Assembly (NCBI RefSeq): GCF_001937445.1
Contig: NZ_MSKS01000001.1
Coordinates: forward strand, 62,001 to 126,000
DNA from: Actinomyces oris
GTDB lineage: Bacteria; Actinomycetota; Actinomycetes; Actinomycetales; Actinomycetaceae
Length of the DNA: 64,000 nucleotides
Reading direction: 5' to 3'
Shown here: positions 1 through 64,000 of the stretch, piece after piece
How the letters are laid out: the number at the start of each line of letters is the position of its first letter
How positions within the stretch are numbered: position 1 is the first letter of the stretch
The notes under the pieces: model-generated
Database searches by the model: none
What the model saw: only the letters and a program-made list of their open reading frames with translations
Told to the model about the DNA's origin: nothing
Position numbers and translations under genes: made by a program

Positions 1-26
1 CCCGGTACGGCAAGCGCAGCAAGTAG
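1..26 (+). CDS. rpmE: 50S ribosomal protein L31 (3' end only)
   Basis: Only the last seven codons and the TAG stop lie in the window; they encode a basic tail RYGKRSK. Such a tail just before prfA matches the C-terminus of ribosomal protein L31, and rpmE-prfA-prmC is a common actinobacterial order. The call rests on this context and a very short peptide, so it is an inference rather than a domain match. Confidence 0.5.
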
Positions 27-145
27 CCGCGTCTCACGACGCCGGCGGCCGGCTCCCAGAGTCGCCGTCGGCGTCGTTTGCATATCGCACGAGTGCCGCT
101 GGTGCCCGTCAGCACGACTCCTAGCCAGTGAAGGAACCCGAGTCC

Positions 146-1240
146 ATGAGTGAGGACTTCTCCGCCGCAGAGCCGCTCCTGGCCGAGTACGCGGACATCG
201 AGGCCGAGATGGCCGGGCCCGCGGCCGCCGACCCCGGTGCCATGCGACGGCTGGGACGCCGCTACGCCGAGCTGGGCAGGGTCGTGTCCGCCTACCGGGC
301 CTGGCAGTCGGCCAGCGCCGACCTGGCCGACGCCCGCGAGCTGGCCGCGGAGGATGAGGACTTTGCCGCCGAGGTGCCGGCCCTGGAGGCCGCCGAGGCC
401 GCTGCCGGGGAGCACCTGCGCGAGGTCCTCGTGCCCCGGGATCCTGACGACTCCCGCGACGTCATCATCGAGGTCAAGGCCGGTGAGGGCGGTGAGGAGT
501 CGGCGCTGTTCGCCTCCGACCTGGCCCGCATGTACTCCCGCTACGCCGAACGGCAGGGGTGGGCCGTGGAGGTCCTGGACGCCACCGACTCCGACCTGGG
601 TGGTTACAAGGACGTGCGCCTGGCCATCAAGGCCCGCGGGCCCGTGGAGCCCCAGGACGGGGTGTGGGCGCACCTGAAGTATGAGGGCGGCGTCCACCGC
701 GTCCAGCGCGTCCCGGTCACCGAGTCCCAGGGGCGCATCCACACCTCCGCGGCCGGCGTCCTGGTCATGCCGGAGGCCGACGACCCCGGTGAGCTCCAGA
801 TCGACGCCGCCGACCTGCGCATCGACGTCTTCCGCTCCTCGGGACCGGGAGGCCAGAGCGTCAACACCACGGACTCGGCCGTGCGCATCACGCACCTGCC
901 CACGGGGATCGTCGTGTCCATGCAGAACGAGAAGTCCCAGCTGCAGAACAAGGAGGCGGCCATGCGGGTCCTGCGGGCCCGGCTCCTGGCCGAGCGTGCG
1001 GCGGCGGCCGCCGCCGAGGCGGCGCAGGCCCGTCGCAGTCAGGTGCGCACTGTGGACCGCTCCGAGCGCATCCGCACCTACAATTTCCCTGAGAACCGGA
1101 TCGCCGACCACCGCACCGGCTTCAAGGCCTACAACCTTGACGCCGTTCTTGACGGTGATCTCGGCCCGGTGATCGCCTCGGCCATCGCCATGGACGAGAC
1201 TGAACGATTATCCCAGGTGGGTGAGGGCAGTGGTTCCTGA
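146..1240 (+). CDS. prfA: Peptide chain release factor 1 (RF1)
   Basis: RF1 reads UAA and UAG stop codons in the ribosomal A site and triggers hydrolysis of the peptidyl-tRNA ester in the cytoplasm. The 364-residue length is normal for the family. The peptidyl-transferase-centre motif GGQ is at about residues 235-237 ([10 protein letters not shown]), and the codon-recognition tripeptide PVT lies in [10 protein letters not shown], which separates RF1 from RF2 (SPF). I chose the ATG at 146 because AAGGA lies about 10 nt upstream; an in-frame GTG at 128 would add six residues but has no ribosome binding site. The gene overlaps the following prmC by 20 bases, which fits translational coupling with the enzyme that methylates this GGQ glutamine. 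Confidence 0.97.
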
Positions 1241-2126
1241 GTTGTGTGGCGGCGCGCCTGCGGGCGCGGTGGACCGCTACGGGCTGCGGGCGCTGGTGCG
1301 CCAGGCGGCCGGTCGGCTGGCTGCGGCCGGTGTGACCAGCCCGCAGGTCGATGCCCGAATCCTGGCCGAGCACCTGTTGGGGCGGGCCCTGCTGCTGGCC
1401 GACGGCGCCGACGGCGACTTCCCGGCCGCCTATGACGCGCTGGTGCTGCGTCGCGAGTGCCGTGAGCCCCTCCAGCACATCATCGGCCGCATGTGGCTGC
1501 GGGGCGCCGAGCTCATCAGCCGTCCCGGCGTGTTCATCGTGCGCCCGGAGACCGAGGTGGTGGCCGGGGCCGCCATTGAGGCGGCCCGCGAGGTGATGGA
1601 CGGCGGCGGGGGAGTGGTCCTGACCGCCGACCTGTGCACCGGCTCGGGCGCGATCGCGGCCTGCGTCGCCAAGGAGGTGCCGGGAGCCCGGGTGGTCGCC
1701 GTCGAGATCAGCGAGACCGCCGCGTCCCTGGCCCGCGAGAACTGTGAGCGGCTGGTGCCCGGACGTGTCGAGGTGATTCACGCCGACGCCACCGACCCGC
1801 TGGTCCTTCACGACCTCAACGGGCAGGTCGACGTCGTCGTCTCCAACCCGCCCTACGTTCCGGCCGGCGCCGTGGAGGACACCGAGACGGCCCAGCACGA
1901 GCCCACTGTGGCGCTCTACGGCGGGGGCCCTGACGGGCTGGAGATTCCGATTGACGTCCTGGTGCGCTCGGTCGCGCTGCTGCGCACCGGCGGGGTGCTC
2001 GTCATGGAGCACGACCACGAGCAGGGGGCGCTGCTGCGCGCGGCCGCGCTCGGGGCCGGGTTCAAACAGGCCGAAACCGGCCAGGACCTCACCGGCCGTG
2101 ACCGCTACCTGCGCGCCGTGCGGTAA
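1221..2126 (+). CDS. prmC: Release factor glutamine methyltransferase
   Basis: PrmC transfers a methyl group from S-adenosylmethionine to the glutamine of the GGQ motif of release factors. The protein is 301 residues with a GTG start inside the end of prfA. The SAM-binding loop is visible as [10 protein letters not shown], and the substrate-glutamine motif NPPY is at about residues 209-212, followed by the usual LYGGGPDGL stretch. The 3' end is special: its last 81 bases, ending with the stop codon, recur at 8114-8194 with 74 of 81 bases identical. The next 6 kb therefore look like an insertion at the 3' end of prmC that left or regenerated the gene tail. Confidence 0.95.
2046..2126 (+). repeat. 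81-bp direct repeat, left copy (3' end of prmC)
   Basis: This stretch encodes the last 26 residues of PrmC plus the stop codon. It matches 8114-8194 without gaps, with 7 mismatches by hand count (about 91 percent). Most differences keep the encoded peptide nearly unchanged. Together with the right copy it frames a 6,068-bp lower-GC island, in the manner of an attachment site at a gene's 3' end. Confidence 0.85.
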
Positions 2127-2174
2127 GGCCCTGCGCCGGCAGAGGCGGCTCTCAAGACCGGTCTGAGCCCGACC

Positions 2175-2251
2175 GCGGTGGGTACCTGTTTCGGCTGCGT
2201 GATGCCCGCTCGCATTCGGTGAGCTGTGGTGTCGCTGATTGAGCGGATGTG
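2175..2251. repeat. Diverged 77-bp direct repeat, left copy
   Basis: This non-coding stretch 48 bp after prmC aligns without gaps to 8636-8712, with about 14 mismatches in 77 (about 82 percent). The best-kept core is ATTCGGTGAGCTG. In the left copy it lies 48 bp after the prmC stop. In the right copy it lies about 440 bp after the duplicated prmC tail, because a nucleotidyltransferase gene sits between. It is probably an old flank of prmC that was duplicated together with the tail. Confidence 0.65.
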
Positions 2252-2257
2252 AACAGG

Positions 2258-2292
2258 TGGTGGGCTCGTCAACATTGTTGACGAGCCCACCA
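2258..2292. terminator. Long perfect hairpin after nanE (bidirectional terminator candidate)
   Basis: A perfect 16-bp inverted repeat (2258-2273 and 2277-2292) with a 3-nt loop lies between the convergent ends of prmC and nanE. There is no T-run on either strand, as is common for actinobacterial hairpin terminators. Its position 32 nt past the nanE stop suggests it ends the island operon, and it may also stop prmC readthrough. Confidence 0.6.
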
Positions 2293-2323
2293 GATTGGCG
2301 GATCAATCGAGCCTGTTCCCCGA

Positions 2324-3028
2324 CTACTTACTATTCACGCCGTCCGCACGCGCCTGCTCAATTCCATCGCAGAACCAACGGGTGATCGATTCCGGGTGCG
2401 TGATCGCCGTACCAATGGTGACGGCTAGAGCCCCGCGTTGTAGCGCCTGAGCCGCTTCGCCAGCATTGTGAAATCGGCCCTCGGCAATGATCGGCACATC
2501 AATGTGCTCGCTTAGCTCCTCAACCAGATCCAAGTCGGGGCCACGTGTTGCTTGGCGCTCACCGCTGTATCCAGCCAGGGTCGTCCCCACGAGGTCAGCG
2601 CCCGCATCCCGACTGTCTAGGCCATCGTCCAGCGAGCCACAGTCCGCCATGAGGAGGGTCCCGGGGAACTGACGCCGCACCTCGGTGATGATTTCCTTAA
2701 GAGAATGCCTATCTGGGCGAGGGCGGCGTGTTCCATCAATGGCTACAATCTCGCACCCAGTCTCGGCTACAGCAAGCGCATCCTTGAGTGTGGGGGTGAT
2801 GTAGACGCCGTCGTTGCCGACCTTCACCAGCCCGATGATGGGAACATGCAATACCGGTCTGGCGAGGCGTAGATCGTCCAAGCCCTTAAGGCGCACACCT
2901 ACGGCTCCGCCATGGACTACTGATTGGGCGATCTGAGTCATGGTTTGCGGATGGAGCATTGGTTCGCCGGGATAGGCCTGGCAAGAGACGATGAGTCCTC
3001 CGCGAAGTGCTCCGATGATGTCACTCAT
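2324..3028 (-). CDS. nanE: N-acetylmannosamine-6-phosphate 2-epimerase
   Basis: NanE converts ManNAc-6-phosphate to GlcNAc-6-phosphate, the step that feeds sialic acid or ManNAc breakdown into the GlcNAc route. The protein is 234 residues, the usual size, and is a TIM barrel. Family landmarks visible are LIVSCQAYPGEP near the N-terminus, the GLVKV segment carrying the catalytic lysine, the IDGTRRPRP loop and IIAEGRFHN near the C-terminal phosphate site. It is the last gene of a five-gene operon and its start overlaps the preceding esterase by 8 bases. Neither nanA (sialic acid lyase) nor nagA/nagB is present in the window, so this operon may start from ManNAc rather than sialic acid. Confidence 0.93.
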   Translation of the reverse strand: MSDIIGALRGGLIVSCQAYPGEPMLHPQTMTQIAQSVVHGGAVGVRLKGLDDLRLARPVLHVPIIGLVKVGNDGVYITPTLKDALAVAETGCEIVAIDGTRRPRPDRHSLKEIITEVRRQFPGTLLMADCGSLDDGLDSRDAGADLVGTTLAGYSGERQATRGPDLDLVEELSEHIDVPIIAEGRFHNAGEAAQALQRGALAVTIGTAITHPESITRWFCDGIEQARADGVNSK

Positions 3029-3944
3029 AGGGTCTCCTAGCGTCGATGAGGTCTACCAATCGCTCGAGAACCAGTTTCCTCGCCCTGTCTGCGATCCTTG
3101 GTCCGTTGAGACCGAGAATCCCGTGGCAGGTCCCGGGAAGCAGGATCGCTTCGGTCGGAACGTTTGCCCCTGTCAGAGCTCTAGCGAATGCAAGATTTTC
3201 ATCCAGGAGAGGGTCGCACTGGTTCGCAAGAAGGAATGTTGGCGGAAATCTTGAAAGATCACTCTCTCTGGCCGGTGCCGCGTGGGGTGTCGGATTCTGA
3301 GCACCAAGATATGCCTTCCACGAAGCAGTTGCGTTCGGCAAGTCCCATACGGCTGTGCTGGTGGCGCCCTGCATCGAGGTAGTACTCAGACGGTCGTCCA
3401 GCACCGGCTCAATAAGGAATACATGGTCCGGCATGCAGATTCCGGTATCTCGACATCGAAGAGATAGTCCCGCAGCCAGGTTTCCCCCGGCGGAGTCGCC
3501 GTAGATGATTCTCGTCGCTTCCGGGTACTGCGTGAGGATCCATGTCCAGGCGGCAACGCAGTCCTCGAGTGGAAGCGGAAAAGGGGCTTCAGGAGCGAGT
3601 CGGTAGTTAGGGCTTACGACCGTTGCGCCGGTACGCAGGGCTAGAATGGCGTTCCACGCGTCGTCGTACTTTGCCTGCCCAGCAACGAAGCCTCCACCAT
3701 GAATGGATAGGATGACCGCGCTCGCACCATCCTCCGGGGCATGAACTCTCAGCTCCAGTTCCCCGCCATCGGTTGGAACTGTGAGGACTGTGCGAGTAAG
3801 CCCCTCAGGGACAGGGGTATCCTGGTCGAGGATCGTTGCCCCTGCGTCACGCATTGTCTGCGGATCCCAGGTGGTCTGGGGAGGAACTTCCTCCGCAGCT
3901 ACCGCCACCTCAGGATCAAGAAGGCGAGAAGGCTCAAACGTCAT
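3021..3944 (-). CDS. Alpha/beta hydrolase, HSL-type esterase/deacetylase
   Basis: This is a 307-residue cytoplasmic hydrolase of the hormone-sensitive-lipase branch of the alpha/beta fold. The oxyanion-hole motif HGGGF and the nucleophile elbow GDSAGGN are both present, and DE and H segments near the C-terminus (QCDPLLDE, GTCHGI) supply the rest of the triad. The ATG at 3944 is preferred because GAAGGAGG lies just upstream and the codon overlaps the previous gene's stop as ATGA; an upstream in-frame start at 3974 lacks these. Its place between a sugar transporter and NanE suggests that it removes an ester or acyl group from an imported amino sugar. The substrate itself is unknown. Confidence 0.85.
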   Translation of the reverse strand: MTFEPSRLLDPEVAVAAEEVPPQTTWDPQTMRDAGATILDQDTPVPEGLTRTVLTVPTDGGELELRVHAPEDGASAVILSIHGGGFVAGQAKYDDAWNAILALRTGATVVSPNYRLAPEAPFPLPLEDCVAAWTWILTQYPEATRIIYGDSAGGNLAAGLSLRCRDTGICMPDHVFLIEPVLDDRLSTTSMQGATSTAVWDLPNATASWKAYLGAQNPTPHAAPARESDLSRFPPTFLLANQCDPLLDENLAFARALTGANVPTEAILLPGTCHGILGLNGPRIADRARKLVLERLVDLIDARRPYE

Positions 3945-4741
3945 GAGATGACCTCCTTCAGGAACGAGTCGCACACCGCATAGAAACCCTCGGACTGGTC
4001 GCGGCGCACGCAGTGAGATGCTCCAGGAACTAGGGTTGTACGGATCATGGTGTTGCCGAGAGAACGAACTGCCTGTAGCCCGTCAACTCCCAGGAGGACG
4101 TCATCGCCGTCAGACGTCACTAGGAGCGTGGGCATAGCCAGGATCGAGGCCGTCTCTTTCCAGGAGGTTTGGGGAGAGACATAGCCGGTGCGGACGAAGT
4201 CTCGATCTACCTGAACTTTGCCCTGTAACCACGCACAGGACTCTTCGAGGTCCCACGCTGGGTAAAGTTCCCGGTTCTCGGTTAGCGCCTCGTCGGGATG
4301 ATCCGAGATCCATGCCATACGGGTAGCTAGTGCTGTCGCCTCGTTGCTGTAAGCGGTTCTCTGGTCCTCGGAGAGCCACGCAGGTTCCTCTAGGACCAGT
4401 GCGTCAACGAGATCCGGACGCTGAGCGGCAGCAGCCGCTGCAACCGCACCGCCCATTGAATGGCCAATCAAGATCAGCGCAGTGCTGTGCTCACGGCCCT
4501 CGAGGATGGTGATGAGGTCCTTAACCATTATCCCAACTGGATCGTTCAGTTCTGCGGGGCTGAAATGGGTGGATAGGCCGTGACCGCGTGCATCTATGGA
4601 GGTGACGTCGTAGTCATTCCGCCAGTGCCGGTGTGCGGCTGCCAGTGATGCTGCATTGTCGGTGACACCATGATTGAGGAAGAGCTGAGGCGCTCCGGAT
4701 TTGATGGTGTGGATGCGTGCGATTCCAGACGTGCTTTTCAT
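3941..4741 (-). CDS. Alpha/beta hydrolase (second operon hydrolase)
   Basis: A 266-residue alpha/beta hydrolase of the short esterase/peroxidase-like group. It shows NHGVTDN after the first strand, DARGHG, the nucleophile elbow GHSMGG and a C-terminal GASHCV segment with the likely catalytic histidine. No signal peptide is seen, so it should act in the cytoplasm. It overlaps the upstream transporter gene and the downstream esterase gene by 4 bases each, so it is firmly part of the operon. Two different intracellular hydrolases between transporter and epimerase are unusual for a nan cluster and point to a decorated (for example acylated) amino-sugar substrate. That function is inferred from context only. 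Confidence 0.82.
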   Translation of the reverse strand: MKSTSGIARIHTIKSGAPQLFLNHGVTDNAASLAAAHRHWRNDYDVTSIDARGHGLSTHFSPAELNDPVGIMVKDLITILEGREHSTALILIGHSMGGAVAAAAAAQRPDLVDALVLEEPAWLSEDQRTAYSNEATALATRMAWISDHPDEALTENRELYPAWDLEESCAWLQGKVQVDRDFVRTGYVSPQTSWKETASILAMPTLLVTSDGDDVLLGVDGLQAVRSLGNTMIRTTLVPGASHCVRRDQSEGFYAVCDSFLKEVIS

Positions 4742-6093
4742 GCTTCTCTCCTGACGTACTCGCGCTCGATGTCCTCAAGTGTCTTACCGCGTGTCTCAGG
4801 AATGACCTTCAGAGCAAAGACGGCAAGGAGAGTCGTTGCAACGGCGTAGATCCCGAAGGTGCCGACTCCACCAAGGGCATCGAAGAGGCTGAGGAAGGTC
4901 AGCGAGACGATGAAGCTCAGCGTCCAGTTGACTCCGATAGTCAGACTCATGGCGGTCGCACGGATCCGTAAGGGATACAGTTCGGAAGGAATGATGAAGA
5001 CGACGATGTCCAGTCCGACGGCGACTGCGGCAATGTACAGGAAGATGCAGGCAACTCCAATTAAGGAGGTGGCGCCGGAGGTAATTCCACGCATGAGCAG
5101 GAAGGCGAAGATGGCGAGACAGACCGCTTGTCCTGCGGCACCAGCTGCGAGCAGTTTGGTGCGACCGATCTTATCTACCAACCCCATTCCTATAACCGTA
5201 AAGACAATGTTGATAACGCCTACGCCCACCGTAGCGAGAAGGGCCGATGAGGCGCCGAGTCCAGCGCTCTCGAAGATGGAAGGGGCGTAGTAGACTACGG
5301 CGTTTACGCCAGTGAGCTGTCCTAGGATCTGTAGCCCTACACCTGCGACGAGGACATGGCGTAGCCGGGGGTCGAGCAGTGCTTTCCATCCATCAGACTG
5401 GGTAGTCTCGTCAGTGGAGCGGATGTCCTCAAGCTCCGTCTTCACCTCTTCAGGGGTGCGGAACTTTTCCAGCACCTTCTGGGCTTCATCGCTACGACCG
5501 TTGATGGCGAGCCAACGCGGTGACTCTGCCAGGCTGAGGACTCCGATGCCCAGGAGCAGCGAGGGGATGACCGCTAGGCCGATCATCCAGCGCCAATCCT
5601 GATTGATACCGGCAAGCGCGTAATTTGATAGGTAGGCGAACATGATACCGGAGACGATCATCAGTTGGTTCAGGCTGACCAGTCTGCCTCGTAGATCTGC
5701 CGGGGCGAGTTCAGAGATAAACACGGGGACGATGCTGGAGGCGCATCCGACTGCCAATCCCAGGATGACCCGGGAGATTACCATAATTGGTGCAGACGTT
5801 GAGAAGGCTGCCATCAGCGAACCAATGATGAATACCGCAGATGCGGCCAGGAGGACAGGGCGACGCCCGAACTTGTCGGACAAACGTCCGGAGGACATAG
5901 CTCCCAGTGCTGCTCCCACGGTGAGGGAAGAGACGACGACGCCTGAGGTGAAGGGCGTTAGACCGAAGTAGTCGGTCATGGCGGGTAATGCCCCGGAAAT
6001 GACTCCGGTGTCGTAGCCGAAGAGCAGCCCGCCCAGAGCGATGATGGAAGTGGCCCAGATAACGTGGCCGTTTCGGGTTCCAGTCGTTGTCAT
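4738..6093 (-). CDS. MFS sugar transporter (sugar porter family)
   Basis: A 451-residue membrane protein with about twelve hydrophobic segments, of the sugar porter branch of the major facilitator superfamily, usually proton-driven uptake. Signatures present are GGLLFGYDTGVISGA in the first helix, SDKFGRRP in the loop between helices 2 and 3, PESPRWL before the central loop, and PETRGK near the C-terminus. It lies 2 bp after the ROK kinase gene and overlaps the next hydrolase gene by 4 bases. Bacterial nan loci mostly use TRAP, ABC, SSS or NanT-type carriers. A GlcP/XylE-like porter here is therefore a less common choice and argues for a neutral sugar such as ManNAc rather than charged sialic acid. 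Confidence 0.9.
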   Translation of the reverse strand: MTTTGTRNGHVIWATSIIALGGLLFGYDTGVISGALPAMTDYFGLTPFTSGVVVSSLTVGAALGAMSSGRLSDKFGRRPVLLAASAVFIIGSLMAAFSTSAPIMVISRVILGLAVGCASSIVPVFISELAPADLRGRLVSLNQLMIVSGIMFAYLSNYALAGINQDWRWMIGLAVIPSLLLGIGVLSLAESPRWLAINGRSDEAQKVLEKFRTPEEVKTELEDIRSTDETTQSDGWKALLDPRLRHVLVAGVGLQILGQLTGVNAVVYYAPSIFESAGLGASSALLATVGVGVINIVFTVIGMGLVDKIGRTKLLAAGAAGQAVCLAIFAFLLMRGITSGATSLIGVACIFLYIAAVAVGLDIVVFIIPSELYPLRIRATAMSLTIGVNWTLSFIVSLTFLSLFDALGGVGTFGIYAVATTLLAVFALKVIPETRGKTLEDIEREYVRREA

Positions 6094-6095
6094 GG

Positions 6096-7094
6096 TCAGG
6101 CTTCCGTTCTTTCAGCAGGGATGTCACACGTTGGAAAGTTCAGGGAGAATGCGGCGGCACCCAGCAGGGCTGCCTGTGAGCCGCGGGTTGCCGTGGTGAT
6201 AGGAGTGTTGGCGACTACGTCCATGGCGTCATGGGCCACGCCCTGCTTTACCGCGTCAAGCCACCCGCTGTAGGCCTCGGTGACGCCACCCGCAAGAGTG
6301 ACTAGATCGACGTCGAGGGTGTTGAGCAGGCTACCGATGACCCTGCCCGTGGCGAATCCTGCGACGCGGTATGCCTCCTGGGCGGCGGTATTGCCCTCCT
6401 CTGCGGCTCGAGCGAGGGTCCTTCCGTCCCTCGTTGCGTCATCGCCAGCGTTCAGCTTCTTGGCGATACGTAGGATTCCCGGGCCTGAGGCTAGTGCCTC
6501 GATGTGTCCGTTGCGCCCGCAGGTGCACTTCATGCCTTCGGCCTCACTGACACCGATGTGCCCAAGGTGTCCAGCTGCACCATGGGAGCCCTGAAGGAGG
6601 TTCCCGTCGGTCACGATGCTTCCACCGATTCCTGTGCCGACGGCCACCATCATCATTGAGCGGTGACCGCGTCCAGCACCGAAGAGAGCTTCGCCCAGGC
6701 CATGCGCGTGGGCGTCGTTCAGGGCACGGAAAGGTACGGAGAACTCGGCAGTAAATGGTGCGGATAAGTCAGCTCCTCTCCAGCCCGGGATAGTGTCAGT
6801 AGCGTGAGTGACGACACCACGGCTGGAATCGATGACTCCTCCTGCTGACATGCCGACGGCGTCGAGTTGAACGCCTGGGTGACCCGAGAGCACATCCCTG
6901 GCTACTCGAACAGCTGCCGCCAGGATGCCGTCGCTGCCGTCCTCAGTCGCGGTCGGGGTTGTTGCTGACGTGATGATCTTGGCGTCGCCGTCGCTGATAC
7001 GTACTAGCGCGGCGTTGATCTTGGTGCCGCCGATGTCCAGTGCCACGACGTTGTGTTGTGGGCTGGTTCCGCTCTGATGCAATGGGGGCTGCAT
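6096..7094 (-). CDS. nanK: ROK-family sugar kinase, probable N-acetylmannosamine kinase
   Basis: A 332-residue ROK kinase expected to phosphorylate ManNAc (or a related hexosamine) with ATP. The phosphate-binding motif DIGGTK is at residues 20-25, the catalytic aspartate is in NDAHAHG at about D127, and the second ATP motif is VGTGIGG. The zinc site is unusual: after GHLGH (H179) the cysteine cluster reads CTCGRNGH, so the third cysteine (usually CxCGxxGC) is histidine at about residue 197. An AAGGAG lies about 11 nt before the ATG. It is the first gene of the operon, directly behind the divergent GntR regulator. Pairing with NanE supports ManNAc kinase; glucokinase or GlcNAc kinase remain possible. 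Confidence 0.85.
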   Translation of the reverse strand: MQPPLHQSGTSPQHNVVALDIGGTKINAALVRISDGDAKIITSATTPTATEDGSDGILAAAVRVARDVLSGHPGVQLDAVGMSAGGVIDSSRGVVTHATDTIPGWRGADLSAPFTAEFSVPFRALNDAHAHGLGEALFGAGRGHRSMMMVAVGTGIGGSIVTDGNLLQGSHGAAGHLGHIGVSEAEGMKCTCGRNGHIEALASGPGILRIAKKLNAGDDATRDGRTLARAAEEGNTAAQEAYRVAGFATGRVIGSLLNTLDVDLVTLAGGVTEAYSGWLDAVKQGVAHDAMDVVANTPITTATRGSQAALLGAAAFSLNFPTCDIPAERTEA

Positions 7095-7184
7095 GAAAAC
7101 TCACTCTCCTTTGAGCTAGTCCGCGGGAGGTCCGGGGACCGGGATCTCACGCTTCTGCCAGGGCCTGATACGATCCCCGGCAGA

Positions 7185-7218
7185 TCACCATATGGTAGAC
7201 TTTCTAACCATAGGGTGA
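7185..7218. promoter_or_regulatory. Operator candidate for the GntR regulator
   Basis: A 12-bp inverted repeat (7185-7196 TCACCATATGGT and 7207-7218 ACCATAGGGTGA) with one mismatch and a 10-bp spacer lies in the space between the divergent kinase operon and regulator gene. Such a site could control both promoters. The link to this regulator is inferred from position only. Confidence 0.55.
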
Positions 7219-7282
7219 TTGCTGCCGATGGTACACCTGTGTCGGGTGGATGGGAACGGTTTGATTAAAGATTGGAAAAGCC

Positions 7283-7969
7283 GTGCATAAGTACGAGCGC
7301 ATTCGTGAGGCCATTGAGGTGATGGTGGCTGAGGCTGGTCCTGGGGCGCGCCTGCCCACTGAGAAGGAGTTGGCTCGGCGCTTCGACGCCTCAGCGATGA
7401 CGGTGCGGCGCGCTCTGCAGGTGCTCTCGGAGGCCGGCCAGCTGTACGGGGTTCCTGGGAAGGGAATCTTTGTGGCGCGTTCTCGTGTGACCAAGGTGGC
7501 TTGCGTGTCTACCTCCTTCACGGAGGCGCTGCGGGCTTCGGGACGTCGGGCGAGCAGTCGACTCATCTCGGCAGCCTTGCGGCCGCCCTTGGATGAGGCC
7601 GAGCGTGACTTCTTTGCTGTTGGTGAGGGTGGGTTCGTTGTTGAGGTGCGTCGCGTGCGCCTTGGGGATGGGGTCCCTATCGGCTTTGAGGTCGCTGCTC
7701 TTAATGCGGCTATACTTCCTCGAATTCTTGGGTATGATCTCACTGGATCTCTGTACGAGTTGATTGAGCATCGCTACCATCTTGAGATTGAGCGCACAGG
7801 TATCGTTGTATCATCCCGACTTCCGGATGGGGTTGAGGCGAAGTTACTTGAGGTAGCGACCACTGAGCCGTGCCTGCAGACAGTTGTCACTGCCCAGGTT
7901 GCGGGTGGGCGGAATCTTGAGCGCACCGTAGCGATCTATCGCGGAGACATGTATGAGCTGGCCATCTGA
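7283..7969 (+). CDS. GntR/HutC-family regulator with UTRA domain
   Basis: A 228-residue transcription factor. Residues 1-70 form the winged helix-turn-helix of GntR proteins (ARLPTEKELARRF, MTVRRALQVL, GKGIFVAR); the remainder is a UTRA ligand-binding domain of the kind that senses sugar phosphates and similar small effectors. The GTG start has only a weak ribosome binding site (GGAAAAG). It is transcribed away from the amino-sugar operon with an inverted-repeat operator candidate in between, so it probably represses that operon until ManNAc-6-P or GlcNAc-6-P accumulates. The ligand is inferred. Codon bias is weaker than in core genes, matching the rest of the island. Confidence 0.88.
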   Translation: MHKYERIREAIEVMVAEAGPGARLPTEKELARRFDASAMTVRRALQVLSEAGQLYGVPGKGIFVARSRVTKVACVSTSFTEALRASGRRASSRLISAALRPPLDEAERDFFAVGEGGFVVEVRRVRLGDGVPIGFEVAALNAAILPRILGYDLTGSLYELIEHRYHLEIERTGIVVSSRLPDGVEAKLLEVATTEPCLQTVVTAQVAGGRNLERTVAIYRGDMYELAI

Positions 7970-8113
7970 TTCCGGTATTTATTTAGATGTGGTTCACTCA
8001 AGTTGCTTCGGAGTGGTGGTTGTCGGGGGCGGATTAAAGTAAGGGGTAGAAAATTCGCGCTGGCTGCGATGTGTTATCTATCTGACGGGTGTCTAGCACG
8101 CTTATGCCGATCT

Positions 8114-8194
8114 GCGCTCGGGGTTGGGTTCAAGCGGGCCGAGACGGGCCAGGACCTCACCGGCCGCGACCGCTACCTGCGCGCCGTGCGGTAA
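8114..8194 (+). repeat. 81-bp direct repeat, right copy (prmC-tail fragment)
   Basis: This is a second copy of the prmC 3' end, in the same orientation and with the stop codon intact (74 of 81 bases identical to 2046-2126). The similarity begins sharply at 8114; upstream bases do not resemble prmC. It is a gene fragment, not an expressed methyltransferase. The 327-bp gap between the GntR gene and the nucleotidyltransferase gene otherwise shows only a GC-rich hairpin just past the fragment's stop (about 8196-8244). Confidence 0.85.
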
Positions 8195-8296
8195 ACCCCG
8201 CCGGCGGGGCCAGCAGTGCTCGGGCCGCCTACCGCCTCGGCGGCCGACGTGGCTGGTTCTCTGGTCAACGTTCCACGGTTCTGAGAGAATAGTTCT

Positions 8297-8602
8297 GTGG
8301 CAGTGAAAGTGGCGATCGATACCAAGGCGCTGTCGGAGGCATGCGCCCGGTTCGGTGTTGCGCGATTGCGTGTCTTCGGATCAGTGCTTACCGAGCATTT
8401 TGATCCCCATACCAGCGACATCGACTTTCTTGTCGACTTCCAGACGGGCCGGGATGACCGATTCGCGGATTTCTTCGGTCTGCAGGATGAGCTGACGAGG
8501 ATCTTCGGAAGAAAGATTAACCTGGTCGTTGCAGAGTCGGTCAAGAATCCTTACTTCAAGTCCTCGGTGCTGAGGGGTGCTGAGGATGTCTATACTGCCT
8601 GA
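8297..8602 (+). CDS. MntA-like minimal nucleotidyltransferase, orphan
   Basis: A 101-residue protein with the minimal nucleotidyltransferase fold used by MntA antitoxins of HEPN-MNT (type VII) toxin-antitoxin pairs. The motif G28-S29 followed by D41-I-D43 is intact. The third acidic position, usually within a VDLV strand, is asparagine (KINLV, N75), so AMP-transfer activity may be reduced or lost. The 145 bp downstream hold no HEPN toxin gene, and none lies upstream. The gene sits between the duplicated prmC tail and the second diverged repeat, so it may be a remnant of an earlier insertion. GTG start with a weak ribosome binding site. Confidence 0.8.
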   Translation: MAVKVAIDTKALSEACARFGVARLRVFGSVLTEHFDPHTSDIDFLVDFQTGRDDRFADFFGLQDELTRIFGRKINLVVAESVKNPYFKSSVLRGAEDVYTA

Positions 8603-8635
8603 GCGACGGCGTCGGAGGCCGATCCGATCCAGGTC

Positions 8636-8712
8636 GCTGCGGGTACTTGTGATGGCGGCGTGACGCTCGCTCGTATTCGGTGAGCTGAGGTGTCGCGGTT
8701 TGAGCGGGTGTG
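8636..8712. repeat. Diverged 77-bp direct repeat, right copy
   Basis: Aligns to 2175-2251 with about 82 percent identity by hand count. It marks the right-hand limit of sequence shared with the prmC downstream flank. It lies between the nucleotidyltransferase gene and the end of the MarR gene and shows no coding potential. Confidence 0.65.
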
Positions 8713-8747
8713 GAATCGCCGTTCGTGGATTGGGTGCACGATCTGGG

Positions 8748-9212
8748 TCAGGAGTTGCGACCGCTTGCGGAGGATAGCTGCTCTGCCGACTCGTGGATCA
8801 CTGTCGTGGCGGCCTCCAAGAACTCAATGAGCTGATCGACCCGGCTCTCGGGCCAGCCGTCCACCAGTGCCGTCAGTCTCCGGTTGGCGGGCAGGAATAT
8901 CTCGGCAAGACGATCAGCGCTCGTGGCGTGGATGGTGAAGGAGCGCAGGTCCGTCTCACTGGGGCGACGCTCAACCCAGCCATCGCGGACGAGTCGCCGC
9001 AGCACACTCGTCATCGTTGTCGTCCCCATCCGAGTGCGGCGGGCGAGGGCAGTGGGGGTCTGCGGACCGTCGCGGTGCAGGGCGTCGAGTACCGCAAGAT
9101 CGCTGTCGTTGAGCCCAGTTTTCGCAGCGACAGCGCGATTGCTGGCGGCGAGCTCGCTATTCATGGCGCGCAGCGCCCGGATGAGACGCTGATCGTGAAT
9201 CCCTCCGCTCAA
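8748..9212 (-). CDS. MarR-family transcriptional regulator
   Basis: A 154-residue winged helix-turn-helix protein of the MarR type: dimerisation helices at both ends and a central DNA-binding part (TALARRTRMGTTTMTSVLRRLVRDGWVERR). I chose the TTG at 9212 because AGGAGG sits 6 nt upstream. It follows the oxidoreductase gene by 35 bp on the same strand, so the two are probably cotranscribed, and a palindrome in the promoter of that pair is a plausible binding site. MarR proteins next to quinone oxidoreductases often respond to electrophiles or oxidants; the ligand here is not known. Confidence 0.9.
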   Translation of the reverse strand: MSGGIHDQRLIRALRAMNSELAASNRAVAAKTGLNDSDLAVLDALHRDGPQTPTALARRTRMGTTTMTSVLRRLVRDGWVERRPSETDLRSFTIHATSADRLAEIFLPANRRLTALVDGWPESRVDQLIEFLEAATTVIHESAEQLSSASGRNS

Positions 9213-9247
9213 GCGGCCCTCCTGATCGAGGTGAACATGGATGAGTG

Positions 9248-10243
9248 TCAGGATAGATCGATGACGAGCTTGCCGCGGACGTGGCCCTTTGCCAGCTCGG
9301 TGTAGGCGGCGCGAATCTGCTCCAGCGTGAAGGAGTAGGTGCGGGCGAGTTCAACTTTGATGGCGTCATCCGCCACCAGCTCTGCCACCTCCTCGAGGTC
9401 GCTGCATCCACTGCTGTGCCGTGAGCCGGTGAACTGCGCGCCCCTGAGGATCGCCGCGGGCGAAGGAACCAGAGTGCCAATGGAACGGCCCGTCAGTCCA
9501 AGATCGCGGCCAAGTCTTACGTAGGTACCGCCGTAGCAGTCCAGAAGCTTGGTGACAGGTGAGGGAGCCGCTTCGCGAACCCGGCTGGTCAGATTCTCAC
9601 CATAGGTGACCGGAATGGCCCCCAAGGAGCGGATGTAGTCCATATTACGGGCGCCGGCGATTCCGATGACGGTCGCGCCTCGGCTCACGGCCAGCTGAGA
9701 GGCGACCGAACCCACACCGCCTGCGGCGGCACTGATGACAATGACATCGCCCTCGTGCAGGTTCAGCTTCCTGAATGCGCCGCACGCGGTCTGCGAGGCC
9801 ACACCCAGGCAGGCCGCCTGCGTGAAGGGCAGCGGGGCCGGCTTCTTGACGACGCCGTCGGCGGGTGCCACCAGCTCGGTGGTAAGTGCCCCGCGGGTGT
9901 CGGCCTGACCGGGGGCACTTCGCAAGGTACCCAGCACGGCATCGCCCACGGAGAGGTCGGTGACGTTCGCGCCGACGGCATCAATGATGCCTGCGAAGTC
10001 GCGGGCCACGCCCCTGGGGAAGCGAACGGATGCGCCCTCCAGCCAGCGTCGAGGATGAAGGATGCGCTGAACCCGTTCAAGCCTTCGCAGGTCGCCCCGG
10101 AAGGTCTTGAAGTCGAGGGGATTGAGCCCGACGGCGCGCACCGCGACGCGTACCTCTGCGTCACCGGGTGCCTGCGCCGGGCGCTCGGCCTCCTCCAGGA
10201 CCTCTGGCCCGCCGAACCTGCGGTACTCGATCGCTCGACCCAT
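9248..10243 (-). CDS. NAD(P)-dependent medium-chain oxidoreductase (quinone-oxidoreductase-like)
   Basis: A 331-residue zinc-independent medium-chain dehydrogenase/reductase. The N-terminal part is the GroES-like fold (VGLNPLDFKTFRG, DFAGIIDAVG) and the C-terminal part is a Rossmann domain with nucleotide motif AAAGGVGSVASQLA. The cysteine/histidine set for structural zinc is absent, which fits quinone oxidoreductases. Starting at the ATG at 10243 gives a GAGGAGG site about 5 nt upstream and a normal family length; a longer in-frame opening further upstream lacks both. It leads a two-gene operon with the MarR regulator, suggesting a role in stress or quinone detoxification. Confidence 0.88.
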   Translation of the reverse strand: MGRAIEYRRFGGPEVLEEAERPAQAPGDAEVRVAVRAVGLNPLDFKTFRGDLRRLERVQRILHPRRWLEGASVRFPRGVARDFAGIIDAVGANVTDLSVGDAVLGTLRSAPGQADTRGALTTELVAPADGVVKKPAPLPFTQAACLGVASQTACGAFRKLNLHEGDVIVISAAAGGVGSVASQLAVSRGATVIGIAGARNMDYIRSLGAIPVTYGENLTSRVREAAPSPVTKLLDCYGGTYVRLGRDLGLTGRSIGTLVPSPAAILRGAQFTGSRHSSGCSDLEEVAELVADDAIKVELARTYSFTLEQIRAAYTELAKGHVRGKLVIDLS

Positions 10244-10310
10244 GGAAGCCTCCTCGGACTCTCGCGACAGCGAGATGCTGCGCTCACATCCAACTACTAC
10301 GTGGAACGTA

Positions 10311-10329
10311 TAGTACGAGATTCGTACTA
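10311..10329. promoter_or_regulatory. Palindromic operator overlapping the oxidoreductase/MarR promoter
   Basis: Perfect 8-bp arms TAGTACGA and TCGTACTA with a 3-bp centre lie about 70 bp before the oxidoreductase start. On the minus strand a TACTAT hexamer resembling a -10 box overlaps the site. Size and position fit a MarR-type autoregulatory operator; binding is inferred. Confidence 0.5.
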
Positions 10330-10475
10330 GGTGGGCAAGGAGGTGTCCTTGGGCGGGCTCTGTGGTCCCTTCGGGGAGAGGTTGCTCAGTCGAGCGGCCG
10401 CGGCTTGCCGCTGATGCCAGGGGTGTGTCGTAGTGACTCGTTGTCCTGTGGAGGCAGGCGCTGACCCGTGTCCTC

Positions 10476-11111
10476 TCAGCTGTTCTGCCAGGCGGCGGTC
10501 GCCTCCATGAGCGCCATGTAGTCCTTCTCCCCGGCGTTGAGGAAGACCTGCTCCCAGGCGTCGGCCATCGCATCGGGCACCAGCCCGGTGATCCGCATGA
10601 CCTCCGCAGTGAAGGGAACCGCGTGAATGCCTGAGGCCGTGATGACACCTCGGTCAGTCACCACCGGCGCCTCCATGTAGTGGGTCTTACCGCGGTACCC
10701 ACTGGCCTCCAGGTAGGAGGCGGCATTCGAGGTGTGGAGGCGCGCGTCCAGGAAACCACCGCGGGCCAGCAGAAGCGTGGCACCGCAGATGGCCGCCACC
10801 GGAATCTCCTGATCCACGAGATGACCGACCGCCTCGATGAGCCGCTCGTGTCCGGCCGCGTAGTGGTCCCCTCCAGGGATGACCAAGGCTGCGAGCTGGC
10901 CGTCGTCGGCCAGGGCCTGCAGGGTGTCGAGGTCGGTCTCAGGCGTCAGTGGCAGGTTCCCGAGTGTGCGCACCGGCTCCAGCCCGTCGCCCACGAGCAG
11001 GAGCCGAAAGCGCCCGGGCTTGAGCTGTTCCGCGCCCGCGATCTGAGTGGTGAGGTAGGCGTACTCCCAGTCCGCCATGGTCTCGGTCGTGTACAAGGCG
11101 ATGGTGCGCAT
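10476..11111 (-). CDS. DJ-1/PfpI-family protein (type 1 glutamine amidotransferase-like)
   Basis: A 211-residue protein of the DJ-1/ThiJ/PfpI fold. The nucleophile-elbow cysteine is visible in AAICGATLLLA, preceded by VIPGGDHYAAG with the usual acidic neighbourhood, and a TASGIHAVPF segment follows. It is related to the YdeA/YoaZ group of putative amidases or glyoxalases. ATG at 11111 is preferred to an in-frame upstream start because AGAGGAA lies close before it. It is encoded divergently from pcrA with a short spacer. The substrate cannot be inferred from the sequence. Confidence 0.85.
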   Translation of the reverse strand: MRTIALYTTETMADWEYAYLTTQIAGAEQLKPGRFRLLLVGDGLEPVRTLGNLPLTPETDLDTLQALADDGQLAALVIPGGDHYAAGHERLIEAVGHLVDQEIPVAAICGATLLLARGGFLDARLHTSNAASYLEASGYRGKTHYMEAPVVTDRGVITASGIHAVPFTAEVMRITGLVPDAMADAWEQVFLNAGEKDYMALMEATAAWQNS

Positions 11112-11208
11112 CTCGGTTCCTCTCTCAGCGGCTTTCACAACCTGTTCACAACGTACTGTGAAGGCCGGCGGTGCGGCGGGGAAAGCGTAACGTGTCGGTG
11201 GCCTGGCC

Positions 11209-11214
11209 TAGGCT
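11209..11214 (+). promoter_or_regulatory. -10 box (TAGGCT) of pcrA, near-leaderless
   Basis: TAGGCT ends 10 nt before the pcrA ATG and no ribosome binding site is seen, so transcription probably starts at or just before the start codon. The same hexamer is placed the same way before the genes at 16660 and 35679. Confidence 0.45.
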
Positions 11215-11224
11215 TGGCCTCACG

Positions 11225-14137
11225 ATGAACGCGATGAACCCCCTCTTCGGCGCCCTGCCCATGCCCGGCTCCGGCGGTGCGGCCACGCCGCCGCCCGAGG
11301 CTGCGTTGCCCGCCCTCGTTCCCAGTGGAGGCTCCTTCGACGACGACTCCTGGGCCGACGTCGAGGCCCCGGAGGAGGACTGGGGCCCCGAGGACGCCCC
11401 GCCGCCCGAGGACGAGTACGCCGCAGCCCCCACCTGGGAGGAGCGCCAGGACGAGGTCTCCGCCCTGGTCACCCGCGCCCAGGCAAATGCCGCCGCGGCC
11501 CGCGCCCGAGCCGGCGACGCCGCGTCCTCGGCCCGGCCCTCCGGCCGGCCCTGGGGGGTGACGGTCTCAGACCCGGCCGAGCTGCTCTCCGGCCTCAACC
11601 CCGCCCAGGAGGCCGCCGTCACCCACGCCGGCGCCCCCCTGCTCATTATCGCCGGCGCGGGCTCGGGCAAGACCCGGGTCCTGACCCACCGCATCGCCCA
11701 CCTCATCGCCACCGGCCGCGCCCGCCCTGGCGAGATCCTGGCCATCACCTTCACCAACAAGGCCGCCGCCGAGATGCGCGAGCGCGTCACCGCCCTGGTC
11801 GGGCCCGCCGGAGCGCGCATGTGGGTCTCCACCTTCCACTCCGCCTGCGTGCGCATCCTGCGCCGCGAACACGAGGCCGCCGGCCTGCGCTCCACCTTCT
11901 CCATCTACGACGCCGCCGACTCCACCCGCCTGATCACCCTCATCGTGCGTGAGCTGGGCATCGACCCCAAGCGCTTCACCCCCAAGACCTTCGCCCACCG
12001 CATCTCCGACCTCAAGAACGAGCTCATCACCCCGGCCCAGTTCGCCGAGCGCGCCGTCACCTCCAACCCCCTCGAACGCCACCTCGCCGAGGTCTACCAC
12101 GCCTACGCCCAGCGCCTGAGCGCCGCCAACGCCCTGGACTTCGACGACATCATCATGCGCACCGTCGCCCTGCTTCAGACCCGCCCGGCCGTGGCCGAGA
12201 TGTACCGGCGCCGCTTCCGCCACATCCTGGTCGACGAGTACCAGGACACCAACCACGCCCAGTACGTCCTCGTGCGCGAGCTCGTCGGCGGGCCCGGCAC
12301 CTCCGGGGCCGGCTCGGCCCTGCCGCCGGGCGAGCTGACCGTCGTCGGCGACTCCGACCAGTCCATCTACGCCTTCCGCGGCGCCACCATTCGCAACATC
12401 GAGGAGTTCGAGGAGGACTACCCCTCGGCGCGCACCATCCTGCTGGAGCAGAACTACCGCTCCACCCAGAACATCCTCTCGGCCGCCAACGCCGTCATCT
12501 CCCGCAACAGCGGCAGGCGCGAGAAGAACCTGTGGACCGCCGCCGGCGACGGCGCCCCCATCACCGGTTACGTCGCCGACTCCGAGCACGACGAGGCCCG
12601 CTGGATCAGCCAGGAGGTCGACCGCCTGGCCGACGAGCACGGCGTACGCCCTCGCGACGTCGCCGTCTTCTACCGCACCAACGCCCAGTCCCGCGCCCTT
12701 GAAGAGGCCTTCATGCGCGCCGGACAGCCCTACAAGGTCATCGGCGGCACCCGCTTCTACGACCGCCGCGAGATCAAGGACGCCATCGCCTACCTGCGCG
12801 CCGTCGACAACCCCGACGACGACGTCAACCTGCGCCGCATCCTCAACGTCCCCAAACGCGGCCTGGGTGACAAGGCCGAGGGCGCCCTGGCCGAGCACGC
12901 CGCCCGCTACTCCGTCTCCTTCGGACAGGCCGTCGCCGACGCCGCCGGAGCCCCCCGCGAGGCTCAGACAGGCGAGACCGAGGAGACCGACGGGCAGGCC
13001 CCCTCCACCGCAGGGGCTGGCGAGCCGCCCGAGGTCGAGGGCCTGACCACCCGGGCCCGCAACCAGGTGCGCGGCTTCCACGAGCTGCTCACCACCCTGC
13101 GCCACATGGTCACCGCCGGCGACGGCGTCGCCGACATCCTCGACTCCGCCCTGGACGCCTCCGGTTACCTCGCCGAGCTGCGCGCCAGCGACGACCCCCA
13201 GGACGCCACCCGCGTGGAGAACCTCGCCGAGCTCCACTCCGTGGCCAGCGACTTCCAGGCCGCCAACCCCGACGGCACCCTGGCCGACTTCCTCGAACGC
13301 GTCTCACTCGTGGCCGACTCCGACCAGCTCCCGCCCAGCGCTGACCTGGAGGACGAAGACGCCCGGCAGGCCGAGGAGCAGGGCCAGATCACCCTCATGA
13401 CCGTCCACACCGCCAAGGGCCTGGAGTTCCCGGTCGTCTTCGTCACCGGCATGGAGGACGGCACCTTCCCCCACGCCCGCTCCCTGACCGAGGAGACCGA
13501 GCTCGCCGAGGAACGGCGCCTGGCCTACGTGGCCCTCACCCGCGCCCGCGAGCGCCTCTACCTCACCCGCGCCGCCGTGCGCTCGGCCTGGGGAGCCGCC
13601 AACGCCATGTCCGCCTCCCGCTTCCTCGACGACGTTCCGGCCGAGACCATCGACTGGAAGCGCCTGGCCTCCTCCATGGAGGCGCTGCGCGGCGGCGGCA
13701 CCGGCTGGGGCAGCAGCTGGGGCGAGGGCGGCTTCGGCTCGGGCGGACGGCGCTCAGGCTCCCCCCGGCAGAGCGCCTACTCCGACGACGATGACTTCGC
13801 CCCGCCCGTGGGCGCAGGCACCAAGCGCTCGGGCAAGCTGGGGCGCGTGGAGACCGCCCAGGACCGGGCCGCCAAGCGCGCCTCCGCCCGCCTCGAGGCT
13901 CGCGGCAAGCAGAGCGACTCCTCACCGGCCGGCGGCGCCGCCTCGGAGGACCTGCCCGCGGCCGTCGCCGGGCTGAGAACCGGCGACCAGGTGCGCCACG
14001 ACTCCTACGGGGTGGGCACCGTCGTCGGCCTGGAGGGCAAGGGGCGGTCCCTGACGGCGCGCGTCGAGTTCGTCATCGACGGCGCCCCCACCACCAAGCG
14101 CCTCATCCTGCGCTACGCCCCCGTCGCCAAGATCTGA
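11225..14137 (+). CDS. pcrA: ATP-dependent DNA helicase PcrA/UvrD
   Basis: A 970-residue superfamily 1A helicase that unwinds DNA 3' to 5' in nucleotide excision repair and clears recombination and replication intermediates. The motifs appear in order: Walker A GAGSGKT (lysine about 149), TFTNKAAAEMRERV, LVDEYQDTN, GDSDQSIYAFRGA, EQNYRST, MTVHTAKGLEFP and YVALTRARERLYL. A C-terminal Tudor-like segment (GDQVRHDSYGVGTVVG) that in PcrA binds RNA polymerase is present. An acidic, alanine-rich N-terminal extension of about 130 residues is longer than in Bacillus PcrA but common in actinobacteria. The ATG at 11225 is placed just after a -10 box; a second ATG at 11234 is possible. Confidence 0.95.
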   Translation: MNAMNPLFGALPMPGSGGAATPPPEAALPALVPSGGSFDDDSWADVEAPEEDWGPEDAPPPEDEYAAAPTWEERQDEVSALVTRAQANAAAARARAGDAASSARPSGRPWGVTVSDPAELLSGLNPAQEAAVTHAGAPLLIIAGAGSGKTRVLTHRIAHLIATGRARPGEILAITFTNKAAAEMRERVTALVGPAGARMWVSTFHSACVRILRREHEAAGLRSTFSIYDAADSTRLITLIVRELGIDPKRFTPKTFAHRISDLKNELITPAQFAERAVTSNPLERHLAEVYHAYAQRLSAANALDFDDIIMRTVALLQTRPAVAEMYRRRFRHILVDEYQDTNHAQYVLVRELVGGPGTSGAGSALPPGELTVVGDSDQSIYAFRGATIRNIEEFEEDYPSARTILLEQNYRSTQNILSAANAVISRNSGRREKNLWTAAGDGAPITGYVADSEHDEARWISQEVDRLADEHGVRPRDVAVFYRTNAQSRALEEAFMRAGQPYKVIGGTRFYDRREIKDAIAYLRAVDNPDDDVNLRRILNVPKRGLGDKAEGALAEHAARYSVSFGQAVADAAGAPREAQTGETEETDGQAPSTAGAGEPPEVEGLTTRARNQVRGFHELLTTLRHMVTAGDGVADILDSALDASGYLAELRASDDPQDATRVENLAELHSVASDFQAANPDGTLADFLERVSLVADSDQLPPSADLEDEDARQAEEQGQITLMTVHTAKGLEFPVVFVTGMEDGTFPHARSLTEETELAEERRLAYVALTRARERLYLTRAAVRSAWGAANAMSASRFLDDVPAETIDWKRLASSMEALRGGGTGWGSSWGEGGFGSGGRRSGSPRQSAYSDDDDFAPPVGAGTKRSGKLGRVETAQDRAAKRASARLEARGKQSDSSPAGGAASEDLPAAVAGLRTGDQVRHDSYGVGTVVGLEGKGRSLTARVEFVIDGAPTTKRLILRYAPVAKI

Positions 14138-14252
14138 CGGCTCTATCCTTCGCCCACCTCCCGCGGTATCGGACACCGTGCTGAGATCAGTGGGCGCCGG
14201 TTCCTCCTGGCGGGGGAGGTACGGCGACCGGCAGACGGGGAACACTGGGGTC

Positions 14253-15254
14253 ATGAGCACCCCGGCCTCCTCTCCAGCGTCATCGGTAGCGCCTCGGGCC
14301 TCTCGCCTTCTGGACCGGCTCGTCCCGGTCAGTCCCCAGTGGCGCATCCCTGCGCGAAAGGCGGAGCGCCTCGGCTGGCTTCAGCTCCTTCTGGGGGTCG
14401 TGGTCGTCGTCGGCGCTCAGATGATCGTCGGGCTGCTGGCGGTGGCGACTGGACTCGTGCGACTCGGGGGCGGGGCGACAGCCCGGCCGGGTGCCGCGTT
14501 CATCATCGCGATCAGTGCCGTGCCCCTGACCCTGCTCGGGTACTGGCTGCTGGTGCGCTTCGTCGGTGGCCGGCCCGTCATTGAGCTGGGCGGGCGCTGG
14601 GCGGCACTGCGCGAGCTCCTGGTCGGCCTGGCCATGGGAGCGCTGCTCATGTGCGCCGTCATCGCGGTTCTGGCCCTGCTCGGTTCCTACCACGTGGTGG
14701 ACGTCGGCTGGAGCACGGGGATCCTCGCCGGTCTCCAAGCCGGCATCGTCGCCGGATTCACCGAGGAGATCCTCGTCAGAGGTGTCATGCTGCGCCTCAT
14801 CGAGGGGTGGGTGGGGACCTGGTGGGCGTTGACCATCACCGCCGTGTTCTTCGGTGCCGCCCACCTCGGCAACCCTCAAGCCACCGTCTTCGGTGCGGTC
14901 GCGATCGCGCTGGAGGCCGGGATCCTGCTGGGCACCTGCTACCTGCTCACCCGGCGCCTGTGGCTGGCGATCGGGGTGCACGCCGCTTGGAACTTCGTCC
15001 AGGGCGGCATCTTCGGCTCCGACATCTCCGGCACCGGGTCGGGACGCGGACTCATCGAGGCCCGCTTCACCGGCCCTGACCTGCTCACCGGTGGTGCCAT
15101 GGGGATCGAGGGCTCCGTCGTCGCGGTCATCGTGTGCACGGCGGCCGGGCTGGCCATGCTGCTGGCGGTCCGTCGGCGCGGGCTCGTCGTCCCACCCTGC
15201 TGGCGCCGCCCCGTCCTGGGGAAAGCCGTCGGCGATGAGCGCAGCGTTGAGTGA
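14253..15254 (+). CDS. CPBP-family intramembrane metalloprotease
   Basis: A 333-residue membrane protein with about eight hydrophobic segments and the three conserved motifs of the CPBP (CAAX/Abi) glutamic protease family: EEILVRG (E171-E172), FFGAAHL and HAAWN. Homologues cleave prenylated proteins in eukaryotes; bacterial members act in bacteriocin self-immunity or signalling. The ATG at 14253 was chosen because the preceding in-frame stretch is polar and not conserved-looking. The gene stands alone between pcrA and a convergent nitroreductase gene, and its substrate is unknown. A second, unrelated-looking CPBP protein is encoded at 22120-22986. Confidence 0.85.
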   Translation: MSTPASSPASSVAPRASRLLDRLVPVSPQWRIPARKAERLGWLQLLLGVVVVVGAQMIVGLLAVATGLVRLGGGATARPGAAFIIAISAVPLTLLGYWLLVRFVGGRPVIELGGRWAALRELLVGLAMGALLMCAVIAVLALLGSYHVVDVGWSTGILAGLQAGIVAGFTEEILVRGVMLRLIEGWVGTWWALTITAVFFGAAHLGNPQATVFGAVAIALEAGILLGTCYLLTRRLWLAIGVHAAWNFVQGGIFGSDISGTGSGRGLIEARFTGPDLLTGGAMGIEGSVVAVIVCTAAGLAMLLAVRRRGLVVPPCWRRPVLGKAVGDERSVE

Positions 15255-15278
15255 GCGCCCACCCCAGTCAGGGCCAGG

Positions 15279-15998
15279 TCAGGAGCGGGCGGGCACCAGG
15301 CGCACGGGGCGCCGCTCGGCCCGGAAGTCGTTGACGGGGGCCTCGGAGGCGTAACCCAGGGCGAAGCCCGTGATGAGGCGGTAGTCCGACGGCGCCTCGA
15401 ACTCGGCGTCGAAGGGGCGGCGCCAGGTGGCCAGGACCCCCAGGGGGCAGGAGTCGACGCCATGGGCCTTGGCGGACAGGAACAGGGTCTGCAGCATGAT
15501 CCCGGCGTCGAGCGCGGCGAAGGGCATGAGGCCCTTGTGGACCAGTGCGAAACCGATGACCGGGGCGCCGAAGGCCTCACAGTTGCGGCGGGCGGCCGCG
15601 TCACGGGCCTCGCGGTCCTTGCGGGCGATACCCATGTGCGCGTACAGCCGGCCACCGACCGCCTGGGAGTGGGGCAGCAGGTCCGCGGGGTAGGGCGCCC
15701 AGGTCGGGTAGTCGCCGTCGGGCGCCTTGCCGCTCAGGGCCAGGCGGGCCATTGCCCCGGGCTCCTTGTGCTGGAGGGGGAGGGCAGCGTCGAACTCCTT
15801 GACGTAGGCCGCCCGCAGACGGTCCGCCTGCTCACCGGTGGCCAGCGCCACCATGAAGGGACGGGTGTTGGACCAGCTCGGCGCCTGGCGGGCATCCTCC
15901 AGGATCTCCTCGATGACCTCAGGCGGTACGGGATCGGTCCGGAAGTCCCGCACGGAGTGCCGGGAAGCAGCCAGGTCGGAAAAGGTCTCGGGGTTCAT
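15279..15998 (-). CDS. Nitroreductase-family flavoprotein
   Basis: A 239-residue FMN-dependent nitroreductase-like protein: RHSVRDFRTDPVPPEVIEEIL near the N-terminus with the FMN-phosphate arginines, APSWSNTRPF, and DSCPLGVLA plus the GFALGY segment near the C-terminus. Such enzymes reduce nitro compounds, quinones or flavins with NAD(P)H in the cytoplasm. Its ATG overlaps the stop of the upstream acetyltransferase gene as ATGA, so the two form an operon. A paralogue-like protein is encoded at 21483-22130. Confidence 0.88.
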   Translation of the reverse strand: MNPETFSDLAASRHSVRDFRTDPVPPEVIEEILEDARQAPSWSNTRPFMVALATGEQADRLRAAYVKEFDAALPLQHKEPGAMARLALSGKAPDGDYPTWAPYPADLLPHSQAVGGRLYAHMGIARKDREARDAAARRNCEAFGAPVIGFALVHKGLMPFAALDAGIMLQTLFLSAKAHGVDSCPLGVLATWRRPFDAEFEAPSDYRLITGFALGYASEAPVNDFRAERRPVRLVPARS

Positions 15999-16660
15999 TG
16001 CGGCGTCTCCTTGGATGGGTGCTGATGGCGGGGGCCGAAGGTGGAGTCGTCCAGCTGGCGCAGGATCCGGGCCGGGTTGCCCACCGCCAGGCTGCTGGCA
16101 GGAATGTCCTTGGTGACCACCGAGCCCGCGCCGATGACGCAGTTGTCCCCGATGGTCACGCCGGGGCACACGATGACCCCGCCGCCCAGCCACACGTTGT
16201 CCCCGATCGTGATGGGGTCGGCCGCCTCCAGGGAGCAGGCGCGCGGCGTCGGCTCCAGGGGGTGCACCGGCGTGAGCAGCTGGACGTTCGGGCCGATCTG
16301 GCAGTGCGCGCCGATACTGATCCGGGCGACGTCGAGGGCCACGAGCCCGTAGTTGACGAAGGTCCCCTCACCCACGGTGATGTTGTCCCCGTAGTCCACG
16401 CGCACCGGCGGCAGCAGGCGAGCCTGGTCACCCAGCCCCGGGATCGCCGAGCGCAGCAGGTCCCAGCAGTCCTCCTCATCCTCGGCGAAGGCCCGCTCGA
16501 AGCGGTGGAGCATCGTGCGGGCGTGGGCGGCGATCCTGGCGTTGTCCGGGTCGTCGGAGACGTACCAGTCACCGGCGAGCATGCGCTCGCGGTTGGTGCG
16601 CTCATCGCCCACGAAGTAGGGCTCGGCCTCCGGGAAGCGCGGGGTGGGACTCTCACTCAT
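15995..16660 (-). CDS. Maltose/galactoside O-acetyltransferase-like enzyme
   Basis: A 221-residue acetyl-CoA-dependent sugar acetyltransferase of the LacA/Maa/NodL group. The N-terminal MLAGDWYVSDDPDN segment is the conserved mac domain; the C-terminal part is a left-handed beta helix with hexapeptide repeats (ITIGDNVWLGGGVIVCPGVTIG, VIGAGSVVTKDIP) and the catalytic histidine region LLTPVHPLEP. These enzymes acetylate glucosyl or galactosyl units, possibly to prevent futile uptake. A TAGGCT box ends 7 nt before the ATG with no ribosome binding site, suggesting a leaderless message. It is close to the GH31 gene, fitting a sugar-related role. Confidence 0.9.
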   Translation of the reverse strand: MSESPTPRFPEAEPYFVGDERTNRERMLAGDWYVSDDPDNARIAAHARTMLHRFERAFAEDEEDCWDLLRSAIPGLGDQARLLPPVRVDYGDNITVGEGTFVNYGLVALDVARISIGAHCQIGPNVQLLTPVHPLEPTPRACSLEAADPITIGDNVWLGGGVIVCPGVTIGDNCVIGAGSVVTKDIPASSLAVGNPARILRQLDDSTFGPRHQHPSKETPQ

Positions 16661-16667
16661 ACCCAGC

Positions 16668-16673
16668 AGCCTA
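16668..16673 (-). promoter_or_regulatory. -10 box (TAGGCT) of the acetyltransferase gene, leaderless
   Basis: On the minus strand TAGGCT ends 7 nt before the ATG at 16660 and there is no Shine-Dalgarno sequence, so the transcript probably begins at the start codon. Confidence 0.45.
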
Positions 16674-16739
16674 GCGGCGGCCCGATGCGCCCGTCGGTCC
16701 GTTCGAGCCGACCCGCCGGAGTCGGTGCTCGGAGCCTGG

Positions 16740-19346
16740 TCAGGAGTGGGGGAGCACCTCGGCCACGGCCGCCCGCAGCGTCTCCGGCAGGCCCAGGGCC
16801 TCGAGCTCACCCAGCAGGGCGGTTCCGCTCAGGCCCCGCTGCACCGCGTCCCAGGCCAGGTCCTTGGCCATGTACTCCACTCGCGCGGCGTCCAGGATCG
16901 TGTGGACCTCATTGCGCCAGTCGGCCGGGGAGTGCTCCGTGCCGCGAAGGACCAGCTGGACGCCGTCGATGAGGTCCTGGCGGCTCAGCTCCTCCAGGTG
17001 CACCAACGTCCCGGCCCCCAGGGTGAAGCCGTCCCCACTGACCTCCTCGGTGGCCAGCCGGCGCGCCCGCTCACCCACCCCCAGCCAGGCGCCGGTCACC
17101 CGACCAGCCAGGAGCCGCACCGTCACCAGCCGCGAGGCCGGCACGACGTCGGCCGCCCCCTCCAGGCGGATGCGCAGCACCACGTCGGCGCCGCCCTCGT
17201 CCTCCGGCCAGGTCAGCGTCATGTGGGTGCGGGCGATGCGGTCCTCCCCGGGCTGTGCCGAGCCGTCGTCCTCCTCCAGGGTGAAGCTCCCCGAGCCCCC
17301 GGGCACGACGACGATCTCCAGCTCGCGAGGATTGTCCCCGGCCGCCTCCGTCAGGTTCCCGGCCAGGGGGATCACGGAGCCGGCCCGGGCCAGCACCCCG
17401 ATTCGGTCCAGGGGGCGAGACAGGCTCAGCATGCGCCCGCGCCCGCCGGTCGTGGCCTCATAGCGGCGACCCGTGGGCAGGTCGTACCAGACGCCGTCGG
17501 GCAGCCAGGTCAGTTCCCGCCCCAGGCCGGTGGTCTCATCGAGCCGGCAGGTGAAGGGCACCACCAGCAGGTCCCCGAAGTAGAAGCTGCCCCGGTGCTC
17601 GTAGGCGGCCAGCTCACGCGGGTGGTCGTGGTAGACCGGGCGCACCGGAGCGATGCCCTCACTCGCCGAGCGGCGCGCCCACGTGTACAGGTAGGGCACC
17701 AGCCGGTGACGCAGCCGCAGGTGAGCCTCCATCGTGGCGCGGGCGTCACGCGAGTAGCGCCAGGGCTCCTTGGAGGTGAAGCCCGAGTTCGACGAGTGCA
17801 GGCGGTTGATGGGGGAGAAGCAGCCCAGCTGGAACCAGCGGGCCGCCATCGTGTCGTCGCTGCCGCCCAGCATGTGCCCGCCGATGTCGTTGGACCACCA
17901 GAAGTAGCCGATGTTGGCGGCCGTGGCCGTGAAGCGCGGCTGGAAGCGCAGGGAGTCCCAGCTGATGATCGTGTCCCCGGAGAAGCCCACCGGGGTGCGG
18001 TGGCTCGAGGCGTCGGCGAAGCGCGAGAAGGTCACCGGGCGGCGCCGCTCCACGCCACCGCCTGCCGCAGGGCGCTCGCGACCCGAGTCGAGGTAGTGGA
18101 CGTGGTTGAGCATCCACAGCGGATCCAGGCCGGGAACCGTCGTGGAGCCGCCCTGCTGCCAGTCCAGCCACCAGAAGTCCACTCCCTCGTCCTCCAGGGG
18201 GTGGTGGAGGCGCGAGAGGTAGGAGCCCACGAAGTCCCGGTCGGCGATGTTGAAGGGCACGTCCTCCCCGGTGCTCGCATCCAGGCCCAGGTCGGCGCAG
18301 ACCTCCTCATAGGCCTCCTCGTGGCGGCGCACCCCCTGGGCCGGGTGCACGTTGAGCGTGGTGAGTATGCCCCGCTCGTGCAGGCCGGCCAGGAAGGCCG
18401 CCGGGTCCGGGAACAGCTCCCGGTTCCAGGTGTAGCCGGTCCAGCCCGTGCCGATCGCCGGGTCGATGTCGGTGACGTGCCAGTCCATGTCGATGACGGC
18501 CACGGAGAAGGGCAGCTCCTCGGCGGCGAAACGGTCCATGAGCGCCAGGTACTCCTGGTCGCTGTAGGGGTGGTAGCGGCTCCACCAGTTGCCCAGCAGC
18601 GCCCGCGGGATGAGGGGGCTGGGCCCGGTGAGGCGGAAGAAGTCCCGCAGCGCCTCCTGGTAGCCCTGGCCGTAGCCGAAGACGTAGAGGTCCTGCGCCC
18701 CGTCGGCCAGGCGGTTGCCGGGCTCGCGGGGCTGGACCCACTCGTCCTGGGTGAGCAGCAGCGAGGCCGAGTCGTCCAGGGCGGTGATGCCGCTCAGGCT
18801 CAGCAGGCCCGGGCCGAGGGCGACGGCGCCGTCGGCCTCATCAAGGGTGCGGGTGGTGCCGCCCAGGTTCGTCGGGAAGGTCTCGGCCGGATCCCACACG
18901 TCGCCGTGGTGCCAGGTGCCGCCGTGGGCGTGCAGCGCCGTCGAGCGCAGCCTGACGCTGAGCCCGGAGGGGGAGAACCCCAGGGAGGGCACATGGGTCA
19001 GGTGCAGGTGCTCGGTGATGATCTCCAGACGGTCCTGACCGCGCACCACCCGGAACGACGGCGTCTGGCCCAGGTCGCGGTTGACGACCAGCTGGGTGGC
19101 GGCGTCGGTGAAGACGCCCGTGGGGGAGTGCTCCATGCGGATGAGCCGAGAGGTGAGCACCGTGAACCGGTAGCGGGACTCCTCCGGCAAGTCCCCCACG
19201 ACCACCCCCTCAGGGCGGGCAGCGGCCGGACGCGGAGTGTCAGGGGCATCGCGGAGAGGAGAAACCAACAGTCGGCCTTTCACAACGGGGATCGTCGCAG
19301 GCAGCGCCGGGAGAGGCGGCGCCCTGAATGAGACGCGAGAACTCAT
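16740..19346 (-). CDS. Glycoside hydrolase family 31 enzyme (alpha-glucosidase/alpha-xylosidase type)
   Basis: An 868-residue GH31 protein without a signal peptide, so probably cytoplasmic. The catalytic barrel is clear: the nucleophile candidate D395 in FWWLDWQQGG, the acid/base candidate D458 in FSGDTIISWDSLRFQ, and the conserved SNDIGGHMLG segment. A beta-sandwich N-domain (residues about 40-230) precedes it and a long C-terminal region follows. The nucleophile context LDWQQ differs from the KTDFGE of YicI-type xylosidases and the WIDMNE of typical alpha-glucosidases, so substrate specificity is open. The start ATG at 19346 lies within the divergent promoter region shared with the GH13 gene; expression of both for alpha-glucoside use is likely. 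Confidence 0.88.
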   Translation of the reverse strand: MSSRVSFRAPPLPALPATIPVVKGRLLVSPLRDAPDTPRPAAARPEGVVVGDLPEESRYRFTVLTSRLIRMEHSPTGVFTDAATQLVVNRDLGQTPSFRVVRGQDRLEIITEHLHLTHVPSLGFSPSGLSVRLRSTALHAHGGTWHHGDVWDPAETFPTNLGGTTRTLDEADGAVALGPGLLSLSGITALDDSASLLLTQDEWVQPREPGNRLADGAQDLYVFGYGQGYQEALRDFFRLTGPSPLIPRALLGNWWSRYHPYSDQEYLALMDRFAAEELPFSVAVIDMDWHVTDIDPAIGTGWTGYTWNRELFPDPAAFLAGLHERGILTTLNVHPAQGVRRHEEAYEEVCADLGLDASTGEDVPFNIADRDFVGSYLSRLHHPLEDEGVDFWWLDWQQGGSTTVPGLDPLWMLNHVHYLDSGRERPAAGGGVERRRPVTFSRFADASSHRTPVGFSGDTIISWDSLRFQPRFTATAANIGYFWWSNDIGGHMLGGSDDTMAARWFQLGCFSPINRLHSSNSGFTSKEPWRYSRDARATMEAHLRLRHRLVPYLYTWARRSASEGIAPVRPVYHDHPRELAAYEHRGSFYFGDLLVVPFTCRLDETTGLGRELTWLPDGVWYDLPTGRRYEATTGGRGRMLSLSRPLDRIGVLARAGSVIPLAGNLTEAAGDNPRELEIVVVPGGSGSFTLEEDDGSAQPGEDRIARTHMTLTWPEDEGGADVVLRIRLEGAADVVPASRLVTVRLLAGRVTGAWLGVGERARRLATEEVSGDGFTLGAGTLVHLEELSRQDLIDGVQLVLRGTEHSPADWRNEVHTILDAARVEYMAKDLAWDAVQRGLSGTALLGELEALGLPETLRAAVAEVLPHS

Positions 19347-19503
19347 CTTAATCGGCCCTGGACCGCGGCGTGTTCTGACACAATCGGTACCGTCCCGCAA
19401 AGGCCCCGTCAGCCTTGGCGGCGAAGCAGGGGGCAGGCCCTCACGCACCCGGCCCGCCCCGCTTACCTCGCATCCCCTCTGGTCGGTTGGAAGGAAGTCA
19501 CCC

Positions 19504-21372
19504 GTGACCTCTCCCGCACCCCTCGTTGTCTCCGCCCGCCACGTCGGCGACGATCCGGACTGGTGGCGCCGCGCCGTCGTCTACCAGGTCTATCCCCGCT
19601 CCTTCGCCGACTCCGACGGTGACGGGATTGGCGACATCCCCGGCCTGACCAGCCGCCTGGGTCACTTCGACGAGCTGGGCGTCGACGTCGTGTGGCTCAG
19701 CCCCGTCTACCGCTCCCCTCAGGACGACAACGGCTACGACATCTCCGACTACCAGGACATCGACCCCCTCTTCGGCTCCCTGGCGGACCTCGACGCCCTC
19801 ATCGAGGGACTCCACTGCCGCGGCATGCGCCTGGTCATGGACCTCGTCGTCAACCACACCAGCGATGAGCACCCCTGGTTCACCGCCAGCCGCTCCTCGA
19901 AGGATGACCCCAAGCGCGACTGGTACATCTGGCGTCCCGCCCGGCAGGTCGACGGGCTCGCCCCCGGGCAGCCGGGAACCGAGCCCACCAACTGGGGATC
20001 GGCCTTCTCCGGGTCGGCCTGGGCCTGGGACGAGGACACCCAGGAGTTCTACCTGCACCTCTTCTCACCCAAGCAGCCCGACCTCAACTGGGAGAACCCG
20101 CAGATGCGTGGCGCCATCCACGAGATGATGACCTGGTGGCTGGACCGCGGCGTCGACGGCTTCCGCATGGACGTCATCAACTTCATCTCCAAGACCTACC
20201 CGCTCACTGACGCGCCCCAGGGCGAGGGCGACCTCTACGGCAACGCCTTTGCCGCCGTCGCCAACGGCCCCCGCATCCACGAGTTCCTCCACGAGATGAA
20301 CCAGCAGGCCCTCGCGCCGAGGCCCGGCCACATCCTCACCGTCGGGGAGATGCCCGGGGCCACGAGCGCCGAGGCCGCCCTCTACACCGACCCCGCCCGA
20401 GGCGAGCTCGACATGGTCTTCCAGTTCGAGCACGTCTGCCTCACCGACGGACCCGGCGGCAAGTTCGACCCTCAGCCCCTCGACCTCGTCACCCTCAAGC
20501 AGAACCTGGCCCACTGGCAGGCCGCCCTCGCCCCCGCCACAACCCCCACCGGCGCCGTGAGCGCGGAGAAGGGATGGAACTCCGCCTACTGGGACAACCA
20601 CGACCAGCCCCGCGCCGTCTCCCGCTTCGGCGACGACGACCCCGCCTGGCGCGTCCGCTCGGCCAAGACCCTCGCCACGATCCTCCACACCCACCGCGGC
20701 ACCCCCTACATCTACCAGGGGGAGGAGCTGGGCATGGCCAACACGGTCTTCCGGTCCATCGAGGACTACCGGGACCTGGAGTCCGTCAACCACTTCCACG
20801 AGCGCGTGCGCGCCGGCGACGACCCGACCGCAGTCCTGGCCGGCATCGCCCCCGTCTCCCGGGACAACGCCCGCACCCCCGTCCACTGGGACAGCAGCGA
20901 GAAGGCCGGGTTCACCACCGGCGAGCCCTGGATCGCCCTGGCCCCCGACCACGGCACCGTCAACGCCGCCGCCCAGGTGGGAGTACCCGGCAGCGTCTTC
21001 GAGCACTACCGCCAGCTCATCGCCCTGCGGCACGACGACGACGCCCTCGCCCTGGGGACCTTCCGGCTCCTGGTGGCCGACCACCCCACCGCCTGGGTCA
21101 TCCTGCGTCAGTGGTGTGCCCCCGAGGCACAGGGCGGCGGCATCGAGCAGCTGCTGCTCATCGCCCAGTGCGCCCGCGAGGATCTGCCCCTGACCGGGCA
21201 GGGCGGCCTGCTGGCGGCGCTTACGGCCGAGGGCCTGGAGCCAGGGCAGTGGGATGCCGCCGAGCAGCTCCTGCGCGCCGCCGACCCGGACGTCCAGCCC
21301 GGCTCGGCTCACGCAGGCCTGCCGGAGGTGCTACCGGGATGGGACTCGGTGCTGCTGCGCCGTCGGGCTTGA
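19504..21372 (+). CDS. GH13 alpha-glucosidase (oligo-1,6-glucosidase-like)
   Basis: A 622-residue cytoplasmic GH13 enzyme. It begins with the family hallmark WWRRAVVYQVYPRSF and shows all four conserved regions: DLVVNHTSDEH, GFRMDV with nucleophile D223, the acid/base E282 in TVGEMPG, and DNHDQPR with transition-state stabiliser D367. The QPDLNWENP segment is typical of the oligo-1,6-glucosidase/alpha-glucosidase subfamily. The GTG at 19504 follows GGAAGGA and fits the usual N-terminus. It probably releases glucose from short alpha-linked oligosaccharides taken up by the cell, together with the divergent GH31 enzyme. Confidence 0.92.
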   Translation: MTSPAPLVVSARHVGDDPDWWRRAVVYQVYPRSFADSDGDGIGDIPGLTSRLGHFDELGVDVVWLSPVYRSPQDDNGYDISDYQDIDPLFGSLADLDALIEGLHCRGMRLVMDLVVNHTSDEHPWFTASRSSKDDPKRDWYIWRPARQVDGLAPGQPGTEPTNWGSAFSGSAWAWDEDTQEFYLHLFSPKQPDLNWENPQMRGAIHEMMTWWLDRGVDGFRMDVINFISKTYPLTDAPQGEGDLYGNAFAAVANGPRIHEFLHEMNQQALAPRPGHILTVGEMPGATSAEAALYTDPARGELDMVFQFEHVCLTDGPGGKFDPQPLDLVTLKQNLAHWQAALAPATTPTGAVSAEKGWNSAYWDNHDQPRAVSRFGDDDPAWRVRSAKTLATILHTHRGTPYIYQGEELGMANTVFRSIEDYRDLESVNHFHERVRAGDDPTAVLAGIAPVSRDNARTPVHWDSSEKAGFTTGEPWIALAPDHGTVNAAAQVGVPGSVFEHYRQLIALRHDDDALALGTFRLLVADHPTAWVILRQWCAPEAQGGGIEQLLLIAQCAREDLPLTGQGGLLAALTAEGLEPGQWDAAEQLLRAADPDVQPGSAHAGLPEVLPGWDSVLLRRRA

Positions 21373-21482
21373 GGAGGTGGGGCGCGCTACGCCCGCCCGA
21401 CGGCCCCAACTGGAATAGTGCTGTCCGGCCGGTCGTTGGTCTTGGTGGACAAACCCGCGGATATCGGAAGTAGGGGAGCACC

Positions 21483-22130
21483 ATGGAGTTCAGCCAGGTC
21501 GTCGCCAATCGTCACTCGGTACGAGACTTCAGCGACCAGCCCGTCTCCCAGGAGGATCTGGTGGACGTCGTGCGCACCGCCCAGCGGGCGCCGTCATGGG
21601 TGAACTCCCAGCCCTGGCGGGTCTATGCGGCCACCGGGGCCACGCTGGCCGGGATCAAGAAGCGCCATGCCGCAGACGTCGCCGCCGGCAGGAAGGGGAA
21701 CGCCGACCTCCCGGTGAAGCCTCGTACAGAGTGGTCTGCGACCACCCAGGAGAACATGGCTGCGCTCGGCGAGCAGATCGGTGCACAGCTGGGCGAGGGC
21801 GTCCAGGAGTTCCAGGCATCGCAAGGACGGCTGTTCAACGCCCAGGCAGTCCTGTACGTGACGATCCCGGTCGAGTCCACTCCGTGGTCCTTCCACGACC
21901 TCGGGGCCTTCTCCGCCATGCTCGTCCTGGCGGCTGCCGACAAGGGCCTTGGCGCCATCAACGCCTGCGCCCTGGTCATGTACCCGGACGAGGTGCGCGA
22001 GGCCATGGGGATCGGAGCCGATGAGATCGTAGCGGTCGGGATCGCGCTGGGCCATCCCGCGGACTCGGCGCTGGCGGCCTTCGCCCCTGACCGCGTCGAC
22101 GTCAACGAGATCCTCACGATCAAGGACTGA
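21483..22130 (+). CDS. Nitroreductase-family flavoprotein
   Basis: A 215-residue FMN-binding nitroreductase-like protein: NRHSVRDFSDQPVSQEDL at the N-terminus, APSWVNSQPW, and IVAVGIALGHP near the C-terminus. It is similar in motif order to the protein at 15279-15998, particularly in the APSW-N-P segment, but not close enough for a recent duplication. AGGGGAG lies about 4 nt before the ATG. Its 3' end overlaps the convergent CPBP gene by 11 bases. Confidence 0.88.
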   Translation: MEFSQVVANRHSVRDFSDQPVSQEDLVDVVRTAQRAPSWVNSQPWRVYAATGATLAGIKKRHAADVAAGRKGNADLPVKPRTEWSATTQENMAALGEQIGAQLGEGVQEFQASQGRLFNAQAVLYVTIPVESTPWSFHDLGAFSAMLVLAAADKGLGAINACALVMYPDEVREAMGIGADEIVAVGIALGHPADSALAAFAPDRVDVNEILTIKD

Positions 22131-22986
22131 GCGCAGAGGGCTGCTTGCCTCGTCGGCCCAGGAGGAGGATGAGGAAAGCGACCGCAGCGGCGCCGGTGAG
22201 CAGGATCGCCGCGTTGAGCCACGAGATCTCGAAGTCTGGCAGGTTCTCGCTCTGAAGTTGGCCGATGAACAGTCCCAGGGCGTTACCGCTGATGTGCAGG
22301 CCCAGGGCGAAGAACATCGACCGCAGCCGCATCACCGACCAGCCGGCGAGCAACCCGAAGAGCACCTTGTGGAGGACCTGCCAGGCGTAGCCCTTGAGAC
22401 TGGTCTCCGAGGTCAGCCAGGTCGGCAGGTGCAGTGCGGTGAAGGACGCCGTCGTCATCAGCACAGCGGCCGTCGCCCCGAGGTGCTCGTGTATCGGTGA
22501 GAACAGGGTGCGCCTGAGCGTGATCTCCTCAGGAATCGCGTTGTAGGCGATGCCGACGCTCAGGGCGAAGACCAGTGCGCGAAGCACCGTGGAGGCGGTG
22601 ATCTCCGGCCTCCACAACGGGCCGGTGCCCGTCGGCCCCATCCAGGTGTGCAGGCCGCCGAAGGCGACTCCGCCCAGGGCTCCGGCTGCGAACAGGACGG
22701 TTCTGCTGCGTATGCCGCCACTGCTCAGCAGGTCGCGCCAGCCGCGCCGAGCCATCCCGAACCACAGGGCGAGCCCGCCCACGTGAAGGAGGACGAGCAT
22801 GAGGATCCACGGTCCCCGCACGAGCGCCAGGGCCGTGCCCAGCGCCGGGGCACCTGCCAGCAGGGCGACGGCGGCAAGGGCAGTGCCCTCGGAGGCGGCG
22901 GGCCGTCCGGTCTTAAAGGCGTAGGCGTCGGCCGCGCAGGGCTGTAGCGCGTGACGAGGTGGTGCGGCGTCGTAGTGACGATCCAT
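22120..22986 (-). CDS. CPBP-family intramembrane metalloprotease
   Basis: A 288-residue membrane protein with about eight hydrophobic segments. The three CPBP motifs are visible but variant: PEEITLRR, FTALHLP and GLHISGN. The paired glutamates and both histidines needed for catalysis are kept. The N-terminal 35 residues are polar and poorly conserved-looking, so a later start is possible. The substrate is unknown. A lower-GC stretch with a TATGTTTATTC sequence lies just upstream, a likely promoter area. Confidence 0.75.
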   Translation of the reverse strand: MDRHYDAAPPRHALQPCAADAYAFKTGRPAASEGTALAAVALLAGAPALGTALALVRGPWILMLVLLHVGGLALWFGMARRGWRDLLSSGGIRSRTVLFAAGALGGVAFGGLHTWMGPTGTGPLWRPEITASTVLRALVFALSVGIAYNAIPEEITLRRTLFSPIHEHLGATAAVLMTTASFTALHLPTWLTSETSLKGYAWQVLHKVLFGLLAGWSVMRLRSMFFALGLHISGNALGLFIGQLQSENLPDFEISWLNAAILLTGAAAVAFLILLLGRRGKQPSALSP

Positions 22987-23086
22987 AGTGGTTCCGATGG
23001 AGACGTGGCTGCCGGCTGCGATCCGCTCAGGAGTATATGTTTATTCGGTAGAATGATTGACCCTGACACGTCGCAGGCGGGTCCGG

Positions 23087-24460
23087 CTACCGGCTCCGTG
23101 AGGTCCGCAGCCGCAAGGCCACAGTGCGCCGCAGGTCAGGAGAGGCCAGCAGGGTGACCGCCAGGACGACCGTCAACAGGGCCATCAGCGTCCAGGCTCC
23201 GGCGCGGGCCAGCTCCCAGGTGAAGACGATCCCGAACACGGGGGCCCTCTGGGTGGTGGCGAGCACCGCCCCCGCGCCGGCTAACGCCAGCATCGCGACG
23301 CCGGCCTCCACCCCGCAGGCCTGCAACGCGATCGCCAGGGCCGCCCCGGCGCTCGATCCTGCAGCCAGGGAGGGGGCCAGCCGGCCGCCGGTGGCACCGG
23401 CGGCGAGCGTGAGACCGGTGAGGACCGGTTTGAGAACCACGATGCCGGCCAGCAGAGCCAGGACCGTACCCGCGGCGCCGCCGGAGACCTCCGGAACGTG
23501 AGTACTCAGAGCCATTTCCATGGCGTCGCGACCATTGCCGACGACGGCCGGGACCCACAGGCTCACCAATCCGGTGACCAGTCCCGCCGCTCCGATTGCT
23601 GCCGGCAGCCACCTCAGGACGCGCACCCGATGCGCCAGCATCCACGACCACAGTCGCCTCGCCCCCACCCCGAGCGCCGCGGCCACGGGTACGAGCAGGA
23701 CCAGCCCGAGGGCGGTCCCCGACGACATCCCTGGCGAGGCGACCTCGAAGGTGGGGTGCCCGTGGGAGTGCAGCCAGGAGACGAGCGTGGCGATGAGGCA
23801 CACCGGGACCGCCACGAGGATCCCGCGCAGCCGCATCCCGGAGACCATGACGAGCTCGACGGCGTAGGCGGCCCCTCCCAGCGGCGCGTTGTACATGGCC
23901 GCCAGCCCTGCCCCGGCGGCGGAGGCGATGAGGATCGCGCCCTCGGTCCTGCCGATCCCCAGACGAGTGGTGAGCCTGGCCGCCACCGCTCCGGCGGCCA
24001 GACGCGGGGCGCCCTCACGGCCCACCGAGTTGCCCGCACCGACCGTGAGGACCTGGGTGACGGCGTCGAGGAAGGGGCGGGCCAGTCCGATTCGGGCAGC
24101 CGCCTGACCGCTGCGGTCCGCGACCGCAGTCTCCACGTCGGCCACCCCGCCAGTGGCGCGCAGCCACCACCACAAGCCACCGGCGACAAGGCCGCCCGTG
24201 GCCGGGGCGAGCGCGCGCCGCCAGGGCGGGGCGGCGGACAAGCGCTCCAGGAGCCCGCCGTGGGCGACGCCGTAGAACAGCGCCTCGAAGAGCTCCAGAA
24301 GCAGCGCCATCGCGATCCCGATGAGACCCGCGGCCACGCCCGCCATGGCGGCAGCCACCAGGAACCGGGGTCGTATCAGTGCGCGCACCCCAGGCACGAT
24401 ACCCGGCCCCGCGCCTGCCGGGGCCGGCGGGTCAGTTGGCCGCGTCGTCGACCGCCTCAC
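23087..24460 (-). CDS. ClC-family chloride channel/transporter
   Basis: A 457-residue membrane protein of the ClC family with roughly ten or more hydrophobic helices. The gating-glutamate signature is GNSVGREGAPR, equivalent to GREGP of E. coli ClcA, and further family segments are YNAPLGGAAYAVE and GATGGRLAPSLAAG. The N-terminal GSGIP selectivity motif is not clearly present, so ion preference is uncertain. The listed start overlaps the end of the phosphofructokinase gene by 29 bases; GTG codons slightly downstream are alternatives. Same-strand placement suggests readthrough from the pfk gene. Confidence 0.82.
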   Translation of the reverse strand: MRRSTTRPTDPPAPAGAGPGIVPGVRALIRPRFLVAAAMAGVAAGLIGIAMALLLELFEALFYGVAHGGLLERLSAAPPWRRALAPATGGLVAGGLWWWLRATGGVADVETAVADRSGQAAARIGLARPFLDAVTQVLTVGAGNSVGREGAPRLAAGAVAARLTTRLGIGRTEGAILIASAAGAGLAAMYNAPLGGAAYAVELVMVSGMRLRGILVAVPVCLIATLVSWLHSHGHPTFEVASPGMSSGTALGLVLLVPVAAALGVGARRLWSWMLAHRVRVLRWLPAAIGAAGLVTGLVSLWVPAVVGNGRDAMEMALSTHVPEVSGGAAGTVLALLAGIVVLKPVLTGLTLAAGATGGRLAPSLAAGSSAGAALAIALQACGVEAGVAMLALAGAGAVLATTQRAPVFGIVFTWELARAGAWTLMALLTVVLAVTLLASPDLRRTVALRLRTSRSR

Positions 24461-26807
24461 CGAAGTCGGGCACGTCCTGAAGCGCCAGGGTCCCGATGTC
24501 CTGGCTGACCAGCCCCACGGCGGGGCGCAGCCCCAGCCACCACTGGTGGCGGGGGCGACGGTTGTCGCGGTCGAGGTCGTCGTTCATACGGTCCAACGGG
24601 TGGTCGGAGACCTTGCCCCTGATCAGACCCACGTAGGAGGCCGTCGGCTCGCCGCGCTTGAGGGCGCCGGCCAGCAGCTCCAAGGAGTAGGCGATGAGCT
24701 TGGTCGCCATGATCCGGTCGAAGGCCGTAGGGCTGCCGCCCTGCTGCTGGTGGCCCAGGATCGCCTCACGCACGTCGTAGAGGCCCTTGCCCTCCTCGGC
24801 GAAGATATGAGCCAGGACATCGGTGGTGTAGTTGACGCTGGCCCGCTCGTTGCGGATCACCAGGTAGAGGCTGCGGCCCGAGCGGAAGGACTCCACCATC
24901 CGCTCGGAGTCGGCGGCCAGGCCCGCCAGCGTGATGCCCTCCTCGTTGAGGTAGACCTTCTCCGCGCCGGTGGCCAGGCCGGACATCAGAGACAGGTAGC
25001 CGCACTTGCGGCCCATGACCTCGGCGACGAAGCAGCGGTGGGAGGCCGCCGCGGAGAGCTTGATGGAGTCCAGGGCCACCACCGCGTTGTTGAGGGCCGT
25101 GTCGGTGCCGATGCTCAGCTCGGAGCCGGGCAGGTTGTTGTCGATGGAGGCCGGCACGCACACGATCGGGATCTGGAAGGCGGGGTAGCGGTCCCGCTCG
25201 GTGACCAGGCGGAAGGCGCTCAGGTAGGCGTTGTAGCCGCCGATGACCAGCAGGGCGTCGATCTCATGGAGCTCGATGGCCCGCCCCAGCGCGTAGAGCT
25301 GCTCAATGGTGGGCACCTCGCGGCGCGTGCCCAGCTGGGCGCCGCCGTCACCGACCCAGCCCTCGACGTCGGCCCAGGTCAGCTCGCGGACGTCGCCGTC
25401 GAGCAGACCGGGGAAGCCGCCGTAGACTCCCAGCATCGTGAAGTCGTGGTCGAGGCCCAGGCGCACGGCCGCGCGCGCCGCCGTGTTCATCCCCGGGGCC
25501 AGGCCGCCGGCGTGGATGATGGCGACCCGCTTGGGACGATCGCAGGCCGACGGCGTCGAACCCGCATCGGTGGCCGGCTCGGCGGGAGGCGTGGACATGG
25601 TCTCGAACAGCTCGAGCATCTTGCCGAAGCTGGCCCCGCGGGCCTGGATCGCCCCGAGGTAGTCATGGGCGGCCACAAGGTCCTTGACGGCGCGGGTAGC
25701 CGCGATCTGCTCCATCATCGGCAGGCGGCGGATGCGGTTGTGGCGCTCGGCGATGATGACCGGCTCGCTGCCAGGCTCCATGGCCACCACCTCGCGGGCG
25801 GCGGCGCAGCCCAGCAGCGTGGACATCCAACGGTCGTAGGCGCTGGGGCGGCCACCGCGCTGGACGTGACCCAGGATGGTGACGCGGGCGGCCTCCCCCA
25901 GATTGTCGGCAATGACCTGGCGGACGTCGTCGGCACTGATGCGGTTGCCCTCGCGGTCGGTGGCGCCCTCGGCGACGATCACCATGGACTCGCGGCGTCC
26001 GGCCTCCCGGCCCGCCTTGAGCTTGGAGCACATGTCCTCCTCCCATCCCTTGCCCGGGGGGAGCTCGGGGACTAGGACGTAGTCACAGCCCCCGGCCACG
26101 GCCGCCATGAGGGCCAGGTAGCCGCAGTGACGGCCCATGACCTCCACCACGAAGGTGCGCTGGTGGGAGGCGGCTGTTGAGGAGATGTCGTCGATGGCCT
26201 CCAGGATGCGGTGGAGGGCGGAGTCGGCGCCGATGGTCATGTCGGCGCCCACCAGGTCGTTGTCGATGCTGCCCACCAGGCCGGTCACCATGAGGACGGG
26301 GTGAGCGGCGGCCGTCTCCGCACTGATGTCACCTGCCGCGACGAGCTCCTCGAGCAGGGAGGGCCAGTTCTTGCGGAACTCATTGGTGCCGGTCAGGGAG
26401 CCGTCGCCGCCGATGACCACGAGCCGGTCGATGCCGTGCTCCAGAAGGTTGCGGGCGGCCGCCAGCTGGCCGGCGCGCTCGCGGAACTCGGCCGAGCGGG
26501 CGGTGCCGATGATGGTGCCGCCGCGCTGGAGGATGGAGCCCACCGAGTCCCACTCCAGGGGGCGGATGCCGTCACCCCCGGCCACGGCCCCGGCCCAGCC
26601 CTCCATGACCGCGTAGGGCTTGGCCCCCAGGCGGATGGCGGTGCGTACCACGGCCCGCACGGCCGCGTTCATGCCCTGGGCGTCACCGCCGGAGGTGAGG
26701 ACTCCGATGCGCAGGGGCTCACCGTCCAGGCCCAGCAGCGGGCCGGCCGACGAGCCGGTGGGGGAGGGGACAGTGTCTGCGGTGTCTGAGGACATGGCGG
26801 CTGGCAT
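24432..26807 (-). CDS. Eukaryotic-type double-domain 6-phosphofructokinase
   Basis: A 791-residue protein made of two fused PFK domains, the layout of eukaryotic PFK, where bacterial enzymes have about 320 residues. The N-half (about 45-400) is catalytic: GGDG at 133-136, VGSIDND with the general base at about D182, MGRHCGYLAL and LGHVQRGG. A glycine rather than aspartate after GGD, and glycine before SIDND rather than lysine, indicate ATP rather than pyrophosphate as donor. The C-half (about 440-791) keeps the fold (MGRKCGYLSL, GHQQQGGSPT) but reads GGYNAY and SIDNN at the catalytic positions, so it is probably an allosteric half as in animal PFK. The ATG at 26807 follows GGAAGGA. It commits fructose-6-phosphate to glycolysis. 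Confidence 0.9.
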   Translation of the reverse strand: MPAAMSSDTADTVPSPTGSSAGPLLGLDGEPLRIGVLTSGGDAQGMNAAVRAVVRTAIRLGAKPYAVMEGWAGAVAGGDGIRPLEWDSVGSILQRGGTIIGTARSAEFRERAGQLAAARNLLEHGIDRLVVIGGDGSLTGTNEFRKNWPSLLEELVAAGDISAETAAAHPVLMVTGLVGSIDNDLVGADMTIGADSALHRILEAIDDISSTAASHQRTFVVEVMGRHCGYLALMAAVAGGCDYVLVPELPPGKGWEEDMCSKLKAGREAGRRESMVIVAEGATDREGNRISADDVRQVIADNLGEAARVTILGHVQRGGRPSAYDRWMSTLLGCAAAREVVAMEPGSEPVIIAERHNRIRRLPMMEQIAATRAVKDLVAAHDYLGAIQARGASFGKMLELFETMSTPPAEPATDAGSTPSACDRPKRVAIIHAGGLAPGMNTAARAAVRLGLDHDFTMLGVYGGFPGLLDGDVRELTWADVEGWVGDGGAQLGTRREVPTIEQLYALGRAIELHEIDALLVIGGYNAYLSAFRLVTERDRYPAFQIPIVCVPASIDNNLPGSELSIGTDTALNNAVVALDSIKLSAAASHRCFVAEVMGRKCGYLSLMSGLATGAEKVYLNEEGITLAGLAADSERMVESFRSGRSLYLVIRNERASVNYTTDVLAHIFAEEGKGLYDVREAILGHQQQGGSPTAFDRIMATKLIAYSLELLAGALKRGEPTASYVGLIRGKVSDHPLDRMNDDLDRDNRRPRHQWWLGLRPAVGLVSQDIGTLALQDVPDFGEAVDDAAN

Positions 26808-26998
26808 GTGGGGTCCTTCCCTGGGGTCACCGGTAGGCCTGGCTCCCGGCGTCGGCCGGGAGGGCATCAGCCCTTATTGTTGCTGGTGAGCGCCGCCACG
26901 TCATCCGCCTGTGGTCCCAAGAGTGTTTTCTTGCCGCGGTATCCACGTATTCGCCGGTCCCCGGTGAGCCTCCAGGAGGAGGAGGGGAGCGATGTTAT

Positions 26999-27021
26999 CC
27001 CCCTGCTTTGGGAGCAGGGGG
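26999..27021 (-). terminator. Hairpin after the small membrane protein gene
   Basis: A perfect 9-bp stem (26999-27007 and 27013-27021) with a 5-nt loop lies 25 nt past the stop of the small minus-strand gene, between it and the pfk gene. It lacks a T-run. It probably ends the short upstream transcript and separates it from pfk. Confidence 0.5.
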
Positions 27022-27045
27022 ACAGTAGGTCCACGGGCTAAGGAG

Positions 27046-27186
27046 CTACCGGTCGCTGCGGGCGCGGAACCTGTGGGCCTCGGCGTCGAGGACGCGCTTG
27101 CGTCGTCGGCCCCACCGCCTGCCGCTCCAGACGCCGAGCAGCACCATGGCACCGACCAGTGCGCTCGTTGCGGTCAGTGAGGGCAC
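27046..27186 (-). CDS. Small single-pass membrane protein (46 aa)
   Basis: A 46-codon gene with a GTG start preceded by AAAGGAGA at good spacing and followed by a strong hairpin. The product has one hydrophobic stretch (about residues 3-20, LTATSALVGAMVLLGVW) and a very basic tail (GRRWGRRRKR), so it should insert with the tail in the cytoplasm. I do not recognise a family. The ribosome binding site, membrane-helix pattern and terminator support a real gene; expression is not shown. Confidence 0.55.
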   Translation of the reverse strand: MPSLTATSALVGAMVLLGVWSGRRWGRRRKRVLDAEAHRFRARSDR

Positions 27187-27263
27187 GGCCGTCTCCTTTC
27201 TCGAGCCCCTTTCCTCGGTCAACCTATGATAATTCGCGTGCGCGGCGCATGACCCTGGAACCA

Positions 27264-27364
27264 GGACGTACATCTCGAACGAGAACTGCGATCTCCCGCA
27301 GACGACTGGGGTCTGCCCGCAGTCATCTGCGGGAAAACGCAGTCCTCGCGGGGAAAGTACGTTC
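27264..27364. repeat. 101-bp imperfect palindrome upstream of sucC
   Basis: Left arm 27264-27308 and right arm 27320-27364 are inverted copies with about 34 of 45 positions matching; the inner 15 positions match at 14 (27294-27308 against 27320-27334). The centre is an 11-nt spacer. It lies in the 377-bp space between the small membrane gene and sucC, well upstream of the sucC -10 box. It might be a clustered operator, a structured RNA or a palindromic repeat unit. Confidence 0.6.
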
Positions 27365-27488
27365 TCGACGGCGCTCGTGGCCGGCGGAGGCCCTGGTGCG
27401 CACGCCCCGCCGAGATACGGCGACCACGCTGTGTGAGACGCCAGCGGTTCGCACCCGTGTCCGCCCTCCCTACCGGCCACTGGGACGT

Positions 27489-27494
27489 TAGGCT
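27489..27494 (+). promoter_or_regulatory. -10 box candidate (TAGGCT) of the sucCD operon
   Basis: TAGGCT lies 69 nt before the sucC ATG, in the same form as the boxes upstream of pcrA and other genes here. No convincing -35 element is seen. Confidence 0.35.
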
Positions 27495-27563
27495 CATCAG
27501 TGGCGCCTGCCCGGCCGGCTCGCGCCCCGCAAGCCATCCACATGCCCCGAGAGGATCAGCTGC

Positions 27564-28769
27564 ATGGATCTCTACGAGTACCAGGCCAGGAACCTGTTCC
27601 GTCAGCACGGCGTCCCCGTGCTCGACGGCGCCGTGGCCACGACCCCCGAGGAGGCGCGCAGCGCCGCGCAGTCCCTCCTCGACGAGGGAAGCGAGCTGGT
27701 GGTTGTCAAGGCCCAGGTCAAGACCGGCGGCCGCGGCAAGGCCGGCGGCGTCAAGCTCGCCCGCACCGCTGAGGAGGCCGAGGCCCGCGCCCGCGACATC
27801 CTGGGCATGGACATCAAGGGCCACACGGTGCGCGCCGTCCTCATCTCCGACGGCGTCGACCTCGACTCCGAGTACTACTTCTCCATCCTCCTGGACCGCG
27901 CCGAGCGCCAGTACCTGGCGATGTGCTCGCGCGAGGGCGGCATGGACATCGAGACCCTCGCGGCCGAGCGCCCCGAGGCCCTGGCCCGCATCGGCGTCGA
28001 CCCGCTTCAGGGCATCACCCCCGCCGTCGCCCACCGGATCGTCGAGGCCGCGGGCTTCGAGGCCGGGCCCCTGGCCGACGAGGTCGCCGCCGTCATCGAA
28101 CGCCTCTGGGAGGTCTTCACCGCCGAGGACGCCACCCTCGTGGAGGTCAACCCCCTGGTCAAGGCCACCGACGGCCGCATCATCGCCCTGGACGGCAAGG
28201 TCACCCTCGACGACAACGCCCGCTTCCGCCACCCCGCCCACGCCGAGCTCGTCGACAACGCCGCCACCGACCCCCTGGAGGCCCGTGCCCGCGAGGCCGG
28301 CCTCAACTACGTGCGCCTCGAGGGCCAGGTCGGGGTCCTGGGCAACGGCGCCGGCCTGGTCATGTCCACCCTCGACGTCGTCGCCGGGGCCGGCGAGCGC
28401 CACGGCGGCATGAAGCCAGCCAACTTCCTCGACCTGGGAGGCGGCTCCTCGGCCGAGGTCATGGCCACCGGCCTGGAGGTCGTCGCCTCCGACCCCCAGG
28501 TGCTCGCCATCCTCGTCAACGTCTTCGGCGGCATCACCTCCTGCGACACCGTCGCCCAGGGCATCGTGACCGCCGTCGAGTCCCTGGGCGGGCTGCCCAA
28601 GCCCGTTGTCGTGCGCCTGGACGGCAACAACGCCGAGACCGGTCGCGCCATCCTGGCCGACGCCGCCATTGAGGGCGTCTCCGTCGTCGACACCATGGAC
28701 GGGGCCGCCGACGTCGTCACCGCCATCGCCGAGCAGATCAGCGGCCGGCCCGCTGGCAAGGAGGCCTGA
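27564..28769 (+). CDS. sucC: Succinyl-CoA synthetase (ADP-forming) beta subunit
   Basis: SucC with SucD interconverts succinyl-CoA and succinate with formation of ATP or GTP in the TCA cycle. The 401-residue protein has the ATP-grasp N-domain starting [12 protein letters not shown] with [16 protein letters not shown], the acidic metal-binding VEVNPLV segment, and the C-terminal flavodoxin-like domain with [10 protein letters not shown] and VFGGITSCD. Three bases separate it from sucD, and the two share an operon with the DUF6350 gene. Confidence 0.96.
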
Positions 28770-28772
28770 GAC

Positions 28773-29714
28773 ATGAGCATCTTCCTGACTGAGACCGACC
28801 GCGTCATCGTCCAGGGCATGACCGGCTCCGAGGGCCGTAAGCACACCACCCGCATGCTCTCGGCCGGCACGAAGGTCGTCGCCGGCGTCAACCCCCGCAA
28901 GGCCGGCACCACCGTCGCCTTCGACGTCGCCCCCATCGGCCCCGGCGCCGGCGAGGTCCAGGCCGGAACCGTCGAGGTCCCCGTCTACGGCACCGTCGCC
29001 GAGGCCAGGCAGGCCACCGGCGCCGAGGTGAGCGTCGTCTTCGTCCCGCCGGCCTTCGCCAAGGGCGCCGTCGTCGAGGCCGTCGACGCCGGAGTGCGCC
29101 TCCTCGTCGTCATCACCGAGGGCATCCCCGTGGCCGACGCCACCTGGATGCGCGCCTACGCGGCCGACCACGGCGTGCAGATCATCGGCCCCAACTGCCC
29201 CGGCATCATCTCCCCGGCCCGCTCCAACGTGGGCATCACCCCACCCGACATCACCGGCCCCGGCCCCCTGGGACTGGTCTCCAAGTCCGGGACCCTGACC
29301 TACCAGCTCATGCACGAGCTGTCCGACCTGGGCTTCACCACCTGCATCGGCATCGGCGGGGACCCGGTGGTCGGCACCACCCACATCGACGCCCTGGCCG
29401 CCTTCGAGGCCGACCCCGACACCCGCCTGGTCGTCATGATCGGTGAGATCGGGGGCGACGCAGAGGAGCGCGCCGCCGCCTACATCCGCGAGCACATGAC
29501 CAAGCCGGTTGTCGCCTACGTCGCCGGCTTCACCGCCCCCGAGGGGCGCACCATGGGGCACGCCGGTGCCATCGTCTCCGGCTCCTCGGGCACCGCGGAG
29601 GCCAAGAAGATCGCGCTGGAGGCCGCCGGCGTCAGGGTGGGGCGCACCCCCAGCCAGACCGCTGAGATCGCCCGAGAGCTCTACCGAGCCCTGGCCGGTG
29701 AGGTGAGCGCTTGA
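28773..29714 (+). CDS. sucD: Succinyl-CoA synthetase alpha subunit
   Basis: A 313-residue CoA-binding subunit. The CoA Rossmann domain starts with [12 protein letters not shown] and [20 protein letters not shown] follows, and the phosphohistidine is in GHAGAIVSG near residue 265. The length is slightly more than the E. coli protein (289). Its stop overlaps the TTG start of the next gene, so the three genes are translationally coupled. Confidence 0.96.
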
Positions 29715-30985
29715 GTCTGGCGCGGCAGCGAGCCACCGGCCTGGCGTCCTGGGCCCTGTGGTCCCTGCGCGTGGGGGTCGAGTCGGTCGGCCTGGTCTGG
29801 CTGGTGGTGGTGCTGGCGACGATCGCCGTGTCCAAGGCGGCCTCCGGTGTCAACGCCGCGGCCATCCTGAGCGCGGGCGAGGCCCTGCACACCGGGACCG
29901 CCCTGTGGAGCCTCGGCTTCGGGGGGACGGTCGCCGTGTCCTCCGAGGACGACGGCGTGCTCAGCCTGCCGCTGCTGGGACTCACCCTGGTGCAGGTGGG
30001 CTGGACCTGGTTCTGTGTGCGACGCGCCCACCCCTCCCGGCCGGCAGCCGGGGCGGCCATCGTCCTCGCCGCGACCGTCGTGGCGGCCCTGGCCTGCCTC
30101 ACCGGCCCGGTCGGGCCGGACACCTGGCCCGCCGTCGTCGGTATCGCTGTGCTCACCGGGGTCATCGTCGCCATCCAACTTATGCGCGCCGGCCACCACT
30201 GGCCGCCCCTGACCCGCTGGTGGGACCACCGACCCCATTGGCTGGGGCCGTCCCTGTCGCTGGCCTACGGGGCCACGCGGGCCCTGAGCCTGCTGAGCCT
30301 GCTGGTGGTGGTCGCGGCTGTTGTCAACGGCGCCGGCCGGGTCTCGGTTCTGCACGACTCCCTGACCGGGGACGGCTTCGTCGCGATGGCCGGCCTGATC
30401 CTGCTTCAGGCCGGCTGGGTGCCGACCATGATGATCTGGGCCTGCTCCTGGCTCATCGGCGCCGGTTTCTCCGTGGGCACGGGCACTGTCTTCGCCCCCG
30501 ACCGGGTGGTGGCCGGCCCCGTCCCGCGCCTGCCGCTGCTGGGGATGCTGCCGTCGACGCCGCTGAGCAGCGTGGGCCTGTGGCTGCCCCTGGTGGTGAC
30601 GGCCGGCGCCATGGTGGCCGCCTGGCGGCGTCGGGCGGTGCTCAACGCCCTGCGGGTGCGCTACGCCCTCAGCGCTGCCGGTCTGGCTGCTCTCCTCGTG
30701 GCCGGTGGCGTGGGCCTGCTGTGCCTTGCCGCCTCCGGATCCGTGGGGCCGAACCGGATGACCGCCGTCGGCCCGCTGGTCTTCTACACGGTCATCCTCG
30801 TCTTCGTCGAGGTCGGTGTCGGACTGGCCTCCATGGCCGTCCTGGCCCACCCCTACACGCGCACCTGGGCCCGGGGCACCCTGCCCGAGTCGGTCCTGCC
30901 GGCGGCGTACCGGCGTCAGGATGTGCGCGACGATGCCGTTGAGGAGGCCGATGCGGACGACGGCGAGGTGGACGACGAGGCGTGA
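29711..30985 (+). CDS. DUF6350-family multi-pass membrane protein
   Basis: A 424-residue protein with about ten hydrophobic segments and a short acidic tail. Its position directly after sucD and its pattern ([13 protein letters not shown], a polar loop between the central helices) match the actinobacterial DUF6350 family, usually found between sucCD and purine genes. The function is unknown. The TTG start overlaps the sucD stop by 4 bases. The usual neighbour purN is not seen on either side. It ends 9 bp from the convergent gene. Confidence 0.75.
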
Positions 30986-30994
30986 GCCGGCGGG

Positions 30995-33490
30995 TCAGCG
31001 CGCCGCCGTGCCCGCGCTGCTCAGGGCACCGAGAGCCGCATCCACGCCCTCAACCAGCTCGGGCGTCACCGCCAGGAGCGCTGTCCCGGCCCGGTAGGTC
31101 ATCCCCGGGATGGGGGTGTAGAGGACACTCGCCTCCAGGAGCGCGCGCCCCTCCTTGAGGGCCCGCCACAGCTCAGGATTCTCCCGGAAGAATCGCGCGA
31201 CGCGCTCGTCGCAGGCCAGGTGCTCCAGGACGTTGTCGGCGGACTTGTGCGCCGCCCGCCCCGGCAGCCTGCGGGGAGGAATGTCGGTCTCGTCGTCGTC
31301 ATCAATGGTGGGGGCGGCCCCCTGGTACTCGACGACGACCAGCTGGTTCCCGCCGGGGGACAGCGCCAGAGCGTGGACAGGGCTGTCCACCGGCCGCTGG
31401 TCGATGGCCTCACCCCGGAAGTCGTCGGTGATCCGATAGCCCTCCAGGATGACGAACTGCTCGCCGTTGCCGGTGTTGAGGCGGCGGGTCAGGTCCAGGA
31501 TCTCGGCCTGCTGCTTCGACACCGAGGCGGCCAGGTCGCGCATCTGCCCGACGACCTGGGAGTCGGCTCCCGAGTCGGCCAGCTCGGCGACGGTCTCATC
31601 GATCCGGTCGGGTTCCAGGGCATCGACGCCGGTGACGCCCAGGGACTCGGCGAGCTGGCGAAGGCGCGCGATGTCGCCCTCGACCGCCACCTGCCGCTTG
31701 GTGCGCGCCGTGAACAGCACCTGACTCTCGGAGAAGCTCTCGGCGCCCCGGATCCGCCGGTTGACGGAGAGCTCAGCGGCCAGGTCGGTACCGCCCCCGG
31801 CGGGACTGGCGCTCAGGGCCGAGCGCGGCATGTAGGTCGTGGCGAAGTCCAGCAGCGCCAGGCACGCCTGCCCCGGCGTGAGAGCGAGCAGGTGACTGAC
31901 GAGGCTGCTCGACGACGGCGCCGTGCTGATGCGGCGCCCCGGCGCCCCCAGCGTCAGGACGAGGGACAGGTTCATGGCCACCGTCGCCAGCGCACCGATC
32001 GCGTAGAGGAGCCCCTGGCTGCCGCTCAGGTCACTCCACCACTGGGAGAACAGGCGCGGCAGGGCGGAGAGGAACAGGTCGTCCTCGGTCTCCTTGAGCT
32101 CAGGGGCGAGCTGCCAGACGGTACGCACCTCGTACATGCAGCACAGGAGGAACAGCACGACGCTGACCACCAGGATCCCCAGGCGGAAGCCCTGGCGGGC
32201 ATTGGGCTCAGCGCCCGGCGTCGTGGCCTCCATGGCGTCGGCCCGCACGCCGCGCACCTGCTCGGCCGTGGCCCGCCCCGCCCGCATGGCGTACAGGCGC
32301 CCCTGGCGCAGGTCCCCGTAGGCGCCCCAGGTGACGGCCAGGTCGCCCCAGGTGAAGTTCGCCAGAGCCACCACCGAGACGATGAGAGCGCGCACGAAGG
32401 GCGGCGCTTCGGTGAGGTTGGGGTAACGGGGAGCCGGCGCCCCGGCCACCGTCCAGCCGTGCACGCCCGCGTAGGCGCGGCGGTGGGCGTCCAGGAGCAG
32501 GCAGGCGGCCATGAGGATGACGGACAGGGGGATGGCGCTCAGGCCACCGCCGTTGACCCTCCACAGGAACATGAGCAGCGCCGGGAAGCCGCCGCCGGAG
32601 TCGCTCTGCCCGAGTTGCTGGGCGATCCTGGCGATGTAGGTGGCGTGGTCACTCACCGACTGCAGGATGACCACTGCCGGCAGGATCCAGGCCACGATCC
32701 GCAGCCACACGAGGTTCTTAGCCCCTTCGAAGGCCGGCGAGTCCTTGAGGCGCCACAGCGTGATCGCCAGCGCCACCGCCATCGTGATGTTCGCGGTGCT
32801 CACCTGGTTGCTGACGGCCAGGACGTTGCTGCTCTCCTGGGTCATCGACCCCGAGGTCCACGGGTTGAAGGAGAAGGGCAGGCGCCCGTTGCCCAGGACC
32901 GAGGAGAGCAGGCTGCTCTCCTCAAGGGCCCGGATGCCGTCATTGAGGGCCGTCAGACCGGCCCCGGCCGCGAAACCCAGGAGGGCCCAGTCGGAGGCCG
33001 CCAGGCGGCGCATCCGCCCCGGCGCCAGGAAGACCACGAGCACCAGGGGCACCAGCGGGCTGAGAACCTCCAACGCAATGGTCAGGGCGATACTCATCCC
33101 GTTACCCATGACGGACAGTCCCGCGCGGGTGCGCACTGAGCTCATGATCATGGACACGACGAGCGACCAGGCGGCGCCGACGCCGTACATGAGCAGCACC
33201 GAGCGCCAGCTGATGGTGCGTGTGCGCGCCAGGAGGGCCACCACCATGAGGCACACGGCCATGAAGGCCGCCGGGACGGCGGCGTAAGCCAGCCGTGGCA
33301 CCATCACCAGGGCGGCGATGAGCAGCACGATCATGAGGGCGTAGGCTCCACGCACCACCAGGTTCAGGGCGCTGGATAGTCCCGGGTGGCGGCTCCACCA
33401 GCGCCGGTAGGCGGAGGCGGCCTCCTGCCACCGCTCCGGGGGAGTGCTCCGGTATGCCGGCGTTGCTGCGATGTTGATGGGCGCAGTCAT
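30995..33490 (-). CDS. Large multi-pass membrane protein of unknown function (PrsW-like N-part possible)
   Basis: An 831-residue protein with about ten or eleven hydrophobic segments in the first 510 residues and a soluble cytoplasmic-type C-terminal part of about 300 residues containing a stretch likely to form a coiled coil (near VSKQQAEILDLTRRL). The segment SPLVPLVLVVFLAP followed by SDWALLGFAAGAGLTALNDG resembles the PrsW protease layout. The paired glutamates and the ENI motif are missing, so if related it is catalytically dead. I do not recognise the C-terminal region. It is a single gene facing away from purH. Function cannot be assigned. Confidence 0.7.
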   Translation of the reverse strand: MTAPINIAATPAYRSTPPERWQEAASAYRRWWSRHPGLSSALNLVVRGAYALMIVLLIAALVMVPRLAYAAVPAAFMAVCLMVVALLARTRTISWRSVLLMYGVGAAWSLVVSMIMSSVRTRAGLSVMGNGMSIALTIALEVLSPLVPLVLVVFLAPGRMRRLAASDWALLGFAAGAGLTALNDGIRALEESSLLSSVLGNGRLPFSFNPWTSGSMTQESSNVLAVSNQVSTANITMAVALAITLWRLKDSPAFEGAKNLVWLRIVAWILPAVVILQSVSDHATYIARIAQQLGQSDSGGGFPALLMFLWRVNGGGLSAIPLSVILMAACLLLDAHRRAYAGVHGWTVAGAPAPRYPNLTEAPPFVRALIVSVVALANFTWGDLAVTWGAYGDLRQGRLYAMRAGRATAEQVRGVRADAMEATTPGAEPNARQGFRLGILVVSVVLFLLCCMYEVRTVWQLAPELKETEDDLFLSALPRLFSQWWSDLSGSQGLLYAIGALATVAMNLSLVLTLGAPGRRISTAPSSSSLVSHLLALTPGQACLALLDFATTYMPRSALSASPAGGGTDLAAELSVNRRIRGAESFSESQVLFTARTKRQVAVEGDIARLRQLAESLGVTGVDALEPDRIDETVAELADSGADSQVVGQMRDLAASVSKQQAEILDLTRRLNTGNGEQFVILEGYRITDDFRGEAIDQRPVDSPVHALALSPGGNQLVVVEYQGAAPTIDDDDETDIPPRRLPGRAAHKSADNVLEHLACDERVARFFRENPELWRALKEGRALLEASVLYTPIPGMTYRAGTALLAVTPELVEGVDAALGALSSAGTAAR

Positions 33491-33631
33491 GCTGTGGACT
33501 GTATGCCGTCTCTCAAGCCACCTGCAAGGAAACGGGCCGTTCGGTCGGATGGTTCGCCGGAAGCGACATGGAAAATGTCAGGGCACGGAGAGGGCGCGCT
33601 CCTTCCCGGTGCCGTCGTGGCCACCACCGGA

Positions 33632-33637
33632 TAGGAT
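33632..33637 (+). promoter_or_regulatory. -10 box (TAGGAT) of purH
   Basis: TAGGAT ends 6 nt before position 33644, where the first paired strand of the riboswitch begins. The transcript would therefore start directly with the aptamer. Confidence 0.5.
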
Positions 33638-33643
33638 GGGACT

Positions 33644-33726
33644 GGCTGCGACTGGCGAGGGTGGGGCACCACCGGGGAGTGGCCGAGGCCGTCCATGAAC
33701 GGGACGTCGCCCGCCTGGGCGTCCCG
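33644..33726 (+). ncRNA. ZTP/ZMP riboswitch (pfl motif)
   Basis: The leader matches the ZTP aptamer in order: a first strand GGCT (33644-33647), the conserved GACTGGCGA, a P2 hairpin (33660-33664 with 33669-33673), GGGGAG, the closing strand GGCC (33681-33684), then after a linker the P3 element GCCC-GCCT-GGGC (33709-33720), carrying the CCGCCTGGGC consensus. A GGGACG (33701-33706) and CGTCCC (33720-33725) pair encloses P3 and may form the expression platform. ZTP riboswitches sense ZMP/ZTP, the intermediate consumed by PurH, and turn on purH or folate genes, which fits the gene just downstream. Confidence 0.85.
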
Positions 33727-33752
33727 CTTCCTCACGCCGCACCAGGAGTGCC

Positions 33753-35570
33753 ATGTCCTCGTCAACGTCCCCGTCGTCGTCCCAGTCCTCGCAGTCCACG
33801 AGTCAGACGGTTCCCACCGCCCACGTCCCCACCGAGGGCCTCATCAGCCCCGACCGCGTCCCCGTGCGCCGCGCCCTCGTCTCCGTCTACGACAAGACCG
33901 GTCTCGTCCCGCTCGCCCGCGCCCTGGCCGACGCCGGCATCGAGATCGTCTCCACCGGCTCCACCGCCGCCACCATCGCCGCCGCGGGCCTGACCGTCAC
34001 CCCGGTGGAGGAGGTCACCGGCTTCCCCGAGTGCCTCGAGGGTCGGGTCAAGACTCTCCACCCGGCCGTCCACGCCGGCATCCTCGCTGACCGTCGCAAG
34101 CCCGACCACCTCGACCAGCTGGTCACCCTGGACGTGGCCCCCATCGACCTGGTCGTCGTCAACCTCTACCCCTTCACCGACACCGTCGCCTCCGGCGCCC
34201 CCTTCGACGCCTGCGTCGAGCAGATCGACATCGGCGGCCCCACGATGGTGCGCGCCGCCGCCAAGAACCACCCCGCCGTCGCCGTGGTCACGAGCCCCGG
34301 CCGGTACGACGACGTCGCAGCCGCCGTGCGAGAAGGAGGCTTCACCCTGGCCGACCGCCGCCGCCTGGCCGCCGAGGCCTTCGCCCACACCGCCGCCTAC
34401 GACGCGGCCGTGGCGACCTGGATGGCCGGCCAGGTCGAGACCGACGACGTCGCCGACGCCACGGACGTGGCCGATGCGGCCGGGGCCGACTCGCGCGGGC
34501 CGGCCGCGCCGCCGGCTTACGTCGGCGTCGGCTACGAGCGCCTGGCGAGCCTGCGCTACGGGGAGAACCCCCACCAGCGGGCGGCCGTCTACCGCACCGC
34601 CGGGGCGAGCGGGGGAGTGGCCGGCGCCCGCCAGCTCCACGGCAAGGCCATGAGCTACAACAACTACACCGACACCGACGCCGCCGTGCGCGCCGCCTAC
34701 GACCACGGCCAGGCCGTCACGGTCGCCGTCGTCAAGCACGCCAACCCCTGCGGCATCGCCGTCTCGGCCACAGGTGACGTCGCCGAGGCCCACCGCAAGG
34801 CCCACGCCTGCGACCCGGTCTCGGCATACGGCGGCGTCATCGCCACCAACGCCATCGTCACCGCCGAGATGGCCCGTCAGATCAAGCCGATCTTCACTGA
34901 GGTCGTCGCCGCCCCCGCCTTCGAGGACGCGGCCGTTGAGATCCTGTCTACCAAGAAGAACCTCCGCCTGCTCCTCGTCGAGGCCCCCCAGCGTGAGGGC
35001 TACGAGATCAAGCAGGTCACGGGAGGCGCCGTCATCCAGGAACGCGACGTCCTGGACGCCGACGGTGACGACCCCTCGGCCTGGACCCTGGCCGCAGGGC
35101 CGGCCGCCGACGACGCGCTCCTGGCCGATCTGGCCTTCGCCTGGCGCTCGGTGCGGGCCGTGCGCTCCAACGCCGTCCTCCTGGCCCATGACGGCGCCAC
35201 CGTCGGCGTGGGCATGGGGCAGGTCAACCGCGTCGACTCCTGCAAGCTGGCCGTCGAGCGCGCCAACACCCTGGGGGTCCGCTCCACCGGCGACGCCGCC
35301 AACGGCTCCCAGAAGGAGAAGGGCGCTGTCGGCGGGGCCGATGCGTCCGAGGTGCTGGCGGGTGCCGCCGCGCCTCAGCGTGCCCGCGGGGCCGTGGCCG
35401 CCTCCGACGCCTTCTTCCCCTTCGCCGACGGCCTCCAGGTCCTCATCGACGCCGGGGTCCGCGCCGTCGTCCAGCCCGGAGGCTCCATCCGTGACCAGGA
35501 GGTCATCGACGCCGCCCAGGCCGCCGGCGTCACCATGTACCTCACCGGCACCCGCCACTTCTCCCACTGA
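33753..35570 (+). CDS. purH: Bifunctional AICAR formyltransferase/IMP cyclohydrolase
   Basis: PurH carries out the last two steps of purine synthesis: formylation of AICAR (ZMP) with 10-formyl-THF and ring closure to IMP. The 605-residue product has the IMP cyclohydrolase domain first ([48 protein letters not shown]) and the transformylase second ([37 protein letters not shown]). It is about 75 residues longer than E. coli PurH owing to a serine-rich N-terminus and an alanine-rich insertion near residues 520-550. AGGAG lies 4 nt before the ATG. A ZTP riboswitch precedes it and a hairpin terminator follows. Confidence 0.96.
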
Positions 35571-35580
35571 GCCGCATGCG

Positions 35581-35619
35581 CCGCCTTGTGCCCGACCCCT
35601 CGCGCCAGGCACAAGGCGG
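35581..35619 (+). terminator. Terminator hairpin after purH
   Basis: A perfect 12-bp stem (35581-35592 and 35608-35619) with a 15-nt loop lies 10 nt after the purH stop. There is no T-run. It precedes the leaderless promoter of the next gene. Confidence 0.65.
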
Positions 35620-35665
35620 GTGTGCGAGTCGGAGACAGGTCATGGACCCGCATCCCTCGCGCAGA

Positions 35666-35671
35666 TAGGCT
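35666..35671 (+). promoter_or_regulatory. -10 box (TAGGCT) of the DUF3017 gene, leaderless
   Basis: TAGGCT ends 7 nt before the GTG at 35679 and no Shine-Dalgarno sequence is present, so transcription probably starts at the start codon. Confidence 0.45.
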
Positions 35672-35678
35672 CCTGCCC

Positions 35679-35978
35679 GTGACTCATGACCCGCATCCCC
35701 AGCAGGCCGAGCACAAGGAGCCCTACCGCACCATCTGTGTTGTCCTCGTGGCCCTCGGTCTGGCAGCTGTCCCCACCATCGCGCTGCTGGGGCACCGCCG
35801 CATCGCCGTCCTGTGGACGGCCACCGGGATCCTCATGCTGGCCATCGTCCGCCTCCAGCGCCCCGACGGCACCTGGCTGGCGGCGCGCAGCCGCCTGTTC
35901 GACGTCGTCCTCGGCATCGGCCTGGCCGCCGTCCTGTTCCTCCTATCGCCTTACGTCAACCTGCCCCGCATCCTGTGA
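35679..35978 (+). CDS. DUF3017-family small membrane protein
   Basis: A 99-residue protein with a polar N-terminus and three hydrophobic segments (TICVVLVALGLAAVPTIALL, IAVLWTATGILMLAIV, LFDVVLGIGLAAVLFLLSPY). Size, helix pattern and position after purH match the actinobacterial DUF3017 family of unknown function. The GTG start is chosen from the leaderless -10 box; upstream in-frame codons read through the purH terminator and are not convincing. Confidence 0.75.
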   Translation: MTHDPHPQQAEHKEPYRTICVVLVALGLAAVPTIALLGHRRIAVLWTATGILMLAIVRLQRPDGTWLAARSRLFDVVLGIGLAAVLFLLSPYVNLPRIL

Positions 35979-36158
35979 GCGGGGAGCAATCCTCACGCCG
36001 CCTGAGTTCTCACGGTGATGCTGTGCGCCGCCCTGTGTGATCTGTGCCCTGGAAATGCTCATTCTTCGGTCCGGTTCGGCGCCGTGACCGAGCGGTATGG
36101 CACGCTGGCCCCAGTCAAGACATCTTGTCATCTCGTTTCACACCTTGAAGGTCCCTCC

Positions 36159-37511
36159 ATGTCAAGCAATCCCTCAGCCTCGCCCTCGCTGGCTCATCGT
36201 CTTAGCCACAGCATCCTGACCTGGGTCATTGGCGCGATCCTGCTGGCCCTGCTCCTGGGCTCGGTCCGCTTCGGAGGCCACCCGCTCATTCCCAAGCCCG
36301 TCGGCAATGTCTTCGCGACCTTCTCTGACCTGTTCAGCCAGTTCCTCAGCTTCTCCATCCCGCTCATCATCATCGGCCTGGTGACCCCCGCCATCGCCGA
36401 CCTGGGGCGCGGGGCCGGCAAGTGGCTCGGGATCACCACGGCCCTGGCCTACACCTCGACCCTCTTCGCCGGCTTCCTCACCTTCCTGGTGTGCTACGCA
36501 ACCTTCCCCCGTCTGCTCGCCGGAACCTCTCTGGCTGATGTCGCCAAGCCGGAAGGGGCTCTGAGCAGCTACTTCACGGTGAAGATGCCGCCGGCCGTCG
36601 AGGTCATGACCGCCCTGCTGCTCTCCTTCGTCCTGGGCATCGGCCTGTCCATGGTGCCCCGGGGCGTGCTGCGCAAGGGCTTCATCGAGTTCCGTGCCAT
36701 CATCACCCGCCTCATCGAGCGGATCATCATCCCGCTGCTGCCCCTGCACATCTTCGGCATCTTCCTCAACCTCACCTACACCGGGGCGGCCGGGGCGGTG
36801 ATGAAGGCGCTCCTGCGCGTCGTCGTCGTGGTCCTCATCCTCGAGGTCGTCATCCTGGGCATCCAGTTCCTCACCGCAGGACTCATCGGCCGCCGCAACC
36901 CGCTTAAGGCACTGCTCACCATGCTCCCGGCCTACCTGACTGCTCTGGGCACCTCCTCGTCCGCGGCCACGATCCCGGTCACCCTGCGTCAGACGAAGAA
37001 GAACGGCGTCTCCGACGCGGTGGCCTCCTTCACCGTCCCCCTGTGCGCCACGATCCACTTGGCGGGGTCGACCTCGAAGATCTTCTCCTTCGCCTTCGCG
37101 ATCGTCCTCACCCAGGGCCTGCACGTGAGCACCGCCCAGTGGATCGGCTTCATCTTCATGCTCGGCATCACGATGGTGGCCGCACCGGGTGTCCCCGGGG
37201 GCGCCATCATGGCGGCCACCGGCCTGCTGTCTTCCATGCTCGGCTTCGACAAGCAGCAGGTGGCCCTCATGATCGCCACCTACATCGCCCTGGACTCCTT
37301 CGGCACCGCCACGAACGTCACCGGTGACGGCGCCATCGCCATCATCGTGGACCGCATGGCGGGCGGCTCCGTCAACGACGAGGGCGACCCGGAGAACGTT
37401 CGCGAGCTCTCCTTCGACGGCATGGCCTACCTCAACGCGGTCAGCGTCGAAGGGGTCGTCAGCCCCGAGGAGCTCGAGGCCTCGGCCGCAGCCACCCGCT
37501 CAGGCGAGTAG
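36159..37511 (+). CDS. Dicarboxylate/amino acid:cation symporter (DAACS family)
   Basis: A 450-residue transporter of the SLC1/GltP family that takes up glutamate, aspartate, serine or C4-dicarboxylates with sodium or protons. Hallmarks are the serine-rich reentrant loop TSSSAATIPVTL, the second hairpin region GVPGGAIMAATGL, and TNVTGDGAIAIIVD in place of the usual NMDGT-type helix 7/8 motifs. The ATG at 36159 is preferred as it follows a GAAGG-like site and gives the normal N-terminus. It is a single gene; the 180-bp upstream space shows no clear regulatory motif. Confidence 0.9.
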   Translation: MSSNPSASPSLAHRLSHSILTWVIGAILLALLLGSVRFGGHPLIPKPVGNVFATFSDLFSQFLSFSIPLIIIGLVTPAIADLGRGAGKWLGITTALAYTSTLFAGFLTFLVCYATFPRLLAGTSLADVAKPEGALSSYFTVKMPPAVEVMTALLLSFVLGIGLSMVPRGVLRKGFIEFRAIITRLIERIIIPLLPLHIFGIFLNLTYTGAAGAVMKALLRVVVVVLILEVVILGIQFLTAGLIGRRNPLKALLTMLPAYLTALGTSSSAATIPVTLRQTKKNGVSDAVASFTVPLCATIHLAGSTSKIFSFAFAIVLTQGLHVSTAQWIGFIFMLGITMVAAPGVPGGAIMAATGLLSSMLGFDKQQVALMIATYIALDSFGTATNVTGDGAIAIIVDRMAGGSVNDEGDPENVRELSFDGMAYLNAVSVEGVVSPEELEASAAATRSGE

Positions 37512-37612
37512 AACCGAGTACATCGCAGTCAGCCGATCGGGCGCCGGGAGTCAATCGACTCCCGGCGCCCGACCAGTGTCTCAGCCTGAATCCGCCTGCG
37601 CCCGCCGCTGTC

Positions 37613-39466
37613 TCAACGACGGCCGATCAGTGTGCGCAGCGCTCCGGGCTCGGCCAGGAGCTTGGCCGGCGGCCCCGTCTGCACGATCGCCCCCGCGTCC
37701 ATGACGACGACGTGGTCGGCCTGCTCGGACCACTGCAGGCGGTGAGTGATCTCAATGATCGTCGCCTGCGGAAGATAGGTGCGCACCCCGATGCGCACCC
37801 GCTCATCCAGGTCAGGATCCAGGTGCGAGGTGAACTCATCGAGAATGAGCACCCCGGGACGGGCCAGGAGCGCGCGGGCCAGTGCCAGGCGCTGGCGCTG
37901 ACCCCCGGACAGGGACTGGCCGCGCTCGCCCACAAGGGTGTCGTAACCGTCCTCGAGGGCCTCGATGTCCTCATCGATGCAGGCCGCTTGGCACGCCCGG
38001 CGCACCTGGGCGTCAGTGGCCGACGGTGCCGCCAGGCGCACATTGTCCGCAATGGTGGCCCGCATGAGGTGGATCCGCTGATCCACCAGACCGATCTCCT
38101 GGTAGAGGCTGACGGCACGCAGGTCGCTCACGTCCTGGCCGTCGATGAGGATGCGGCCCGAGTCCGGCTCATCGAAGCGTACCGCCAGCTGGGCCAGTGT
38201 GGACTTCCCCGCTCCGGAGGCCCCCACGATGCAGGTCCACCGTCCGGCCCTGGCCCTGACACTGGCGCCGCGGACGGCCCGGGTGGCGGTGTTGGGGTAG
38301 GAGTAGGTGACGTCCTGCCACAGGACCTCGTGGGAGATGCCGGCGGTCAGCTCCTCATCGCCGTCGCGCACCTCCACGGGTGCGTTGACCACCTCCCACA
38401 CTCTCTCGGCCGAGGCGAAGGAGGCATTGAGGGCGCCCGAGAGCTCCTCGACGCCGCGCACTGTCTCGGACAGCCGCAGCACCGCAGCGGCCGCCGCAGC
38501 CAGGAGGGGGACGCCTGCGCCCGAGCCGGTCGTGGGCAGCGTCGCACCCACGGCGACGACGGCGATCGGCGCGCTCAGACCCGCCAGCTGGTTGAGGCCT
38601 CGGCGCACGGAGGCCCACTGCCCGGTTGGCCGCGCGGCACCGGCGATCTCGGCGTCGATCCTGGCCATCTCATCGAGACGCTCCTGGCTGCGCCCGTACC
38701 CGACGACCTCGCTCATGCCCTGAACGGTGTCGGTCACGTGCTGGGTGAGATCCGCCCGTGCCGCCGAGACCGAGCGGGAGGCGTCCACCGAGGCCGCGAA
38801 CCCCAGGCGGGGCACGATGAGCAGCTGGAGCACCACGAAGGGGAGCGCTGCCAGGGCCACCACCCAGGAGACCTTGAGACCGATAACCGTGAGCACCGTG
38901 ATCGGCGCGACGACGACGCAGACCGCCGGAGCGAAGGTGTGGGCGAAGAAGACCTCGATCCGGTCCACGTCCTTGGTGGCCCGCGACAGCAGGTCGCCCG
39001 AGCGTGACGTCGCGCTGACCCTGGGGGAGCGGGGGATGAGCGAGCGGAAGATCTGGCCGCGCAGCAGCTCGAGGGCCTTGAAGGCCACCAGGTGCCCCAG
39101 AAACTGCTCGGCGTAGCGCAGGGCCGCCTTGAGCAGGGACAGTCCGGCCATGACGGCCAGGACCGGCCAGATGGCCGGCACCGGTGCGTCCGTCGCCATC
39201 GCCAGACCCGTACGGGCCACGGTGTAGGCGCCCAAGGAGAACAGGGCCACGCCGCACAGCATGTCAGTGATACGGCACAGGGTGGAGCCCAGCAGTGGTG
39301 AGAGGACCGGGTGGGTGACCTGGAGCAGCCAGCGCACGAGCATCGCCCGCGAGACAGGTACCTGCGTGGAGGCATCGGCCCGGCCGGTCCGGCTGCGCTG
39401 CCCCGAGTCGCCGGTTGCCTGCGAGTGGGGCGCTGAGGACCGTCTCGACTGGATCGACCGGATCAT
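37613..39466 (-). CDS. ABC exporter, fused permease-ATPase (CydC-like)
   Basis: A 617-residue half-transporter: about six membrane segments in residues 40-330, then a nucleotide-binding domain with Walker A GASGAGKST, signature LSGGQRQRLALARALL, Walker B LILDEFTSHLD and switch THRLQW. It overlaps the partner gene upstream by 4 bases, so the two are a heterodimeric exporter. The arrangement and sequence style resemble CydDC, which exports cysteine/glutathione-type thiols or haem compounds needed for cytochrome bd. No cydAB genes are present nearby, so other export roles are possible. Confidence 0.82.
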   Translation of the reverse strand: MIRSIQSRRSSAPHSQATGDSGQRSRTGRADASTQVPVSRAMLVRWLLQVTHPVLSPLLGSTLCRITDMLCGVALFSLGAYTVARTGLAMATDAPVPAIWPVLAVMAGLSLLKAALRYAEQFLGHLVAFKALELLRGQIFRSLIPRSPRVSATSRSGDLLSRATKDVDRIEVFFAHTFAPAVCVVVAPITVLTVIGLKVSWVVALAALPFVVLQLLIVPRLGFAASVDASRSVSAARADLTQHVTDTVQGMSEVVGYGRSQERLDEMARIDAEIAGAARPTGQWASVRRGLNQLAGLSAPIAVVAVGATLPTTGSGAGVPLLAAAAAAVLRLSETVRGVEELSGALNASFASAERVWEVVNAPVEVRDGDEELTAGISHEVLWQDVTYSYPNTATRAVRGASVRARAGRWTCIVGASGAGKSTLAQLAVRFDEPDSGRILIDGQDVSDLRAVSLYQEIGLVDQRIHLMRATIADNVRLAAPSATDAQVRRACQAACIDEDIEALEDGYDTLVGERGQSLSGGQRQRLALARALLARPGVLILDEFTSHLDPDLDERVRIGVRTYLPQATIIEITHRLQWSEQADHVVVMDAGAIVQTGPPAKLLAEPGALRTLIGRR

Positions 39467-41292
39467 GCCCGCTCCTCCTGGTGATTGCCGTCGGTGGCCT
39501 CGGGGGAGGGCTCCTCGGTCTCGTGGGCCCCGGGCTGTGTGGCCTCTTGGGTGGGCGCTGTGCCGGAGGATCTGGGTGCCCCGGCTCCGTCCACCTCGTG
39601 GACCGCTCCGGCCTCGACCCTCACCGTCCGGTCCGCTGCGGTCAGCGCCCCGACGCGGTGGGAGATGGTGACGACGGTGCGGCCCTGGGCCAGCTGCTCA
39701 AGGGACTCCACGATGGCCGCCTCGCTGGCCAGGTCCACCTGGCTGGTGGGCTCGTCCAGGAGCAGCACGGGGCGGTCGGCCAGGAAGGCGCGGGCCAGGG
39801 ACAGGCGCTGGGCCTGACCCCCCGACAGCCCCAGGCCGGCCTCACCGACCTGCGTCTCCAGCCCCTCGGGCATGAGCGTCACCTCCTTGTCGAGGCGGGC
39901 CACCTCCAGGGCCTGCCACAACTGCGACGGCGTCGCGTAGGGCTGGGCCAGACGCAGGTTGTCGGCGATCGTCCCAGTGAACAGCCAGGTCGTCTGCGCC
40001 ACCAGCGCGGAGGCCGAGCGCACCTCATCCTGCGTCGCGGCGCTCAGCTCGGTGCCCTCGACGCACACGGACCCGCCACTGGGCAGCAGGTTGCCGGCGA
40101 GCATCGCCATGAGCGTCGACTTGCCCGCCCCCGAGGGGCCCACGACCGCCAGGCTCTCGCCGCGGCGCACGCTCAGGTTCACGCCCTCCAGCACCGGGGC
40201 GGCGTCCCAGGCGGCCTCGACGTCGTTGAGCACGACGGCGGTCTGCGCGCTCGCCGCGGGGGAGGTCCGGGCCGTGGGCCGAGTGGTGGAGCTCGGCAGG
40301 GGGCGCGACAGGATCCTGCCGATGGCGCGCTGGTTGGCCATCCCGCCCATGCCCACGTAGAAGAAGGCGCCCACGTGGTCCAGCGGCTCAAGGAGCACGT
40401 AGGAGGTCAGGACGATCGCCAAGGCGTCACCGACATCGATCACGCCGGTGGACAGTCGCAGCAGGGCCAGACCAGCGGCCACGGTGATGAGGAAGAGCGA
40501 GAACAGGCCGTCGGTGAGCAGGATGACGAGCTGGTTGCCCGCCAGCAGCCCCATGACTGCGCGGCGGTTCGACTCCCCCTCCAGGCGCAGGCGCGCACTG
40601 GTGCGCTCCGCGGCCCGGGCCAGGGTGAGGGTCCGCAGACCCTGGATCGCGTCGAGGTACTCGGCGGCCAGACGCATCCGCGCCTGTCGGGACTCCGACG
40701 ACGAGGCTCGCAGCCGCGAGTGGCACCAGGCGATGAAGACCGGCACCACGATGACGGCCGCTGCCAGGACCAGAGCGGGAACGACGTCGACGACGACAGC
40801 CAGCTCGACGAGCACCAGCAGGGGCGCCGCTGCGGCAGCCAGCGTGGGGGCCAGGAAGGTCTGGCGGTAGAGGGCCACGCGCTCGGCGCCGTCGGTCAGC
40901 AGGGAGGCGGTCGCGCCGCTGCGGGCGTCGGCGGCGCGCGCCGGCCCCAGCCCCAGCAGGTGGCCCAGGGTGAGTCGGCGCAGATGCGCCTCCTCGGTGA
41001 GCGCACTGAAGCGGGCAACCCGCTGGGCCAGCAGCTGGCAGGTGGCGCTCACGGCGGCCGCGGCCAGAGCCTGAGCGAGCAGGCCCGCCACAGGCGAGGA
41101 GCTCAGCAGGGCGCCCAGGACGCGTCCGGTGGAGATGAGGCACCACCCGGCTCCCAGGGCGCCCAGGAGCGTCAGGCCGAAGGAAAGGGCGCCTGAGCGA
41201 CGCCCGGCGGGTGAGGAGACGGCGGGGCGGGGCGGGGAGCCACGGCGCAGCAGCGCGAGGATGGGCGCGGGGGATCGGCGTGAGCTCATCAC
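39463..41292 (-). CDS. ABC exporter, fused permease-ATPase (CydD-like)
   Basis: A 609-residue half-transporter that precedes and overlaps the CydC-like gene. Membrane segments occupy about residues 35-320; the ATPase domain has Walker A GPSGAGKST, signature LSGGQAQRLSLARAFL, Walker B LLLDEPTSQVD and SHRVGA. A proline/glutamate-rich tail of about 40 residues follows. The start is GTG at 41292 or the adjacent ATG at 41289, with AGGA upstream. Heterodimer with the next gene is inferred from overlap. The operon is divergent from mdh. Confidence 0.82.
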   Translation of the reverse strand: MMSSRRSPAPILALLRRGSPPRPAVSSPAGRRSGALSFGLTLLGALGAGWCLISTGRVLGALLSSSPVAGLLAQALAAAAVSATCQLLAQRVARFSALTEEAHLRRLTLGHLLGLGPARAADARSGATASLLTDGAERVALYRQTFLAPTLAAAAAPLLVLVELAVVVDVVPALVLAAAVIVVPVFIAWCHSRLRASSSESRQARMRLAAEYLDAIQGLRTLTLARAAERTSARLRLEGESNRRAVMGLLAGNQLVILLTDGLFSLFLITVAAGLALLRLSTGVIDVGDALAIVLTSYVLLEPLDHVGAFFYVGMGGMANQRAIGRILSRPLPSSTTRPTARTSPAASAQTAVVLNDVEAAWDAAPVLEGVNLSVRRGESLAVVGPSGAGKSTLMAMLAGNLLPSGGSVCVEGTELSAATQDEVRSASALVAQTTWLFTGTIADNLRLAQPYATPSQLWQALEVARLDKEVTLMPEGLETQVGEAGLGLSGGQAQRLSLARAFLADRPVLLLDEPTSQVDLASEAAIVESLEQLAQGRTVVTISHRVGALTAADRTVRVEAGAVHEVDGAGAPRSSGTAPTQEATQPGAHETEEPSPEATDGNHQEERA

Positions 41293-41432
41293 GGTCCTGG
41301 AGGCGAGAAACGGGCTGGGGGAGGCCCCCAGCGTATCGACCAGGATGGGATGTTGTCAGGGGCGGTGAGTATCTCGCCGGGATGATGGGCCACCAGGAGG
41401 AATCCCACCTCCATGACCCCAGGCAGTGGTGA

Positions 41433-42530
<1,098 letters not shown>

Positions 42531-42658
42531 GTCTCTCCAGCCCTCCGGATCGGCGCCCGGGCTCGCCCTGAGATCCCGCTCGATCCCGACCCGTTCCTGG
42601 TACGGACCACCCTGGGAGCGCGGGGGGACCGTGAGTCTCTGTCCGCTCCTGTCCTATG

Positions 42659-42694
42659 GTCCTCGCCGCTCACCTGAGCGGCGAGGACTTTTTT
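42659..42694 (+). terminator. Strong intrinsic terminator after mdh
   Basis: A perfect 12-bp GC-rich stem (42659-42670 and 42677-42688) with a 6-nt loop is followed by six T. It is the only classical T-run terminator in the window. Confidence 0.9.
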
Positions 42695-42825
42695 CACGTT
42701 TGTAGCGGATGAGGTGGGGAATGAATCTCCGTCGTTGCTGGTATAGACCTGTAGCTCACGACCAGTACAATGATTGTTTACGCACTATGTGTTTGAGTTT
42801 CGCTCAGTTTAGGTCTACTCTCCTG

Positions 42826-42860
42826 GGGAGTTCAGATGACTAGACAACATCTGAGCTCCC
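42826..42860 (+). promoter_or_regulatory. Inverted repeat in the leader of the sugar ABC importer
   Basis: Arms 42826-42838 and 42848-42860 pair over 13 positions with one wobble, around a 9-nt loop, 57 nt before the binding-protein start. The stretch 42700-42830 is AT-richer and includes TTTACG and TACTCT, possible promoter elements. The hairpin could be an operator or an RNA structure. Confidence 0.4.
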
Positions 42861-42917
42861 AGCCCGCGGCAACGGTGCCGTGGTCATGAGACACCGTCGT
42901 TTCTAAGGAGCAGTCCC

Positions 42918-44237
42918 ATGCGTCCCACCCACTACCTCTCCCGCCGCGCCGTGCTGGCAGGGCTGGGAACCACTGCAGTCGCCGCCACCCTGGCCGCCTG
43001 CGCGACCTCCGGCAGCTCCGGCTCGAAGTCCGGTGGAGCCGCCGGTGAAGGGGACGCCAGCCAGGTCGACGTCGTCACCTGGTGGTCGGCCGGCTCGGAG
43101 AAGCTCGGCCTGGACGCCCTGATCAAGGTCTTCAACCAGCAGTTCCCCAAGACGAAGTTCGAGAACAAGGCCGTCTCCGGCGGCGCCGGCAGCCAGGCCA
43201 AGCAGAAGCTCGCCGCGGACCTGGCCGCCAAGAACCCGCCGGACACCTACCAGGCCCACGCCGGCGCCGAGATCAAGGACCACATCGAGGCCGGCTACCT
43301 GCTGGACGTCTCCAGCCTCTACGAGGAGTTCAAGCTCAACGAGGCCTTCCCGGCCACCCTCATGGACCGCCTCAAGGACTCCGACGGCAAGATCTACTCC
43401 GTGCCCTCCAACATCCACCGGGCCAACGTCGTGTGGGCCTCGGTGCCCGCGCTCAAGGCCGCCGGGCTCGACCCGACCAAGCCCGCCACCACCATCGACG
43501 CCTGGATCGCCGACATGGAGAAGGTCAAGGCCGCCGGCCTGACGCCCATCACCATGGGCATGGCCTGGACCCAGCTCGAGCTGCTCGAGACCATCCTCAT
43601 CGCCGACCTGGGCGTGGACGCCTACAACGGGCTCTTCGCAGGCAAGACCGACTGGGGCGGTGCCGAGGTCACCAAGGCGCTGGGGCACTACAAGACCATC
43701 GTGGGCTTCACCGACTCCTCCCTCTACACCGAGGACTGGGAACCCGCCATGAAGCCCATCATGGACGGCAAGGCCGCCTTCAACGTCATGGGAGACTGGG
43801 CCGTGGCCGGCTTCGACGCCGCCGGCAAGAAGGCCGGCCAGGACTACGTCTACTTCCCGGTCCCGGGCACCGACGGCGTCTTCGACTTCCTGGCCGACTC
43901 CTTCACCCTGCCCGACGGCGCCAAGCACCCCGGCGGTGCCAAGAACTGGCTCAACACCATCTCCTCCAAGGACGGCCAGATCGCCTTCAACACGGTCAAG
44001 GGCTCCATCCCGGCCCGCACCGACCTCACCGACGAGGAGAAGGGCAAGTTCTCCGACTACCAGCGCTCGGCCATGGAGTCCTTCGCCAAGGACAAGATCG
44101 TCTCCTCCATCGCTCACGGCGCGGCCCTGCCGTCGAAGGCCACCAACGCGATGAACGACGCCCTGACCAAGTTCGCCCAGGGCGCCTCAGACGTCACCGC
44201 CCTGCAGGCCGACCTCAAGGCGGCCGCCGCCTCCTGA
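42918..44237 (+). CDS. Sugar ABC transporter, substrate-binding lipoprotein
   Basis: A 439-residue extracellular solute-binding protein of the carbohydrate (family 1) type. The signal peptide holds a twin arginine (LSRRAVLAG) and a lipobox LAAC with the lipidated cysteine at residue 28, so it is exported, possibly by Tat, and anchored outside. The mature part begins with a glycine/serine linker and VDVVTWWSAGSE. Segments such as YSVPSNIHRANVVWAS and AFNVMGDWAVAG are typical of glucose/xylose-type binding proteins. Two permease genes follow; no ATPase gene is present. The sugar is not predictable. Confidence 0.92.
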   Translation: MRPTHYLSRRAVLAGLGTTAVAATLAACATSGSSGSKSGGAAGEGDASQVDVVTWWSAGSEKLGLDALIKVFNQQFPKTKFENKAVSGGAGSQAKQKLAADLAAKNPPDTYQAHAGAEIKDHIEAGYLLDVSSLYEEFKLNEAFPATLMDRLKDSDGKIYSVPSNIHRANVVWASVPALKAAGLDPTKPATTIDAWIADMEKVKAAGLTPITMGMAWTQLELLETILIADLGVDAYNGLFAGKTDWGGAEVTKALGHYKTIVGFTDSSLYTEDWEPAMKPIMDGKAAFNVMGDWAVAGFDAAGKKAGQDYVYFPVPGTDGVFDFLADSFTLPDGAKHPGGAKNWLNTISSKDGQIAFNTVKGSIPARTDLTDEEKGKFSDYQRSAMESFAKDKIVSSIAHGAALPSKATNAMNDALTKFAQGASDVTALQADLKAAAAS

Positions 44238-44380
44238 CCGGTTCCCCGGGGGCGGGGCGGGCCGTGCGCCCGCTCCGGTCCGTCCCCGTCCCCGGGGTCA
44301 CCCTCCCGCCGATCACCCAGCCGGCGCTCATCACCACGACAGGCGGAACCCTTCCGTCACTTACGCATCAGGAGAACCTT

Positions 44381-45310
44381 GTGAGCACCAAGAGCGCCCC
44401 CGTGCGGCGCCGTCGGGCGAGCTGGAGGCAGTGGGGCCCGGGCCTCCTGCTCATCTCGCCCTCGATCATCCTCGTCGGCGTCTTCGTCTACGGGATGATC
44501 GGCATCAACATCAACACCTCCCTGCTGGACATGCACACCGCCGGCCAGGTCTCCGGACGCAGGGGGACCACCGTCGTCGGGCTGAGCAACTTCACGACCC
44601 TGTTCGGCAACCCGGACTTCCGCCACTCCTTCATCAACCTCATCCTGTTCACCGTCACCTTCCTGGCCGGCACCCTCGTGGTCGGCTTCCTGTGGGCATG
44701 GCTCCTGGACCGCCCCATCAAGGGGGAGGGGATCTTCCGCTCCATCTTCCTGTTCCCCATGGCCGTGTCCTTCGTGGCCTCGGGCGTGGTGTGGCGGTGG
44801 CTGCTGAACTCCGCGCAGGGGGAGAGCGCCTCCGGGCTCAACCGCCTGTTCGAGATGACCGGCCTGAGGTTCCTGGAGAACTCATGGACCCAGAACACCA
44901 CCTGGGGGATCCTGGCCATCGCGCTGCCGGCCGTGTGGCAGCTGGCCGGATACGTCATGGCGCTCTTCCTGGCCGGCTTCCGCGGCATTCCCGACGACCT
45001 GCGCGAGGCCGCCCGGGTCGACGGCGCCAGCGAGTGGCAGCTCTACAAGTCGATCATCTTCCCCCAGCTGACCCCGATCGCCCTGAGCGCCGTCATCATC
45101 ATCGGACACATGTCCCTGAAGTCCTTCGACCTCATCATGTCGATCACGGACCAGCGCACCTACTCCACCAAGGTCCCGGCCATCGACATGTTCAACTTCA
45201 TGACCGACAACGACTACTCCAACGCCGCCGCCGTCGGCACGATCCTGCTGGTCCTGGTCGCCGTCGCCGTCATCCCCTACCTCATCCACGACGCCAAGGG
45301 CAGGAGGTGA
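44381..45310 (+). CDS. Sugar ABC transporter permease (MalF/LacF type)
   Basis: A 309-residue inner-membrane permease with six hydrophobic segments and the ATPase-contact EAA loop EAARVDGASEWQLYKSIIFPQL. The GTG at 44381 follows AGGAG at 6 nt. It lies 143 bp after the binding-protein gene and 6 bp before the second permease. The heterodimer with that protein forms the channel. Confidence 0.92.
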   Translation: MSTKSAPVRRRRASWRQWGPGLLLISPSIILVGVFVYGMIGININTSLLDMHTAGQVSGRRGTTVVGLSNFTTLFGNPDFRHSFINLILFTVTFLAGTLVVGFLWAWLLDRPIKGEGIFRSIFLFPMAVSFVASGVVWRWLLNSAQGESASGLNRLFEMTGLRFLENSWTQNTTWGILAIALPAVWQLAGYVMALFLAGFRGIPDDLREAARVDGASEWQLYKSIIFPQLTPIALSAVIIIGHMSLKSFDLIMSITDQRTYSTKVPAIDMFNFMTDNDYSNAAAVGTILLVLVAVAVIPYLIHDAKGRR

Positions 45311-45316
45311 GCGGCG

Positions 45317-46171
<855 letters not shown>

Positions 46172-46220
46172 GACCGGCCCGGACCGCTCGCCCCGCGTCC
46201 TACGCTGCCGCCTGCTCTCG

Positions 46221-46260
46221 CATCCGGCTGCCGCCCCGGCTTGGGGACGGCAGCCGGATG
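46221..46260 (+). terminator. Terminator hairpin after the ABC importer
   Basis: Perfect 13-bp arms (46221-46233 and 46248-46260) with a 14-nt loop lie 49 nt after the last permease stop and just before the next start codon. No T-run. Confidence 0.6.
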
Positions 46261-46275
46261 TGATGTGATCGGGGC

Positions 46276-46566
46276 ATGGCACGTCGCAGATCCAAGCGCC
46301 CCTACGGGCAGGGGCACATCCCCTTGAGCATGGACCGTCTCGCCTCCGTGCCGCGCACCCAGACCGGCCCCGGCGGCGCCGACTTCACCGTGCGCCACCT
46401 GCGTGGCGGGGACAAGTCCTACACCTGTCCCGGCTGCCACCGCGTCATCCCGGCCGGCACCGCGCACGTGGTGGCTTGGAGCAATGAGTCCCTCTTCGGA
46501 GCCGACCGCGGACTGGAGGAGCGGCGTCACTGGCACACCTCATGCTGGGAGCGGCGCCTCTGGTAG
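46276..46566 (+). CDS. Small conserved actinobacterial protein with Zn-ribbon-like cysteines
   Basis: A 96-residue basic protein with YTCPGCHRVIPAGTAHVVAW and a C-terminal RRHWHTSCW segment. The Cys/His pattern (CPGC and HWHTSC) suggests a single bound zinc. Similar small proteins in actinobacteria are often labelled ATP/GTP-binding, without experimental basis that I know of. It stands alone between the ABC importer terminator and a convergent gene pair. Function unknown. Confidence 0.7.
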   Translation: MARRRSKRPYGQGHIPLSMDRLASVPRTQTGPGGADFTVRHLRGGDKSYTCPGCHRVIPAGTAHVVAWSNESLFGADRGLEERRHWHTSCWERRLW

Positions 46567-46609
46567 AGCCCGACGCCGGCGGGAGACGGCGGGGCAGCGG
46601 GGCTGAGAG

Positions 46610-47101
46610 TCACACGAGCGGTTCTTCGCAGCGCTCCTCCCAGCCCGGCAGCAGGCGGTCCAGCGCGAAGCGCAGCGGCACGATGTCCCCGTCGCGTCCG
46701 CCCTCGCCGATGGTCATCGGCACCGGTTGGCTCTCGGGCCTGACCCCGCGCAGGCGCTGCCCCAGGCTCAGCGGCATCGACAGGACGTAGTAGCTCCCCT
46801 GCGTGTCGATGCCGACCGTCTCGTCGGCCCTCAGGTACCAGCCGCGCAACGGGGTTCGGGCGCTACCGCCCCCGTAGCCGCGCACCCGCAGAGGAATGTC
46901 CTGGAGGCCCTCCTTGCGGGCGACGGTGAGGAAGAGCCCCACGATGCGGGCGGCCCGGGCGTGCTCGGCATCCTGACGCTCCTGGAGCATGCGGGCCCGC
47001 TGCGCGGCCGCACGACGACGCGACGCCGCCCAGTCGCAGTCACCAGAACCGCTAGAGCTGGTGGACTCGGTCTCGGACCGGGCGGCGTCGTCGGCTGTCA
47101 T
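46610..47101 (-). CDS. Conserved hypothetical protein (163 aa)
   Basis: A soluble 163-residue protein with a serine-rich N-terminus, a basic helix (RRRAAAQRARMLQERQDAEHARAA) and a compact C-terminal part (GWYLRADETVGIDTQGSYYVL). I do not recognise a family. It starts 9 bp after the stop of the DivIVA-like coiled-coil gene, so the two are very probably coexpressed and may act together. Confidence 0.7.
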   Translation of the reverse strand: MTADDAARSETESTSSSGSGDCDWAASRRRAAAQRARMLQERQDAEHARAARIVGLFLTVARKEGLQDIPLRVRGYGGGSARTPLRGWYLRADETVGIDTQGSYYVLSMPLSLGQRLRGVRPESQPVPMTIGEGGRDGDIVPLRFALDRLLPGWEERCEEPLV

Positions 47102-47110
47102 GTCAGCGTC

Positions 47111-48739
47111 TCAGCGACGTCCTTTGCCCTGACGGGGGTGGCGGTTGGCAGAGTTGCCGGAGTTACCGGAGCCGTTGGAGCTCTTCCCCGGGGCCGGGAC
47201 GTGCTCGATGCGAGCGGGGCCGCCCTTCTGGGCGTTCTTCGGGGCCGGCTGCTGGCCACTGCCTGAGGCCGCAGCGGCCTTGTTCTCGGCCGGCGCGGGG
47301 GCCGCCGAGGTGGCCGACGGCGCGGAGGAGGCGCTGCCCGAGGCGGCGGAGCGCGGGCTGCCGGCACTGCCGGACGCTGCCGGCCCTGCCGACTCCGCCG
47401 ACTCCGTGGAGGGCGGCTCCGGAGCCGGAGCCGGACTCGACTCCTGAGGCAGGGCTGCGACGTGGTCGGAGAAGGTGGGGGCCTGGGGCAGTGCGCCTCC
47501 CAGGACGCCGCGCATCTCGGTGAGGTAGGCGGCGACCGAGTCGCGCTGGCGCTCAAGCTCCTGGAGCTGGCGGGCGGCCACCTGGGCGGTGACGTCGGCG
47601 TCCGCACGGGCGTCGCTGATGATCTGCTCGGCCTCGATGCGGGCCTGTGCCAGAGTCTCTTCGGCCTGGGAGACGGCCTCCTCCTGGCGCTTGCGGGCCT
47701 CGGCGTCGGTGCGCGCGCGGACCTCCTCGGCCCGGGACAGCGCCTCCTGCAGGCGCTCCTCGGCCTCCTGGGCCTGGATCTGGGCCTGCTCCTGCATCTC
47801 ACGGATGCGCTCGCGCGTGGCCTCGTGGGCGTCGGAGTCCTCCTGGGCGGCCTGCTCGTGGGCCGCTGCGATCTCCAGGGTGGCCTGCTGGCGCAGCTCG
47901 GTGGCCTCCGCGCGGGCCGCGGCCGCCTCGTCGGTGGCCGAGCGACGCAGTGTCTCCGACTCGTTGCGCGCCGAGGTGAGGATCTCCTCGGCCTCGCGCT
48001 TGGCCTTGCCAACGGTCAGCTCGGCCTCCTGCTTGGCTGCGGAGAGGATCTCCTCGGCCTTCGCCGTGGAGGTCTTGTGCAGCTCGTCGGCCTCGGCCGC
48101 GGCCGCCTCGCGGTTGGCGGTGGCGTCGCGCTCGGAGGTGATGGCGATCTCGGCGGCCTGCTTGCGGGCCTGGGACAGGACCAGTGCGGCCTCGCGCTCC
48201 GCGCTGGCTCGCATCTCGGTGACGGCCGCCTCGGATTCGGCGGAGATCTGGGCGGCCTTGCGCGAGGCGGAGGAGACCAGCTCCTGGGCGCGGGCCTCGG
48301 CGTTGGCCAGAGCGGTCGAGGCCTCCCCCTGGGAGCGGGAGCGCAGCTCGCTGGCCTCTCGGCGGGCGTCGGCGAGCAGGGTCGCCGCCTCCGAGGCGCT
48401 GCGCTCGGAGAGGTTCTTGGCGTTGGTCCGGGTCCGGGTCAGCAGGGCGTCGGCCTCGGCGTTGGCCTTGGACAGGACGGAGGCGCTCTGCTCCTCGGCG
48501 CTGCGCAGCAGCTGCTCGATCCGTGAGCCCAGGCCGGCGTAGGTCGGCTTGTCGGACTCCCGCAGCCGGCGCTGAGCATCGGCCAGCTCGCCGGCCAGCG
48601 TCATGGCGCGCTGGTCAAGACTGGCCACCTCGCGACGCGCGTCGGCCAGCTGGCGCGAGAGCTGCTCCAGCTTCCGGTCGACCTGAGCGCGGTCGTAACC
48701 GCGCATCGTGATGGCAAACTCGCTGTATTCCTCAGCCAC
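47111..48739 (-). CDS. DivIVA-like coiled-coil protein
   Basis: A 542-residue protein. The N-terminus (FAITMRGYDRAQVDRKLEQL) matches the DivIVA-type membrane-curvature motif (the GYD-VD pattern). Residues about 20-400 are a nearly unbroken alanine/glutamate-rich coiled coil, and the last 130 residues are a low-complexity alanine/serine/proline tail. Proteins of this form (Scy/FilP/DivIVA relatives) organise polar growth and division in actinobacteria. A GTG start with AGGAGGA upstream was chosen. The partner gene at 46610-47101 follows in the same operon. The precise role is inferred from fold. Confidence 0.82.
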   Translation of the reverse strand: MAEEYSEFAITMRGYDRAQVDRKLEQLSRQLADARREVASLDQRAMTLAGELADAQRRLRESDKPTYAGLGSRIEQLLRSAEEQSASVLSKANAEADALLTRTRTNAKNLSERSASEAATLLADARREASELRSRSQGEASTALANAEARAQELVSSASRKAAQISAESEAAVTEMRASAEREAALVLSQARKQAAEIAITSERDATANREAAAAEADELHKTSTAKAEEILSAAKQEAELTVGKAKREAEEILTSARNESETLRRSATDEAAAARAEATELRQQATLEIAAAHEQAAQEDSDAHEATRERIREMQEQAQIQAQEAEERLQEALSRAEEVRARTDAEARKRQEEAVSQAEETLAQARIEAEQIISDARADADVTAQVAARQLQELERQRDSVAAYLTEMRGVLGGALPQAPTFSDHVAALPQESSPAPAPEPPSTESAESAGPAASGSAGSPRSAASGSASSAPSATSAAPAPAENKAAAASGSGQQPAPKNAQKGGPARIEHVPAPGKSSNGSGNSGNSANRHPRQGKGRR

Positions 48740-48786
48740 GTCGGGTTCCTCCTCCTGGCGAGCCGGGGACGCTCACCACCAGGTCA

Positions 48787-48792
48787 AGCCTA
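48787..48792 (-). promoter_or_regulatory. -10 box candidate (TAGGCT) of the DivIVA-like gene
   Basis: On the minus strand TAGGCT lies 47 nt before the GTG start, giving a normal leader with a Shine-Dalgarno sequence. No clear -35 element. Confidence 0.35.
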
Positions 48793-48890
48793 ACGATTGG
48801 GTGTGATCAGGGCGGTAATCACAAAAGAGTGACCATACTCACAGAAAGCCGGTGGTGGTTCGGTTCCCGACCGAGCAGGAGGAGTCGCGG

Positions 48891-49061
48891 ATGGATGCAC
48901 TGGTGGACTGCTCGGGCGTGTCCGATCTCGTGCGCGCGTTTCTTCGCGCGTTCCCCCGTTTCCGCTTCGAGACCGCAGCGCCGCTCGACGGTGCGGCGAG
49001 GCCCTTTCTGCTGGCGGAATTCCGGGAGATATCGCTTCGCTCAGCGCGTGTCTGGCTGTGA
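48891..49061 (+). CDS. Possible small protein (56 aa), uncertain
   Basis: In the 462-bp gap between two divergent genes a 56-codon reading frame starts with ATG preceded by AGGAGG at 7 nt. The product (MDALVDCSGVSDLVRAFLRA and on) has no recognisable domain or membrane helix, and its codon bias is only moderate. The ribosome binding site is the sole support. The remainder of the gap shows nothing I can name. Confidence 0.3.
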   Translation: MDALVDCSGVSDLVRAFLRAFPRFRFETAAPLDGAARPFLLAEFREISLRSARVWL

Positions 49062-49201
49062 TCTTGCGCCGAGGTCGGTGCGGTCGCGGGGTCCGTCATG
49101 CGATTCTGGTCCTAGGCGGGCGCACGGTGAGCGCTCGCAGCGATACCCGGCTCCGCAGCCGGCCGTCGTCCAACCGTCCGCGAGCATAGGAGATCCGCGT
49201 C

Positions 49202-50995
49202 GTGAGTCGACGTATCTTGAGCGTGGTAGTGACCGTCCTCGGGCTGGTCCTCGTCGCCCTGGCCGTTTGCTCGGCCACCATCTGGAAACCCGGCTCCAAG
49301 GTCGAGGCGAAGTTCGCCTCCGGCCCTTCTCAGCCCTACGTCATCACAGCCCCCGGGGTTCTCAGTGGTGCGGACTCTGACGTCACCGTGACGGCGAGCT
49401 CCTCCGACGGCAAGGACGTCCACCTCTTCGTGGCCAGGGCGGCCGACCTCGACGCCTGGATGAGTCCCGACGCCGACAACGCGCTGCCCTACACGGTGGT
49501 CACCAGTATCGACGCCGATGCCGGAACCCTGTCCTCCAGGGACGAGACCCAGTACTGCCCGCCGGCCAATGCCACTCCCGCTCCTTCCGTGGCGGCCTCC
49601 TCTCACCCCTCAGCCTCCGCGCAGCCCTCAGCCTCCGCGCAGGCCGGCGGCTCGCAGTGCTCGGCGCGCAAGGCCAAGGGCGTGACCGCCTCGGGCTCCG
49701 ACATCTGGCTGGGGGAGAAGACCGGCGGCTCGTCAGTCACCTTCAACACCGGCAAGGACGCCGACCGCGCCATGCTGCCGAGCAAGAGCGTTGACGAGCA
49801 GGTCGTCGTCATGGCCATGACCGACGGCAAGGCCCCGGCTCCCGGCCTAACCATCAGCTGGAAGCGCCAGGTGGAGACGCCCTGGTACTTCTACGGGGGA
49901 CTGGTTCTGGGCAGCCTCTTCGTGCTCGTGGGGGCCTTCCTGTTCTTCATCGACCTCCAGCTGCGCCGCACCGATGTCGATCGGCGCACCCGTTCGGCCG
50001 AGCGGGCGGCCCGCATCGCCAACGCCGACTCGGTCTCCACCGAGGGCATCCCCCAGGTGGACGATCCCGACCGACGGCTGACCCGCCGAGAGCTGCGGGA
50101 CAAGGAGCGCGCCGAGGCCTCGGGCGAGCCCTGGACCGACCCGCGCACCGGGCGCGTCTACCTCGACGGCGTCGAGACGTTCTCCGCCCCCTCGGCAGCT
50201 GAGGCCCTCTCCGCCGACGGCTACGACGACGGCCCCTCAACCGGGCTCAGTGCCGGCTCCGGCAGCGGGTTCGGTGACGGAGCCGCGGCCTCCTACGGTG
50301 AGAGCCACGGCGGGCAGGGCGACCACGCGGTTGCCGGCCTTGCCCGAGGCGCGTCCGTCGTCCCAGGTCTTGATGAGACAGCCACCCGGCAGTACCGGGC
50401 CGCCCGGGAGCCGGAGGGCCTCCAGGACGGTGAGGCGCTGGCCATCACCTCGGATGCTGCCAACACCTCCGACTCGTCGGCTCACTCCAACCCCCCGGCT
50501 CTCAGTGACGACGTCGGCACCGGTGTCGGTGCCGGTCACATGGCCGTGGGCGCGGACCAGGTGGCCGACCAGGGCGCCGACGCCCCGGACCACTCCCGCT
50601 TCGCACCGCCGGAGCACCACACCAGCCACGTGGCGGGCGGTGACGATGCGCAGTCCTTCGAGACCGACACCGCCGAGTTCCAGGACGCGGCCTCCTCGGC
50701 CCCGTCGCAGGACCCCGCCCTCCAGGCGCCGACCGGATTCGCCCAGCCGGAGGTGAGTGACGCGTCGCTGAGCTGGAGTGAGCAGGAGGTCGAGCCGGCG
50801 CGCGGCCCCGCCTTCTCCCCGAGCGGCTTCTTCGGGGACTCCTCTGCGATGTCGACCACCGTGTCGTGGCCCTCCTACTCCGACGGCGTCGAGCTGCCTC
50901 CGCAGGCCGACCCCTCCGTCATCCAGGCCGTTGACGCCGAGCCCCTCAGTGAGCCAGACCCCACCGCGGACCCCGACAACCAGGAGCGCGCATGA
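49202..50995 (+). CDS. Membrane protein with long disordered cytoplasmic tail
   Basis: A 597-residue protein: a transmembrane helix at about residues 5-25, an extracellular domain of about 200 residues with a serine/alanine-rich tandem repeat (PSASAQ twice), a second helix at about 230-255 (LVLGSLFVLVGAFLFFIDLQL) and a charged, low-complexity cytoplasmic tail of over 300 residues. The region RRLTRRELRDKERAEASGEPWTDPRTG is the most conserved-looking. AGGAG lies 8 nt before the GTG. It overlaps the lipoprotein gene that follows by 4 bases. Both may form an envelope complex; the function is unknown. Confidence 0.8.
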   Translation: MSRRILSVVVTVLGLVLVALAVCSATIWKPGSKVEAKFASGPSQPYVITAPGVLSGADSDVTVTASSSDGKDVHLFVARAADLDAWMSPDADNALPYTVVTSIDADAGTLSSRDETQYCPPANATPAPSVAASSHPSASAQPSASAQAGGSQCSARKAKGVTASGSDIWLGEKTGGSSVTFNTGKDADRAMLPSKSVDEQVVVMAMTDGKAPAPGLTISWKRQVETPWYFYGGLVLGSLFVLVGAFLFFIDLQLRRTDVDRRTRSAERAARIANADSVSTEGIPQVDDPDRRLTRRELRDKERAEASGEPWTDPRTGRVYLDGVETFSAPSAAEALSADGYDDGPSTGLSAGSGSGFGDGAAASYGESHGGQGDHAVAGLARGASVVPGLDETATRQYRAAREPEGLQDGEALAITSDAANTSDSSAHSNPPALSDDVGTGVGAGHMAVGADQVADQGADAPDHSRFAPPEHHTSHVAGGDDAQSFETDTAEFQDAASSAPSQDPALQAPTGFAQPEVSDASLSWSEQEVEPARGPAFSPSGFFGDSSAMSTTVSWPSYSDGVELPPQADPSVIQAVDAEPLSEPDPTADPDNQERA

Positions 50996-52041
50996 TGTCC
51001 ACCCGTCGAGCCTTTCTGAGCGCAGGCGGTGCCTCCGCCATCGCCCTGAGCCTGGCCGCCTGCTCGCGGTCTCAGCCCAAGACCGCCCAGACCGTGGCCT
51101 CCGGTACGCCGATCGCCGAGCCCGTCCTCAACGACAAGCAGCTCGCCGAGATCCTCCAGCGCGTCCAGACCGGTCTGGCGGCGGCGGATAAGGAGAAGAA
51201 CGCGGACAAGCTCAAGGAGGTCATGTCCGGTCCGGCGGCGCGGATCCGTGCCGCCGAGTACGCCACCGCCTCCGCCAGCGGGAACGACTCCTTCATCCAC
51301 GCCATGACCACGAAGATCCAGGGAGGGGGAGTGGGGCAGACCGTCGGCTTCCCCCGTAACGCCGCGGTCGCCTCGGAGGGCGACAAGAGCGTCTCGATCA
51401 TCTCCCTGGAGCAGGGCTCGGCCCGGGACCAGTTCAAGGTGTGGGCCTGGGTGCAGGGTTTCGCCGTGCAGGCGAGCATTCCCGTGCTGACCAAGCAGTC
51501 GGCCCAGCACGCCAAGCAGGTGACGGCCGAGTCCACCGGGCTGGTCGCCACCCCCAAGGCGGTTCTCGACTCCTACGTCGATGCGCTCAACCACCCCGAC
51601 GGTGAGAACGGCAAGGCCTTCCCCGACGACAACCTGCGTCAGAAGGTCCAGGCCGCCCGAAGCACCGATCTCAAGTCCCTGGGCGAGGTCACCGTGACGG
51701 CGGTTCCCGGTCAGGACGGGTTCCAGGGCCTGCGGCTGGAGGAGGGGGACGGTGGGGCGCTGGTCTTCACCACCCTGACCTTCACGGTGGTCTACAAGCG
51801 TACCGTTGACGGCTCCGACCTCACCTTGCAGGGTGACGTCGCCGCTCACATGGGTGGTAACCAGAAGATCCTCGGCACCGTGACCGCCACCTACGACTCC
51901 ATGGTGGCCTTCTCCATCCCCAAGAAGGGAAGCAGCGAGAAGGTGACCGTTCTGGGCGCCGAGACGGCGCTCATGAAGGTGGAGCGGGACGACTCCAAGA
52001 CGCCGGCCCCCACGGCTTCGGCGTCGGCCAAGCCGTCCTGA
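50992..52041 (+). CDS. Lipoprotein of unknown function
   Basis: A 349-residue exported protein. The signal peptide has a twin arginine (STRRAFLSAG) and lipobox LAAC with cysteine 24. The mature part has no catalytic motif that I recognise, and two similar-looking halves separated near residue 185 are possible. Its start overlaps the stop of the membrane protein gene upstream (ATGA), so the two are coexpressed and probably interact on the outer face of the membrane. Confidence 0.85.
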   Translation: MMSTRRAFLSAGGASAIALSLAACSRSQPKTAQTVASGTPIAEPVLNDKQLAEILQRVQTGLAAADKEKNADKLKEVMSGPAARIRAAEYATASASGNDSFIHAMTTKIQGGGVGQTVGFPRNAAVASEGDKSVSIISLEQGSARDQFKVWAWVQGFAVQASIPVLTKQSAQHAKQVTAESTGLVATPKAVLDSYVDALNHPDGENGKAFPDDNLRQKVQAARSTDLKSLGEVTVTAVPGQDGFQGLRLEEGDGGALVFTTLTFTVVYKRTVDGSDLTLQGDVAAHMGGNQKILGTVTATYDSMVAFSIPKKGSSEKVTVLGAETALMKVERDDSKTPAPTASASAKPS

Positions 52042-52208
52042 CCGCCTCCGGTCCCCGGCCCGGCTCCGTGACTGCTCGGAGTCGGGCCGCAGGCGCGCCC
52101 AGACCGGTGAGCAGCGTGAGGCCTGCCAACCGCGCCGGCGCCCACGGACACTGAAAGACCCAGACCAATGAAGCAACCGGGCTGCGGCCCGAGGAAGGCA
52201 GAGCTGCC

Positions 52209-53150
52209 ATGAGCATGTTCGGCGCCGTCGACCTGTCCAGTTTCGCCCCCGCCACCAAGCCGGCCGGCTCTACCGGCGCCACCCCGAGCCCCACCGCCGG
52301 GGATCGCCCCTCAGGAGCCTCCGGGTTGCCGGTGCCGCTCGTGGTCGACGTCGATGCCTCCAGCCTGCGCGAGGCCGCCGAGGTTTCGACCCGGGTTCCC
52401 GTCGTCATCATCCTGCACACTCCGCGCAGCCAGGCCAGTACCGACCTCGCCGCCGCGTTGGAGCAGCTCGCCGATCAGTACGCCGGCCGCTTCCAGCTGG
52501 CGCGCGTGAACGTGGATGCCGCCCCCGAAGTCGCTCAGGCCCTTCAGGCTCAGGCCGTCCCCACCGTCGTGGCCCTCATCGCGGGCCAGCCGGTGCCGAT
52601 GTTCCAGGGGACGGTGCCCCAGGAGCAGCTGGGCTCGGTCATCGACCAGCTGCTGGAAGTGGCGGCCGCCAACGGTGTCAACGGCACCATCGCCGTCGAC
52701 GGCGCGGCCGGCGCCGACACTCAGGCAGAGCCTGAGGAGACAGAGGTCGAGCGGGCAGCCCGCGAGGCCATCGAGGCCGGGGACTTCGCCGCCGCCGAGG
52801 AGGTCTACACCCACGCCATCGCCCAGAACCCCGGCGACGACGACCTCAAGGTGGCCCGCAACCAGGTGCGCCTCATGGCCCGCCTGGACGGCCAGGACCC
52901 CCACGAGCTCCTCGCAGCCGCCGACGCCGCGCCCACGGATCTGACCGCGGCCCTGGCCGGTGCCGACGCCGCCCTGGCCCTGGGGGATGTCAACGCCGCC
53001 CTCGGCCGGGCCCTGGAGGCCGTGCGCACCCACGTGGGGGAGGAGCGGGAGACGGCCCGGCTGCGACTGCTCGAGCTCTTCGAGATCATCGGCTCCACCT
53101 CCCCGGAGGTCGCCCAGGCCCGTCGCCGCCTGGCCACCATGCTCTACTGA
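52209..53150 (+). CDS. CnoX/YbbN-like thioredoxin-fold protein with TPR
   Basis: A 313-residue cytoplasmic protein: an N-terminal thioredoxin fold (VPVVIILHTPRSQASTDLAAALEQLA, then VNVDAAPEVAQALQAQAVPTVV) and C-terminal tetratricopeptide-like helices (AREAIEAGDFAAAEEVYTHAI). The thioredoxin active site CxxC is replaced by PRSQ, so it is redox-inactive, as in several YbbN proteins that act as holdases or co-chaperones. A weak GAAGG site precedes the ATG. Confidence 0.85.
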   Translation: MSMFGAVDLSSFAPATKPAGSTGATPSPTAGDRPSGASGLPVPLVVDVDASSLREAAEVSTRVPVVIILHTPRSQASTDLAAALEQLADQYAGRFQLARVNVDAAPEVAQALQAQAVPTVVALIAGQPVPMFQGTVPQEQLGSVIDQLLEVAAANGVNGTIAVDGAAGADTQAEPEETEVERAAREAIEAGDFAAAEEVYTHAIAQNPGDDDLKVARNQVRLMARLDGQDPHELLAAADAAPTDLTAALAGADAALALGDVNAALGRALEAVRTHVGEERETARLRLLELFEIIGSTSPEVAQARRRLATMLY

Positions 53151-53253
53151 TCCTCGGCGGGCCCTGCTGAGGACGTGGCGGCGCCCAGCGCATACGGGAA
53201 AAGGAGTGCCCCTCACCGGTCGTGGTGAGGGGCACTCGCTCATGCCGTGACGA

Positions 53254-55620
53254 TCAGGCGATGGGCTCGGGGTCGATCTTCCAGACCTCGCGGGCGTAGT
53301 CGCTGATGGTGCGGTCGGAGGAGAATCGGCCCGAGCGGGTGATGTTCACCCAGGCCTTGCGCTGCCAGGCACGGGTGTCGGCGTAGCCGGCCGCCATGGC
53401 GTCCTTGGTCTCGCGGTAGGAGGCGAAATCGCCCAGGACGTAGTAGACGTCGGCCGGCTCGTGGGAGGCCTCCAGCAGGCTGCGGCGCAGGTCGGCGAAC
53501 CAGCCCGAGCCGTTGTCGTCCAGGGTGCCGTCGGTGAAGGCGTCCAGGACGCGCTTGAGACCGGGGACGTTCTCGTAGTGCCACACGGGGTCGTAGCTCT
53601 CACGCAGGGCGGGCAGCTCGTCCTCGGTGGCGCCGAAGATGTAGGCGTTGTCGTCCCCGACGGCCTCCAGGATCTCCACGTTGGCGCCGTCGAGCGTGCC
53701 CAGGGTCAGGGCGCCGTTCATCATGAACTTCATGTTGGAGGTGCCTGAGGCCTCCTTGCCGGCCATCGAGATCTGCTCGGAGACGTCGGCGGCCGGGATG
53801 ATGTGCTCGGCCGGGGAGACGTTGTAGTTGTGGACGAAGACGACCTTGATGGTCTTGGAGACCACGGGGTCGTTGTTGACCAGCTCGGCGATGGTGTTGA
53901 TGAGCTTGATGACGCCCTTGGCCCGGATGTACCCGGGAGCGGCCTTTGCCCCGAAGATGAAGACCCGCTTGGGGACCTGCAGGCTCGGGTCCTGCTTCAT
54001 GCGGAAGTACAGGTCCAGGATGTAGATGGCGTTGAGCAGCTGGCGCTTGTACTCGTGGAGGCGCTTGATCTGGACGTCGAAGATGGCCTCCGGGTCGATC
54101 TCGATCCCCTCGCGCTGGGCGATCCAGGCGGCGAAGTCCACCTTGTTGGCGTGCTTGATCTCCGCCAGACGGTCGTAGACGGACTCGTCCACGGAGTCGG
54201 TGTGCTCGGCCAGGACGGAGAGGTCCTTGACCCAGGTGTCCGAGCCGGTGACCTCGTCCAGGAGCGCCGACAGGCGCGGGTTGCACTGGCGCAGCCAGCG
54301 GCGGGGGGTGACACCGTTGGTCTTGTTGTTGAAGCGCTCGGGCCAGATGGCGTGCCACTCGCCCAGGGTCTCGCGCTTGATGATCTCGGTGTGCAGCGCG
54401 GCGACGCCGTTGATGGAGTACGAGGCGTAGCAGGCGATCCAGGCCATGCGCACCTTGTCCCCGCAGATGGGGGCCATGTAGTCGATGGTGTCCTGCTCCA
54501 GGCCACGCTCGGCCATCTCCATGCGGAAGCGGCGGTCGATCTCGCGAACGATCTCGGTGATGCGCGGGAAGAGGCGGTCGAAGATGGAGATCTCCCAGGT
54601 CTCCAGCGCCTCGGCCAGCACCGTGTGGTTGGTGTAGGCGAAGGTCTTGGTGACCACCTCCCAGGCCTCCTCCCAACCCAGGTGGTGCTCGTCCAGGAGG
54701 ATGCGCATCAGCTCAGGGATGGCGAGCACCGGGTGGGTGTCATTGAGCTGGATGGCGTTGAAGTCGGCGAAGCCGGTCAGGTCCTCACCGTGGTGGCTGA
54801 CGTAGTTCTCGACGATCTGCTGTAGGGAGGCCGAGCAGAAGAAGTACTGCTGGCGAACCCGCAGGACCTTGCCCTCGTAGGTGGTGTCGTTGGGGTAGAG
54901 GACGCGGGAGATGTCCGAGGTGCGCTCGCGATCGACGATGGCCTCGGTGAAGCGCTGGGAGTTGAAGGCGTCGTAGTCGAACTCCTCGAGCGGCTCGGCT
55001 TTCCACAGGCGCAGGGTCCCCACGTTCTTGGTGCCGTACCCGGTGATGGGCATGTCGTAGGGGATGGCGCGCACGGTCATGTCCCGGTAGTGCACCAGGC
55101 GCTGGGCCTCCTCGTGGCGGATGACGAAGGGGTAGCCCTCCTCCATCCAGGGGTCGGGGTGCTCGGTCTGGAAGCCGTCCTCGAAGAGCTGCTTGAACAG
55201 CCCGTAGCGGTAGAGGATGCCGAAGCCGTTGACCGGCAGGTCGAGGGTGGCGCAGGAGTCGAGGAAGCAGGCGGCCAGGCGGCCCAGACCACCGTTGCCC
55301 AGGGCGGCGTCGGGCTCCTGCTCCAGGACGTCGCTGAGGCTGACGCCGAAGGAGCCGACGGCCTCGCGCGCCTCGTCGACCATTCCCAGGTTGGAGAGGT
55401 TGTTGAGCAGGGCGCGGCCCATGAGGAACTCGGCGGAGAAGTAGTGCTCCTGGCGCCCGGCGCTGTACTTCTGCTCGGTGGCGTACCAGTCGTCCGCAAT
55501 AGTGTCGACGACGGCGGCGGACAGGCCCTGCCAGACCTCCATGAGGGTGGCTGCGGTCTCGGGTCGACCGGATACGGCGCGCACCTGCGCGGGGGCGCTT
55601 GTGACCAGGTTCTGTGGCAT
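53254..55620 (-). CDS. glgP: Glycogen/maltodextrin phosphorylase
   Basis: A 788-residue GT35 phosphorylase that releases glucose-1-phosphate from alpha-1,4-glucans using phosphate and pyridoxal phosphate. Features seen are GNGGLGRLAACFLDS, the NDTHP segment of the active-site loop, RLHEYKRQLLN, and the PLP-lysine segment EASGTSNMKFMMNGALTLGT near residue 670. I chose ATG 55620 over 55635 because GAGGAAAGAAG lies just before it. It is the only glycogen-metabolism gene in the window. A perfect palindrome upstream is a likely operator. Confidence 0.95.
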   Translation of the reverse strand: MPQNLVTSAPAQVRAVSGRPETAATLMEVWQGLSAAVVDTIADDWYATEQKYSAGRQEHYFSAEFLMGRALLNNLSNLGMVDEAREAVGSFGVSLSDVLEQEPDAALGNGGLGRLAACFLDSCATLDLPVNGFGILYRYGLFKQLFEDGFQTEHPDPWMEEGYPFVIRHEEAQRLVHYRDMTVRAIPYDMPITGYGTKNVGTLRLWKAEPLEEFDYDAFNSQRFTEAIVDRERTSDISRVLYPNDTTYEGKVLRVRQQYFFCSASLQQIVENYVSHHGEDLTGFADFNAIQLNDTHPVLAIPELMRILLDEHHLGWEEAWEVVTKTFAYTNHTVLAEALETWEISIFDRLFPRITEIVREIDRRFRMEMAERGLEQDTIDYMAPICGDKVRMAWIACYASYSINGVAALHTEIIKRETLGEWHAIWPERFNNKTNGVTPRRWLRQCNPRLSALLDEVTGSDTWVKDLSVLAEHTDSVDESVYDRLAEIKHANKVDFAAWIAQREGIEIDPEAIFDVQIKRLHEYKRQLLNAIYILDLYFRMKQDPSLQVPKRVFIFGAKAAPGYIRAKGVIKLINTIAELVNNDPVVSKTIKVVFVHNYNVSPAEHIIPAADVSEQISMAGKEASGTSNMKFMMNGALTLGTLDGANVEILEAVGDDNAYIFGATEDELPALRESYDPVWHYENVPGLKRVLDAFTDGTLDDNGSGWFADLRRSLLEASHEPADVYYVLGDFASYRETKDAMAAGYADTRAWQRKAWVNITRSGRFSSDRTISDYAREVWKIDPEPIA

Positions 55621-55671
55621 GACTTCTTTCCTCATGGGACGGCGATGGCAGCGGCTGCATGATCCTTCGAT

Positions 55672-55686
55672 TGCAAGAATCTTGCA
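55672..55686. promoter_or_regulatory. 15-bp palindromic operator upstream of glgP
   Basis: Perfect arms TGCAAGA and TCTTGCA around a single centre base lie 52 nt before the glgP start. The CTTGCA half-site resembles operators of LacI-type maltose regulators in streptomycetes (MalR-type CTTGCAG sites). Control by such a regulator is inferred. Confidence 0.55.
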
Positions 55687-55989
55687 GGAACCGCCAGCAG
55701 CCTACCCCGTCCGCGCCGTGGGGGACACGGAAGGGCGTGTGACGATGCCCCAACAAGGCTGGGCTCGGCGGCGTCCGAGCGGCGTGAGGCCCGGCTGATC
55801 TTAGCGTTGTACTCGCAGAGACCTGCAGGCAGTGGATGCGCCTGGCGATCCGGGTCCGGTTGAGGTCGTCCTGGGGCCAGTGGTAGGCCGGGAACGCAAC
55901 CGTGCAGTTGTCGGTCAAGGCGCCGATGATCAGGATGCGATCCAGCCCGACGGCGAGGTTGACTGGACGGGCGGAGCGGGTGGAGGGAG

Positions 55990-56304
55990 TCCTTGGTGCG
56001 GGTCGGAGCCGGATGGGCGCCCTGTTGGCGGGACCCCGCCTCGCTCTCCCAGCCCGCCCCCAAGTCCATCGCGGTCCATAGGCTTGGCGGGCGCCTCCAC
56101 GATGAGTCTCGTCGGTACTTGCGGCCCCTGGGCCTGGACGCCTCCTTCTTGGCCCCGCCAGGGCGCTTGGCGGCCTGGGTCAGGCGCCTGCGCGCGTTGT
56201 CCCGGCTCCAGCCAGTCACCGCGCACACCTCGCCCGGGCATCCGCCCCTTGTCGCCCTTGGACGCCCTGGCGTACTTCCTGGTGATCTCAGCCCTGGCCC
56301 CCAT
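55990..56304 (-). pseudogene. Transposase/integrase-core remnant (frameshifted)
   Basis: On the minus strand one frame reads MGARAEITRKYARASKGDKGR from about 56304, and the neighbouring frame continues with VTGWSRDNARRRLTQAAKRPGG. Together they match the N-terminus of integrase-catalytic-core transposases of actinobacterial IS elements (GARAEITRKYA, then TGWSRDNARRRL). A frameshift separates them and the catalytic domain is missing, so this is a decayed fragment. It accounts for part of the 1,050-bp gap between glgP and the GH13 gene and sits at the border to lower-GC DNA. No terminal inverted repeats were identified. Confidence 0.65.
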
Positions 56305-56670
56305 CGACAGCTCGCTTCCCATGCCCACCACAGTCCGCGGATTTCGCAGGCACTTCCACATGAGGCACGGGACCTCCTTCGCGGGCATCCACCATGAGTC
56401 TCGTCGATCGCTGGACATGTCGAGATCGCGGGCATACAATTATACGGGGCGCTCGGCGCGCCATCCTGTTTCGTCGCCGTGCACGATGGCCGCCGCGCTC
56501 CGCAATATTGACCCAGTTGTTGTAGGTTTTTGCGAGAGGAAATCTATCGGTCGCACTGTGTTTTATAGAGGTTTTCTTGCTGTAGCGAAAGTATCGATCA
56601 TTGAAGTTGAGCGCTCTGTCGTCGACCGTAGTTCATGATGTGCATGTTAATGATTGGAGGAAGTGAAGTT

Positions 56671-57924
56671 ATGAAACCTTGGGTAAGGGATTCGATATGG
56701 TGGCAGGTGTATCCGTTAGGTTTTACAGGGGCATCAGTGCGACCATTACCCTCGGATACCCCTGGCGATTCCGCCGGGCGTGGCCTTAGTTCTCTGGTGC
56801 CGTGGCTCGATTATCTGATAGATCTTGGCGCCAATGGGCTTGCTCTAGGGCCGATCTTTCGATCTGAGACGCACGGTTATGATACCGTCGATTTTTTCTC
56901 AATAGACCCTAGACTTGGTGACATCGACGATTTTGATCGCATGATGGGCAAGTGTCGCGCCAAAGGAATCAAAGTGATGCTTGACGGCGTATTCAATCAT
57001 GTCGGGACGGCTCATCCGCTGTTTGTCTCGGCGATGAGAGGTGACGACTCCGCCCGCTCGATGTTCCGCTTGCAATTAGCGGAAGATGGGAGCGTCCGAG
57101 GGTATCAGGACTTTGAAGGACATCGAGGGCTGGCGGTCTTGAATCATGACTCCTCGGAAGTGTGTGATCTCGTTGTTGATGTCATGCGTCATTGGTTGCG
57201 CCGGGGAGTGTCAGGTTGGCGTCTGGATGCAGCGTACTCGATGAATCCAAATTTTTGGGGAAAGGTTCTTCCCCAGGTCAGGAGTGAATTTCCTGAAGCG
57301 TTCTTCGTTGGTGAGGTAATCCATGGAGATTATGGGGACATTGTGCGAAAGTCCGGGATGGACTCAGTGACTCAGTATGAACTATGGAAGGCTGTCTGGA
57401 GTTCATTGAAGGACGGGAATTTCTTCGAGTTGGACTGGTGCTTGAAACGACACAATTCCTTTATGAACAGTTTTGTCCCGGCAACTTTTGTTGGAAACCA
57501 TGACGTCACGCGACTGGCTACCACAATTGGTGACGATTTGATGCGTCTTGCAATCGTCATTCTGTTCACGGTCGGTGGTGTTCCATCCGTATATTACGGT
57601 GATGAGCAGGCGTTCCGAGGGGAAAAGAAGGATATGCTCGGCGGTGATGACGAGGTTCGCCCCGAATTCCCTGAGACCCCAGAAGAACTTAGTCCTCTTG
57701 GGGCCGGAATGTATCGGCTGCATCAAGATCTCATCGCTCTGCGACGTCGGCATCCGTGGCTGGTTGGCGCGAAAACTCGGCCGATCGAACTTGATAATCG
57801 TGCGTACAGTTACGAATCTGTCGGAGATGATGGGCAAGTTCTTGCCGTCACGATGAGACTGGATCCTGCCCCTTTGGCAATTGTCTCCGCCAACGGACAA
57901 GAGTTTCTCAGGGTTGGGGGCTAG
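56671..57924 (+). CDS. Cytoplasmic GH13 alpha-amylase-family enzyme
   Basis: A 417-residue GH13 protein without a signal peptide. It begins VRDSIWWQVYPLGF and keeps the catalytic set: DGVFNHVG, nucleophile D186 in WRLDAAYS, acid/base E215 in FVGEVIHG and D278 in VGNHDVTRL. The C-terminal beta domain is short. GC content and third-position bias are much lower than in the GH13 gene at 19504, so it has a different origin. The ATG at 56671 follows GGAGGA. It ends 45 bp before the large synthase gene on the same strand, suggesting co-transcription and a possible glycosyl step in making or maturing a lipid product. That link is inference. Confidence 0.85.
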   Translation: MKPWVRDSIWWQVYPLGFTGASVRPLPSDTPGDSAGRGLSSLVPWLDYLIDLGANGLALGPIFRSETHGYDTVDFFSIDPRLGDIDDFDRMMGKCRAKGIKVMLDGVFNHVGTAHPLFVSAMRGDDSARSMFRLQLAEDGSVRGYQDFEGHRGLAVLNHDSSEVCDLVVDVMRHWLRRGVSGWRLDAAYSMNPNFWGKVLPQVRSEFPEAFFVGEVIHGDYGDIVRKSGMDSVTQYELWKAVWSSLKDGNFFELDWCLKRHNSFMNSFVPATFVGNHDVTRLATTIGDDLMRLAIVILFTVGGVPSVYYGDEQAFRGEKKDMLGGDDEVRPEFPETPEELSPLGAGMYRLHQDLIALRRRHPWLVGAKTRPIELDNRAYSYESVGDDGQVLAVTMRLDPAPLAIVSANGQEFLRVGG

Positions 57925-57969
57925 CCTGCCACCACGTGAATCTTTATGCTACTTTAAAGGAAATTATTT

Positions 57970-60900
57970 ATGTTGACGGTGCCTCAAATTATCGTTCTTA
58001 GTCCATTTGAATCTGCTGACCAATATATTCCTTCTTGTGCAAGTGAAGCTGGGGCGCTTGGAATCGTAGACATATCGTATGCCACAAATACGTTGGAAGC
58101 GGAGAGATTTTTGCGCTCTGCGTCCGGCGCGGTTGGAGTTAGATTGTCAGGTCCTCCGCTTCTGCCTTGGGACGTCCTTTGTGATGCACTAGCTTCGTGT
58201 CAGCCGGATACAGTTCTTCTTGGATCTGGATGCCTTGAAGATGATGACGTTACGAGGTTGATCGGGGGCGATTCGATCATCTTAGGCGAGGCAGTCTCAT
58301 GCGATGAGGCATGCCGTTGGATCGATCGCGGCGCCGACGGCGTGGTGATCCGGGGACGGGAAGGAGGTGGAAGTACGGGAGACCTGTCGAGCCCGGTCAT
58401 TCTCGCACAGATCCTCGAGCAGCACCGTGACGCGAAGATCTGGGTTCGAGGAGGCGTGGGTCGGCATACTGCCAGAGGCCTAATCGCAGCCGGGGCTACG
58501 GGGGTTGTGTTGGACGTGCAGTTAGCGCTAATGCCCGAGTCAGATACCTCGGAGACCGTCCGTCGAATCCTGAGCGCACCATCTCTTCCCCGGTCGATCA
58601 GACGCGACGGGGAGCAAATTCTACCAGACGCGAGAGGCCTCTACTCGGAAATTCCCCGCCGTGAACGTCAGATCGGTGACGACGCATTGATCGCCAAACT
58701 GTTTTCTCAGTACTACGGCTCAGTTCGAGAGGCCGTGACCGACATGGCGGCGAGAATCAAGCAGACGGCTGACACGTGGAGGTCGGTCAACAAACTCAAT
58801 CTTCTCGACGGGCGTGCCGCGAGGGCCCAGCGCACTAAGTCCCCCTTCATTCAGGGGCCCATGACGAGAGTCAGCGATGTTCCAGAATTCGTCAAGGAGG
58901 TGTGTGATGCCAATGCGTTGGGAACGCTTGCCCTGGCGGTCGCGAGTCCGTCCCAGGCGGAGGCGCTGCTGACTCAGGCTGAGGCCGTACTGCAGGGACG
59001 GACATGGGCCGTGGGCATGCTGGGATTTCTCGATGAGGCTCTCGTCCGGCGGCACCTGGAGCTCGTTCAGCAAAGTTCTGCCTCCGCTGTGGTGCTCGCT
59101 GGAGGTCGCCCGTACCAGGAGAAGCTCCTTCGGGATGCGGGAAAGCAGTGCTTCGTTCATGTCCCTTCCGCGGACCTGCTTCGTACATTCGTTGCCGCTG
59201 GCGCGCGGTGCTTTGTTTTCGAAGGTGCGGAGTGCGGCGGGCACATCGGCCCTCTCTACTCACTCCCTCTATGGGAGCTTCAAGTCAGCGTCCTTCTGGA
59301 ACTCGTCGACGATCACAAAGTTGCTGCCGAGGATCTTGTGATTGCGATGGCCGGCGGGATACATGACTCCTCCAGCGTCGCGATGGCTCTCCTAACCGCA
59401 GCGGATCTCGTGGAGCAGGGCAGTGCGGTCTCCCTACTCATGGGAACGGCGTACTCGCTCACCACCGAGGCGGTGCGGACGGGAGCGGTGACCCAAGACT
59501 TTTGCGACGTTGTTACAAGTGCTACGTCGAGTGCCAGGCTGGAGACCGCTCCCGGGCACACTACCCGCTGCGCACCTACACCTCTGGTCGAAGAGATTCA
59601 TGCGGTGAGAGAATCTAAAATCCGTGCCGGCGAACCTGATCAGAGTATCTGGAGGTGTCTGGAGGAGATGACGCTCGGACGTCTCCGCATGGCGACGAAA
59701 GGCCTCGTACGGGAAGGGGAAGAGTTGCGTCCGGTCCCGGTCGATAAGCGTCATGAGGGTGGCTTGTACATGACCGGTGAAGTATCCTTGCTTATTCAGT
59801 CCACCAGTAACACTAACGAGTTGCATGAAGGAATTCTGAAGGGGCTTAATGAGGTCGAGGAACGGCTTGACGAACTCTCTTCCTCTCGGCGAGCGAATGT
59901 CTTCGAACAGGATTCGGACGATCAATCATCGTGGGGTGATGGAATTGCCATTGTGGGCATGTCGGGTCTGTTCCCCGGAGGTGGTGGAATCGAAGAGTTC
60001 TGGACCCACGTTCTGGAGTGCGATGACCTTGTGACTGATGTCCCTGATCAGCGCTGGGACAAGGAGATTTTCTATGATCCAGGTGCTCGAAATGTGCCGA
60101 GGGCTGACAGTGCGAGAGGCGCTTTTCTTCCTGCTGTTCCCTTTGATCCCGTATACTTCGGTATCCCGCCGCTTTCGCTTACCAGCATTGAGCCCGTGCA
60201 GCTGCTCGCGCTGGAAGCAGCAAGGCGTGCTCTGGTCGATGCAGGCTTAACACCTGGAGAAGTGAGCGAAACGGTCAGCATCGTTTTTGGTGCAGAGTCT
60301 GGCAGTGATCTGTCTGCAGGAATTTCCTTACGTACGGGGTTGCCAGCGTTCACTGGCGTCCTTTTAGATGGATTTGATGCCGCACTTCCCCGTCTCACGG
60401 GAGACTCTTTCCCTGGAATGTTGGCTAATGTCGTATCCGGGCGTGTTGCGAACCGTCTTGACCTGTCGGGATCGAACTTTGTCGTGGACGCTGCATGCGC
60501 GTCATCTCTTGCGGCGTTAAAGGTAGCCTGTCATGAGCTTATTCTTGGAGATTGTGACGTAGCGTTGGCTGGCGGTGCCGATACTCATAACGGTATTGGA
60601 GACTTCGTTATGTTCTCCTCGGTGGGTGCACTGTCGAAATCTGGTCAATCACGTCCGTTTGACAGGGAAGCTGATGGCATCGTCCTCGGAGAGGCGGTTG
60701 GGTGCGTCGTGCTGAAACGCGTCGGGGACGCGTTGCGCGATGGTGACCGCATCTACGCCACCATCCGTGGAATGGGCTCAAGCAGCGATGGACGTGCCTC
60801 GGGTCTCACCGCACCGCGCCCAGAGGGGCAGCGTCGGGCGCTGGAGCGAGCGTACCGGTGTGCAGGTGCGGATCCGGCATCGGTCGAACTCATCGAGGCA

Positions 60901-63900
60901 CATGGGACTGGTACCGTCCTCGGCGACCGCATCGAGCTCCAGGCGCTGACGGACTTCATGACTGCTCACGGGGCCGATCGTGGACAGTGCGTCGTTGGGT
61001 CGGTAAAATCTCAAGTCGGTCATACTAAGTGTGCTGCGGGCTTGGTCGGGCTGGTCAAGGCTGCACTGAGCATTAATCAGGGAGTACTGCCTCCAACGGC
61101 AATGCTGGCTAGTCCCAACCCGATATGGGATCCCGGTTCTTCTCCTTTTGTCTTTCGCGGCACCGCCGCCCCTTGGCCTCGTGAGCCTTCTGCTCGTGTT
61201 GCTGGAGTAAGCGCATTCGGATTCGGCGGGACCAACTATCACTGTGTTCTGACTGGCGAGCATTCGAAGCCGCGCTACTTGCCTGATCCGGAGCGTCCGG
61301 TTCTGACGGCAATACGTGGAGACTCTCTGGAATCAGCTCAGGATGTCGCTCGGGCCGCCGTTGGCGTTCTGTCTGAGGGCGGTAGCGGCTCCGATGTTGC
61401 GAGAATGCTGTCGGAACGCTACGTCTCCTCTTCTGCGCCCGTTCAGATCGCCTTCACCTTCCGAACCACCGAGGATTTGTCGCGAGCGCTCCATGTCGCG
61501 GTCGACGGTGTCACCGACCCGGGAGTGCACAGGAGATCCAAATCAATGCCCGACACAGTGCGTCTCGCCGTCCTGTTCAGTGGCCAGGGTTCGCAACGGA
61601 CCTCAATGGCCCGGACGATTCTGCAGAGGCGGCCCGGGCTGTCGTGGCTGGTTCAGGACCAAGGATCGCTTATCTCACGCTGCTTCCCACCGCTTCGCTT
61701 CGCTGACGGTGAGATGGAACAGGATGAGTGCGCTGTGCGACGCACTGACCGTGCGCAGCGTCTCCTTGCGATGGCGGAGTTGGCTGGATGGATGGCGTTC
61801 TCCGAGCTGGGAGCCGAGGTCTCGATGTTGGCCGGACACAGTTTCGGAGAGCTTGTGGCGCTCGCTGCAGGGGGATCAATGTCCTCAAGCACTCTGTACG
61901 GCTTGGCACGTGCCCGGGGCGAGGCGATGAGGCGAACCGGTGATGGAGGAGCGATGACCGCGCTGCGGGCGGGGATCGAGGACGTCACGGCACTGTTGGA
62001 TCGTCAAGGTGATTCATCACTAGCCATCGCCAACATCAACTCCTCCTCGCAGGTCGTTGTCGGCGGACCACAAGAAAGAGTGGAGGCGCTCGAGCGCGCT
62101 GCGACCGAGGCCGGCATCGTCTCGAGGCGCCTGTCAGTGTCAGCCGCGTTCCACACCCAGCAGATGGAACCCGCTTCAGCGGAGTTGGCCGCAGCAGCCT
62201 TGGAAATGGTCATGGCCCCACCGAAGGTGCCGGTATATAGGAATGCCGCCGCCACCCCGTACGGCGACCAAGATAGGGTGGGAGAGGAACTGGCGTCACA
62301 ACTGCGGTCTCCTGTTGACTTCGCGCGGATGGTTCGCACCATGGCGGACGATGGAGCGACGGTGTTCCTTGAGATCGGTCCGGGACGCGTTCTGTCTCCT
62401 TTGGTGACCGCCACCACTGGGTTGGAGTGCCTCAACCTGGATCTCAATGCCGCCGCAGACGTCCTCCCGGACCTCGCTGCCCATCTACTGACCCGCGGGA
62501 TCAATCTGAATGTTGGGTGGTTGCGTCGTGCGATGGAGCCAACGTCGGCGATCGGTCCCGAGTACCGAGGGATCGTCGTTGACGGGATGGGCGTCGACAC
62601 GCGGGGGAACGATATCGAGGGACTGACACGTCGACCACGCCCTTGCGTAGCGATCGTAGAGTCTGGCGTTTCTTCGACGGGGCTGTCGCGAGCGACAGAG
62701 TCCCCTAGTTCAGTGTCAACGTCAACGGTCTCGCAGGTAGGCTCATCCACCTACGTTCAGGGCGGGGAGGTCGCGGAGTCGGAACTATGGGTCTCTCAGA
62801 CGGATGAACTTCTAGGACGACCCATCGCGCTAGATCTGGCTCGAGCTTTCGAACGTCCGATGCAGTTGGCGGTGGCCGATCAGCATCAGGAAGAATCCGC
62901 AGAATTTCATCAGAGTGCTAGACGCGCACCATCCCTATCGGAAAGGACAGGACAAATGACGACTGTTAACGACGTCGTACTGGAGTATTTGAATACTTCG
63001 ACCAAAATCGCAGACAGGCAGGCTGAGATTGTTCGCACCCTAATGGAAGGCGTTTCGGCAGACAAGAGCGGTGAGGTGACGGAGTTCAATGAACGACGTG
63101 CCGAACCAGATTCTCGTTGGCTGATTGAAGCGAGTGCCCAGCAGCACGCATGGCCGACTTCATCTGATGGAATTCTCGGCGATGAGATTAAGGCGGAGGA
63201 TTTCCAGCTCAATTCCGGTAAGGAGTCGACCCACCCTAGTTCGTCCATTCCAATCGTTTCGGAAGCCATGGTTGACCGTCATGATGACACTCCAACGTTG
63301 GCAAGCGACGAAGTTTTGAGAACAGCAGATGAAGTTGCTTCGACGGAAGTTGGCCACAGTGTCGGTGACTCCGTTATTAACGTTCACGATATTGTGCTAT
63401 CCGTCATTGGGGAACGTACTGGTTACCCGGCGACGATGATTGAGGACGAATTGGATCTCGAGTCTGATCTCGGCATCGACTCGATCAAGCGCCTTGAGAT
63501 TGCGGGCGATCTTGTGCGCGAATGTGGTCTCGACGTTGACAGTATGAACAACAATGATCTCGAGGACTTGTCCAAGTCCCGTACTGTTGCTGCTATGACT
63601 CAGTGGTTGCTGACACAGCGAGGTGTGAAGGGTGAGACTCTGAGGAGTGATCAGGACTGCGATCCTCAGCAGAGCACGGCCGAGAGCGAGGTGGTGGACG
63701 CCCAGCCCTTTCGCCTCGAGCTAAGGATGTCGGAGGCGCTCGCTCCTCGTCCACTTGACGACGGCACGGCCCTGCGCCTGGTCCGGACGGATCATCCCGA
63801 GGAGACCAGTGCACTGGCATCCGAGCTCGGTACCCTCGTGCACGACCCAAATCTCGATGAAGTCCCTCCAGGAAGCGTGCTCATTGACTTTGCCGACGAT

Positions 63901-64000
63901 CGCGGCCCCGATAGAGAACTACCGGGCTACTTCGACACGCTTAAGAAACTCGCCTCTACACCAGGCCTCGAGGCGCTCCTCGTCGTCAGACGAGTCACAT
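57970..64000 (+). CDS. PfaA-like type I polyketide/lipid synthase with N-terminal PfaD-like domain (3' truncated by window)
   Basis: One frame stays open from the ATG at 57970 (AAAGGAAA 8 nt upstream) to the window edge, at least 2,010 residues. Domains in order: a TIM-barrel half resembling nitronate monooxygenase (about 1-210); a fuller PfaD-like flavin enoylreductase-type barrel (about 290-580: FIQGPMTRVSD, ECGGHIGP, AGGIHD, LLMGTAYS); a ketosynthase from about 658 with DAACASS (C843), EAHGTGT (H978) and GHTKCAAG (H1018); an acyltransferase from about 1198 with GHSFGE (S1291) and a malonyl-type AFH motif; a linker; an acyl carrier protein with DLGIDSIK (S1838); then the start of what is probably a ketoreductase region. 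The ketosynthase resembles PfaA of polyunsaturated fatty acid synthases. PfaD is normally a separate protein; here it is fused in front. The product is unknown. Confidence 0.9.
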   Translation, partial: MLTVPQIIVLSPFESADQYIPSCASEAGALGIVDISYATNTLEAERFLRSASGAVGVRLSGPPLLPWDVLCDALASCQPDTVLLGSGCLEDDDVTRLIGGDSIILGEAVSCDEACRWIDRGADGVVIRGREGGGSTGDLSSPVILAQILEQHRDAKIWVRGGVGRHTARGLIAAGATGVVLDVQLALMPESDTSETVRRILSAPSLPRSIRRDGEQILPDARGLYSEIPRRERQIGDDALIAKLFSQYYGSVREAVTDMAARIKQTADTWRSVNKLNLLDGRAARAQRTKSPFIQGPMTRVSDVPEFVKEVCDANALGTLALAVASPSQAEALLTQAEAVLQGRTWAVGMLGFLDEALVRRHLELVQQSSASAVVLAGGRPYQEKLLRDAGKQCFVHVPSADLLRTFVAAGARCFVFEGAECGGHIGPLYSLPLWELQVSVLLELVDDHKVAAEDLVIAMAGGIHDSSSVAMALLTAADLVEQGSAVSLLMGTAYSLTTEAVRTGAVTQDFCDVVTSATSSARLETAPGHTTRCAPTPLVEEIHAVRESKIRAGEPDQSIWRCLEEMTLGRLRMATKGLVREGEELRPVPVDKRHEGGLYMTGEVSLLIQSTSNTNELHEGILKGLNEVEERLDELSSSRRANVFEQDSDDQSSWGDGIAIVGMSGLFPGGGGIEEFWTHVLECDDLVTDVPDQRWDKEIFYDPGARNVPRADSARGAFLPAVPFDPVYFGIPPLSLTSIEPVQLLALEAARRALVDAGLTPGEVSETVSIVFGAESGSDLSAGISLRTGLPAFTGVLLDGFDAALPRLTGDSFPGMLANVVSGRVANRLDLSGSNFVVDAACASSLAALKVACHELILGDCDVALAGGADTHNGIGDFVMFSSVGALSKSGQSRPFDREADGIVLGEAVGCVVLKRVGDALRDGDRIYATIRGMGSSSDGRASGLTAPRPEGQRRALERAYRCAGADPASVELIEAHGTGTVLGDRIELQALTDFMTAHGADRGQCVVGSVKSQVGHTKCAAGLVGLVKAALSINQGVLPPTAMLASPNPIWDPGSSPFVFRGTAAPWPREPSARVAGVSAFGFGGTNYHCVLTGEHSKPRYLPDPERPVLTAIRGDSLESAQDVARAAVGVLSEGGSGSDVARMLSERYVSSSAPVQIAFTFRTTEDLSRALHVAVDGVTDPGVHRRSKSMPDTVRLAVLFSGQGSQRTSMARTILQRRPGLSWLVQDQGSLISRCFPPLRFADGEMEQDECAVRRTDRAQRLLAMAELAGWMAFSELGAEVSMLAGHSFGELVALAAGGSMSSSTLYGLARARGEAMRRTGDGGAMTALRAGIEDVTALLDRQGDSSLAIANINSSSQVVVGGPQERVEALERAATEAGIVSRRLSVSAAFHTQQMEPASAELAAAALEMVMAPPKVPVYRNAAATPYGDQDRVGEELASQLRSPVDFARMVRTMADDGATVFLEIGPGRVLSPLVTATTGLECLNLDLNAAADVLPDLAAHLLTRGINLNVGWLRRAMEPTSAIGPEYRGIVVDGMGVDTRGNDIEGLTRRPRPCVAIVESGVSSTGLSRATESPSSVSTSTVSQVGSSTYVQGGEVAESELWVSQTDELLGRPIALDLARAFERPMQLAVADQHQEESAEFHQSARRAPSLSERTGQMTTVNDVVLEYLNTSTKIADRQAEIVRTLMEGVSADKSGEVTEFNERRAEPDSRWLIEASAQQHAWPTSSDGILGDEIKAEDFQLNSGKESTHPSSSIPIVSEAMVDRHDDTPTLASDEVLRTADEVASTEVGHSVGDSVINVHDIVLSVIGERTGYPATMIEDELDLESDLGIDSIKRLEIAGDLVRECGLDVDSMNNNDLEDLSKSRTVAAMTQWLLTQRGVKGETLRSDQDCDPQQSTAESEVVDAQPFRLELRMSEALAPRPLDDGTALRLVRTDHPEETSALASELGTLVHDPNLDEVPPGSVLIDFADDRGPDRELPGYFDTLKKLASTPGLEALLVVRRVT

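Follow-up and report, generated by a model that had tools for sequence, protein, structure and literature searches.

A Probable Horizontally Acquired Type M Lipid Synthase in a Low-GC Cassette of Actinomyces oris

Results

We analyzed a 64,000-nucleotide stretch of Actinomyces oris DNA (the window; positions 62,001 to 126,000 of contig NZ_MSKS01000001.1) together with the sequence that follows it. Gene A, identified by its frame and by Pfam, occupies 57970..64000 of the plus strand, which holds the first 2010 of its 2393 codons. The original prediction had described one long open frame from 57970. This frame is open through the window end and continues, with no frameshift or early stop, to a TGA 1151 nt beyond position 64000, and it encodes an intact protein of 2393 amino acids with the domain order enoyl reductase (ER), ketosynthase (KS), acyltransferase (AT), acyl carrier (ACP), and KR. 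Pfam matched ketoacyl-synt (211 bits), Acyl_transf_1, PP-binding, KR, and two stretches of NMO. The top NCBIfam family is PfaA (TIGR02813), at 685 bits against a cutoff of 1010; the NCBIfam matches listed, 25 of 55 families for gene A and 22/22 for gene B, lie below the curated cutoff. The PfaA-like KS, AT, and ACP expected in one frame are thus present. Pfam, NCBIfam, the KS tree, and motifs place a PfaA-type KS at 59944..61266 (+ strand; approximate ends). The AT (61573..62397, +) was recognized by Pfam and the motifs GHSFGE and AFH, the latter being what we take to be a malonyl-type signature, and the single ACP (63394..63546, +) by Pfam and its motif. All predicted core residues are in place: the KS cysteine (C843), the two KS histidines (H978 and H1018), the AT serine (S1291, in GHSFGE), and the ACP serine (S1838). 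Compared with the same-genus copy, pN/pS is 0.14 to 0.24 across the ER, KS, AT, ACP, and KR parts, 0.27 for the whole ER-to-ACP span, and 0.52 in the linker at residues 1491-1795. The low values indicate that gene A is under purifying selection.

Gene B, which lay outside the view of the original prediction, starts at the stop codon of gene A (TGATG overlap) and encodes 1431 amino acids with the order KS-AT-DH-PPTase. Its KS-AT retains the active-site motifs. The PS-DH match is weak (Pfam, 21.6 bits against a cutoff of 23.7), and the LLDH and DxxxQ motifs are present. The PPTase motif GIDIE becomes GIDVD in G007, the genome with the other cassette copy. The original prediction proposed a search for KR, DH, and PPTase beyond position 64000; the KR was found in gene A and the PPTase in gene B, and the DH is the weak match in gene B. 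From their sequences, genes A and B together appear to form an iterative synthase complete in itself.

The flavin part of gene A is a tandem pair of FabK-like TIM barrels. In the N-terminal barrel (57970..58815, +), assigned by motif, model, and profile, the motif EGGGSTG at residue 131 onward has Ser where the catalytic His would be. Because the structural search dealt chiefly with residues 206-640 of gene A, the fold of this barrel rests on the strand order of the model and on the profile match. The C-terminal barrel (58816..59889, +) has the His (ECGGHIG, H425), and in the structure search, as well as by motif, model, and profile, it was assigned to the same fold. Its Z score is 34 with FabK and 30.6 and 26.6 with PfaD, and the PfaD structures (4yx6, 4z9r, and 6lkc) ranked below FabK. 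Profiles of both halves match FabK, with no PfaD structure among the 60 of 66 matches listed. The PfaD model TIGR02814 found nothing at E<=0.01 in the A. oris genome and nothing in the G473 Type M locus, and its best matches (638, 631, and 619 bits) fall in G268, G250, and G300, genomes with stand-alone PfaA types. The "PfaD-like" label therefore holds for the shared fold and gives way otherwise to a FabK-like tandem pair. Judged by its sequence, the C-terminal barrel is likely the active ER. The first barrel lacks the catalytic His in 25 of 26 aligned synthases of this family and probably serves the ER as a structural partner fused to it. Unlike FabK enoyl-ACP reductases, gene A joins two barrels in a single chain, and the first of them carries Ser instead of His. 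Two flavin barrels in one synthase are also described, in the available part of one source, for the thraustochytrid ERb/ERc heterodimer (PMC13311796); those are separate proteins, whereas the gene A barrels are in tandem.

The fusion of an ER to a PfaA-like protein had been considered unusual. It is instead the known layout of the uncharacterized "Type M" secondary lipid synthases (Shulse & Allen 2011), and we dropped the idea of novelty: in each of the 80 loci retained after a scan of named genomes, a single frame holds the ER and the KS, and the same is true of 24/24 class relatives with both domains found (at two further class loci the ER is off the contig). The named-genome scan was seeded with an ER alignment, which found relatives; the whole gene A protein as query gave no match there. 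At least 573 relatives of this layout were found by the ER-seeded scan, and relatives share the two-gene arrangement of A and B. Type M members in Table 2 of PMC3098273 are Renibacterium, Frankia, Actinosynnema, and S. avermitilis. The Renibacterium arrangement is given, in the accessible portion of its source, as fused pfaDA plus pfaBC-PPTase (PMC13291983); the Type M domain order used here comes from part of the text of a second paper and not from the defining figure. The A. oris locus shares these features with Renibacterium salmoninarum and Frankia: an ER fused N-terminally to KS-AT-ACP-KR (pfaDA), a second gene with KS-AT, a weakly matching DH, and a C-terminal PPTase (pfaBC-PPTase), and a proximal KS that belongs to the Type M clade. 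The accessible part of a paper on Rothia PKS clusters contains nothing of this type (PMC10668837).

A ketosynthase phylogeny had been proposed as a check, and it favors the PfaA-like assignment. The KSs of A. oris and G007 fall inside a 52-row clade of fused synthases (support 100/97) that includes the Pseudofrankia locus L141. Two genera given as Type N, Chryseobacterium and Chitinophaga, also fall in this clade, so Types M and N are not separated in this tree. For L053, whose gene A is off the contig, the tree retains the KS of gene B. Modular PKSs form a separate clade (100/100; 7 modular-type reference rows), which led us to reject a modular type I PKS. Of 12 PfaA-type reference loci, 10 form a third clade (100/99), and L199 and L200 sit beside Nonomuraea. 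An archetypal PUFA synthase (Types A and B) was also rejected. The A. oris locus shares with PfaA-E synthases a PfaA-type KS-AT, a KR, and a flavin-barrel ER, but it has one ACP motif in place of tandem ACPs, one PS-DH-like domain with no FabA-type double DH found, and a FabK-like ER fused at the N terminus where PfaD is separate. A long branch leads to the two cassette copies (0.73 in the KS tree and 1.25 in a seven-domain tree), and the function of the cassette synthase may therefore have shifted. In the seven-domain FastTree, G692 is their sister (support 1.0). Gene B of G692 changes frame within this assembly, and gene A of G007 is split by a contig end.

Genes A and B lie in an insertion of about 13.9 kb between glgP and a glgB homologue, identified by comparison with the close relative G022. 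It covers 55633..64000 of the window (no strand assigned) and extends 5549 nt beyond it: the last position homologous to G022 is 55632, and the match picks up again 5550 nt after the window end. At this site G022 carries roughly 264 bp and no cassette. The site is also empty in G007, with just 113 bp of right flank before the contig ends. On the left, blastn detected a DDE-type transposase remnant (56115..56416, unstranded); the transposase pieces hit genes annotated as DDE-type integrase and are repeated in G031 and G047, and Pfam matched none of those in the A. oris genome. Within the insertion, genes A and B and an upstream GH13 glycosidase gene form a low-GC cassette. The three genes have GC3 values of 0.52/0.59/0.61, whereas the mean is 0.86 in 45 outside ORFs chosen by a rule that favors high GC3; ORFs at 2324-7969, outside the cassette, are also low (0.58-0.67). 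In a second species the cassette sits at a different locus, beside IS fragments, with the GH13 gene kept. The original prediction mentioned neither this gene nor the insertion.

The GH13 gene (56635..57924, +; Pfam and motifs) encodes 429 amino acids and ends 45 nt before gene A. It is the putative first gene of an operon and may be cotranscribed with genes A and B. Its product matches Pfam Alpha-amylase at 151 bits, and its motifs GWRLDA, FVGEV, and FVGNHD hold what we take to be the Asp nucleophile, Glu acid, and Asp stabilizer of regions II-IV. The closest solved relatives are neopullulanases and maltogenic amylases.

Type M relatives typically carry a tail after gene B that is seen here and lies outside the published definition. 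Among loci with enough sequence, including L040 (the query source) and L041, it comprises an ACP (69/77), an alpha/beta hydrolase (29/30), and a UDPGT-type glycosyltransferase (GT; 27/29). The two loci without a GT match differ, as L208 also lacks the ACP and hydrolase and L056 has both. The A. oris locus departs from these Type M relatives in having no such tail in the 3557 nt after gene B, a GH13 gene upstream, low GC, and a mobile cassette. No tail was found in the 1382 nt after gene B of G007, a span too short to exclude a GT. The L040 GT matched nothing in the A. oris genome, G007, G022, or G013 in a search run without a positive control. G692 is likewise without the tail, and it has a GH13 gene about 650 nt after gene B.

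Discussion

These results make it very probable that the locus encodes a reduced but complete Type M secondary lipid synthase that was acquired by horizontal transfer. The domain content, motifs, clade, insertion, and purifying selection observed here allow us to infer how it may work at each catalytic step. Protein A, its single ACP activated by the PPTase of protein B, would load malonyl units through its malonyl-type AT and condense them iteratively with its KS. The KR (A), the DH (B), and the flavin ER (A, second barrel) would then reduce each β-carbon fully or partly, to give a long-chain fatty-acyl or hydroxy-acyl chain. The AT of PfaB is reported to release the chain, and the AT of protein B may do the same. 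Elsewhere in the host genome, contig C9 carries a FAS-I-like frame (Fas_alpha_ACP and KS) with an ACPS gene nearby, and C17 carries a KS and an ACP on their own. The main fatty acid synthase of the host is therefore probably not the one in the cassette. The lipid product of the original prediction is plausible, and our best reading is a long-chain acyl product to which the GH13 enzyme may add glucose.

A synthase that uses KR and DH without full use of the ER could instead make conjugated or methylene-interrupted polyenes. An iterative PKS of Rhodococcus erythropolis PR4 makes polyenes of up to C22, according to the accessible part of PMC11563203, but the domains described there for this enzyme include no ER. 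This strain is listed as Type Q (PMC3098273), and the polyene PKS may be its Type Q cluster. Gene A, moreover, has a fused ER with its His, and Pfam found no FabA-type DH/isomerase in A or B. We consider a polyene product improbable.

The role of the GH13 enzyme is harder to call. We initially favored a mere neighbor, since G013 and G040 have GH13 at the same glgP-glgB site without a synthase; the empty site in G022 and G007 and the match of its GC3 to the synthase weakened that view. An ordinary maltodextrinase could have stood beside the synthase in the donor and traveled with it, with the synthase alone making a free or membrane fatty acid. We give this explanation slightly less than an even chance. 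GH13 homologues are common in the genus, occurring in 45/49 genomes, and G013 and G040 fit it as well. Against it, the gene was kept with the synthase at another locus in a second species, with a pN/pS of 0.18, and the host already has a GH13 on contig C19 that is 98% identical to that of G022. Alternatively, the enzyme might be a transglycosidase, taking glucose from maltodextrin or glycogen and attaching it to the acyl product in place of the UDP-glycosyltransferase found in Type M relatives. This is a tentative proposal. It is consistent with the adjacency of GH13, A, and B in two species (gaps of 45 and 49 nt), with the low GC3 of all three genes compared with 0.86-0.96 for nine GH13 homologues away from a synthase, with retention of GH13 at different loci, with the missing tail in A. 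oris and G692, and with the kinship to maltogenic amylases, which are reported to transglycosylate. Several points argue against it. The GH13 of G692 shares 52-53% identity with the cassette GH13 and 53-56% with the ordinary copies, so it is not especially close to the former, a divergent gene that we read as TetR-like separates it from gene B, and the sister grouping of G692 is weak in the KS tree (86/39). Most named loci end <1.4 kb after gene B, so a downstream GH13 could be missed there. Gene B occurs in only 2/213 family genomes (E<=1e-60), far fewer than have GH13, and G013 and G040 suggest that the adjacency may be historical.

We considered the glycolipids fattiviracin, cycloviracin, and glucolypsin as possible Type M products and set this idea aside, as the part of PMC4365757 available gave no gene link. 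The literature searched yielded no product of any Type M synthase, which leaves Type M chemistry without close precedent. A broader proposal is that the cassette marks a distinct Type M clade, in which a GH13 transglycosidase replaces the ACP, hydrolase, and UDP-glycosyltransferase, a mobile three-gene unit couples the synthase to the host glycogen/maltodextrin pool to make a glucolipid without nucleotide sugars, and the fused flavin-barrel pair is a family trait; we regard this as rather unlikely.

What goes beyond the original observation is the tandem of FabK-like barrels, the low-GC inserted GH13-A-B cassette, and the missing operon tail with GH13 upstream. The fused barrel pair bears on the reason for ER heterodimers in other PUFA synthases. 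The Type M layout is widespread, no product of it appears in the literature searched, and a three-gene, self-activating version from a 3.2-Mb genome is a small unit that could reveal the product class. The GH13 gene in the cassette hints at an unusual sugar-linked lipid. If the enzyme does act on the lipid, this would be a glycolipid route from storage glucan rather than from a nucleotide sugar.

Results

Gene A, the giant frame that opens at 57970, has no stop up to the end of the window (bases 62001 to 126000 of contig C1 in G000, its own genome). Translating the bases after the window, we found that it ends at a TGA and encodes a protein of 2,393 amino acids, free of the early stop or frameshift against which the original prediction had warned. 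The five catalytic residues named there were also correct. Pfam and NCBIfam models detected in protein A NMO/FabK-like barrels (the ER region), a ketosynthase (KS), an acyltransferase (AT), one ACP and a KR; its top NCBIfam family is PfaA, with a score under the cut-off for that family. The start of gene B overlaps the stop of gene A (TGATG, its first base being the A of the TGA), and its product carries a KS, an AT, a PPTase and a weakly matched PS-DH, with the motifs of all four present. Extension thus supplied the KR, PPTase and, as a weak match, DH domains that had been sought beyond 64000. Gene A is real and intact and had been read correctly.

The ER-KS fusion had been regarded as unusual. 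In fact, ER and KS share a single frame in each of the 24 class relatives that yielded both domains, a count that leaves aside two loci whose ER lies off the contig. The same holds for 80 of 80 named loci, a figure partly ascertained because the scan was seeded with ER; these were kept from at least 573 candidate stretches encoding a relative and come from Streptomyces, Micromonospora, Kutzneria, Pseudofrankia, Chryseobacterium, Chitinophaga, Pedobacter, Aquimarina and others. Protein B has matches in 66 of 394 class-sample genomes, own included (E ≤ 1e-70), some spanning the KS only. A KS tree placed protein A inside a 52-row fused clade (support 100/97). The seven modular-type rows form another clade (100/100), and 10 of the 12 PfaA-type reference loci fall in a separate group of 14 rows. 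Gene A therefore belongs to a family that is known and widespread. The AT serine of protein B is kept, as it is in 103 of 103 relatives.

We then considered the barrel region. An AlphaFold model of residues 1 to 640 (mean pLDDT 91.8) has two successive beta/alpha barrels, which resemble each other in a profile match (probability 97.7, 152 columns); each also matches FabK structures, with best E-values of 1e-24 and 1e-22. "PfaD-like" holds only in part: the second half fits PfaD structures (Z 30.6 and 26.6), but FabK fits better (Z 34), and the PfaD model TIGR02814, which gives 619 to 638 bits in G268, G250 and G300, has no match in G000 (E ≤ 0.01) or at the Type M locus of G473. A histidine in the second barrel is conserved in 26 of 26 aligned sequences. 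The matching position of the first barrel is Ser in protein A and, over the 26 rows, R in 10, P in 7, L and K in 3 each, and S, Q and H in one each. Separately, G007 has a PfaD-like gene (C21:29940-31184, L255; 436 bits against a cut-off of 449) in a 932-amino-acid frame, on a different contig from its copy of the cassette described below. G000 itself appears to encode a FAS-I megasynthase with a nearby ACPS gene (C9, L209) and a FAS-II-type KS plus ACP (C17, L210).

Genes A and B form a cassette with a GH13 gene (56635 to 57924). GC3 is 0.52 for GH13, 0.59 for gene A and 0.61 for gene B, against 0.87 to 0.96 in five neighbour genes; for 45 ORFs picked mechanically elsewhere than in the insert, the mean is 0.86 and the lowest value 0.58. 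A second low-GC3 block at 2324 to 7969 (0.58 to 0.67), encoding a NanE epimerase, two alpha/beta hydrolases, a sugar transporter, a ROK kinase and a GntR-UTRA regulator, is likely an acquired amino-sugar catabolism cluster. Among 12 relatives compared, G022 has the closest GlgP (98%). Its homology ends at 55632 and restarts 5,550 nt beyond the window (flank identity 94% and 90%), and its insertion site, between glgP and the GlgB homologue, holds about 264 bp. The similarity of a short palindrome immediately to the left, judged by eye, suggests that the insert really begins some tens of bases to the right of this point. In G000, a DDE-transposase remnant is present towards the left side of the insert.

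Two of the 213 family genomes carry gene B (E ≤ 1e-60); in the order sample, which includes G000, the figure is 4 of 396 (E ≤ 1e-90). The second cassette carrier, G007 (gene B 74% identical), is also empty at this site (about 225 bp); its cassette is split over two small contigs with a common 119-bp sequence near both starts, beside integrase-like fragments. The three genes therefore move as a set and occupy different sites in the two species, which transposition or exchange between relatives could explain. The two copies have diverged under constraint (pN/pS 0.18 for GH13, 0.24 to 0.27 for A and 0.21 for B), with synonymous sites near saturation. High-GC GH13 genes without a synthase occupy the same glgP-glgB site in G013 (L074, 9743 to 10987) and G040 (L080, 9725 to 10948); these could be ancestral or a cassette relic.

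Downstream of gene B, most relatives encode a discrete ACP (69 of 77 loci that have 500 nt or more after B), an alpha/beta hydrolase (29 of 30 loci having 1,300 nt) and a UDPGT/EryCIII-like glycosyltransferase (27 of 29 having 2,600 nt); some also have a methyltransferase (15 of 28 having 3,700 nt). These counts include L040, the query source, and L041. All four are absent from the 3,557 nt beside gene B in G000 and the 1,382 nt available in G007. At another relative locus, in G397 (L086, 6086 to 10330), gene B is divided between two frames. G692, from a different family of the same order, likewise lacks the tail and has the only GH13 match within fetched DNA among 109 Type M loci, a lower bound because most named loci have less than 1.4 kb after B. 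Its GH13 follows a divergent gene, TetR-like in appearance. A seven-domain FastTree makes G692 sister to both cassette copies (support 1.0), a grouping that is weak in the KS tree (86/39). Its GH13 is about equidistant from every GH13 copy (52 to 56%), so a genuine synthase-GH13 link would have arisen either twice or through exchange. The reading frame shifts within its gene B (L208, 12134 to 16572), through either assembly error or decay.

Discussion

The two-gene layout recurs in relatives and, going by text descriptions, matches Type M, an uncharacterised class of secondary lipid synthases (Shulse and Allen, 2011): fused pfaDA plus pfaBC-PPTase is likened to the uncharacterised Renibacterium salmoninarum arrangement (PMC13291983), and that synthase is listed as Type M (PMC3098273). 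PfaB is reported as a terminal acyltransferase (PMC12895367). We found no description of the A-B cluster in the literature searched; a paper on oral gene clusters mentions Actinomyces PKS clusters in general terms (PMC6469967). According to the available text of PMC13311796, gammaproteobacterial PfaD has one barrel, and two barrels in separate proteins are unique to thraustochytrids, whereas protein A carries both in tandem on one chain. Neither that text nor a literature search on the topic yielded a description of such a pair. With its cassette, GH13 partner and tandem barrel, this is a variant of a known family that deserves experiment.
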